Source of the DNA: Chloroflexota bacterium
GTDB taxonomy: Bacteria; Chloroflexota; Dormibacteria; Dormibacterales; Dormibacteraceae
Assembly: GCA_005880795.1 (NCBI GenBank)
Contig: VBGP01000127.1
Span: 1 to 35,367, forward strand
Length of the DNA stretch: 35,367 nucleotides
Reading direction: 5' to 3'
Below the pieces are notes generated by a model. That model did not search any database. It worked only from the letters and a program-made list of their open reading frames with translations, and was not told the origin of the DNA. The translations under genes were made by a program, and so were the position numbers. Shown here in pieces: positions 1 to 35,367 of the stretch. Numbering within the stretch: the first letter of the stretch is position 1; each line of letters starts with the position of its first letter.

Positions 1-151
1 GGGCGGCTTCTGTGCGGTGCAGCTCGGAACGAAAGTGTTCGACACGTTTCAAGTCCTTCCTGGTGCGCATGCGCCGGTAAGAGTGATTCGCCGCATTCAA
101 GAGCAGCAGCTTCGCCTGGAACATGAGCGCGTGCGATTTCGCGATCCTCAT
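1..151 (-). CDS. Partial hypothetical protein, cut by window edge
   Basis: An open frame enters from the left edge of the window. Read on the minus strand from the ATG at 151 it gives about 50 residues beginning MRIAKSHALMFQAKLLLL, rich in Lys, Arg and Leu. Roughly 78% of third codon positions are G or C, as in the neighbouring genes, and the other frames here look like antisense shadow. There is no clear ribosome binding site before the ATG, so the start could lie elsewhere. The C-terminal part is outside the window. I do not recognise the family. It is read in the same direction as the block that ends with the RNase P RNA and the small gene at 348-626. Confidence 0.4.
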   Translation of the reverse strand, partial: MRIAKSHALMFQAKLLLLNAANHSYRRMRTRKDLKRVEHFRSELHRTEAA

Positions 152-267
152 GCCGTTCGACGCCGAGATGGACCGCCCGCGGCTCGACTTTCGATGCCTT
201 ACGGCGGCCAAGCTCCGCCTGTGCGCGTGACCGTTCGATGAGTCCCTTGCAGGCATGATCCACCACC

Positions 268-295
268 GCGGGCCGTGTGGCAGCGTGCGGCCCGC
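268..295. other. GC-rich hairpin in the 152-347 intergenic stretch
   Basis: A perfect 8-bp inverted repeat (GCGGGCCG at 268-275, CGGCCCGC at 288-295) with a 12-nt loop lies about 50 bp past the stop of the minus-strand gene at 348-626. There is no T-run on either side, so it is at most a weak or Rho-assisted terminator. I see nothing else in 152-347. Confidence 0.4.
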
Positions 296-347
296 ATTAA
301 AGAAACGCCCTGGCGAAAGGGCATACCGAGACTGAATTCGGGCGCGG

Positions 348-626
348 CTACCTGTCTTGTCGCGCTTCGACTTCAGCGTGCCAGAACTCGCGGCGCCCGA
401 GCAGTCGTTCGTACTCGGCGCGGAGCATCGCCTCGTCGTCTTTCACCTCGGCATCTCCTTCAGGAGGCACGCGGACCTTCTGCAACTCGAGGTCGGTCAG
501 GATCGTCTGCTTCAAGCGGCAGAGCTCGTCGTAGGTCTCGAGCCAGCGTCGGGCGTCGTCGACACCACCGGAATGGGCTGAGGAGGCTTCGCCTGGCAGC
601 AGCTTGTCACCATCGTCTTCCCCCAT
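348..626 (-). CDS. Small hypothetical coiled-coil-like protein
   Basis: A 92-aa reading frame from the ATG at 626. The last two thirds (from RRWLETYDELCRLKQTIL onward) is rich in Glu, Leu, Arg and Lys with heptad-like spacing, and ends REFWHAEVEARQDR, so it is probably a short helical, possibly coiled-coil protein. The open frame continues upstream into RNase P RNA, so a start inside the protein-coding stretch is required. The ATG at 626 sits inside a CCCCATATGGGG palindrome and lacks a good ribosome binding site; a later internal start is possible. It follows the RNase P RNA gene on the same strand. I recall similar 80-90-aa conserved hypothetical proteins in Chloroflexota and Actinobacteria, but no function can be given. 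Confidence 0.55.
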   Translation of the reverse strand: MGEDDGDKLLPGEASSAHSGGVDDARRWLETYDELCRLKQTILTDLELQKVRVPPEGDAEVKDDEAMLRAEYERLLGRREFWHAEVEARQDR

Positions 627-689
627 ATGGGGAGAAACGGCCGACGGGCGCCCCGTCCCCGGGCACAGCAAGTGCGGAGGGAAGAGGTG

Positions 690-1073
690 GGTCGAGGGCG
701 GACTGTAAGCCGGGTTCTGTATCCCTTGCGGGACGGTGACCATCTGTCTGGGGCGCCGGTTGCCCGGCGTCTCTAGCGACTGATACCCGAGGACTGGGCG
801 AGCCGCCGTTAAAACGTCCTCCTATTTGGTCTTGCTCCGGGCGGGGTTTACCTGGCCGGCCGGTCACCCGGTCGCCGGTGGGCTCTTACCCCACCTTTTC
901 ACCCTTACCTGGCGGCGCGTCTCCGGAGATTCACGCTGCCCGGCGGTTTTTTTCTGTGGCACTTTCCTTCGGGTCGCCCCGACTGGGTGTTACCCAGCGC
1001 CCTGCTCTGTGGAGCCCGGACTTTCCTCCAACGCTATTTACTTCGCCGGCGGTCACCCGTCCGCCTCGGCCCG
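690..1073 (-). ncRNA. rnpB: RNase P RNA, bacterial class A
   Basis: The catalytic RNA of ribonuclease P, which removes 5' leaders from pre-tRNAs together with the RnpA protein. On the minus strand the 5' part carries the universal GAGGAAAGTCCGGGCTCC block (1029-1012) and the 3' part ends in ACAGAACCCGGCTTA followed by CAGTCCGCCCTCG. The two ends pair as helix P1 (GAGG-CGGAC near 1067-1058 with GUCCG-CCCUC near 703-694). The internal AGACAGATGG-like segment near 740-750 is also typical. The total of about 384 nt fits class A. The ends are estimated from P1 and may be off by a few bases. The 5' end lies only about 9 nt after the RNase HI stop codon, so either the promoter is inside rnhA or the RNA is processed from the operon transcript. 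No strong T-run terminator follows. Confidence 0.96.
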
Positions 1074-1081
1074 GATAGAGT

Positions 1082-1498
1082 CTACCCGCCGAACTTGGTC
1101 TTCTTAACGTGGGCGTCGATCGCCATGTTGGCGAGATGGTCGGCGCCGCGGTTCTTGGCCCGTTCGACGTGCGCCACCTTCACCTCGGGAAACCTCTCGA
1201 TCAGCTCTTTCGCTTGCTTGTGCAGCGGCAGCAGCTCCGGCGCCTTGATCCGGTACCCGCCGTTGATCTGCTCGACCACGAGCTTGGAGTCGAGATAGAC
1301 CTCGAGCCGGTCCGGTTTCCACTCCTGGGCTGCCTTAAGGCCTTCGATCAAAGCGCGGTATTCGGCCTCGTTGTTGGTTGTCACGCCGAGCCAGCGGTGG
1401 AGCCCTCTCAGGCGCATCCCCACGTCATCTTCGATGACCACGCCGAGGCCGGCCGGGCCGGGGTTGCCGCGCGAGGCGCCGTCGGTGAAAAGGCGCAA
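1082..1498 (-). CDS. rnhA: Ribonuclease HI family protein
   Basis: Cleaves the RNA strand of RNA-DNA hybrids (R-loops, primer remnants) in the cytoplasm. The protein is 138 aa from a TTG start at 1498 and begins (M)RLFTDGASRGNPGPAG, the hallmark first strand with catalytic Asp. The remaining carboxylates are visible: Glu in TNNEAEYRALIEGL, Asp in VYLDSKLVVEQING and Asp in KNRGADHLANMAID. Length fits the short RNase HI type lacking the basic handle. The frame stays open upstream, but that part is the shadow of the zinc-ribbon gene; the TTG sits 5 nt past that gene's TGA with GAAGGT just before it, so translation is probably coupled. It ends about 9 nt before RNase P RNA. Confidence 0.9.
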   Translation of the reverse strand: MRLFTDGASRGNPGPAGLGVVIEDDVGMRLRGLHRWLGVTTNNEAEYRALIEGLKAAQEWKPDRLEVYLDSKLVVEQINGGYRIKAPELLPLHKQAKELIERFPEVKVAHVERAKNRGADHLANMAIDAHVKKTKFGG

Positions 1499-1503
1499 GA
1501 CCT

Positions 1504-2196
1504 TCAGGCCATCACCAGGATGCGGCTGCAGTTTTCGCAGGTGACGATCCCGTCGCCTTTGCGCAGCGCCTGCATACCCGAGGACGTCACCGTGACGTGG
1601 CAGGCGAGGCACTGGTTGCGGTCGACCTCCGCGACGGGTGGATGCGCGCGCACGCGGAGGTAGGCGTTCTGGGCCGCCAACGGAACCTGCGCCCATATCC
1701 CGGCGCTGTCAGCCTGCACCGCCTCGAGCTCTGTTTGCCAGGAAGCAAGGTCATGCCGCAAGGTCGGCTCGTCGGACGTCGCTCGGGTGCGCGCTTCGTC
1801 GAGGCGCTCGGCTGATTCGAGCACGGCGGCTTCGGCCAGCTCGCCCTCTTCCATCAGATGCAGTTCGGCCTCCTCCTTCTCCTCGAAGCTCGCCTTCAAG
1901 TGTTTGACCTCTTCGCTCATCTGCATCAGCTCGCTCGGGCTGCGGATGCGGCCGCTCATCAATTCCTTTTCGCGGGAGCGCAGTCTCGTCCGGTGCGATT
2001 CGCGCTCGCGGTCGGACTCGCGGAGGCGGAGCTGGAGGGCTTGCTGCTCGGCACGTACGTTGGCGAGCGCCTCTTCGGCGGCGACCACGTCCGGATTCAC
2101 GGAGAGCAGCGACTCCACGCGCTCGATGTCGTCGCGCAGCTCTCGCTCCCTCTCGATCAGTCGCTGGTAAGCCAGCAGGAGCTGCGCTGGTTTCAT
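1504..2196 (-). CDS. Coiled-coil protein with C-terminal C4 zinc ribbon (COG1579 type)
   Basis: A 230-aa protein. Residues about 10-170 are a long charged helix with heptad character (Glu/Arg/Leu rich, no proline), predicted to form a coiled-coil hairpin. The C-terminal 45 residues hold a four-cysteine zinc ribbon: CLACH near residue 192 and CENCSR near residue 219. This is the C4-type zinc-ribbon (DUF164, COG1579) architecture, widespread but poorly characterised and proposed to bind nucleic acid. Its placement next to RNase HI recurs in high-GC Gram-positive relatives, to my recollection. The ATG at 2196 overlaps the stop of the biotinyl gene as ATGA. Function is unproven; family assignment is firm. 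Confidence 0.85.
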   Translation of the reverse strand: MKPAQLLLAYQRLIERERELRDDIERVESLLSVNPDVVAAEEALANVRAEQQALQLRLRESDRERESHRTRLRSREKELMSGRIRSPSELMQMSEEVKHLKASFEEKEEAELHLMEEGELAEAAVLESAERLDEARTRATSDEPTLRHDLASWQTELEAVQADSAGIWAQVPLAAQNAYLRVRAHPPVAEVDRNQCLACHVTVTSSGMQALRKGDGIVTCENCSRILVMA

Positions 2197-2405
2197 TCGA
2201 GGACGACCAGGACCTGGCCCTCCTTCACCACCTCTCCCTCCTTCACCCGGACCTCTTTGACGGTGCCGGCGCGGGGCGCGGTGACTGGGATTTCCATCTT
2301 CATCGACTCGAGGATCAGGAGCTCATCCTCCTCGGCGACCTGCGCGCCGGGCTCGGTCTTGATCTTCCACACGTTGCCGACCAACTCTGCTTTGACCTCA
2401 GTCAT
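2193..2405 (-). CDS. Biotinyl carrier domain protein (acyl-CoA carboxylase BCCP-like)
   Basis: A stand-alone 70-aa biotinyl domain that would carry carboxybiotin between a biotin carboxylase and a carboxyltransferase. It contains the biotinylation motif ESMKMEIPV (Lys near residue 35) flanked by the two symmetrical hammerhead halves, and ends VKEGQVLVVLE. No Pro/Ala-rich N-terminal linker is present, so it is the minimal domain. The ATG at 2405 overlaps the preceding BKACE stop as ATGA, and its own stop overlaps the next gene the same way. The carboxyltransferase two genes upstream is the obvious partner; no biotin carboxylase is encoded in this window. Confidence 0.9.
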   Translation of the reverse strand: MTEVKAELVGNVWKIKTEPGAQVAEEDELLILESMKMEIPVTAPRAGTVKEVRVKEGEVVKEGQVLVVLE

Positions 2406-3259
2406 CTCGTCGCATTCAAACAGAGAATCTGGCGGGCTTGCTCGACCGAGGCGACCTCGCGCCCCTCGTCGCGGGCAAGCCGCACCGCTTTTTCCACCAG
2501 GTCGGCGTTGCTCTTCGCCATGCTGCCCGCCTCGACGTAGAAGTTGTCCTCCAGCCCGACACGGACGTTGCCGCCCATCGCGATCGCCGCCGCCACCAGC
2601 GGCCACTGATTCAGTCCGATGCCGATCACCTGCCAGTGCGATCCGGGTGGAAGGGTGTCGACCTGGTTTACCAGGTGGCGGGTGCTGCCCGGGATGCCGC
2701 CGAGGACTCCCATGATCAGGCTGAACTGATAGGGCGCCCTGAGCACGCCCAGGTCGATCAGCGGCGCGGTGTTGGCGATGTGGCCAGTGTCGAAGCACTC
2801 GAGCTCGGGACGCACCCCGGCGCTGTTCATCGCCTCGAGGAAGAAGCGGATGTCCTTGAAGGGATTGGCGAAGACGTGATCGTGATAGAAGGTCTTCTTC
2901 TTTTCGGAGTAGATGGCGTAGTTCATCGACCCCATGTTCAGCGCGCCGATGTCGGGCCGCAGCTCGCGGATGTGCGCCACCCGCTCCTCGGCGGGAACGC
3001 CGACCGCTCCCGTCGAGAAGTTGATGATGACGCTCGTCCGAGAGCGGACCTCAGCCAGGATCTCGGCGAACGTGTCCACGGTCCAATCCGGGCCGCCCTC
3101 CGGAGTTCGGGCGTGAATGTGCACGATCGCCGCACCAGCGTCGGTGGCTCGTTTTGCCTCGTCCGCGATCTCCTTTGGCGTGTAGGGGATCGCCGGGCAC
3201 TGCTCGCGGGTCGCCAGCACGCCGGTCAGCGCGGCGCTGATGACGACCGGGCCGCTCAT
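2402..3259 (-). CDS. BKACE-family protein (3-keto-5-aminohexanoate cleavage enzyme-like, DUF849)
   Basis: A 285-aa TIM-barrel enzyme of the beta-keto acid cleavage family, which condenses a beta-keto acid with acetyl-CoA to give acetoacetate and a new acyl-CoA. The start MSGPVVISAALTGVLATREQ is typical. The zinc-binding His pair is in IVHIHARTPEGG (about residues 47-58), and the C-terminal GLEDNFYVEAG segment carries the conserved Glu-Asp. The ATG at 3259 overlaps the carboxyltransferase stop as ATGA, so the longer frame upstream is not needed. Substrates vary widely within the family and the keto acid cannot be read from the sequence. Position between carboxyltransferase and biotinyl genes suggests the same acyl-CoA pathway. 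Confidence 0.88.
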   Translation of the reverse strand: MSGPVVISAALTGVLATREQCPAIPYTPKEIADEAKRATDAGAAIVHIHARTPEGGPDWTVDTFAEILAEVRSRTSVIINFSTGAVGVPAEERVAHIRELRPDIGALNMGSMNYAIYSEKKKTFYHDHVFANPFKDIRFFLEAMNSAGVRPELECFDTGHIANTAPLIDLGVLRAPYQFSLIMGVLGGIPGSTRHLVNQVDTLPPGSHWQVIGIGLNQWPLVAAAIAMGGNVRVGLEDNFYVEAGSMAKSNADLVEKAVRLARDEGREVASVEQARQILCLNATR

Positions 3260-4800
3260 ACAGGGATGTTTCCGTGCTTGCGCCACGGACGGTCGATCTT
3301 CTTGTCCCGCGACTGTTCGATGGTCTTCACAATCACACGCCGCGTCTCTGCAGGGTCGATCACGTCATCGATCATCGCCCAACCTGCGGCCAGGTACGGG
3401 TTGATCTGGGACCGGATGGTCTCGATCAGCTGGGCGCGTGTGGCTTCGGGATTGTCCGAGCTCTCGACCTGCTTGTTGAAGATGATGTTGACCGCGCCTT
3501 CGGGACCCATGACCGAGATCTCGGCGAACGGCCAGGCCACGATCGTGTCCGGCTCGTAGCCCTTCCCGCACATCACGTAGTAGCCGGCGCCGTATGCCTT
3601 GCGCATGACGATCGTGACCTTCGGCACGGTTGCCTCAGAGGTGGCGTAGAGCATCTTCGCGCCATGCCGGATGATGCCGTCCTTCTCAACCTGCGAGCCG
3701 ACCATGAAACCCGGGACGTCCATCAGATACACGAGGGGCACGTTGAACGCGTCGCACATGCGGATGAAGCGCGCCGCCTTGTCGGCGGCGTCGGAGTCCA
3801 GCGCTCCGCCTTTCTGCATCGGCTGGTTGGCGACCACGCCCGTCGCGTGACCCGCCACCCGCGCGAAGCCGACGACAATGTTTTTCGCCCACGTGGGTTT
3901 GACCTCGAACCACGACTCGTGATCGAAGATCGCCTTGATCACCTTGCGTACGTCGTAGGCGGCGCGCGGGTTGGCCGGCACGATCTTGTCCAGTCCCTCG
4001 ACCAGACGGTCCGCCGGGTCGCCCGTCTCCGTGTGCGGCGGCGCCTCCGTGTTGCTCGATGGCAGGTAGGACAGGAAGCGGCGCACGGTGGCGATGCAGT
4101 CGGCGTCGCTCTCGACCTCGTTGTCGCCGACCCCAGATTCGTAACAGTGGACCTGCGATCCGCCCATGTCGTGGTCGCTGACGTCCTCCCCCGTCGCCGC
4201 CTTGACCAGGCGCGCGCCGCCGAGCGCCATCGAGGACGTCCCCTTGACCATCGGCACGAAATCGGCGAGTCCGGGGATGTACGCGGTCCCGGCGGCGCAC
4301 GGACCGAGCATCGCCGCGACCTGCGGGATGACCCCTGACATGTACACCTGCTCGGCGAAGAGCCAGCCGGTTCCCGCGAAGGTCGAGCCGGACGCCTCCT
4401 GGATCCGCGCCCCCGCGGAGTCGAGGAGCCAAACGATCGGCTTCCGATAGCGAAGCGCGAGCTCGCGCACGCGAGCCGCCTTGAACTGCTCGCCGACGGC
4501 GCCCATCGAGCCCGCCATCACGGTGAAGTCGTAGGCGATGACCCATACCTGGCGGCCGTCGACGTCGCCGTGGCCCGTGACCACACCATCGGCGGGAGCG
4601 GTGTCCGAACCGTCTCGGTTCTGGGCGAGGAGGCCGAGCTCAACGAACGTGCCCGGGTCGAAGAACAGGTCGATGCGCTCGCGGACCGTGAGCTTGCCGC
4701 GCTCGTGCTGCTTCGCCACCTTTTCCGCTCCGCCCATCGCGAGGTTCTTCTTGCGTCGCGCCCGAAGGTCCTCAACCCGAGTCGCGTAGTCGTCGCCCAT
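3256..4800 (-). CDS. Acyl-CoA carboxylase carboxyltransferase (PccB/MmdA-like)
   Basis: A 514-aa carboxyltransferase that moves CO2 between carboxybiotin and an acyl-CoA (acetyl-, propionyl- or methylmalonyl-CoA). Both crotonase-like halves are complete. The N-half shows DSAGARIQEASGSTFAGTG, MLGPCAAGTAYIPGLADF and SQVHCYESGVGDNEVES. The C-half shows GVVANQPMQKGGALDSDAADK, YLMDVPGFMVGSQVEKDGII, RKAYGAGYYVMCGKGYEPD and WPFAEISVMGPEGAVNI. The ATG at 4800 (MGDDYATRVEDLRARR) matches the usual family N-terminus. Without a biotin carboxylase nearby it could be part of propionyl-CoA carboxylase, methylmalonyl-CoA decarboxylase or a transcarboxylase. It follows the glycosyltransferase by about 10 nt and overlaps BKACE. 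Confidence 0.92.
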   Translation of the reverse strand: MGDDYATRVEDLRARRKKNLAMGGAEKVAKQHERGKLTVRERIDLFFDPGTFVELGLLAQNRDGSDTAPADGVVTGHGDVDGRQVWVIAYDFTVMAGSMGAVGEQFKAARVRELALRYRKPIVWLLDSAGARIQEASGSTFAGTGWLFAEQVYMSGVIPQVAAMLGPCAAGTAYIPGLADFVPMVKGTSSMALGGARLVKAATGEDVSDHDMGGSQVHCYESGVGDNEVESDADCIATVRRFLSYLPSSNTEAPPHTETGDPADRLVEGLDKIVPANPRAAYDVRKVIKAIFDHESWFEVKPTWAKNIVVGFARVAGHATGVVANQPMQKGGALDSDAADKAARFIRMCDAFNVPLVYLMDVPGFMVGSQVEKDGIIRHGAKMLYATSEATVPKVTIVMRKAYGAGYYVMCGKGYEPDTIVAWPFAEISVMGPEGAVNIIFNKQVESSDNPEATRAQLIETIRSQINPYLAAGWAMIDDVIDPAETRRVIVKTIEQSRDKKIDRPWRKHGNIPV

Positions 4801-4810
4801 CGCGAGAATC

Positions 4811-5650
4811 CTACTTAGCGACGAGAAGGTCTTCGCGACCGCGCCAGCGGTCGAGGAACCGGTACGTGTTGCGTTTCGAGAGCCGGTCGCGCTCTGAGGG
4901 CTCGGTCGATTCCCACAGCCGGTGCTCGTGTTTCTCGATTGGGAGGCCGGGCACCGCGACGGCGCGGCCGCCACGGTCTCGCAGGCGGAAGCTGAACTCG
5001 ACGTCCGCCATCCGGTAAAAGCGGAACCTGGGGTCGAAGCCGGTCAAGGCCACCGCATCGGCGCGGCGAAAGGCCATGCAGTAGCCCTCAATCGCATCAA
5101 CGTCCGGCCCGTCGCTGGACTCGAACTCCTTAAGAGTTCCTTTACCTCGAAGACCGAACGGCCCCACGACGACCACCGATTGATCGTTGAGGGCCTCAAT
5201 CAGCGGAGTGATCGCATCGCCTGTCAGCTCCACGCCCGGATCGAAGAGGACGACCACCTCGCCTGCGGCCGCCTCGATGCCCGCGTTGACCGCGGCCGCG
5301 AAACCAAGAGGTGGGTCGAGAGTGATCACGCGCAGGCGCTCGGCGGCGCGCCCGGCGAGCCAGCCCGCGATCCGAGGGTCGCCCGAGTTGTCGACCACGA
5401 TCGCTTCGAAATCTGTCTTGCATTGGGTGAAGACGGCGAACAGCCAACGCTCGGCGTCGGCGCGCCATCCATGAACCATGGTGAGCAGGGTGACCGTGCG
5501 TGGCGTAGCCTGCGACGGCACGGCGGCCGGGGCTTTGATCGCCTGCAGCTCACTCCCCGTGGCGGTGTCGACGACATCCCACCCGCCCGCACGAAGCCGA
5601 TCGCGGATGGCGTCGGCGCCTTCGAAATCCCGGTCCCGCCGGCGCTCCAC
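4811..5650 (-). CDS. GT2-like glycosyltransferase with CysRS-tail-like N-terminus
   Basis: A 279-aa protein. Residues about 50-270 are a family 2 glycosyltransferase fold: [63 protein letters not shown] (replacing the usual DxD), and [20 protein letters not shown] with a distal acidic motif. The first 35 residues ([20 protein letters not shown] then DVVDTATG) closely resemble the C-terminal tail of cysteinyl-tRNA synthetases. A GTG at 5650 is the assumed start; the frame is open further back to [16 protein letters not shown], which also looks like that tail, so a CTG or ATT start just upstream is possible. The donor and acceptor sugars are unknown. It lies between etfA (gap 31 nt) and the carboxyltransferase (gap 10 nt), so it is cotranscribed with unrelated metabolic genes. 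Confidence 0.82.
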
Positions 5651-5681
5651 GCGCTCGGCAATCAGGCTTAGTGCTTCAGCC

Positions 5682-6644
5682 TTATCCGTTCTTTTTGGCT
5701 TTGACCGCGGCCGTGAGTGCGGGCACGATCTTCAACGCGTCCCCCACGACTCCCAGGTCCGCCATCTTCATGATTGGAGCCTCGGCATCCTTGTTGATGG
5801 CGATGATGATCTTCGACGTCTTCATGCCGACTGTGTGCTGCATCGCGCCCGAGATGCCGACCGCGATGTAGACACCGGGCCGCACCGACTTGCCGGTTTG
5901 TCCGACCTGCATCGAGTACGGCACCCAACCCGCGTCGACGACGGCGCGGCTCGCCCCCACCGCGCCGCCCAGCGCGCTGGCGAGGTCATCGAGGAGCGGG
6001 AAGTTCTGCGGCCCGCCCATGCCGCGCCCCCCGCTGATCACGACGCGCGCATCCTCGAGCTTCACCTTCTCCGACGCCTCCACGACGCGCTCGGTGACGT
6101 GCGCCCGTTTGGATTCGGGCGCGACCTTGACGTCGAGCTGCTTCACATCAGCCGCGCCGCCCGATTCCGAGGCTTCGAACGACTTCGGCCGCACCAGGAT
6201 GATCGCCGGCTTGCCGTTCGCCTTCATCGAGGCGATCTTGGCGCCGCCGAAGTAAGGCACCTTCGCGACAAAGCCGCCGCCGCTGGCGCTCACGTCGCCG
6301 GCGTTGGAGATGAGACCCGTGCCCAGGCGGGCGGCCAACCGTCCCGCCACCTCGCGAGAGTCGGGCGTGAAGCCGAACAAGATCAGGTCGGGCTTCTGCT
6401 GCTCGTGCAGCGCCGCGAGGGCGTCGGTGGCGGGTTCTGCGATGTAGTCGTCGAAAGCTGCGTCCTCGTTGACGTGGACCACCTTGGCCCCGTGCTTGCC
6501 GAGCGTGGCGGCCGCCGCCTTCGCGCCAGACCCCAGCGCGACCGCATACACGTCGCCAAGCTCCCGCGCTTTGGTCATCAGCTCGAGCGTCGTCGAGACC
6601 ACTTTGCCTTCGCTCAGCTCCGCGTAAACGAGGATGCTCGCCAC
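5682..6644 (-). CDS. etfA: Electron transfer flavoprotein alpha subunit
   Basis: A 320-aa subunit that binds the redox FAD and, with EtfB, carries electrons from acyl-CoA and related dehydrogenases toward ETF:quinone oxidoreductase. The N-terminal Rossmann-like half starts [18 protein letters not shown]. The C-terminal FAD domain contains [59 protein letters not shown] and [20 protein letters not shown]. The start is a GTG at 6644 placed immediately after the etfB TAG, with an AAGGTG ribosome binding site inside etfB; the two are clearly one translational unit. Confidence 0.96.
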
Positions 6645-7403
6645 CTAAAGCACCTTTGCGGCGGCGAGAACTTTCACGATCTTCTCGACGGCGGTGCCGT
6701 CGTCTTCGATCACCTCGCCCGCCTTGCGAACCTCGGCGTCGGCCACAGCCTCGATCGTTTCGGCCGGCTCGCTCTTCTCCACGCCGAGGTCGGTGAGCGA
6801 AACCTGTTTGATCTCCTTGGAACGCGCGGCCATGATGCCCTTGAGCGACGCGTAGCGCGGCTCGGCGATCGCGGCCGTGACGGTGATCAGAGCCGGCGTT
6901 GCCGCCTCGACCACCTGGTAGCCGTCGGCGGTCTGGCGGTGGACCTTCACACTCGAACCGTCGACCTCCACCTTCTTCGCAAAGGTGAGCTGGGGCATTC
7001 CGAGCAGCTCCGCGAGCATCGGCGGCACCATGCCGGTGCTGCCGTCGTAGGACTCGGTGGCGCAGATCACGAGGTCCGGCTGCTCCTGCTTGATCGCGGC
7101 CGCGAGCGCCTTTGCCGTGAGCAGAGCGTCGGCGCCCGCGAGCGCCGCATCGGAGATGAGCACTCCGCGGTCAGCCCCCATCGACAGGCCCTTACGGATC
7201 GCGTCCTTGGCCCGCTCCGGTCCCATCGAAACGAGGATCACCTCGCCGCCGAGCGACTCTTTGAGCTGGAGACCTTCTTCGACGCCGCACTCGTCGCCGG
7301 GGTCGAGGACGGCTTCCTTCTCACGGGAGATTGTGTTGTCCGACTCGAGCGCGAAGTTCGAATTGGGGTCTGGTACTTGCTTGACGGTGACGACGATCTT
7401 CAA
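6645..7403 (-). CDS. etfB: Electron transfer flavoprotein beta subunit
   Basis: A 252-aa partner of EtfA that binds AMP structurally. It begins (M)KIVVTVKQVPDPNSNFAL, has GLSMGADRGVLISDAAL and ends with the EtfB signature VVEAATPALITVTAAIAEPR followed by YASLKGIMAARSKEI. No ATG is available: the family N-terminus is matched by the TTG at 7403, 14 nt after the mobA stop, and the open frame further upstream is antisense or shadow of mobA. Length is normal for the family. Confidence 0.95.
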   Translation of the reverse strand: MKIVVTVKQVPDPNSNFALESDNTISREKEAVLDPGDECGVEEGLQLKESLGGEVILVSMGPERAKDAIRKGLSMGADRGVLISDAALAGADALLTAKALAAAIKQEQPDLVICATESYDGSTGMVPPMLAELLGMPQLTFAKKVEVDGSSVKVHRQTADGYQVVEAATPALITVTAAIAEPRYASLKGIMAARSKEIKQVSLTDLGVEKSEPAETIEAVADAEVRKAGEVIEDDGTAVEKIVKVLAAAKVL

Positions 7404-7417
7404 TGCGTGTGGACCAA

Positions 7418-7993
7418 TTATCGCTGCGCCGAAAGAGCGGCATGGAAGCGCTCCAGGTCGGCGGGCGTGTTGAGACTGTCGAACTGCGCGACCTCCAGGC
7501 CTTCCAGCCATGTGACGTCCAGGTCCTGCACGACGTCATGCGCCGCGAAGTTGCCGGCGTCGAGGGCGCCGACGATTGCCGGCAGCGCGCTTTTGCGATA
7601 CGCGCCGCACACCGGTTCGTACAGCCCGTCGTGGCGGGGAATCGCCGCGTCGCAGGTCCGGGCCGCGGCGACGGCGAGCTCGGCGACACCCTGCGTGACG
7701 TAGGGCATGTCGCAGGCCACCGCGAACATGACGTCACGACGCGCCGCCAGGAGACCCGCCTCCAGGCCCGCGAGCGGACCTGCGTTCGGCTTGCGGTCGA
7801 ACACGACGCGGTACGGGACCAGCTGCTCCATCTGCTCCGGTTCGCTGAACGAGACCATCACCTCGGAGAACGCTGGAGCCAGCCTGTCCACCACGTACCG
7901 AAGCAGGACCGTGTCCCCCACCTCGATCCACGGCTTGGCCCGGCCCATGCGGCGGCCGCGGCCTCCCGCCAGCACCAGAAGCGTCGCTTCCAT
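7418..7993 (-). CDS. mobA: Molybdenum cofactor guanylyltransferase (MobA-like)
   Basis: A 191-aa nucleotidyltransferase that would attach GMP to molybdopterin to form the guanine dinucleotide cofactor. It shows the loop LVLAGGRGRRMGRAKPW with the sugar-nucleotide lysine, then AGPLAGLEAGL, the metal-binding AVACDMPYVTQG, DGLYEPVCGAYRKSAL and a C-terminal NTPADLERFHAAL. The ATG at 7993 (MEATLLVLAGG) fits the family; the longer frame upstream would run through the inverted-repeat element and is rejected. A MocA-type cytidylyltransferase is the main alternative. It is the first gene of the minus-strand block and is preceded directly by one end of the 236-bp element. Confidence 0.88.
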   Translation of the reverse strand: MEATLLVLAGGRGRRMGRAKPWIEVGDTVLLRYVVDRLAPAFSEVMVSFSEPEQMEQLVPYRVVFDRKPNAGPLAGLEAGLLAARRDVMFAVACDMPYVTQGVAELAVAAARTCDAAIPRHDGLYEPVCGAYRKSALPAIVGALDAGNFAAHDVVQDLDVTWLEGLEVAQFDSLNTPADLERFHAALSAQR

Positions 7994-7998
7994 CACAG

Positions 7999-8234
7999 AT
8001 AGTTTCGCGGCCCCGGGCTCCTTGCATCTTCGCGGCCTAGGCGGCCGGGCGCCGTCCGACCCCACGAAATCTGCGATTTCGCGGGGGCCCCTGGAGGGCG
8101 CTGAAGCCGGCGTCGACTCCTGCGCGCGCTCGGTCACGCATCTGCGCGATGCGCTCTCTCGCGTGCTCGTCGTCTCCTTGGCTCCGGCCGCCGATGCCGC
8201 GAATCTGCGGCGGACCCCGGGGCCGTGAAACTAT
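7999..8234. repeat. 236-bp segment with 19-bp terminal inverted repeats
   Basis: The left end ATAGTTTCGCGGCCCCGGG (7999-8017) and the right end CCCGGGGCCGTGAAACTAT (8216-8234) are inverted copies with one mismatch in 19. The interior contains further small hairpins, such as CGAAAT-ctgcg-ATTTCG and GCCGC-gaatct-GCGGC, and no credible gene. Each outer end stops a few bases before a start codon: mobA ATG at 7993 (minus) and the amidohydrolase TTG at 8245 (plus). Both genes are therefore preceded by the same GAAACTAT sequence. It could be a MITE-like insertion bringing outward promoters, or a symmetrical divergent regulatory region. No clear target-site duplication is visible. Confidence 0.75.
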
Positions 8235-8237
8235 AAG
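8232..8237 (+). promoter_or_regulatory. Candidate -10 box of the amidohydrolase
   Basis: TATAAG lies 7 nt before the TTG start at 8245, at the junction with the right inverted repeat. If used, the mRNA would have almost no leader. No convincing -35 is visible. Confidence 0.4.
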
Positions 8238-8244
8238 TCTCGCT

Positions 8245-9087
8245 TTGCAGGCGATTGATTTTCACGTCCACCTGCCGACGCCCGAATGGCTCGACGTGTC
8301 CATGAAAGGCTATGTCGAGGCGGCCGAGTCGTATTTCCGCTCCAAGGTGGCGCGGAAGTCGCTGGAGGAGCTGGCCCGCGAGTACGACGAGATGGACGTG
8401 GTGGCGGTGCTGCTCGCCTGGGACGCCGAGACAGCCACCGGGCGTCCGCGTGTCCCCAACGACCTGGTCGCCCAGGCCGTGCGCGAATATCCGAAGACCT
8501 TCGTCGGGTTTGGCAGCGTCGACCCGCTCAAGGGCGAGCGCGCGGTGGCCGAGCTCGACCGCATCGCCGAGCTGGGCCTCAAGGGCGTCAAGCTGCACCC
8601 ATCGCTCCAAGCCTTCGCACCCAACGAGGAGAAGCACTGGCCGCTGTACGAAAAGTGCCAGGAGCTGGGCCTGATCACGCTCTTTCACACCGGCACGAGC
8701 GGGATCGGCGCGGGACAGCCAGGAGGCCAGGGCATCCGGATCGACTTCGCCCGGCCCATCTGGCTGGACGCGCCGGCGGCCGCATTTCCTGACCTGCGAA
8801 TCATCGCGGCGCACTTCGGCTACCCGTGGCACCTCGAGCTGCTGGCGATGGCGCTGCACAAGACCAACATCTACATCGACATCTCGGGCTGGGCGCCGCG
8901 CTACATACCGACCGAGGTGATCCGCGACATGAAGGGCCGGCTGCAGGATCAATTCGTCTTCGGCAGCGACTATCCGTTCATCCAGCCCCAGCGCTGCCTC
9001 GACGAGCTGAAGGGTCTCGACATCCCGAACGGCGTGCTGGAGAAGGTGCTGGTCGGCAACGGCAAGCGGCTACTGGAAATCGCCTAG
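8245..9087 (+). CDS. Amidohydrolase 2 family metal-dependent hydrolase
   Basis: A 280-aa TIM-barrel hydrolase of the amidohydrolase-2 (PF04909) type. The N-terminal metal motif is AIDFHVHLPTPEWLD, followed by GFGSVDPLKGERAV, GLKGVKLHPSLQAFAPNE, LITLFHTGTSGIG, IIAAHFGYPWHLELLAMA and QFVFGSDYPFIQP with the final active-site Asp. The family includes decarboxylases and hydrolases acting on aromatic and keto acids; the substrate here is not predictable. The start is a TTG at 8245 just ahead of QAIDFHVH; the frame is open upstream through the inverted-repeat element but that part does not resemble the family. There is no ribosome binding site, in keeping with a leaderless mRNA. Confidence 0.88.
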   Translation: MQAIDFHVHLPTPEWLDVSMKGYVEAAESYFRSKVARKSLEELAREYDEMDVVAVLLAWDAETATGRPRVPNDLVAQAVREYPKTFVGFGSVDPLKGERAVAELDRIAELGLKGVKLHPSLQAFAPNEEKHWPLYEKCQELGLITLFHTGTSGIGAGQPGGQGIRIDFARPIWLDAPAAAFPDLRIIAAHFGYPWHLELLAMALHKTNIYIDISGWAPRYIPTEVIRDMKGRLQDQFVFGSDYPFIQPQRCLDELKGLDIPNGVLEKVLVGNGKRLLEIA

Positions 9088-9088
9088 C

Positions 9089-9139
9089 CTGTAAACAGCT
9101 GCTTGACGGCTGTCAAGTATTGGTTATCTTGCTCGCAAG
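9089..9139 (+). promoter_or_regulatory. Sigma70-type promoter overlaid by three small palindromes
   Basis: TTGACG (9103-9108) and TATCTT (9125-9130) are spaced by 16 nt, a good housekeeping-type promoter, with the ATG at 9140 only 9 nt past the -10. Three inverted repeats are stacked on it: CTGT-aa-ACAG (9089-9098), CTTGAC-ggct-GTCAAG (9102-9117, covering the -35) and CTTGC-tc-GCAAG (9128-9139, covering the transcription start). Such an arrangement suggests repressor control. Confidence 0.65.
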
Positions 9140-9739
9140 ATGGCCGCGGAGACGCAGCGACGCATCCTTCTCGCCGAGTCCGATCATCTGCTCGATGACG
9201 TAGAGACGCTGCGGCTGCACGACGAAAGCGAAGCCCCGCTTCGACTTCGCGAGGCGATTCGGGCTTTGCAGATCCGGCTCGGTCGCCGCAACCCACCGCT
9301 GCCATCCGCAACACTCGACGCTGCGCACGAGCTGGTCTTCGCCGTGCAGCAGCGGCTGATGGCGGCCAACCCGAAGAATCCACGCCCGGTTCGTCACGCC
9401 AACCGGCCGAGCGGCCAGCCGGTATTCACGATCGTTCGCGAAGACCGCAGGTGGAAGGTGCTAACCCTTCCCCCTCCTGTGGCGAGCGGTGACGAGGCGG
9501 CGTGGATGGAGCTGGTCGAGTCGACGGTCGAACGCGCTTGGGACCGCTGGTGCTACGCGCAGCACCAGGCGACACGGGCCGTGCGCCTGCGCGCCCGGCC
9601 ACACCTGGCGCTGGCCGTCGCGCGCGCCGCGTGGAACAACTACTGGCTCCTGCTGCAGGACGCCGAGCGAATCAAGGAACGGCTCAGCGCCTCGCGCGTG
9701 CGGCCTGCTGGAGAAACGTTCGGAGCTCCTCGGCGCTGA
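9140..9739 (+). CDS. Hypothetical protein, 199 aa
   Basis: I do not recognise the family. The protein is soluble, Arg/Leu/Ala rich, with a helical N-terminal third (ETQRRILLAESDHLLDDVETL), a middle segment GQPVFTIVREDRRWKVLTLP that looks like a beta hairpin, and a helical C-terminal part rich in Trp and aromatic residues (ERAWDRWCYAQHQATRAVRL, AAWNNYWLLLQDAERIKERL). No signal peptide, membrane segment or cysteine motif is seen. The ATG at 9140 follows a strong promoter without a leader. Its last 56 bp overlap, tail to tail, the 3' end of the minus-strand gene at 9684-9908. Codon use matches neighbouring genes. Confidence 0.7.
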   Translation: MAAETQRRILLAESDHLLDDVETLRLHDESEAPLRLREAIRALQIRLGRRNPPLPSATLDAAHELVFAVQQRLMAANPKNPRPVRHANRPSGQPVFTIVREDRRWKVLTLPPPVASGDEAAWMELVESTVERAWDRWCYAQHQATRAVRLRARPHLALAVARAAWNNYWLLLQDAERIKERLSASRVRPAGETFGAPRR

Positions 9740-9908
9740 CCGGTCCATCTGCATCGCGCACTCGAGCCGCGAAGAGCAGCATGAATCGCCGGAGACCGAC
9801 GTCGTCGAGCATGGTTGCCGCCTCGATGATCTCGGCTGCGGCCTCGTGGTCGTTCGGATCGAGGATCCGCGCCAGGCTGTCCGCGAAGTCGTCCGGTAGC
9901 TCGCCCAT
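9684..9908 (-). CDS. Small hypothetical acidic protein, 74 aa
   Basis: A reading frame of 74 aa from the ATG at 9908: it begins MGELPDDFADSLARILDPND and contains AAAEIIEAATMLDDVGLRRF and VSAEELRTFLQQAARARR. It is Asp/Glu/Ala rich and mostly helical. The frame stays open a long way upstream, but that portion is antisense to the acyl-CoA synthetase and does not look like protein. The start lies only 24 bp from the divergent acyl-CoA synthetase ATG. Its 3' end overlaps the plus-strand gene ending at 9739 by 56 bp. Family unknown; the codon pattern supports it, but an annotation artefact is possible. Confidence 0.55.
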   Translation of the reverse strand: MGELPDDFADSLARILDPNDHEAAAEIIEAATMLDDVGLRRFMLLFAARVRDADGPVSAEELRTFLQQAARARR

Positions 9909-9932
9909 GGTCTTGTAGCGACAATTAAACGC

Positions 9933-11888
9933 ATGCAACCGGTCGTGATCGGGGACGTGATCTGGGAACCGAGCCGCGAGGTCGTCGAGCGGAGCCGGCT
10001 CAAGAGGTTCATGGACCGGCACGGCATTGAGACCTTCGACGAGCTGTTGAAGCGCGCCGACGATGACATCGAGTGGTTCTGGGACGCCGCAATCAAGGAC
10101 ATCGACATCGCTTTCTTCCGCCCTTACGAAAAGGTGGTCGACCTGTCCCAGGGCAAGCCGTGGGCGAGGTGGTGGGTCGGCGGTCGCATGAACATCGTGC
10201 AGAGCTGCCTGGACCGACATCGCGACGGCGACTTCCATGACAAGACGGCGATCATCTGGGAAGGCGAGCCCGGCGAGGTCCGCACGCTCAGCTATGCCGA
10301 GCTCGACCAGCAGGTGTCGCGGCTCGCCGGCGCGCTGCGCAGGCTGGGCGTTGCACCGGGCGACCGGGTCGCGATCTTCATGCCGCTGTGTCCTGAGGTA
10401 GCAGTTTCGGTCCTCGCGGCGGCGAAGATCGGCGCGGTTATCATCCCGCTGTTTTCGGGCTACGGGCCGGAGGCGATCGCGACCCGTCTGCGCGACGGCG
10501 ATGCGAAGGTGCTCATCTGCGCGGACGGTTTCTACCGGCGCGGCCACGTCATCCCCATGAAGGAGACCGCGGACAAAGCGCTCGTCAACGCTCCGTCCGT
10601 CAAGAAGGTAATCGTCCATCGCCGGGTGGTGCGCGAGATCCCATGGACCCACGGGCGCGACCTGGTGTGGGAGGTGCTCCTGGAGGACCACCCGGACCGG
10701 GCTCGCACGGAAGAGCTCGACCCCGAGGACCCGCTGATGATCATCTACACCTCCGGCACCACGGGCAAACCCAAAGGCACCCTGCATGTGCACGGAGGCT
10801 TCCCGGTGAAGACGGCCCAGGACATGGCGCACGGGTTCGACGTCGGGCCCGACGACATCGTGTTCTGGTACACGGACCTCGGCTGGATGATGGGCCCCTG
10901 GCTGATCTTCGGGACGCTCGTCCTGGGCGCGACGATGCTCCTGTACGAAGGCACACCCGACTATCCGGCGGCCGACCGGCTCTGGCGCATGGTGGAGCAG
11001 CACAAGGTCACGGTGCTCGGTGTTTCTCCCACCCTTGTGCGCGGCTTGATGACGCACGGCGACGAGGTGCCCGCGCACCACGACCTTTCGAGCCTGCGCA
11101 TCCTCGGCGGGACCGGTGAACCCTGGAACCCCGAGCCGTTCCAGTGGTATTTCCGCCACGTCGGCAGGAGCCGGATCCCGGTCATCAACTACACAGGAGG
11201 CACGGAGATCTCAGGCGGCATCCTCTGCGGCAACGTGATCACGCGACTTCGCCCGTGCTCCTTCGCAGGCCCGGTGCCGGGCATGGCGGCGGACGTCTTC
11301 GGCGCCGACGGGCAGTCGATTCGCGGCGAGGTCGGCGAGCTCGTCATCCGCAACCCGTGGCCGGGTATGACCCGAGGCTTCTGGGGCGACAAGGACCGGT
11401 ATCTCGAGACGTACTGGAGCCGTTACGACGGCATCTGGGTGCACGGGGATTGGGCCTACGTCGATCCCGAGGATGGCCTGTGGTACGTGCTCGGCCGGTC
11501 CGACGACACGATCAAGATCGCCGGCAAGCGACTGGGGCCGGCCGAGGTTGAGTCGGTGCTGGTGGGACATGCGGCGGTCGCTGAAGCGGCCGCGATCGGC
11601 GTGCCCGATGAGCTCAAGGGCGAGGCGCTGGTGTGCTTCGTCATCCTCCGGCCGAATCAGGTGGCCAGCTCGGAGCTGGCCGTGGAGCTTCAGGACCTGG
11701 TAGCCACAGCCCTGGGCAAACCGCTGCGGCCTAAGGCCGTGCACTTCGTGGACGACCTGCCGCGAACGCGCAACGCCAAGATCCTCCGCCGGGTCGTGAA
11801 GTCCGTCTACACCGGCAAGGACCCGGGAGACCTGTCGTCGCTCGAGAACCCCAGCGCGCTCGCGGCAATCGGCGCCACTAGAAGCTGA
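9933..11888 (+). CDS. AMP-forming acyl-CoA synthetase (acetyl-CoA synthetase-like)
   Basis: A 651-aa member of the ANL superfamily that activates a carboxylic acid with ATP to an acyl-adenylate and then to acyl-CoA. Visible motifs: an ACAS-type N-terminus with WFWDAAIKDIDI, the P-loop-like YTSGTTGKPKGTLHVHGG near residue 272, WYTDLGWMMGPWLIFG, INYTGGTEISGGILCGN, HGDWAYVDPEDGLWYVLGRS with DDTIKIAGKRLGPAEVE, and the C-terminal RTRNAKILRR with the catalytic lysine. The family N-terminus supports the ATG at 9933. Full length is normal for acetyl/propionyl-CoA synthetases, but several pocket motifs differ from canonical Acs, so the acid is uncertain. The last 11 bp overlap the convergent DsrE-family gene. 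Confidence 0.92.
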   Translation: MQPVVIGDVIWEPSREVVERSRLKRFMDRHGIETFDELLKRADDDIEWFWDAAIKDIDIAFFRPYEKVVDLSQGKPWARWWVGGRMNIVQSCLDRHRDGDFHDKTAIIWEGEPGEVRTLSYAELDQQVSRLAGALRRLGVAPGDRVAIFMPLCPEVAVSVLAAAKIGAVIIPLFSGYGPEAIATRLRDGDAKVLICADGFYRRGHVIPMKETADKALVNAPSVKKVIVHRRVVREIPWTHGRDLVWEVLLEDHPDRARTEELDPEDPLMIIYTSGTTGKPKGTLHVHGGFPVKTAQDMAHGFDVGPDDIVFWYTDLGWMMGPWLIFGTLVLGATMLLYEGTPDYPAADRLWRMVEQHKVTVLGVSPTLVRGLMTHGDEVPAHHDLSSLRILGGTGEPWNPEPFQWYFRHVGRSRIPVINYTGGTEISGGILCGNVITRLRPCSFAGPVPGMAADVFGADGQSIRGEVGELVIRNPWPGMTRGFWGDKDRYLETYWSRYDGIWVHGDWAYVDPEDGLWYVLGRSDDTIKIAGKRLGPAEVESVLVGHAAVAEAAAIGVPDELKGEALVCFVILRPNQVASSELAVELQDLVATALGKPLRPKAVHFVDDLPRTRNAKILRRVVKSVYTGKDPGDLSSLENPSALAAIGATRS

Positions 11889-12240
11889 GGACCTTATCCG
11901 CCTCCATGGTCAGGCGCACCAGGTCCGGCGGCGTGATGTATTTCATGTTTGGGGTGAGCATCTCCGGCAAGACCCCACGGGCCTCAGCACACCCTTTTCA
12001 AACGTAGACCGGGATCTCGTGATCGAGGCATTTGTCGAGCAGATCGCGCAGCGGCGGCAGGCCCAGGCCGAACACGTTGGCGATCACGTCGGGCTTGACC
12101 AGCTCGGCGGAGTCGCCCGCCAGAGCGACCGCGACCTCGGTGCCGGCCGGCTTTGCACCGTTGACCGCGATGTGGAACGGCACGCTCGCGCGGGTGGGTT
12201 CCTCTGGTCCGGCGGCGGTGACGATCAGTAGGCCCGGCAC
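11878..12240 (-). CDS. DsrE-family protein with in-frame UGA (candidate selenoprotein)
   Basis: Read through one TGA this gives a complete 120-aa DsrE/DsrF-like protein, a small alpha/beta fold in which a conserved cysteine carries persulfide or redox chemistry. The sequence runs LLIVTAAGPEEPTRASVPFH, VAVALAGDSAELVKPD, LRDLLDKCLDHEIPVYV, then TGA at 12000-11998 (codon 81), then KGCAEARGVLPEM, ending LTMEADKVLSF and TAG at 11880-11878. The family normally has Cys at the TGA (VYVCxxC), so the motif would be U-x-x-C. The part after the TGA keeps family motifs and coding-like codon use, so it has not decayed. Alternatives are a sequencing error or a recent nonsense mutation. Start: GTG at 12240 or 12246; a CATACT box fits a leaderless start at 12240. 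No selenium genes lie in this window. Confidence 0.72.
11969..11985 (-). promoter_or_regulatory. SECIS-like hairpin downstream of the in-frame UGA
   Basis: On the minus strand, 12 nt after the TGA, GAGGCCC pairs with GGGUCUU (7 bp, two G-U pairs) around a GUG loop. The loop begins 19 nt after the UGA and its first base is G. As I recall, bacterial SECIS models require a 4-16 bp stem, a G in the first positions of the apical loop and 16-37 nt from the UGA; this hairpin fits. Short hairpins are common in GC-rich DNA, so this is supportive only. Confidence 0.5.
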
Positions 12241-12247
12241 GGCCACC

Positions 12248-12255
12248 AGTATGGT
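12248..12255. promoter_or_regulatory. Overlapping divergent -10 boxes
   Basis: TATGGT on the plus strand (12250-12255) ends 9 nt before the transporter TTG at 12265. CATACT on the minus strand (12248-12253) ends 7 nt before the DsrE-family GTG at 12240. The two hexamers overlap, suggesting one bidirectional promoter with leaderless transcripts on both sides. Clear -35 elements are not seen. Confidence 0.4.
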
Positions 12256-12264
12256 CGAGATCGC

Positions 12265-13440
12265 TTGAGACTGACGCGCGCCGACTGGGTGCGCCTTCTC
12301 ATGCTCTGGCTCGGCGGCATCGACCTGCGGCTGACCATGCTCGCGGTGCCCCCGCTCATTCCGCTGATCCATCGCGAGCTGCACCTCGACGAGAAAGCGG
12401 TCGGTGCGCTGGTCTCGGGGCCGGTGCTGCTGCTTGCGATCGCGGCGGTTCCAGGTTCACTCCTGATCGCCAAGCTCGGCATCCGCGGCGCACTTGTAAC
12501 GGGGCTGGGCGCGATCGCCGTGTTCGGCGCCCTGCGCGGATTCGGCCCCAGCGCTCCTGTGTTGTTCAGCGCCACGTTCCTGATGGGCCTCGGAGTCGCG
12601 GTGACCCAGCCCGCCTTTCCCGCCCTCGTGCGCGAATGGTTTCCCCGCCGGATCGCGATCGCCACCGCGGTCTACAGCAACGGCATCCTGATCGGCGAAA
12701 CATTGCCAACGGTGCTGACGACACCGTTCGGCGTGCTGCCGCTGACACACGGCGACTGGCGGTGGGCGCTCGCAACGTGGTCGGTGCTGGTGGCGCTCAG
12801 CACCATCACGATCGGGTTGGCGGCGCCCAAGCGCGCCTCTCGGGTCGCCGCGCCGTCGCGCTGGTGGCCGGACTGGCGGCAGGGCCAGGCGATCCGCATC
12901 GGGATCGTGATGGGCATGGCCTCGGCGGCGTACTTCGGGGCTAACGCCTACATCCCCGACTTTCTCGACCAGACCGGGCGCCACAACCTCATCTCCCCCA
13001 CGCTCGCCCTGCTGAACGGATCGCAGCTGCTCACCGCGCCGGCCGTCGCGCTCTGGCCGCGGTTGCTGACCGGCCGGGCCGGGTTCATCGGATCGGCCGC
13101 GATCATGGCGATGGCCCAGCTCGGTCTCGTGCTGACGCCCGGCGCCGGCGTGCTTGGCTGGGCGTTTGTCCTCGGCTTTGCCACCGCTCTGGCGTTCGTG
13201 GTGGTGCTGAGCCTGCCGCCACGCGTGGCGCCGGCCGGAGACGTGGCGCGCATGAGCGCGGCGATCTTCACGCTCCAGTACGCAACCGCATTTGTCGTAC
13301 CGCTGATCGCGGGCGCGCTTTGGGATGCCTCGGGCAAGGCGCTCTTCGCCTTCATCCCCGGGATCGCCGCCGCAGCGGCGATGGCGTGGGGCGCCATGGC
13401 GCTGCGCATTCCGGACCGCGTACAGTCCGCGCCGTCTTAG
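12265..13440 (+). CDS. MFS transporter, CynX/NimT-like
   Basis: A 391-aa integral membrane protein with about twelve hydrophobic segments, including VRLLMLWLGGIDLRLTMLAV, LLLAIAAVPGSLLIAKLGI, FSATFLMGLGVAVTQPAFPA and AFVLGFATALAFVVVLSLPP. The opening motif with GGIDLRLTMLAVPPLIPLI resembles the cyanate/nitroimidazole (CynX/NimT) branch of the major facilitator superfamily, where WxxxNLRxA is typical. The substrate is unknown. Start TTG at 12265 without a ribosome binding site, 24 bp or less from the divergent DsrE-family gene. The stop overlaps the convergent amine oxidase stop by 4 bp (TTAG). Confidence 0.85.
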   Translation: MRLTRADWVRLLMLWLGGIDLRLTMLAVPPLIPLIHRELHLDEKAVGALVSGPVLLLAIAAVPGSLLIAKLGIRGALVTGLGAIAVFGALRGFGPSAPVLFSATFLMGLGVAVTQPAFPALVREWFPRRIAIATAVYSNGILIGETLPTVLTTPFGVLPLTHGDWRWALATWSVLVALSTITIGLAAPKRASRVAAPSRWWPDWRQGQAIRIGIVMGMASAAYFGANAYIPDFLDQTGRHNLISPTLALLNGSQLLTAPAVALWPRLLTGRAGFIGSAAIMAMAQLGLVLTPGAGVLGWAFVLGFATALAFVVVLSLPPRVAPAGDVARMSAAIFTLQYATAFVVPLIAGALWDASGKALFAFIPGIAAAAAMAWGAMALRIPDRVQSAPS

Positions 13441-15104
13441 GTCGTGATCCCTGCCTTGTAGTCGGACAGGATCTCGTTCGCCGCGCGCGCTCCTTCCTCA
13501 GCCCCACCTTCCATGAAGCCCTGGAAGTTGGTCGAGCAGTGCTCTCCGGCAAAGTGGCACTTCCCGGTGACGGGATCGGGCTGCCGCGCCCCTTCGTACC
13601 CGCTGAACTGGGTGTACTGGCCGACCTTCCAGTAGGAGTACGAGCCGAGCAGAAATGGGTTGGCCAACGGCACGTCAAGCGTCGCGCGGCCGTTCCACTG
13701 CTGGGTGATTCCTGGAAACACTGGCTCGATCTGGCTGAGGAATGTTCTCGCGAACCGGCTTGCCACCTTGGGGTCCGAGGCGTTGCCGGTGAACGATGCC
13801 AGCGGTACCCCGCCACCCGTGTAGTCGACCAGGATGCCGGTCGCGCCGTCCTGCGCGCGGGTTACGTCCCATGTGTTCTGGTAGCCGGTGTCGGCGTATG
13901 TGGCGCCGTTGCCGATGCCCCAGGGGCCGGACGAGTTCCAGTAGCGCGAGTTGAACTGCAGCTGCAGCTTGGCGTTCTTGCCGTAGCCAAGTTGGGTGAT
14001 CGCCGTCTGCTTCAGCGGGATGAAGTCCGCCGCGCGATAAGCCGCGTCAGAGGCGAGGATCGTGCGCAGCACGGAGAACGGTATGGTCATGACGACCCGG
14101 TCGAAAGTCTTGGCGGTCGTGACGCTGCCGGTCTTCAGGCTGAGGGTGTAGGTGTTGTCGGCGTTGTGCACGATGCCCGTGAGCGCCGTGTTGAGCTGCA
14201 CGGTTCCCGGCGCAAGCGCAGACGCGATGGCCAGCGGCAGGCGCTCGTTTCCGCCCACGATGTGATAGCGCTCATCCGACGCGCCGAAGATCCGGAAGTT
14301 GCCGGGCACCGGCTGGAAGCCAAGCAGGTAGACCAGGTTGAGGGAGCTCTGTTCCTGCGTGACGTTGCCGTACTCGATGTTGTAGGCGACGTCGAGGAGC
14401 TGGCCCATCGGACTCCCGTGGCCACCCGGCACGCGGGTTTCGATCCAGTCGTGGAGGCTGAGATGGTCGAGGTCGAAGCCGGCCTGGGTGAAGGTGTTGT
14501 AAAGGGTCGGGAACGGCGCCGAGGTCAGGTCTTTCTTGACCGCGTTCCAGACGGGGCCGAAGTCGACGTTGGCCTGGGTCGCCGTGTAGTACTGGCCAAA
14601 GAAAAAGTCGGTTTCGGTGGAATGAACGGGCTCGGCCGCCAGGAGGTCGACGGTGGCGAGCTTGAAGCGGCTCGCCAGGCCAAGAATCGTCTTGTGCTTG
14701 CTGTCGATCAGCTCTCCGCAGTGCTCGCTGGTCTGAGCGTTGAGCCACGAGGTCGTGTCGGAGTGCATGCGGCCGCCCACGCGACTCGAGGCTTCGTAGA
14801 CAGTCGATGTGATACCCGCGTCCTGCAACGTCAGCGCGGCGTTCAGTCCCGCGATTCCTCCACCGATGATCGCGATGCGACCCTGGGTGCCTGATGGTTT
14901 GGATGTCGCCGCAAGTGCCGCAACCGGCCCGCTGAACGCCGCCGCGCCCACTGCTGCTCCGGTGACTTTCAAAAAGTCCCGGCGGGTCAGGCGCATCTGC
15001 CTGCGCTCTTCCTGGACCGCTCGGAGCGGACGGCCCGACCTTTCGGCCTCTTCGTAATCCTCGAACAGGGCCTGAAGACGTCTCAGCAGGGGCGTCCGCG
15101 CCAT
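13437..15104 (-). CDS. Tat-exported flavin monoamine oxidase family protein
   Basis: A 555-aa FAD enzyme of the monoamine/L-amino-acid oxidase family, which oxidises amines with release of aldehyde or keto acid, ammonia and peroxide. Near residues 37-66 a twin-arginine signal (LTRRDFLKVTGAAVGAAAF) follows a charged N-terminal extension, so the protein is likely exported folded. The FAD-binding GRIAIIGGGIAGLNAALTLQ and YEASSRVGGRMHSD motifs are intact, and the C-terminus has KCHFAGEHCSTNFQGFMEGG with AEEGARAANEIL. An AGGAGAG site lies 7 nt before the ATG at 15104; a GTG six bases upstream is too close to it. A terminator-like hairpin sits just upstream at 15125-15157. Confidence 0.9.
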   Translation of the reverse strand: MARTPLLRRLQALFEDYEEAERSGRPLRAVQEERRQMRLTRRDFLKVTGAAVGAAAFSGPVAALAATSKPSGTQGRIAIIGGGIAGLNAALTLQDAGITSTVYEASSRVGGRMHSDTTSWLNAQTSEHCGELIDSKHKTILGLASRFKLATVDLLAAEPVHSTETDFFFGQYYTATQANVDFGPVWNAVKKDLTSAPFPTLYNTFTQAGFDLDHLSLHDWIETRVPGGHGSPMGQLLDVAYNIEYGNVTQEQSSLNLVYLLGFQPVPGNFRIFGASDERYHIVGGNERLPLAIASALAPGTVQLNTALTGIVHNADNTYTLSLKTGSVTTAKTFDRVVMTIPFSVLRTILASDAAYRAADFIPLKQTAITQLGYGKNAKLQLQFNSRYWNSSGPWGIGNGATYADTGYQNTWDVTRAQDGATGILVDYTGGGVPLASFTGNASDPKVASRFARTFLSQIEPVFPGITQQWNGRATLDVPLANPFLLGSYSYWKVGQYTQFSGYEGARQPDPVTGKCHFAGEHCSTNFQGFMEGGAEEGARAANEILSDYKAGITT

Positions 15105-15124
15105 GGGCACACTCTCCTTTCGCG

Positions 15125-15157
15125 AAAAAACAGGGCCCCCAGTTTATGGGAGCCCTG
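15125..15157 (-). terminator. Rho-independent terminator after the Asp-box gene
   Basis: CAGGGC (15131-15136) pairs with GCCCTG (15152-15157), with extra CCC/GGG pairs inside, and on the minus strand is followed by six T residues (15130-15125). It ends the transcript of the secreted Asp-box gene. Because the amine oxidase start is only 20 bp further on, it may also act as an attenuator. In the plus direction a run of four T follows, so it could be bidirectional. Confidence 0.82.
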
Positions 15158-15179
15158 TTTTCAAATGGCCTTGTTTAGC

Positions 15180-16961
15180 TCAGCTCTTCACGGGAATGGT
15201 CAGGCTGTCGAATGTGCTGACCGAGGTCGTGTAGTCGGTCGAACCGGCTGTGATGTTGCCGAAGTAGTCGCCTATGAAGGTCGCCGAGGGTGAGCACACG
15301 CAGAACCGGAGCGGCGAGTTGAGCTGGGGATCCCACGTGTGGAGGCTGAGCCGGATGTTGTGCCCCTTAGGCGTCAGCGCCGGCGTGTAGAACTGAATGC
15401 TCGTGTTGACGCAGTAATTGCTCGCTCCGTAAGGAGGCGTCCCAGAGAAGTTCACGTTTGTCGTGTCGAGCGCCAGGCCGGCGCCAACGGCATCATCCGA
15501 TCCCTTGGCGGGACACGCGAGGCGCCGGTCGTAAAAGTTCACGCTGACCGTGCCGTTGGCGGAGACCGCGAGGTTGGGCTGAAATTCGTCGACTGCGCTT
15601 GCGTTGTCGTTGACAAGAATCGGCGCAGTCCATGTCATTCCGCCGTCATAGGAGGCGATGAGAAAAACGTTGGAGATCGAGTTCCCCTCCTGGTTGTAGG
15701 CGATGTAGAGCGGATAGTGGCCGTTGACCAGCGTCGTCCCCGTGGCGAAGGTGTTGTCGATGCCATCGGTGAAGGTGGTGTTCGCGTAGCCGCCGACGAA
15801 CGATGGAAAGAGCACGTTCTTGATCGCGATCGGGAGCGCAGTCCATGTCCGGCCACCGTCGGTCGACTTGTCCGTCGAGACCGTGAGGCAGCATTTGCCG
15901 TGCTGCGATGGAAAGTTAGTCACCGAGGTCCAGACCGTGCCGTCCGGCGTCACGTGTGGAAGAAGGTAGGTGTCGCTCGCCGTGTTGTTGACGGTGGGGA
16001 GGATCTGCGGCGCGGACCAGTCGGTGTGTGTGCCGTCGGCTTTCGCCTGTGCCGTGGAAACGAGCGGCTTGCTGTTGACCCCATCGAAGATTGCCCACAT
16101 CGCGTAGATGGTGTTGTAGTTGGGGCTCTTCGAATTGGTGTCGATCGTGATCCACTGCTTGTCCGGTTCGCGTCCCTTGGCCGGATAGGGAGCCACGTAG
16201 TCAGGCCCGCCGTTATGGGTCGTGATCCACTGCGTGGCCGTGGTCGAGCCGTGAGGGCGTACTGCAACCGAGATCACCTCGGCCGGGACGGCCGGGTTGG
16301 GCTCCTTGTTCTGGTTGATCTGGAAGCTGTGCGAGCCGCCGGCCAGGTAGAAGAACTGGTACGGCAGGATCAGCTCGTAGTAGTTGCCGGACCCATCGAA
16401 CGCCCCGACCGGATCCGTGTTGTCGGTCCATCCCTCATAGCCGGGTATGTGTCCCTGCACCGGCCATGTCGCGCCGCCGTCCCAGGACTCGTAGAAACCG
16501 AGCAGGTGGTTGTAGCCTTCGGCGCTGGCAAACCATTTGACCGAGCCGATCAGGTGGCGCGGGTTGGTCGGATCGACCCTGATGTCGGACTCGGAATGAT
16601 TCTTGGCGACGACCGGCGGACCGGTTGCAAAGCCCGGATTGCTGCCCACCTGGGTTGGATAAGGGGCCAGGTCGCCGGTGTTTTCGCCTGTGGTCGCTCC
16701 CGAGGGAGGGCAGGCCGTCTCGCCGCTGTAGCCGTCGTTCGGCCCTGCGTTGGCCCCGTACGGGACTTCGGGTCGGTAGCAGCTGGTTTGCGTGGTGGCG
16801 AAGACGTTCGTCACCCCGTTTGTCACGCCGCTCATCGCGTAGGCCCATGCGGATTGGGTGCCGTGGGATGAGGTTCGGGCCGCTGCCGCGGTGGGCGATC
16901 CGAGTGTCAGGCTGATGAGGAGTAGAGGAATGGTGAGCACGAGCAGTCGATGTCGTCGCAT
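15180..16961 (-). CDS. Secreted sialidase-fold (Asp-box/BNR) protein
   Basis: A 593-aa exported protein. Residues 1-30 form a Sec signal peptide (MRRHRLLVLTIPLLLISLTL then an Ala-rich cleavage region). Three Asp-box motifs (SxDGGxTW) are visible: ESWDGGATW, STDGGRTW and SYDGGMTW, the turns of a beta-propeller like that of exo-sialidases. Several Cys pairs (TSCYRPEV, CCLTVS, CVCSPS) could form disulfides outside the cell. The catalytic Arg triad and Tyr of true sialidases cannot be confirmed, so a binding or other hydrolytic role is possible. The ATG at 16961 has GGGGGTG 6-7 nt upstream; a longer frame from 17003 is less likely. A terminator follows. Confidence 0.82.
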   Translation of the reverse strand: MRRHRLLVLTIPLLLISLTLGSPTAAAARTSSHGTQSAWAYAMSGVTNGVTNVFATTQTSCYRPEVPYGANAGPNDGYSGETACPPSGATTGENTGDLAPYPTQVGSNPGFATGPPVVAKNHSESDIRVDPTNPRHLIGSVKWFASAEGYNHLLGFYESWDGGATWPVQGHIPGYEGWTDNTDPVGAFDGSGNYYELILPYQFFYLAGGSHSFQINQNKEPNPAVPAEVISVAVRPHGSTTATQWITTHNGGPDYVAPYPAKGREPDKQWITIDTNSKSPNYNTIYAMWAIFDGVNSKPLVSTAQAKADGTHTDWSAPQILPTVNNTASDTYLLPHVTPDGTVWTSVTNFPSQHGKCCLTVSTDKSTDGGRTWTALPIAIKNVLFPSFVGGYANTTFTDGIDNTFATGTTLVNGHYPLYIAYNQEGNSISNVFLIASYDGGMTWTAPILVNDNASAVDEFQPNLAVSANGTVSVNFYDRRLACPAKGSDDAVGAGLALDTTNVNFSGTPPYGASNYCVNTSIQFYTPALTPKGHNIRLSLHTWDPQLNSPLRFCVCSPSATFIGDYFGNITAGSTDYTTSVSTFDSLTIPVKS

Positions 16962-16999
16962 GAATACACCCCCACAAAAGCGGACGTCGGACCTTAAGG

Positions 17000-17028
17000 A
17001 CACTAAGTCAACCGGGTTAAGAATTCAA
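17000..17028 (-). promoter_or_regulatory. Promoter of the Asp-box gene
   Basis: On the minus strand TTGAAT (17028-17023) and TAGTGT (17005-17000) are spaced by 17 nt, about 38 bp before the ATG at 16961. The -35 overlaps the last codons of the upstream glycosylase gene, so the Asp-box gene can be transcribed on its own. Confidence 0.55.
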
Positions 17029-18192
17029 CTTGGAGCCGGGAGCCGGGGCGCTGACGAATGTCTCGAGCTCGTTGATCGCACGCTGGACCGCGGCGGTCAT
17101 GGCGAAACCCTCTTCGAACAGGAGCTTCTGGACGACCAACCGGCGCGCGTGTCGATCGAACTTCACATCCGCAGATCCGATGAGGCGGTCGCCGGACAGG
17201 ATTGGCAAGACGTAGTAACCCCGCTTGCGCTTCGCGGCCGGCACGTAGATCTCGATCCCGAAGTCGAAATCGAAGAGCATCTTCGTCCTCGCCCGATCGG
17301 CAATCAAGTTATCGAATGGAGACAGCAGAACGGTCCGCCCGCGCCACGGCGCAGTTCGATGGTCCACGTGGTCTCGATGGAGGTAGAAGCCGCGGCGGCC
17401 GGCCACGCTCGCGGGTATGGCTTCGCCGCGATCCACCAACCGCCCTAACGAGCCTTTGAGATCGTCGTAGTCCCAACGCGTGAAATGCAGGTAAACGTGA
17501 CCCTCGGTGGCCACTCCCAAGGCTCTCAAGGAAAGCTCAACGGCGCGGTCCGAGCGCACCTTCTCAGACAGTCTTTCGCGCGGCGTCCAGGCGGGAAACC
17601 AGCGCTTCGCGAGGTCCCACAGCCGCTGACTGCCATCCCGCCCGACCACGGTGATCTCCCCTTCCACCCAGAGCCGCTCCAGCATCTGGTTGACATTGCG
17701 GCCGCCGGTCCAACCTGTCGACTGCCAGCTCTCGGTGGACGTGTCCGCGAGATCGCGTGATCGCAACGGCCCACCTTGCCGAATCGAATTGAGAACCTCC
17801 TGACGCAGGTGCGCATTGGCCTCCATCCATTCGGCCACCCGAATCGCCCACCTATCGGTGCGCGTCGAGTACTGCCGCATCCTGCCGGCGAAGATCGGGA
17901 AGTCCTCTGTCAAGACAAGGGATGCGGCGTGTGCGAGGTAGTGAAACAGCCGGCGGTCCACGAAGACGAGCTGGTCAAGAATCGCGCGGTCGTACGGACC
18001 CAGCCGCGAGAACGGCACGAGATACTGTGTCGGCGCGCCGGCCACGGCGATGGAGTCGATCTGGATGACCCGGATGGAGCGTGCAATCTCCATCAGGCCC
18101 TCAGCCGTGGCGGGTGGCCTAGGGCCGGCCAGCCGTTGGGCGCGGATGGCGATGCGCCGAGCCTCCCGCAGTGACAGGTTCACCGTTTCCAC
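17017..18192 (-). CDS. AlkX/YcaQ-like winged-helix DNA glycosylase (HTH_42 family)
   Basis: A 391-aa member of the HTH_42/DUF1006 family, whose characterised members (AlkZ, E. coli YcaQ) unhook interstrand DNA crosslinks and excise alkylated bases. The N-terminal winged-helix region holds RVIQIDSIAVAG; Gln-x-Asp (Q44, D46) corresponds to the YcaQ-type catalytic motif rather than the Gln-x-Gln of AlkZ. Other family segments are RLFHYLAHAASLV, RGFYLHRDHVDHRTAPWRGR and LLSPFDNLIADRARTKMLFDFDFGIEIYVPAAKR (in two overlapping parts). The start is a GTG at 18192 or the GTG at 18183, which has GGTGGA just before it. It lies downstream of the tRNA gene on the same strand. Confidence 0.85.
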   Translation of the reverse strand: METVNLSLREARRIAIRAQRLAGPRPPATAEGLMEIARSIRVIQIDSIAVAGAPTQYLVPFSRLGPYDRAILDQLVFVDRRLFHYLAHAASLVLTEDFPIFAGRMRQYSTRTDRWAIRVAEWMEANAHLRQEVLNSIRQGGPLRSRDLADTSTESWQSTGWTGGRNVNQMLERLWVEGEITVVGRDGSQRLWDLAKRWFPAWTPRERLSEKVRSDRAVELSLRALGVATEGHVYLHFTRWDYDDLKGSLGRLVDRGEAIPASVAGRRGFYLHRDHVDHRTAPWRGRTVLLSPFDNLIADRARTKMLFDFDFGIEIYVPAAKRKRGYYVLPILSGDRLIGSADVKFDRHARRLVVQKLLFEEGFAMTAAVQRAINELETFVSAPAPGSKLNS

Positions 18193-18262
18193 CGACGCTG
18201 GAGATTAACCGTTGATTCAAAACCGGACGCGGACCTGCGGCAGCTACGCAAAGGGCGAAAGA

Positions 18263-18338
18263 TGGAGCGGGCGACCGGCCTCGAACCGGCTACCTCAACC
18301 TTGGGAAGGTTGCGCTCTACCAGGTGAGCTACGCCCGC
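18263..18338 (-). tRNA. tRNA-Gly (anticodon CCC)
   Basis: On the minus strand GCGGGCG (18338-18332) pairs with CGCCCGC (18273-18267), followed by T and an encoded CCA (18265-18263). The D arm is GCTC-ACCTGGTA-GAGC, the anticodon arm is CAACC-TTCCCAA-GGTTG giving anticodon CCC, and the T arm is GCCGG-TTCGAGG-CCGGT. Length is 76 nt with CCA. It begins 17 nt after the stop of the pyrophosphorylase/mutase fusion. Confidence 0.96.
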
Positions 18339-18355
18339 TCGGCAGAGATCCGATT

Positions 18356-20878
18356 CTAGGTCTCGACGACCGCCTCTGCCTGCGGCGCCGCCTCCAACAC
18401 CACCGAGCGCACGAGCTGTGAGTACTCGTCCACCAGTCTCTGCGCGTGACCGGCGTCCAGGGTCGAGGCGATGACGAAATACTCGGGGCGATCGGCGTCC
18501 GGCGCGACGAGCACCCACCCGTCATCCACGAAAACCTTTACGCCATCGGTCAGGTCGACGCGGTCTTTTAGGTGCCGCTCCATCATCGTCCGCATCACAC
18601 GTCCCTTGACCTCCCAGGGGCAGAACTCAACCGCGGTGCGATGCGTCACCTGCGGGATGCGTGACCGCAGCGCTCCGATCGATCCCCCACTCTTCGCCAG
18701 AAGCTCCAGCACGCGCGCGATGGTGAAGATGGCGTCAAAGGAAACCGCGAAATCCGGCCAGCAATATCCCCCCGCGCCATCCGACGCGAGCACGGCCTCG
18801 GCGTGCTGCGCCCCGCGAAGCACTGCTCCGGGTGTGATCTTCGTCGGGACAAAGCGGCTGCCCAGCCGCTCGGCGATCATCGAGAAGGCGAGCGACGTGG
18901 AAGCGGGACCGAGCACCATACCGGGCTTGCTGCTCAGCGCCAGCTGAGCCAGGACCGCAAACGCCGCATCGTGCTCGAGCACAGCGCCTGTTTCGTCAAC
19001 GATGAAGCACCGCTCGCCCGGAGTGTCGATGAACACGCCCAGCTTCGCCTTCACGGCGGCCGTGATCACGCCCATCTCCTGGAGGTGGGCCCGAAACGTC
19101 GAGTCGTCCTGCTCCAGCACGATCTCGGCCGGCGCCGCGTTGAGGGGGATCACCGTGCAGTTGAGCTCGCGCAGGATCTGCGGCAGCACCATCGCCGCCG
19201 CGCCGTTGTTGTAGTCGATGACGACCTTGAAAGCGGCGCCGCGGACGACCTCCAGGTCAAGCTTGGCCAGCGTGTCCTCGAGGTAGCGCTCGGTCTGGCT
19301 GTCACGGCGCGTGATGCGGCCCATCTCGTAGTGCGACACGCGCCGGATGTCCTCGCGGAAGAACAGGCCTTCGAGCCGCCGCTCGCTGCGTTTGTCGACG
19401 TCGAGTCCGTGGTCATCGAAGATGCGGACGTCGGCGGACCGGGGATCGACCGGCGATGTCTGGACGTGTACCGCCGACACGTGGTTGTGGCGGGCCCAGT
19501 AGCGGCACACCGGTGCAGGCAGCACCGAGAGGTCGATCACGTGCGTGCCAGACGAGATCATCCCCGACATCAGCGCGCGACCGATCATGCGCGCGGATCG
19601 CGTGTAGTCGCGCGAGAAGGCGATCTCGGTCCCCTTCGGCGTCAGCGCGCCGATCGCGGCGCCCAGCCGCGATGCGAACTCAGGTGTGATCTCGATGTTG
19701 ATCAGCCCGTTCAGCCCGTACGAGCTGAAGAGGCCGCGCTTCCAGGAGCCTGCCCAGATGATCGATTCATGGACCACGGCCCCCGGCTCGACTTCCTTGT
19801 TGGGCCAGATGCGCACGTTCGCGTTGACTGTCGACCCCGCTCCGATGGTCACGTCGCTGCCGACCACGCTGCCCTCCTCGAGCAGGCAGCCGTTCTTCAC
19901 TGTCACCGACCGGCACACGACCGATCCGCGCAGGCGCGAGTTGAGCCCGATGTAGCTGTGGTCCCAGACGATCGAGTTCGAGATCTTCACTCCCGAATCG
20001 ACCATGGTGTAGGCGCCGATGACAGCGGGGCCGTTGACCCATGCGCCGGCGCGCACCTTGGCGCCCGCGCCGATCAGCGCAGGCCCGTCGACCCGCGCGC
20101 TCGGATCAATCTCTGCGTCCGGATGGATCCAGACCGACTCCCCGCTGCGATCGCCGGGCAGTTGGACCTTCACCTTGCCCTCGAGACAATCGAAGTTGGC
20201 CTTGACATAAGCGGCGTGGCTGCCCACGTCTTCCCAGTAGCCGTCTGCGATCCAGCCGAAGACGTGCTCACCCTGTTTGAGCAGCTTGGGGAACACGTCA
20301 CCTGACCAGTCGGTGACCTCGCCGGCCCGGAAGAACTCGAACACCGCCGGGTCGAGGATGTAGATTCCGGTGTTCGCGAGGTCTGAGATAACCTCGCCCC
20401 AGCTCGGCTTTTCGATGAAGCGCTGCACCGCGCCGCCTTCGTCCACGACCACGACGCCGTATTCGAGCGGGTTGGGCACGGGCTTCAGAACGATGGTCGC
20501 CAGTGCCTTTCGCTCGCGGTGAAAACGGGCCGCAGCGCCGAGGTCGATGTCGGTCAGCGAGTCACCCGAGATGACGACGAACGTCTCGTTGAGCTGCGCG
20601 CGCGCCAGCATTACGGACCCGGCCGTGCCCAGCGGCGAATCCTCGACCGAGTAGGTCAGGGCGACGCCTTGTTCAGAGCCGTCGCCGAAGTAGTTGCGGA
20701 TCGAGGCGCCCATGTACTGCACCGTCGCCACCACGTCGCGCAGCTGATGCCGGCGGAGGTGGAGAAGGATGTGCTCCATGATCGGCCGGCCCGCAACCGG
20801 CACCAGCGGTTTGGGCATGCTGCTGGTGAGCGGTCGCAGACGCGACCCCTCGCCGCCGGCCATCACCACCGCCTTCAT
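18356..20878 (-). CDS. NDP-sugar pyrophosphorylase / phosphohexomutase fusion
   Basis: An 840-aa fusion of the mannose-1-phosphate guanylyltransferase-like type. Residues 1-235 are a nucleotidyltransferase (MKAVVMAGGEGSRLRPLTSS, then PKPLVPVAGRPIMEH, with FVVISGDSLTDIDL as metal site and IADGYWEDVGSHAAY). Residues about 250-380 are left-handed beta-helix hexapeptide repeats (VWIHPDAEIDPSARVDGPAL and further copies). Residues about 385-830 resemble an alpha-D-phosphohexomutase, but the phosphoserine region reads EIAFSRDYTRSARM and the usual DGDADR metal loop is replaced by FIDTPGERCFIVDE, so mutase activity is doubtful. It probably makes an activated sugar (GDP-mannose or a glucose nucleotide) for the neighbouring glucan genes. 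Start ATG at 20878 with GAGGAAGGGG upstream; 29 bp from the divergent phosphorylase. Confidence 0.88.
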   Translation of the reverse strand: MKAVVMAGGEGSRLRPLTSSMPKPLVPVAGRPIMEHILLHLRRHQLRDVVATVQYMGASIRNYFGDGSEQGVALTYSVEDSPLGTAGSVMLARAQLNETFVVISGDSLTDIDLGAAARFHRERKALATIVLKPVPNPLEYGVVVVDEGGAVQRFIEKPSWGEVISDLANTGIYILDPAVFEFFRAGEVTDWSGDVFPKLLKQGEHVFGWIADGYWEDVGSHAAYVKANFDCLEGKVKVQLPGDRSGESVWIHPDAEIDPSARVDGPALIGAGAKVRAGAWVNGPAVIGAYTMVDSGVKISNSIVWDHSYIGLNSRLRGSVVCRSVTVKNGCLLEEGSVVGSDVTIGAGSTVNANVRIWPNKEVEPGAVVHESIIWAGSWKRGLFSSYGLNGLINIEITPEFASRLGAAIGALTPKGTEIAFSRDYTRSARMIGRALMSGMISSGTHVIDLSVLPAPVCRYWARHNHVSAVHVQTSPVDPRSADVRIFDDHGLDVDKRSERRLEGLFFREDIRRVSHYEMGRITRRDSQTERYLEDTLAKLDLEVVRGAAFKVVIDYNNGAAAMVLPQILRELNCTVIPLNAAPAEIVLEQDDSTFRAHLQEMGVITAAVKAKLGVFIDTPGERCFIVDETGAVLEHDAAFAVLAQLALSSKPGMVLGPASTSLAFSMIAERLGSRFVPTKITPGAVLRGAQHAEAVLASDGAGGYCWPDFAVSFDAIFTIARVLELLAKSGGSIGALRSRIPQVTHRTAVEFCPWEVKGRVMRTMMERHLKDRVDLTDGVKVFVDDGWVLVAPDADRPEYFVIASTLDAGHAQRLVDEYSQLVRSVVLEAAPQAEAVVET

Positions 20879-20892
20879 ATCCCCTTCCTCAC

Positions 20893-20902
20893 TAGGATCT
20901 TA
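20893..20902. promoter_or_regulatory. Overlapping divergent -10 boxes (phosphorylase / pyrophosphorylase)
   Basis: TAGGAT on the plus strand (20893-20898) ends 9 nt before the phosphorylase GTG at 20908, giving a leaderless mRNA. TAAGAT on the minus strand (20902-20897) lies 18 nt before the fusion gene ATG, leaving room for its GAGGAAGGGG ribosome binding site. The hexamers overlap by two bases, so the two genes may share a bidirectional promoter. No good -35 is visible. Confidence 0.4.
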
Positions 20903-20907
20903 ATTCC

Positions 20908-22965
20908 GTGCTGGAAGAACTAAAAGAGTTCGCCTACGACCTGCTGTGGACATGGCAACCCCGAATCGAGGCTCTGTTTCGCGCGCTCGACCCTGAACTC
21001 TGGAAGTCGACACGTGAGAACCCGGTGCTGCTGCTCAACCAGCTGGGCGAGGATGGCGTTCTGCGGGCGTGGGCGCGGCCCGAGGTCCAGGAGGCGTTCG
21101 AGGGCGCAAAAGCCGCCTACAAGGAGTACTACGACCGGCATCCGCGGTTCATGGACGCCCAGGCGCCGCTCGCCATCGCGTACTTCTCGCTCGAGTTCGG
21201 TCTTTCCGAATGCCTGCCGATCTATTCCGGTGGACTCGGGGTCCTGGCCGGCGACCACCTGAAAGCGACCAGCGACCTGGGGCTCCCTTTGGTCGCGGTC
21301 GGCCTGCTGTACAGGCAGGGATTTGGCCGGCAGGACATCGATGCGAACGGCCGGCAGATCGAGGTGTATTACGAAAACCGGGGAGCCGAGCTGCCGGTGC
21401 GCAAGGTGGCGGGCGTCGAGGTCGAGGCTCCGATCGGCGGCCGCAACGTGCGGATCGCCGTCTGGCGCGTGCAGGTCGGGCGGGTGTCGCTGTTTCTCCT
21501 CGACACGGACCTCGAGGCGAACCCCCAGGACCTGCGGAACATCACCGACCGCCTCTACGTGCCCGAGCCCGACCGCCGCCTTCGCCAGGAGATCGTGCTT
21601 GGCATCGGCGGCGTGCGGGCTCTGCGCGCGTTGGGGATCGACTCCGGCGTGTTCCATCTGAACGAAGGCCACAGCTTTCTCTGCGCGATCGAGCGCATCC
21701 GCGAGCTGCGTGCTTCACGTCAGATGACGCTCGAAGAGGCACGACTCGTGGCGCGCGCGGGCATCGTGTTCACCACCCATACGCCGATCGCTGCGGGCAG
21801 CGATTATTTCGACTCCGGCCTGGTCTGGGATCAGCTCGGACCGTACCTCAGCCAGGTCGGCATCTCGTTCGACCGCTTCATGGACCTGGGCCGGCAGCGG
21901 CCCGGCGATCCGCGCGAGCGGTTGTGCACGACGTACGCCGCGCTGCGCCTGGCCGATCAGTCGGTGGGCGTGAGCCGGTTGCATGGCGCGGTGTCGCGCC
22001 GCCTGTGGAAGGACGCGTGGCGCGGCCTGCCCGAGACGCAGGTCCCAATCGGTTCGGTGACGAACGGCGTGCACATGCCGACGTGGGTCGCGCCCGAGAT
22101 CGCGGGGCTGCTGAGCCGCTACGTGGGCCCCGACTGGTGGGACCTGGATCCCGCCGACGGCCGGTGGCACGCCGTCCACGAGATTCCGGCCGCGGATCTA
22201 TGGGCTGTCCACGGCGAGCTCAAGAGGAGGCTGTTCGCTTTCACGGACGAACGAGCAGAGACGCCGAGGGAGCTCGACCTCAACGCGCTGACCATTGGAT
22301 TCGGCCGTCGCTTCGCTCCCTACAAGCGGGCGAACCTGCTGCTCCGGGACCGAGCCAGGCTCGCGAAGCTTCTGCGCAACTCGAAGCGGCCCGTGCAGAT
22401 TCTTTTCGCCGGCAAGTCGCATCCCGCCGACCAGCCGGGCAAGGACATCGTGGCCGGGATCGTGGGTATGGCCCGCGAAGAGCCCCGCGTCGTTTTCCTG
22501 AAGGACTACGACATCGCGCTCGCCCGGCACCTGGTCCAGGGCACGGACGTGTGGTTGAACAATCCGCGCCGGTTCCTCGAGGCCAGCGGGACCAGCGGGA
22601 TGAAGGCCGGAGCGAACGGCGCCCTTAACGTGAGCATTCTGGACGGATGGTGGGACGAGGCTTATCGCCCCGAGCTCGGCTGGGCAATCCCGTCGGGTGC
22701 GACCCTGGACCGCCAGGACATCGACGACGTCGCGGAGGCCGAGGGCCTTTACCGCTTGCTGGAACGAGAGGTCGTGCCGGCGTTTTACGACCGGGACGAG
22801 GCCGGGATCCCGCGCCGGTGGGTCGAGATGATGAAAGCCTCGATCCGCAACGTCGCGACGCAGTTCGCCGCGCGGCGGATGGTGATCGACTACTTCAACA
22901 CCGCGTACGGGCCAGGAGCCCGCCGGGTGGAACAGCTACGCCTACTGCCCGACTGGGGCGGCTGA
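20908..22965 (+). CDS. glgP: Alpha-glucan (glycogen/maltodextrin) phosphorylase, short GT35 type
   Basis: A 685-aa enzyme that releases glucose-1-phosphate from the ends of alpha-1,4-glucans, using pyridoxal phosphate. Family motifs: IAYFSLEFGLSECLPIYSGG with LGVLAGDHLKATSDLGLPL, VFHLNEGHSFLCAIERI, GIVFTTHTPIAAGSDYF, GSVTNGVHMPTWVAPEI, FGRRFAPYKRANLLL and the PLP site EASGTSGMKAGANGALN with Lys near residue 566. It belongs to the shorter, archaeal/bacterial alpha-glucan phosphorylase group rather than the 800-850-aa type. The start is a GTG at 20908 with no ribosome binding site. It is divergent from the pyrophosphorylase fusion and convergent with the GH57::GT5 gene, so it would degrade the glucan made by its neighbours. 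Confidence 0.93.
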   Translation: MLEELKEFAYDLLWTWQPRIEALFRALDPELWKSTRENPVLLLNQLGEDGVLRAWARPEVQEAFEGAKAAYKEYYDRHPRFMDAQAPLAIAYFSLEFGLSECLPIYSGGLGVLAGDHLKATSDLGLPLVAVGLLYRQGFGRQDIDANGRQIEVYYENRGAELPVRKVAGVEVEAPIGGRNVRIAVWRVQVGRVSLFLLDTDLEANPQDLRNITDRLYVPEPDRRLRQEIVLGIGGVRALRALGIDSGVFHLNEGHSFLCAIERIRELRASRQMTLEEARLVARAGIVFTTHTPIAAGSDYFDSGLVWDQLGPYLSQVGISFDRFMDLGRQRPGDPRERLCTTYAALRLADQSVGVSRLHGAVSRRLWKDAWRGLPETQVPIGSVTNGVHMPTWVAPEIAGLLSRYVGPDWWDLDPADGRWHAVHEIPAADLWAVHGELKRRLFAFTDERAETPRELDLNALTIGFGRRFAPYKRANLLLRDRARLAKLLRNSKRPVQILFAGKSHPADQPGKDIVAGIVGMAREEPRVVFLKDYDIALARHLVQGTDVWLNNPRRFLEASGTSGMKAGANGALNVSILDGWWDEAYRPELGWAIPSGATLDRQDIDDVAEAEGLYRLLEREVVPAFYDRDEAGIPRRWVEMMKASIRNVATQFAARRMVIDYFNTAYGPGARRVEQLRLLPDWGG

Positions 22966-23087
22966 AGGTCGCTCCGCACCGGATCGCGATTCCGCACGTC
23001 TGACGCCACACGTGCCGAATTCCTTCGATCGAGACGCACGTCTGGCGTCAGCGATGCGGAATTGGTCTACTCCCCGACTGGGGCGGC
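22942..23087. repeat. 21-bp direct repeats flanking a long inverted repeat
   Basis: CTACTgCCCGACTGGGGCGGC (22942-22962) and CTACTcCCCGACTGGGGCGGC (23067-23087) differ by one base (15-bp core CCCGACTGGGGCGGC identical). Between them is a large imperfect hairpin: ATTCCGCA (22989-22996) with TGCGGAAT (23055-23062), TGACGCCA (23001-23008) with TGGCGTCA (23043-23050), and ACGTGC (23010-23015) with GCACGT (23036-23041). The first repeat overlaps the phosphorylase stop region and the second overlaps the end of the convergent GT5 fusion. It may be a bidirectional terminator-like structure or the trace of an insertion. Confidence 0.75.
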
Positions 23088-26000
23088 GGAGGCCGTTCCG
23101 GTTTCCGCCGCGGCCACGCCGCGTCGCTCGCGGCGGGACGCCATCGCGGCCAGGTAGAGCTGGACGTACTTCTGGGCCGACCTCGACCACGAGACGTCCT
23201 CTTTCATCGCGTGCTGGACCAGCCACGCCCACACCGCGGGGTGCCGAAAGTTTTCCGCGCCTCGGACCACAGCCGCAAAAAACTGCCATGCGTCATACGG
23301 ACCGAAGCGGAATCCGTTCCCAGTTTGCAAAGCAGGGTCGAAGTCACGAATCGTGTCCGCCAGGCCTCCAGTTGTCCGGACCACGGGGATCGTTCCGTAG
23401 CGAAGGGCGATGAGCTGGGCCAGGCCACCTGGCTCGAACCGCGATGGCATCCACAGCATGTCCGCTCCCGCGTAGATGCGCTGGGCGAGCGCCGCGTCGA
23501 ATCCGACCGCAACCGCAACCTGCCGCGGCACCTCTGACGCCCACCGCCGGAACATGTCCTCGTAGCGCCGGTCACCGGTGCCAATGACCACGATCTGCAG
23601 GCCAAGCTGGACGAGCTCCGGCATCGCCTGCTCGATAAGGTCGAAACCCTTCACGTCGTAGAAGCGCGAGACGATCGCGCAAAGCGGGCCTTTGACATCC
23701 TCGAGGCCAAGCTCGGCCCGCAGAGCGGCGCGGCACAACGCTTTGTTTTGCGGCGCATCCGCCGAGTAGTGGTGCGGAATGTTGGGGTCCCGCTGCGGAT
23801 CAAATGTCTCGTAGTCGATGCCGTTCAAGATGCCGTGGAGCTTCTGCGTGTTGCGGCGCAGCAGCTCGTCGAGGCCCTCGCCATACTCCGGCGTCTGGAT
23901 CTCTTTTGCGTATCGCTCGCTGACAGTGTTCACGACGTCCGCGAAGTGAATGCCGCGTCCAAGCAAGTTGACCACGTTGTCGAGACCAGGAATGCCGAGC
24001 CGGATCAGCCCCCATTCCTGCAGACCGCCGAGCACGAGCGCCCCAAAACCGAAGATGCCCTGGGCCGAGAGGTTGTGGATGGTCAGGGCGGTGGCGATGT
24101 CGGCGTAAGGCTCCGAGTCATAGACGCGGTCGAGAAGGTTAGGGATAAGTGCCCCGTACCAGTCGTGGACATGGACCACGTCAGGAAAGAAATCGAGGGC
24201 CGGCATCATCTCGAGCACGGCCCGGCTGAAGTAGACGGAGCGGGCGTCGTCATCCCCGAAGCCGAACATCCCGTCACGGTCATAGAGCTGCGGGCAATCG
24301 ACGAAGTAGATCACCAGCTCGTTCAGGCGGCCTTCGTAGATCGTGGCGGGCATGACCTCGGTGCCCAGCGGAACCTTGACATCGGTGGCGACCGGGCGCA
24401 GGCCGTATCTCGCGATGTCGACCTGGCGGTAGCGGGGCAGGACCACGCGCACGTCGTGGCCGATCCGCCGCAGCTCTTTCGACAGTGAGGCCGCCACGTC
24501 TGAGACTCCGCCCAGCTTCGCGAAGGGTGCAAGCTCCGCCGTCGCCACCAGCACCTTGAGATGCTTGGCGTGCTCCACCTCGACCGCACGCGCCTGGCCA
24601 GGCACACGGACGCCAAGGGCGCCCGAGGGCGGCACGACCTCGATGTCACGGCCTTCCCGACTCACCACCAGCACAAGCTCGATCGCGTCTCCCGTGTGCT
24701 TGCCGAGCTTTGCGAAAGGAATCGCGACGGCAAACGGATCGTCGGCGTCCCAGCTCGAGTCGGCGGCAGCGGTCGTCTGCGGCTCGAGAACCCGCGCCAC
24801 GGTGATCCCTGCGCCCTGTGAGCGCGGCGCGATCCGCACCACGTACGCGGGCTCGAATCCCAGCTCCGCCACCGCCGACCTCGCAAGCGGGAGCTGCAGC
24901 TCCCCCTTTCCGTCCAACGCCGGTGGGCCTGAGACGTAGAGCCAGAAGTCGATGTTCTGCTGCTCGAGCTCGGGTCCCGAGCGCGGCGAGTCGATCCGGA
25001 AATACAGGTTGTTCTCATCGTTGCCGTAGTACACGCGCTCGACGTAACCGGCCGGACGGTGCAGCGCACCGAATCCGGAACCGACCAGGTAGTAGCCGGC
25101 CAACGCCCACGCCGGGTCGTGTTTGGACTTGGGGCTGATGGCGGCCGAGGGCACACCTCGCTCGGGGGCCGGCGCGCGCTTGATGATCGGCTGGAAGAGC
25201 CGGGCCGGCGCCCGCGCGCCCATCAGCTTGTAGACGTTGCGCAGGTGCAGGCGGAACTGGTTGTCCCAGATCGGATCCATGCCCGAGTCGTGCTTGCGGC
25301 TGAACCACCAGAACCAGTCGCTTCCCTCGGTGATCAGGATCTCGCGCCAGGCAAGCGCGGCCTGTTGCGATTCCTTGGGCCGCTGCTGGGATTGGGCGTC
25401 GAGCCAATCGCGCGTCTCCGCGAGAAGGTCCCACGCCACGTTGTGCTCGGGGTCGCCGATCCAGGTGTCCAGACTTGCCCCGATCCAGCTGCCCGTGTGC
25501 AGGTGATGCAGCAGCTGCTGCGGCGGGTGCTCGGCCAGGAAGTCGGAGACGGTCGTGGTGACGATGTCGGAGCTTGACTCGAGCTCCGTGTAGACCGCGT
25601 TGAGGAAGTCGTGCCCGTCCCGCGGATAGAACTCCCACGCGTTCTCGCCGTCGAGGGCTATCACAGCCAGGAAATCCCGGTCGCCCTGCACGTCGCGGAT
25701 CCGGCGCAGTCGACCTAGCATGTCGCGCGCGGCGTCGAGCGAGCTCATGCGCTGGTAGTCGAATCCGATGACATTGGACAGCTGCGAGTCGCGGAACACC
25801 ATCGACACCGCGCCGCCTTCACGCGCCACGCGCTTCGGCTGGTAGAGATTCTCGTCGCGGTTGAACTGGCCTTCGAGCGAGCGGGCGAGCACCTCCTCAT
25901 CACTGATCATCCAGTCGATCCTTGCCTTCTCGGCGAGCCCGATCACCGACTCGCCCACCGCCATCTCGGACGGCCACATTCCCTTGGGCCGGCGACCGAG

Positions 26001-26756
26001 CATGCGCTCGAAGAGTCCCATGCCAAGCTCGATCTGCCGCTCCGCGTCCTCACGGTGCGAGAAGTGGCGCTCGGGAAGCTGGATCTGCGGGTTCGCGCTG
26101 CGCGCGGAGTCCACGTGGCAGATCAGCGGAAGGATCGGGTGGTAGTAGGGCGAGAAGGTGAGCTCCGCCTGGCCGCGCTCGGCCAGCTCTCGGTACTTCG
26201 GGATCACGCTGCGGATCCGCTCCAGCTGCGCATCGAAGAGAAAGGTCTTGTCTTGTTCGGTGAAGTCGCGGTCCTTGCGCTTGAGCTCGGCCAGGCGTGG
26301 GTCCTGTTCGACCCAAACCGGATCGCACCACGCGAGGTTGAACCAGACCTGGAGGTCGCGGATGTCGGCGATGGTGAACTGTGCATCGGGCGCGCGCGAT
26401 GCAAGCTCGAGGTAACGAGGTGACTGCTGGACCCGCAGTGCGCGCGGCGCCTCGCGCATCCAGCGCAGAACGAAGTCGCGCTCTTCCGCCGAGAGATCGC
26501 CCGCCGCGCGCTTGCTCAAGTTGAGGAACAGGTCGACCGACTCCTCCTTGCCGTAGTCCTCGATCTGCGCGAGCAGTGAGGGCACCAGATTGAAGGTGGC
26601 TCTGACCTTCGGGTAGGCATCGAGGAGCGCCGGCATCTTGTAGTAGTCCTTGGCCGAGCGCAATCGCACCCAGGGCAGCAGGTATGTGCTGGTCAGGTCG
26701 TCCTTGTAGTACGGCTGGTGCATGTGCCAGACGAAGGCGACATGAAGTGGCTTCAT
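23067..26756 (-). CDS. GH57 :: carbohydrate-binding module :: GT5 glycogen synthase fusion
   Basis: A 1229-aa three-part protein. Residues 1 to about 530 are a GH57 domain (VAFVWHMHQPYY at 6-17; nucleophile Glu264 in WPSEMAVGE; acid/base Asp369 in ALDGENAWEFY), a family of alpha-glucan branching enzymes, glucanotransferases and amylopullulanases. About 560-730 is a beta-sandwich like the glucodextranase/DOMON modules of amylopullulanases (AGYVERVYYGNDENNLYFRI). About 735-1215 is a GT5 ADP/UDP-glucose glucosyltransferase (ELAPFAKLGGVSDVAASLSK, VVHVHDWYGALIPNL, LTIHNLSAQGIFGFGAL, AIVSRFYDVKGFDLIEQ, MPSRFEPGGLAQLIALRYG). One polypeptide would both extend and remodel glycogen. The ATG at 26756 is 3 nt past the preceding stop, so it is translated as the last cistron of the operon. 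Confidence 0.93.
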   Translation of the reverse strand: MKPLHVAFVWHMHQPYYKDDLTSTYLLPWVRLRSAKDYYKMPALLDAYPKVRATFNLVPSLLAQIEDYGKEESVDLFLNLSKRAAGDLSAEERDFVLRWMREAPRALRVQQSPRYLELASRAPDAQFTIADIRDLQVWFNLAWCDPVWVEQDPRLAELKRKDRDFTEQDKTFLFDAQLERIRSVIPKYRELAERGQAELTFSPYYHPILPLICHVDSARSANPQIQLPERHFSHREDAERQIELGMGLFERMLGRRPKGMWPSEMAVGESVIGLAEKARIDWMISDEEVLARSLEGQFNRDENLYQPKRVAREGGAVSMVFRDSQLSNVIGFDYQRMSSLDAARDMLGRLRRIRDVQGDRDFLAVIALDGENAWEFYPRDGHDFLNAVYTELESSSDIVTTTVSDFLAEHPPQQLLHHLHTGSWIGASLDTWIGDPEHNVAWDLLAETRDWLDAQSQQRPKESQQAALAWREILITEGSDWFWWFSRKHDSGMDPIWDNQFRLHLRNVYKLMGARAPARLFQPIIKRAPAPERGVPSAAISPKSKHDPAWALAGYYLVGSGFGALHRPAGYVERVYYGNDENNLYFRIDSPRSGPELEQQNIDFWLYVSGPPALDGKGELQLPLARSAVAELGFEPAYVVRIAPRSQGAGITVARVLEPQTTAAADSSWDADDPFAVAIPFAKLGKHTGDAIELVLVVSREGRDIEVVPPSGALGVRVPGQARAVEVEHAKHLKVLVATAELAPFAKLGGVSDVAASLSKELRRIGHDVRVVLPRYRQVDIARYGLRPVATDVKVPLGTEVMPATIYEGRLNELVIYFVDCPQLYDRDGMFGFGDDDARSVYFSRAVLEMMPALDFFPDVVHVHDWYGALIPNLLDRVYDSEPYADIATALTIHNLSAQGIFGFGALVLGGLQEWGLIRLGIPGLDNVVNLLGRGIHFADVVNTVSERYAKEIQTPEYGEGLDELLRRNTQKLHGILNGIDYETFDPQRDPNIPHHYSADAPQNKALCRAALRAELGLEDVKGPLCAIVSRFYDVKGFDLIEQAMPELVQLGLQIVVIGTGDRRYEDMFRRWASEVPRQVAVAVGFDAALAQRIYAGADMLWMPSRFEPGGLAQLIALRYGTIPVVRTTGGLADTIRDFDPALQTGNGFRFGPYDAWQFFAAVVRGAENFRHPAVWAWLVQHAMKEDVSWSRSAQKYVQLYLAAMASRRERRGVAAAETGTASAAPVGE

Positions 26757-26759
26757 CTG

Positions 26760-27959
26760 TTACTTCGCAAGTTCATCAAGCGCTCTGATGAAGTTTAGAT
26801 AGACCTGCTGTTGCTCTCGGATGATGCCGAGGTCGCCAAGCTCCCACCACTCCGACGGAGTGAAGTACGCGCTCACCTCGGCCTCGCCGCCCGAACGGCC
26901 GAACCACTGGATCAGATGAAGGTTGTCGGACTGCATGAGCCACTTCGCCAGGTCCATGAGAGCAGGCTCTCCGGTGAGCATCGCCTTCGAGTACGCATGG
27001 TGCATCAGCCGGAAAAGGCCCTGCTGGGCGTGGTTGCCCAGGAAGAATTCCATCCCGCCTTCCCCGGCCCACGTCGTGCCGTACTCGCTCACCGGCGCCT
27101 CGTGGGCGGAGTCGCCGAGCTCGGTGATCGCTTCTGAAGGGAGAAGCATGCGGACCTTGCGCCGGCGCAGCTGCGCGTTGAGCGCGCGCATGAATTCGAA
27201 GATGCCCGAGTCCCGGCGGTGATGCTCGCCGAACGTCTCGAAGTCCCAGCCCAGCGTGACGAGATCGCCTCGACACTCGCGCACCCAATCCGCATACACC
27301 TCGGGTGTGAGCGGCCACATGCTCCACGCTTGATTGGAGAAGCGATAGCCGACGTCGTCGGACAGCTGGTGATGCCGCGGCAGCAGGGCCAGGTCCTGCA
27401 TCGGATAGCGATAGACGTGGGTCGGATCCCGCCAGCCGAGCTGCCAGTCGCGTCCCTCCATGAATGCGCCGGCAAAGCCGCACTGCTGGAGGGCGAAGTA
27501 CACGTCGTTGGACATGAACATCTCGGTCGTGTCCGTGAACGCGACAGGCTTCTGGAAGAGATCTTCGAGGCGCTTGCGCGCCCACAGCATCGCCTCCTTG
27601 AAGGCGACGATGTCGACGTAGAAGAGCCAGGAGTGATAAGGCTCGACGCACACGACCTCGACGTTCGGGCTCGCGCAAAGACGCTTGAATCCGTCGAGCA
27701 CCTTGTTGCTCCACCGCTCCGCCTGCACCAGGAAGGAGTTGCTGAAACCGATCGACATGCGCCATCCGCGCCGCGCCAGGTCGCGAAATGCCGCCGTCGC
27801 GGGCAGGTACGAGTACTCGGCGACCTTGTCGAAGTAGTGCCGATCGAGCTGGTCGTCGAACAGGTAGCCGGCGAGCCGGTCTGGCGATGTGCCGCCGGGT
27901 ATCAGCTGGGCCGGCAGCCTCAGACGGCGCGGTTGATGCACCACGGTGTACACGACCAT
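26760..27959 (-). CDS. GH57 glycoside hydrolase/transferase
   Basis: A 399-aa single-domain GH57 enzyme acting on alpha-glucans in the cytoplasm (no signal peptide). Motif 1 is MVVYTVVHQPRRLRLP at the N-terminus, the nucleophile is Glu146 in AFTDTTEMFMSND, and the acid/base is Asp239 in TLGWDFETFGEHH. The short length resembles archaeal-type GH57 alpha-amylases. I chose the ATG at 27959, which places HQP near residue 8 as usual in the family; a GTG at 27971 overlapping the upstream stop is an alternative. It is followed after 3 nt by the GH57::GT5 fusion, so two different GH57 activities are made together. Confidence 0.9.
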   Translation of the reverse strand: MVVYTVVHQPRRLRLPAQLIPGGTSPDRLAGYLFDDQLDRHYFDKVAEYSYLPATAAFRDLARRGWRMSIGFSNSFLVQAERWSNKVLDGFKRLCASPNVEVVCVEPYHSWLFYVDIVAFKEAMLWARKRLEDLFQKPVAFTDTTEMFMSNDVYFALQQCGFAGAFMEGRDWQLGWRDPTHVYRYPMQDLALLPRHHQLSDDVGYRFSNQAWSMWPLTPEVYADWVRECRGDLVTLGWDFETFGEHHRRDSGIFEFMRALNAQLRRRKVRMLLPSEAITELGDSAHEAPVSEYGTTWAGEGGMEFFLGNHAQQGLFRLMHHAYSKAMLTGEPALMDLAKWLMQSDNLHLIQWFGRSGGEAEVSAYFTPSEWWELGDLGIIREQQQVYLNFIRALDELAK

Positions 27960-27963
27960 CCGC

Positions 27964-29307
27964 TCAGCCACGCGGCCGGGTCGCTCTTGCGGCGCGCCGC
28001 GCCGCCGGCTTGGGCAGGGGCTCTTCGGGACCCGCGACAGCCTGGCGGGCCGCGGCGAAGTCGATCCTGAGCAGGAGCTGGTCGATCACCTTCTCCCATA
28101 CGTAATCCCGGGCTGTGGCCCTGCCGCGCCTGCGCAAGCCCGCGACCAAACGCGGCCTCTCCTTGAGTACTGACAGCTCGGTGACGATTTCGATCGGGTC
28201 ATCGGTCTCGAGCACCACCGCGTTGCGGTATCCCTCTGCGTAGTCCTCGCCGGTCGAGCCGGTCACTGCAATGCCGCCGGCGGCCATCACCTCGAGCCCG
28301 ACCAGGCCGAACGGCTCGTGGCCGGAATTGGCGAGAACGGCGTCACACGAGGCGTAGACGTCGATCACCAGCGAATCGTTGAGAAAGCTCGTCAGGTTGA
28401 TGAGGTCGGCTTGCTTCGAGTCGCGCAGCAGCGCGGCCATCCCGGCTGCGTCGGGCGGCCCCGGCGCATTTCGCACGAGCAGCCCCTGGCGCTGCGCGTG
28501 GTTCATCACCTCGGCGCCGTGCGGCTCTTTGCCTCCTCGCACGACGAGTTTCACGGTGTTTCCTCGGCGCTTGAGCTGGGCCGCCGCCGAAACGGCCATG
28601 AGCCAGCGCTTGTCAGGGTCGAAGCGGCCGATCTTGAACCAGAAATGATCGGCGCCGGCTGCCCTCCGCAGATCGTCCACCACCTGCGGGTCCGCTTCGA
28701 CGATCGACTCGCGCGAGATTCCATTCGGGATCACGATCGGGTTCTGCCCCCACTCCCACATGCGGAACTTCATGTACCGGCTGACTGTGGTGACCGTGGT
28801 GGCGAAGTTCAAGCCGGTCCAGTCGATCCGGTTGAAGCCGTACGTGTTGTTGGCGTTCCAGAGCATCACCACGCGATCGCGCAGGCCACGGTAGTAGAGG
28901 GCATCCGAGATGAGCTTCATCGACCATGAGGTGTGCCACTCCTCACCAAGCACGACCACGTGGTTGCCCGCTGCGATAGCCGGTGCGATCACGTTCTCGA
29001 TCAGGCTCGGCGGGAGACTCGAGTTCCAGTCCCGGATCTTGCCTTCTTCGCCGTCGTACACGCCGCCACGGTGCATGGATGAGATCCACTGGCACCAGCG
29101 GCGGTACTGCAGGCGCCCGCCCTCCTGCTCTTCCTCGCCCGGCAGGTCGGGGTCGCCACAGAAATAGAGGTATGTCGGGTAGCCGATGCGAGCCAGCGAG
29201 CGGGCGAGGCCCTTCACCCGGACTCCCAGGCCGCCGGCCTGGCTGTAGACGTCCGGCCCCTCGAAGCTGAGGATCACGAACACCGTGCGGCGCGGATCGA
29301 GATTCAT
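27964..29307 (-). CDS. GT4-like glycosyltransferase (glycogen/sugar nucleotide type)
   Basis: A 447-aa GT-B fold transferase. The N-terminal acceptor domain shows EGPDVYSQAGGLGVRVKGLA (glycine loop after the first strand) and VVVLGEEWHTSWSMKLISDA. The linker is VTTVSRYMKFRMWEWG followed by PIVIPNGISRE. The C-terminal donor domain carries KIGRFDPDKRWLMAV and the E-x7-E-like ANSGHEPFGLVGLEVMAAGG. A Pro/Ala/Arg-rich tail of about 25 residues ends the protein. It resembles glucosyltransferases of glycogen and maltosyl metabolism, but the donor is not certain. The ATG at 29307 overlaps the preceding stop as ATGA, and its own end overlaps or touches the GH57 start. Confidence 0.87.
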   Translation of the reverse strand: MNLDPRRTVFVILSFEGPDVYSQAGGLGVRVKGLARSLARIGYPTYLYFCGDPDLPGEEEQEGGRLQYRRWCQWISSMHRGGVYDGEEGKIRDWNSSLPPSLIENVIAPAIAAGNHVVVLGEEWHTSWSMKLISDALYYRGLRDRVVMLWNANNTYGFNRIDWTGLNFATTVTTVSRYMKFRMWEWGQNPIVIPNGISRESIVEADPQVVDDLRRAAGADHFWFKIGRFDPDKRWLMAVSAAAQLKRRGNTVKLVVRGGKEPHGAEVMNHAQRQGLLVRNAPGPPDAAGMAALLRDSKQADLINLTSFLNDSLVIDVYASCDAVLANSGHEPFGLVGLEVMAAGGIAVTGSTGEDYAEGYRNAVVLETDDPIEIVTELSVLKERPRLVAGLRRRGRATARDYVWEKVIDQLLLRIDFAAARQAVAGPEEPLPKPAARRAARATRPRG

Positions 29308-30131
29308 TGCCTGGCCCGGAGGATCTCGATCGCCTCGGCGTGCAGCTCGTGCGTGGGCGCGCAGAGAAGCGTCGTCCGTGTTTCGAGGTCACATCGCAGG
29401 CGGTCGAGCCGCTCGCCCTGCACGTCGCTCGCAACGCCCCCTACCTCGCTCAAGAGCAGCAGGCTCGCTGCCATGTCGAACACACGGACGGGAATTGGGG
29501 CGCAAAAGACGTCAAACCCTCCCGCGCTGGTGAGCGCGATGGAGATTGCCATCGAGCCCAGTATGCGGATCTTGTTTGAACGATCCACGAGAGGCTGAGC
29601 CAGCTTGAGCGCGCGAGGAGTGCTCTCGAGGCCGAGCAGCTCAATGCGCCGTCCGCCAAGTCGTGCAAGTCGTGCGGACGGCTGGAGCGGCTTCCCATCG
29701 CGCCACGCGCCCTGTTTGCGGACAGCCCGCCATTCCTCGCCCGTGTTGAGGTTGAGGACCAGCCCCGCATAGGTGTCGGCCACCGTCGGACCGTCCAGCA
29801 CCGCCAGCATCAGCCCGAAGAGCGGGACGCCTTGCTTGGCGTTCAGACTTCCGTCGACCGGGTCGACGAGGACCAGCGGATAGTCCGCGCCGAAGCTGCG
29901 ATGGCCGGCTTCTTCGGACAGGACCGAGAATCGCTCGCCGCGCTCTGCCAGCGACGCCAGCTCGCTGAAGACGACGACCTCAGCGGCTCGGTCGAGCTCC
30001 ATCGTGGTGTCGCCGCCTGCGCCCACGCTCAGCTGCGCGCGCCCGGCCTCCGTGCCCGAGAGTGGAAGGACCGTACGTCGGACCCCGGCGCCTATCCGAG
30101 AAAATACTTCGAGCCAGTCGCCGGGTTTCAG
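29304..30131 (-). CDS. Inositol monophosphatase-family phosphatase (IMPase/FBPase-like)
   Basis: A 275-aa Mg-dependent sugar phosphatase. Metal and catalytic motifs are present: GAGGDTTMELDRAAE, VLSEEAG, LVLVDPVDGSLNAKQGVPLF (DPxDG) and a C-terminal VRVFDMAASLLLLSEVGG. It could hydrolyse inositol phosphate, fructose-1,6-bisphosphate or another sugar phosphate; in this operon a role in sugar-phosphate balance is plausible. No ATG, GTG or TTG precedes the conserved start KPGDWLEVFSRIG in a sensible place. The best fit is a CTG at 30131 that overlaps the upstream TGA (CTGA). A GTG at 30230 would give a 33-residue extension overlapping the upstream gene. Confidence 0.85.
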   Translation of the reverse strand: MKPGDWLEVFSRIGAGVRRTVLPLSGTEAGRAQLSVGAGGDTTMELDRAAEVVVFSELASLAERGERFSVLSEEAGHRSFGADYPLVLVDPVDGSLNAKQGVPLFGLMLAVLDGPTVADTYAGLVLNLNTGEEWRAVRKQGAWRDGKPLQPSARLARLGGRRIELLGLESTPRALKLAQPLVDRSNKIRILGSMAISIALTSAGGFDVFCAPIPVRVFDMAASLLLLSEVGGVASDVQGERLDRLRCDLETRTTLLCAPTHELHAEAIEILRARQ

Positions 30132-30415
30132 TGCGCTTCGGTCGCGCCGGACTCGGCCGAGACCTTGCGGCGCCTCCGGCGCCTTCTCTCGACGACGATC
30201 GTGATCAGGTACGGCTGCTGCATCGCCCACACACGCTCGATGAGCTGCGGGATCGCGATCGAGTGCGGCTGCTCGATGCCGAGCATGACCAGTGCCTCCG
30301 CGACATGGTCCGGCAGTTCCGTCTTGTCGTGAAGGTTCAGCTGCTCGAGGCTCTCGAGAATGTCATCGAGCCTGCGCAGTCCGCCTCGCCTTTCCGACTC
30401 ACCCGGGCGCAGCAT
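30128..30415 (-). CDS. Small hypothetical protein, 95 aa
   Basis: A 95-aa protein beginning MLRPGESERRGGLRRLDDIL. The middle is helical (ESLEQLNLHDKTELPDHVAE, ALVMLGIEQPHSIAIPQLIE) and the C-terminal part has a hydrophobic strand MQQPYLITIVVE followed by a run of seven arginines and a lysine. The arginine cluster suggests nucleic-acid or phosphate binding, but I do not recognise a family. The ATG at 30415 lies 10 nt after the hydrolase stop. TAAGCT seven nt before the ATG could act as an internal -10. It is translationally coupled to the phosphatase gene. Confidence 0.72.
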   Translation of the reverse strand: MLRPGESERRGGLRRLDDILESLEQLNLHDKTELPDHVAEALVMLGIEQPHSIAIPQLIERVWAMQQPYLITIVVERRRRRRRKVSAESGATEAH

Positions 30416-30425
30416 CGGTGAAAGC

Positions 30426-31292
30426 TTACTTATTTACGACTTGGACGAGCGAGCGGCTCACTTCGTCAGGCCGCTCGAACTGAAGCCAGTGTCCTGCGCC
30501 TTCCAGGACCTCGAGTCGATAGTCCCCAATCATCTGTCGCGCGGTGCCCTCAGCTTGCAAACGACCGAGGGCGGGATCCTGGTCGCCCCACAGGAGCACG
30601 GTGGGCGCTCTGACCTTCACGTCGCGCGCCAGCGCCGACCACCCGGTTCCGGGCACCAGGTTGGCGCGGTAATAGTTGAGCCCGGCGGTGAGTCGACCAG
30701 GTCTCGACATCGAGCGGACGAAGTGCTCGACCATCGCGCGAGGCATCGCGTCGGGGTTGGGGCCGATCGAGTACATCGCGCGGAGCCTCCTGTAGTCATC
30801 GTCGGCGAGCACCGCCTCCGCCTTGCCCTCCATCAGAAACAGGCCGACGTACTGCGAGCGGGCTTTCTGATCGTCGTCCCGCGCCGCTGCGACCATCGCC
30901 GCCGGATGGCCGACCGACAGGACGGTGAGCGACTCTGTCATCTCCGGATGACGGCCTGCGAAGAACCAGGCCACGATCGCCCCCCAGTCGTGCCCAGCGA
31001 CGTGGGCGCTGTCGCGCCCGAAAGCCTTGATCATCCCGACCACGTCCTCCACCAGGTTGGCGATCGCGTAGTCCTCGACAGCACCAGGCGCATCGCTCAG
31101 GCCATAGCCCCTCAGGTCCGGCGCGACCGCCAACGCACCGGCTTGCGCCAGCGCCTCGACCTGTTTGGACCACGACTCGGCGCCTTCTGGAAACCCATGC
31201 AGCAGGATTGCGAGCTCGCCCTGCGCCGGTCCGTCCACCATCGTCCGAAAGCGCAGGCCGTTGGCCTGGACCATGTGCTGGCTGGCCGTCAT
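30426..31292 (-). CDS. Alpha/beta hydrolase, epoxide-hydrolase-like
   Basis: A 288-aa alpha/beta hydrolase. It has the oxyanion motif LLHGFPEGAESW, the strand DLRGYGLSDAPG, and the nucleophile elbow AGHDWGAIVAW with Asp as nucleophile, as in epoxide hydrolases and haloalkane dehalogenases. The later acid is in LLWGDQDPALG and the catalytic His in EGAGHWLQFERPDEV. The HGFPE and GHDWG pair points to the epoxide hydrolase branch; fluoroacetate dehalogenases are an alternative. No signal peptide is seen. The ATG at 31292 overlaps the upstream hydrolase stop as ATGA. Confidence 0.88.
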   Translation of the reverse strand: MTASQHMVQANGLRFRTMVDGPAQGELAILLHGFPEGAESWSKQVEALAQAGALAVAPDLRGYGLSDAPGAVEDYAIANLVEDVVGMIKAFGRDSAHVAGHDWGAIVAWFFAGRHPEMTESLTVLSVGHPAAMVAAARDDDQKARSQYVGLFLMEGKAEAVLADDDYRRLRAMYSIGPNPDAMPRAMVEHFVRSMSRPGRLTAGLNYYRANLVPGTGWSALARDVKVRAPTVLLWGDQDPALGRLQAEGTARQMIGDYRLEVLEGAGHWLQFERPDEVSRSLVQVVNK

Positions 31293-31792
31293 CTCAATTG
31301 TGAGTTGATGAAATCCGTAGCCACATCTAGCGCCTGGTCGAGCACCTTGAGCAGCCCGTGCCCCTGGCCTTTGAAGATCTCGAGCCGAGCGTTGGGAATG
31401 AGCTTGATCTTCTCTTTCAGCAGTGCAAGATCGGCGAATGGATCCCTGTCGCCGCTGAGGAAGAGCGTCGGACAGCGGATCTGACCCCAGTGCGCGGTCC
31501 GCAGCTGGTCCTTGAAACCCGGACGATGCAGCGGATACGAGAAAAGGACCAGGCCACCGAAGTCAGCCTCGACCGCGGCCATGCTCGCGACTCTTCCACC
31601 AAAGGACTGACCGCCTCCGACGACCTCGTGTCCTATGCCCGATGTCTTGATGAAGACCGGCACCGCTTTCTCGGCTCCTCCGCGAGGAAGATCGACCGCG
31701 ACAGCATCGATCCCGCGTCGCTTGAAACCCACCACATAAGGCTTCATCGACGCCGCATTGCCCGATGCTCCATGACCGAGAACGACTCGCAT
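31289..31792 (-). CDS. KANL3/Tex30-like alpha/beta hydrolase, short
   Basis: A 167-aa alpha/beta hydrolase of the compact KANL3/Tex30 (dienelactone-hydrolase-like) type. It starts MRVVLGHGASGNAASM with the oxyanion strand, has the elbow VGGGQSFGGRVASMAA with Ser as nucleophile, FSYPLHRPG, FLSGDRDPFADLALL with the acid, and FKGQGHGLLK with the His. It is shorter than the usual 200-220 aa and lacks an N-terminal strand-rich segment, starting directly at the oxyanion motif. The ATG at 31792 is the first gene of the minus-strand operon; no convincing -10/-35 pair is seen ahead of it. Substrate unknown. Confidence 0.83.
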   Translation of the reverse strand: MRVVLGHGASGNAASMKPYVVGFKRRGIDAVAVDLPRGGAEKAVPVFIKTSGIGHEVVGGGQSFGGRVASMAAVEADFGGLVLFSYPLHRPGFKDQLRTAHWGQIRCPTLFLSGDRDPFADLALLKEKIKLIPNARLEIFKGQGHGLLKVLDQALDVATDFINSQLR

Positions 31793-31876
31793 GTTGTCTA
31801 TCGTCGCAGTCTTTCAGAGGTCGCTCAAGGTCATCATCAGCGCGACCTCAGCAGAAATTTCCACAACCCTCGCTGA

Positions 31877-31926
31877 AAAAAAATATTCTCGAACCATTGA
31901 CGTGAGAGGGGTTCATCGGGTATCAC
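31877..31926 (+). promoter_or_regulatory. Promoter with A-rich upstream element
   Basis: TTGACG (31897-31902) and TATCAC (31921-31926) are spaced by 18 nt. An A/T-rich stretch (run of eight A then TATTCTC) lies directly upstream, like an UP element. Transcription would start near 31933 and run through the leader to the terminator at 32293-32329. Confidence 0.6.
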
Positions 31927-31932
31927 AACACC

Positions 31933-32180
31933 TTGTATGGCGATGCGACTCGTGGTTGCCACCACAGAGGCAACGGACCCGACGCGAGAAAGCGGACCAT
32001 TTTCGACATCCGCCAACGTCTCGGAGTTCTCATCATCGAGGATCCGCGGCGAAGCCCGTGGGGTTGCAGAGGAGGTACGTGTAGGAGCGAATCCTGTCCA
32101 CGACTCACCACCACATGGAACCCGCCAAACCGATGGAACCTATCGGGTCCATATCTTTAGGAAGAGGAGGTAATTGCATT
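31933..32180 (+). ncRNA. Structured leader or small RNA ahead of the Lys/Ala peptide
   Basis: About 250 nt with no convincing gene. Two mutually exclusive hairpins near the 5' end (GTGGT-tgcc-ACCAC and GTTGCC-accacaga-GGCAAC), a CGTGG/CCACG helix near 32057-32102 enclosing AGGA-gcgaa-TCCT, and a 9-bp stem with one bulged A (32115-32124 with 32144-32152) just before the ribosome binding site suggest a folded RNA. AGAGGAGGTA occurs twice, at 32068-32077 and at the real ribosome binding site 32163-32172; the first copy is followed by GTG TAG. It matches no riboswitch, tmRNA, 4.5S RNA or 6S RNA that I can recognise. Confidence 0.45.
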
Positions 32181-32249
32181 ATGGCTAAGAAGAAGGCTGC
32201 CAAGAAGCCGGCCAAGAAAGCCGCCAAGAAGACCTCGAAGAAGAAGTAG
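32181..32249 (+). CDS. 22-residue Lys/Ala-rich basic peptide
   Basis: Encodes 22 residues beginning MAKKKAAKKPAKKAAKK and ending in three lysines; thirteen of 22 residues are Lys, with Ala, one Pro, Thr and Ser. The composition is that of histone-H1 or HU-tail AKKPAKK repeats, here free-standing rather than fused to a domain. AGGAGG lies 10 nt before the ATG, and TAG TAA stops are in tandem. A strong terminator follows at 32293. Likely a nucleic-acid- or ribosome-associated peptide; a very small ribosomal protein is an alternative. The role is inference from charge only. It is too short for usual gene finders. Confidence 0.75.
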   Translation: MAKKKAAKKPAKKAAKKTSKKK

Positions 32250-32292
32250 TAAGACACTTCTCTTCAATCGTCGTTTCGTAAGTCCGTCACGC

Positions 32293-32329
32293 GCCGGGGT
32301 TCTGTGGAGCCCCGGCCCTCTTTTTTTTT
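32293..32329 (+). terminator. Strong Rho-independent terminator
   Basis: GCCGGGG (32293-32299) pairs with CCCCGGC (32310-32316), followed after a few bases by nine T residues (32321-32329). It ends the leader/peptide transcript. Confidence 0.92.
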
Positions 32330-32340
32330 ACGCTACTGCT

Positions 32341-32376
32341 CCTCCCCATTTATGGGGAGGTGGCGGGCGAAGCCCG
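32341..32376. repeat. REP-like double palindrome
   Basis: CCTCCCCAT-tt-ATGGGGAGG (32341-32360, 9-bp perfect stem) is followed directly by CGGGC-gaa-GCCCG (32364-32376) and then ACGGAGGGG. This two-hairpin unit has the look of dispersed extragenic palindromes common in high-GC genomes. A partly similar CCCCATATGGGGAG lies at 622-635. The rest of 32377-32433 shows nothing notable. Confidence 0.55.
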
Positions 32377-32433
32377 ACGGAGGGGCTGACCTATACCCGA
32401 AAAGACGCCACATATAAGGAAGGCCAACCCACT

Positions 32434-32462
32434 TGACATACGAACATTCGTTCGCTATGGTC
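32434..32462 (+). promoter_or_regulatory. SOS promoter with LexA box
   Basis: A near-consensus promoter, TTGACA (32434-32439) with 17 nt to TATGGT (32457-32462). The spacer is filled by CGAACATTCGTTCG (32442-32455), a perfect CGAAC-N4-GTTCG inverted repeat matching the Gram-positive LexA (DinR) operator. Bound LexA would block both promoter elements, so the downstream imuA-imuB pair should be induced by DNA damage. Confidence 0.9.
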
Positions 32463-32517
32463 AGTGTCGCCTCCTCTCCAGCCCTGCATCGCTCTCATCG
32501 AGGCACCCCATTGAAAG

Positions 32518-33267
32518 ATGCAGGCAGAAAAGCTTGAACTTGCCATTGACTCGATTCGCGTCCGCTTCGGCAGCCAGGCACTGACCCGGGCGGCCGAGCT
32601 GCCGCCATCCCAGCCGTGGTCGAGCAGAACACCGGTCGACCGCCTCACCGGCATCGCAGGCCTGCCGCGAGGCCGTCTCGCGCTGTTCACCGGGAACGGA
32701 ACGTGCGGCAAGCTCACGCTCGCGCTGGCACTGCTTGCCAATGCGACCCATGAGTTCGCGCACGCGATCGTGATCGACGGCGGCGGATTCGACACCTTGA
32801 GCCTCCTTCCCTTTTCCCCGGAGCTTGGCGCGCTGACTGTGGTCAGTGCGCCGGCTCCCGAAATCGCTGGCGAGGCGGCGTCTGCTCTCGCGCGCGCCGG
32901 CGTCGGGTTTCTTCTTTTGATGTGTGAGCTCCCCGAGCACTGGCTCGGGCCGCTGGAGTCCGGAGCCAGTCGCTCTGGGACGGTGCTCGTTGCGGTCGTC
33001 GACGCGCCGAACCGCGCGCTCGCCCATGCGTCGAGCTTCAGTCTTGGGTTCTCACGTCGCGATTGGATCTGGGAACGCGGCCAGATGGTTGGTCTTCGAG
33101 CCTCGGCGCGGTGCGTGAAAAACCGCGTGGCACCGCCGCTGGGCGAGGCCGAGCTCGAGATTCGCTATCCGCTCGGCAATCGACAGCTCTCGGATTACCA
33201 CGCATCGGTCGCCGAGGTGCCGTCTCCGTTTGAAGAGTTGTCGCGATGCGAATCTGCTGTGGTCTGA
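32518..33267 (+). CDS. imuA: ImuA-like RecA-fold protein of the SOS mutasome
   Basis: A 249-aa RecA/SulA-like protein. It has an N-terminal helix (IDSIRVRFGSQALTRAAEL), a Walker-A-like loop GNGTCGKLTLALAL near residues 59-72, and a Walker-B-like strand AHAIVIDGGGF. It lacks an obvious helicase or DNA-binding C-terminus of full RecA. In other bacteria ImuA or ImuA' works with ImuB and DnaE2 in error-prone translesion synthesis. The LexA-boxed promoter and the overlapping ImuB-like gene support this role. ATG at 32518 follows a weak GAAAG site about 50 nt after the predicted transcription start. Similarity is recognised from context and fold, so the name is less sure than for ImuB. Confidence 0.78.
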   Translation: MQAEKLELAIDSIRVRFGSQALTRAAELPPSQPWSSRTPVDRLTGIAGLPRGRLALFTGNGTCGKLTLALALLANATHEFAHAIVIDGGGFDTLSLLPFSPELGALTVVSAPAPEIAGEAASALARAGVGFLLLMCELPEHWLGPLESGASRSGTVLVAVVDAPNRALAHASSFSLGFSRRDWIWERGQMVGLRASARCVKNRVAPPLGEAELEIRYPLGNRQLSDYHASVAEVPSPFEELSRCESAVV

Positions 33268-34352
33268 CCGGCCACCTGGAGCTGGCGCGCCGGCCAGACC
33301 TCTATGGCCAGCCCGTCATCGTCGGGCGCTGGGACGAGCATGTTGTCGCGGCGTCCGAAGAGACGTTGCCTTTCGGTGTGATCACAGGCATGGCGCTTCG
33401 CCAGGCGGAGCACCTTTGTCCACAGGCGATCTTCGTCCTGCCGGACGAGGAAGCGACCGCCCGGATTCGCGAGCTGATCTCATCGGCTCTCTACGATCTC
33501 GCGCCGGTGGTCGATGTACGCGACGAGGGAATTGCGTGGCTCGACATCAGTGGAGTGGCGACCGCCGGATTGTCAATCCGCAACGCACGTCACCGCTTGT
33601 TGAAGGCGATCGGCCGCGAACCCAGACTCGGACTGGCTCCGGGTCCTTTCTCGGCACGACTCGCGGCGGCTCGTGCGCGACCCGGCCGCTTGTTGCGCAT
33701 CGCAGACGCAGGCGAGTTCCTTGCCCCTCTTCCCTCTCGCGAGCTGCCTCTCGACGCCGAAAAGCTCGAGCGACTCGACCTTCTCGGCTTGCGCTCGCTT
33801 GGGGCGGTGGCTTCGATCGGCCCTCGAGAGATGGAGAGCCAGCTCGGTCACGAGGGCCGGCGCGCGGTTCTGCTCGCACGGGGTCTCGAACCGGATCAGC
33901 TCGTGGCGTGGCGCCCTCCTCTGTTCACGAGCGCACACCGGCAGTTCGGAGAGCCTGTGGAAGATCGAGAGGCGCTCCTTTTTGTCGGGCGGGCACTGTG
34001 CGGCGACCTGGCAGACGAGCTCGGGCTGCGTGGCGCGGGCGCCAAGCACGTCCGGGTGCGGCTTGAAGTCGAATCAGGCGCGCCCGAAACTCGCGAGTCG
34101 ATCGTCCGCCATCCCCTCAGCAGCGCCGCCGAGCTGTTCGGGCTCATCGGGTCATGGATCAAGGAATGGCAGCCGCGCGCGCCGATCACCGAGCTGTGGA
34201 TCGAGCTGCCGGTGCTAGAAGGTGCCGGCAGGCGTCAGCTGAGGTTGTGGGCGGGCGGTGACGGATCGAGCGAAGAGGTCACGGCGGCTCTGGAGCGATT
34301 ACAGGAACGCTTCGGCGAGGGTTTCGTTCAGAAGCAGCCGTTTGCCGGATAG
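33246..34352 (+). CDS. imuB: ImuB-like Y-family polymerase homologue, catalytically altered
   Basis: A 368-aa protein with Y-family (DinB-like) polymerase organisation: palm/fingers with ELARRPDLYGQPVIVGRWDE, VITGMALRQAEHLCPQAIFV, the SIDE-like VDVRDEGIAWLDISG, a helix-hairpin-helix-like LERLDLLGLRSLGAVASIG and a little-finger region to the C-terminus. The first catalytic Asp motif (DMDxF in active enzymes) is replaced by RICCGLTG, so it is probably a non-catalytic ImuB that recruits the clamp and DnaE2. No dnaE2 is in this window. The ATG at 33246 lies within imuA (22-bp overlap), indicating translational coupling. The 3' end overlaps the convergent lipoprotein gene by 25 bp. Confidence 0.86.
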   Translation: MRICCGLTGHLELARRPDLYGQPVIVGRWDEHVVAASEETLPFGVITGMALRQAEHLCPQAIFVLPDEEATARIRELISSALYDLAPVVDVRDEGIAWLDISGVATAGLSIRNARHRLLKAIGREPRLGLAPGPFSARLAAARARPGRLLRIADAGEFLAPLPSRELPLDAEKLERLDLLGLRSLGAVASIGPREMESQLGHEGRRAVLLARGLEPDQLVAWRPPLFTSAHRQFGEPVEDREALLFVGRALCGDLADELGLRGAGAKHVRVRLEVESGAPETRESIVRHPLSSAAELFGLIGSWIKEWQPRAPITELWIELPVLEGAGRRQLRLWAGGDGSSEEVTAALERLQERFGEGFVQKQPFAG

Positions 34353-35362
34353 CCGGGATGATTGGAAACTTTCAAAAGAACACCTGCACTGGTGTAGAGG
34401 TAGATCCCACCCTGGCCGCTCAACCACGTGCCGTGGGCATCGGTGATCCCACCACCAACCTCCTGAGCGAGCACGCCTTTGTAGATCTGCGTGGGGGCAT
34501 CAGGAGCCGCCACCAGGAGCAACCTCGCATTTGGATCGGCCGTCCAGGCACCCGTTTCTGCCATCAGCGGCAAACCCCTACCGTCGAGACCTACAACCCT
34601 GAGACCCTTTCCTGGCTCGTACAGCCACTCGGTTTGTCTACCCGATCGAAGGTCCACACGATCGATCTCGTTGGGCAACGTCCCGATCGAAGTCCCGGTG
34701 ACAACTGGGTTGGAGTCGGCGGGATTCACGGTTTGGGTCCAGATGATGCCATTCCCGGCGCTGAGCACCGGATAGAGATCCTTCGACACCTGTCGCATCG
34801 ATCCGTCAGCGGGATTGACGAGCCACAAGCCGGCCAGGAGATGCTCGAACCCGCTCACGAGGTATATGCCGTCGTTCGAATAGTCGAGGACGATTGGCTG
34901 TCCATTGAATTGGACCCCGCTCTCCTGGAAAACATGGTCCCGGCCGGTGGCGACGTCCACCACGTGGACCAGAAGGCCGCCCGCCTGTCCGACGCCTACA
35001 TCGGCGTAATGGGCCCCATCAGGGGAGACTGCCGTCCGCGGGACCGTCAACCAGCGCGAGAACGCTCGGTCGTAATACTTACCGTTGTCGCCACTCGGGT
35101 CGACGATCACGTCGCCGGAGGGGAACGAGATAAACGAGTCGACTGTCTTGGCGTCCTGCTTGTAGATCGGCAGCCGGCAGCTGAATCCGACCGTTGTCAA
35201 GCTCAGGTCAGGGATGGCGGTCGCCGGAGCCGTTTGGGTCGGAGACGTGGTCAGAGAGGACGGGGACTGAGTGGTGATCTGCCCCGCCGAGGGCGACGCC
35301 ACCTGGTGAGCGACCGGGGCGCCGCTCGACTGCGAGCAGGCCGCGACCAGGACGGCAAGCAA
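34328..35362 (-). CDS. Probable secreted lipoprotein, N-terminus at window edge
   Basis: At least 344 aa. The visible start LLAVLVAACSQSSGAP is the end of a signal peptide with a lipobox (VAAC), after which about 35 Ser/Thr/Pro/Gln-rich residues form a linker. The rest looks like a beta-propeller with repeated strands and turns: TAVSPDGAHYADVGVG, VLDYSNDGIYLVSGFE, GLWLVNPADGSMRQVSKD, ARLLLVAAPDAPTQIYKG and GTWLSGQGGIYLYTSAG. It is probably anchored outside the membrane and may bind ligands or cell-wall material. The true start codon, with the basic signal-peptide N-terminus, lies beyond the right edge, so this is partial. No enzyme motif is seen. Confidence 0.8.
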   Translation of the reverse strand: MLAVLVAACSQSSGAPVAHQVASPSAGQITTQSPSSLTTSPTQTAPATAIPDLSLTTVGFSCRLPIYKQDAKTVDSFISFPSGDVIVDPSGDNGKYYDRAFSRWLTVPRTAVSPDGAHYADVGVGQAGGLLVHVVDVATGRDHVFQESGVQFNGQPIVLDYSNDGIYLVSGFEHLLAGLWLVNPADGSMRQVSKDLYPVLSAGNGIIWTQTVNPADSNPVVTGTSIGTLPNEIDRVDLRSGRQTEWLYEPGKGLRVVGLDGRGLPLMAETGAWTADPNARLLLVAAPDAPTQIYKGVLAQEVGGGITDAHGTWLSGQGGIYLYTSAGVLLKVSNHPGYPANGCF

Positions 35363-35367
35363 CGCCA

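Follow-up and report, generated by a model that had tools for sequence, protein, structure and literature searches.

Can an open reading frame (ORF) of 22 residues, made of little but Lys and Ala, be a gene in its own right, and what would its product do in the cell? The question arises from MAKKKAAKKPAKKAAKKTSKKK, encoded at 32181..32249 (+ strand) of the 35,367-nt stretch of DNA analyzed here, from a soil bacterium of the class Dormibacteria, Chloroflexota (hereafter, the window; source genome assembly of 3.2 Mb in 217 contigs). The ORF starts with ATG at 32181, 10 nt downstream of a ribosome-binding site (RBS), AGGAGG (32165..32170, +), and closes with TAG at 32247–32249 followed by TAA. 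Besides Met, its product contains only K, A, P, T, and S (including 12 K, 6 A, and 1 P among the 22 residues). A sequence-only reading of the window had taken the ORF for a free-standing Lys/Ala peptide gene with a clear AGGAGG site, tandem stops, its own promoter, and a textbook terminator. Comparison with relatives bears out the gene, whose frame is conserved with no attached domain, and the RBS, which is kept in all homologs; the tandem stops are present here, whereas most relatives have a single TAA.

The reading frame is kept in every homolog of the ORF, indels between species comprise whole codons, and the peptide ranges from 20 to 27 aa. Substitutions are confined to Lys, Ala, Pro, Ser, and Thr, with Val, Arg, or Gly rare. 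Synonymous changes account for 11 of the 13 substitutions seen in the genus, where the null predicts 3.85 (P<5e-5), and for 13/15 and 8/9 in two further groups. The 33 orthologs use AAG for 393 lysines and AAA for one, compared to 18% AAA in the genes of the window. Using a pattern that combines the RBS with the ORF, we obtained 33 forward matches in 400 genomes of the phylum and none with the reversed-pattern control. A chance ORF is ruled out by the synonymous bias together with this control. Conservation of the RNA alone, which the sequence-only reading had set beforehand against conservation of the frame, is ruled out by the synonymous-substitution test. On this comparative evidence, 32181..32249 is a real, hitherto unannotated gene under coding selection, and the synonymous bias, the whole-codon indels, and the AAG preference together strongly imply that MAKKKAAKKPAKKAAKKTSKKK is translated. 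Searches of Pfam, NCBIfam, and the PDB sequences returned nothing for the peptide, and a profile built on its family was too weak for useful searching.

The promoter foreseen by the sequence-only reading exists, but it lies ~280 nt upstream of the ATG (~210 nt in copies without a ~65-nt block) and not beside the ORF. It comprises TTGACG, a 17-nt spacer, and GTATCA (31897..31925, +), of which TTGAC and GTATC are conserved and the spacer sequence is variable; it is known from this conservation, and a consensus promoter scanner does not list it. A run of eight A (31876..31883, +), present as an A run in all aligned relatives, may serve as an UP element. With transcription estimated to start at ~31932, a leader of ~245 nt separates the promoter from the ORF. 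Downstream, an intrinsic terminator, GCCGGGGTTCTGTGGAGCCCCGGC plus a T run, occupies 32293..32329 (+), with the stem-loop at 32293–32316 preceding the T run. The terminator was called textbook, and its stem is indeed conserved in relatives; the scanner result (1 found vs 1.1 expected by chance) is not significant alone. The strong RBS, the promoter-like boxes with an A-tract, and the AAG-only lysine usage are consistent with high expression.

In the alignment of relatives, the leader, which the sequence-only reading had not described, equals the ORF in conservation, and its core is conserved to at least the same degree. This core (31932..32070, +) is recognized by a covariance model, R1, at 162 bits in cmsearch and shows covariation. 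Nested helices P0–P3 are supported by RNAalifold and direct pair counting: P0 (ATGG/CCAT) encloses P1 (CTCGTG/CGCGAG) and P2 (GTTGCC/GGCAAC) at 31937..32000 (+), with 97–99% of cells paired, compensatory changes, and an invariant P2 loop, ACCACAGA, and P3 follows at 32017..32051 (+), where 6/12 pairs are changed on both sides. Standard pairs fill 97.4% of the pair cells in an alignment of 26 leaders, and two-sided changes affect 6 pairs vs 1.3 in shuffles. When diverged paralogs are included, the count rises to 12 pairs vs 2.8 in shuffles (slid controls ≤8), in an alignment that was fitted to the covariance model and leans towards it. An open frame of 78 aa runs through this region from near the estimated transcription start (MAMRLVVATTEATDPTR..., 31937–32173). 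As a gene it was rejected: relatives share the start, yet several of them interrupt the frame or end it prematurely, and the conservation there is therefore read as that of an RNA.

Closer to the ORF, GGACCCGA (31975..31982, +) and TCGGGTCC (32143..32150, +; 14 nt before the RBS) are the proposed 5′ and 3′ arms of a long-range helix. With 97.9% of cells paired and zero two-sided changes, the alignment is compatible with this helix but does not prove it. Paralogs carry a local hairpin directly before the RBS, with different self-complementary arms (e.g., CCCGACC/GGTCGGG, GCGCCA/TGGCGC), which makes a helix of some kind close to the RBS plausible, if unproven. No Rfam 15 family reaches its gathering score at the locus or the leader, the only resemblance being a weak, below-threshold L20_leader match over the terminator. 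The covariance model finds the leader in 29/42 genomes of the window's family and nowhere else (110 genomes of the class searched), and each of its copies (34/34) stands ahead of a K/A ORF. Three paralogs (L180–L182) keep the ORF and the RBS-proximal hairpin, and their leader core is unrecognized by the model. The pattern of pairing marks the leader as a structured RNA, one absent from Rfam; like the cis-regulatory leaders in that database (e.g., ribosomal-protein leaders), it is a conserved covarying 5′ structure tied to one gene.

Within the window's Dormibacteria family, a 276-nt query of the locus matched 31/42 genomes, and the search of relatives for the same small frame, which the sequence-only reading had recommended, recovered the RBS-plus-ORF pattern in 32/42, with the same AGGAGG site and terminator. 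Some genera have an alpha/beta hydrolase gene on the upstream side, and others a different gene; on the downstream side, about half have imuA, and the remainder an oxidoreductase or some other gene. Additional copies are either arranged in tandem (L017, L027) or placed at other sites of the genome (L180–L185, L187, L188). Because neighbour genes vary and copies are both tandem and dispersed, the promoter-leader-ORF-terminator unit is self-contained and, as judged from these comparisons, autonomous. In the window, an imuA-like/imuB-like pair lies at 32518–33267 and 33246–34352, and ahead of it is a TTGACA-N17-TATGGT promoter with a LexA-like palindrome, CGAACATTCGTTCG (32441–32454), inside; similar GAAC-GTTC boxes precede imuA in relatives. 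The window also contains a bacterial class A RNase P RNA (689–1068, −) and a tRNA gene (18266–18338, −).

HU/IHF (PF00216) was undetectable in 41/42 genomes of the window's family, the source genome and all 19 high-quality genomes among them, in a search that detected the domain in 9/14 control genomes. Outside the family, 62/68 genomes of the class have HU or a divergent relative. A hidden divergent HU was considered and rejected: a class-specific profile that included the divergent Dormibacteria HU-like proteins gave a single intact copy in the family genomes, in G019, and a match in G023 (E=1e-4) that contains stop codons. Nor does the loss of HU strictly predict the peptide, given six HU-less genera in which these patterns found no peptide; conversely, HU and the K/A peptide are both present in G019 and G217. 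With very few evolutionary events and exceptions both ways, the link between HU absence and the K/A peptide is suggestive. The H1-tail-like Lys/Ala pattern noted in the sequence-only reading is evident from the sequence itself, and a pattern search of the 42 family genomes found no K-K-x-A-K-K-x-A-K-K stretch outside the K/A loci. A looser pattern returned a 189-aa basic-tailed protein in the source genome (MAKRKRTSRRSGLVGRAVSAG...; L304, G000:C160:68000-69700, − strand). Its tail is rich in T, R, A, and K, it is kept in G011 and G008, and it is a candidate for another nucleoid protein of this HU-less lineage.

Unattached mini-genes of this kind, which the sequence-only reading had also not anticipated, occur beyond the family. 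In family f3, where most genomes have only a divergent HU-like protein, we found the K-rich mini-genes MAAKKKAGGKKKAAKKSSKKK and MATRKKATKKAKKSTRKSR, the latter with a terminator of its own; all 18 of 18 genomes contain at least one of the two site patterns, and in six of them we read out the ORFs. These free ORFs are kept without the leader. The peptide MATRKKATKKAKKSTRKSR (19 aa) is near-identical across f3 genera (L298, L299, L300, L272, L273). Families f2 and f4, in which HU is present, gave nine scattered pattern matches, and the eight that were read proved to be ordinary ORFs or else short frames that lack a K/A run. Among named genomes, an exact-pattern scan returned at least 118 stretches (L062–L179). 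Among the matches listed, 76 are complete ORFs of ≤45 aa (11–45 aa overall, many 11–25 aa) with GGAGG sites, from Acidobacteria (e.g., MATKKKAAKKKKH), Eisenbacteria (e.g., MAAKKKAAKKKATKKKAAKKKK), Rokubacteria, Planctomycetes, Bdellovibrionales, Patescibacteria, DPANN archaea, and others. Terminator-like stems within 150 nt accompany 34 of these 76 listed ORFs vs 0 in shuffled sequences and 8 on the reverse strand. The pattern favours K-rich starts, and the cross-phylum result is therefore taken as recurrence, not homology. A literature search, with subscription papers mostly outside it, returned no report of free-standing bacterial K/A mini-genes.

What might such a peptide do? The closest known counterparts of the free K/A gene are found in HupB and AlgP, whose K/A tails are joined to a folded domain. 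The K/A tail of mycobacterial HupB is needed for stable DNA binding (PMC5676037), and the H1-like KPAA tail of AlgP for polyphosphate granule organization (PMC9239181). HupB shares with MAKKKAAKKPAKKAAKKTSKKK a basic, K/A-rich tail composition, but it has a PF00216 domain, whereas the 22-aa peptide has none and the tail is a separate gene. The bacterial H1-like proteins AlgP and Hc1/Hc2 have a Lys/Ala/Pro-rich, low-complexity composition like that of MAKKKAAKKPAKKAAKKTSKKK (PMC9239181). AlgP, however, combines a 124-aa N-terminal domain with a tail of ~195 aa, whereas the K/A protein comprises 22 aa in all, and MAKKKAAKKPAKKAAKKTSKKK has neither a match to these family profiles nor an attached domain. 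Our preferred explanation, to which we would give about an even chance, is an autonomous microprotein gene whose product, a free polycation of the H1 type, acts in trans on DNA, RNA, or both, with its synthesis set by the leader. The conserved promoter would produce a ~390-nt transcript with the structured leader, and the strong ribosome site would direct translation of a Lys/Ala peptide of 20–27 residues and a charge of about +12. The peptide would most likely behave as a free H1-type tail, a disordered polycation, and in this lineage, where HU is undetectable, would neutralize and condense the DNA of the nucleoid, RNA, or both; the leader would most likely govern peptide synthesis, possibly through feedback by binding of the free peptide. 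The reading is favoured by the coding selection, by the retention of the same unit across the family despite changing neighbours, by the covarying leader and its constant pairing with a K/A ORF, by the signals consistent with high expression, and by the resemblance in composition to the attached tails of HupB and AlgP. The scarcity of HU in the family relative to the rest of the class and the free K-rich mini-genes of f3 point the same way, with the reservations on the HU link given above. We infer from these features that the peptide may be abundant, may bind nucleic acids with a function in the nucleoid, and may feed back on its own leader. Against this reading, the genome contains other basic proteins, such as the 189-aa protein described above, and DNA binding by 22 residues may be weak at cellular salt.

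Several other functions would also account for a short, basic product. The smallest ribosomal proteins (bTHX, bL37, bS22) have ~20–45 very basic residues, and the K/A peptide could be a ribosome-associated microprotein of their kind that packs on rRNA, with the leader as an autoregulatory mimic of its rRNA site. This would suit the small size and strongly basic character of the peptide, its short conserved family, the signals compatible with high expression, and a leader structured as in autoregulated ribosomal-protein genes. We nevertheless consider it doubtful: comparison with these proteins, as the sequence-only reading had advised, gave no profile or PDB sequence match, the repetitive K/A peptide of free length differs from a fixed rRNA-fitting extension, and it is not universal even inside the family. 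That the peptide binds polyphosphate and helps to form or space granules, like the AlgP tail, is quite unlikely; the tail is required for normal granules in Pseudomonas (PMC9239181) and a K/A peptide should bind any polyanion, but no polyphosphate gene adjoins the K/A locus.

The strongly structured and highly conserved leader core would fit a regulatory or dual-function RNA as the main product, with the peptide as a minor or regulatory by-product; we regard this as unlikely given the strong coding selection on the ORF, the paralogs that keep the ORF and the RBS-proximal hairpin with an unrecognized leader core, and the leaderless K-rich ORFs of f3. A type I toxin, multiplied intergenically and silenced by an antisense RNA, would match the size, the structured leader, the strong terminator, and the tandem copies. 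Known toxins of this type are mostly hydrophobic, membrane-spanning peptides, a character that the K/A peptide does not have, and the gene is stable in the family, not patchy; a scan for terminators and consensus-type promoters found no antisense terminator-like site in 31800–32600, and we consider this reading very unlikely. An attenuator leader peptide, in which twelve Lys codons respond to charged tRNA-Lys and so govern the terminator ahead of a downstream gene, would explain a Lys-rich short ORF with a terminator directly 3′. However, the gene that lies downstream differs among relatives: it may be imuA, which has a promoter and a LexA-like box of its own, or an oxidoreductase gene, or yet another gene. 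This largely refutes the attenuator idea, which also accounts neither for the long leader nor for the synonymous variation at Ala; it is extremely improbable.

For the polycation reading, a broader proposal can be made, which we advance tentatively and judge possible rather than probable: in the HU-less family, a free, trans-acting 22-residue polycation would perform part of the chromosome packing under the control of its own structured RNA, and unannotated tails of this sort would represent a widespread class of bacterial nucleoid microproteins too small for gene calling. ORFs of such length are usually passed over by gene callers, and free K/A mini-proteins can therefore stay unannotated even though they occur in many phyla with their own signals. 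The covarying leader, an RNA element amenable to testing, may respond to the peptide. If such mini-proteins bind nucleic acids, an H1-type tail would work without a folded domain, and DNA packing may differ in lineages without HU.
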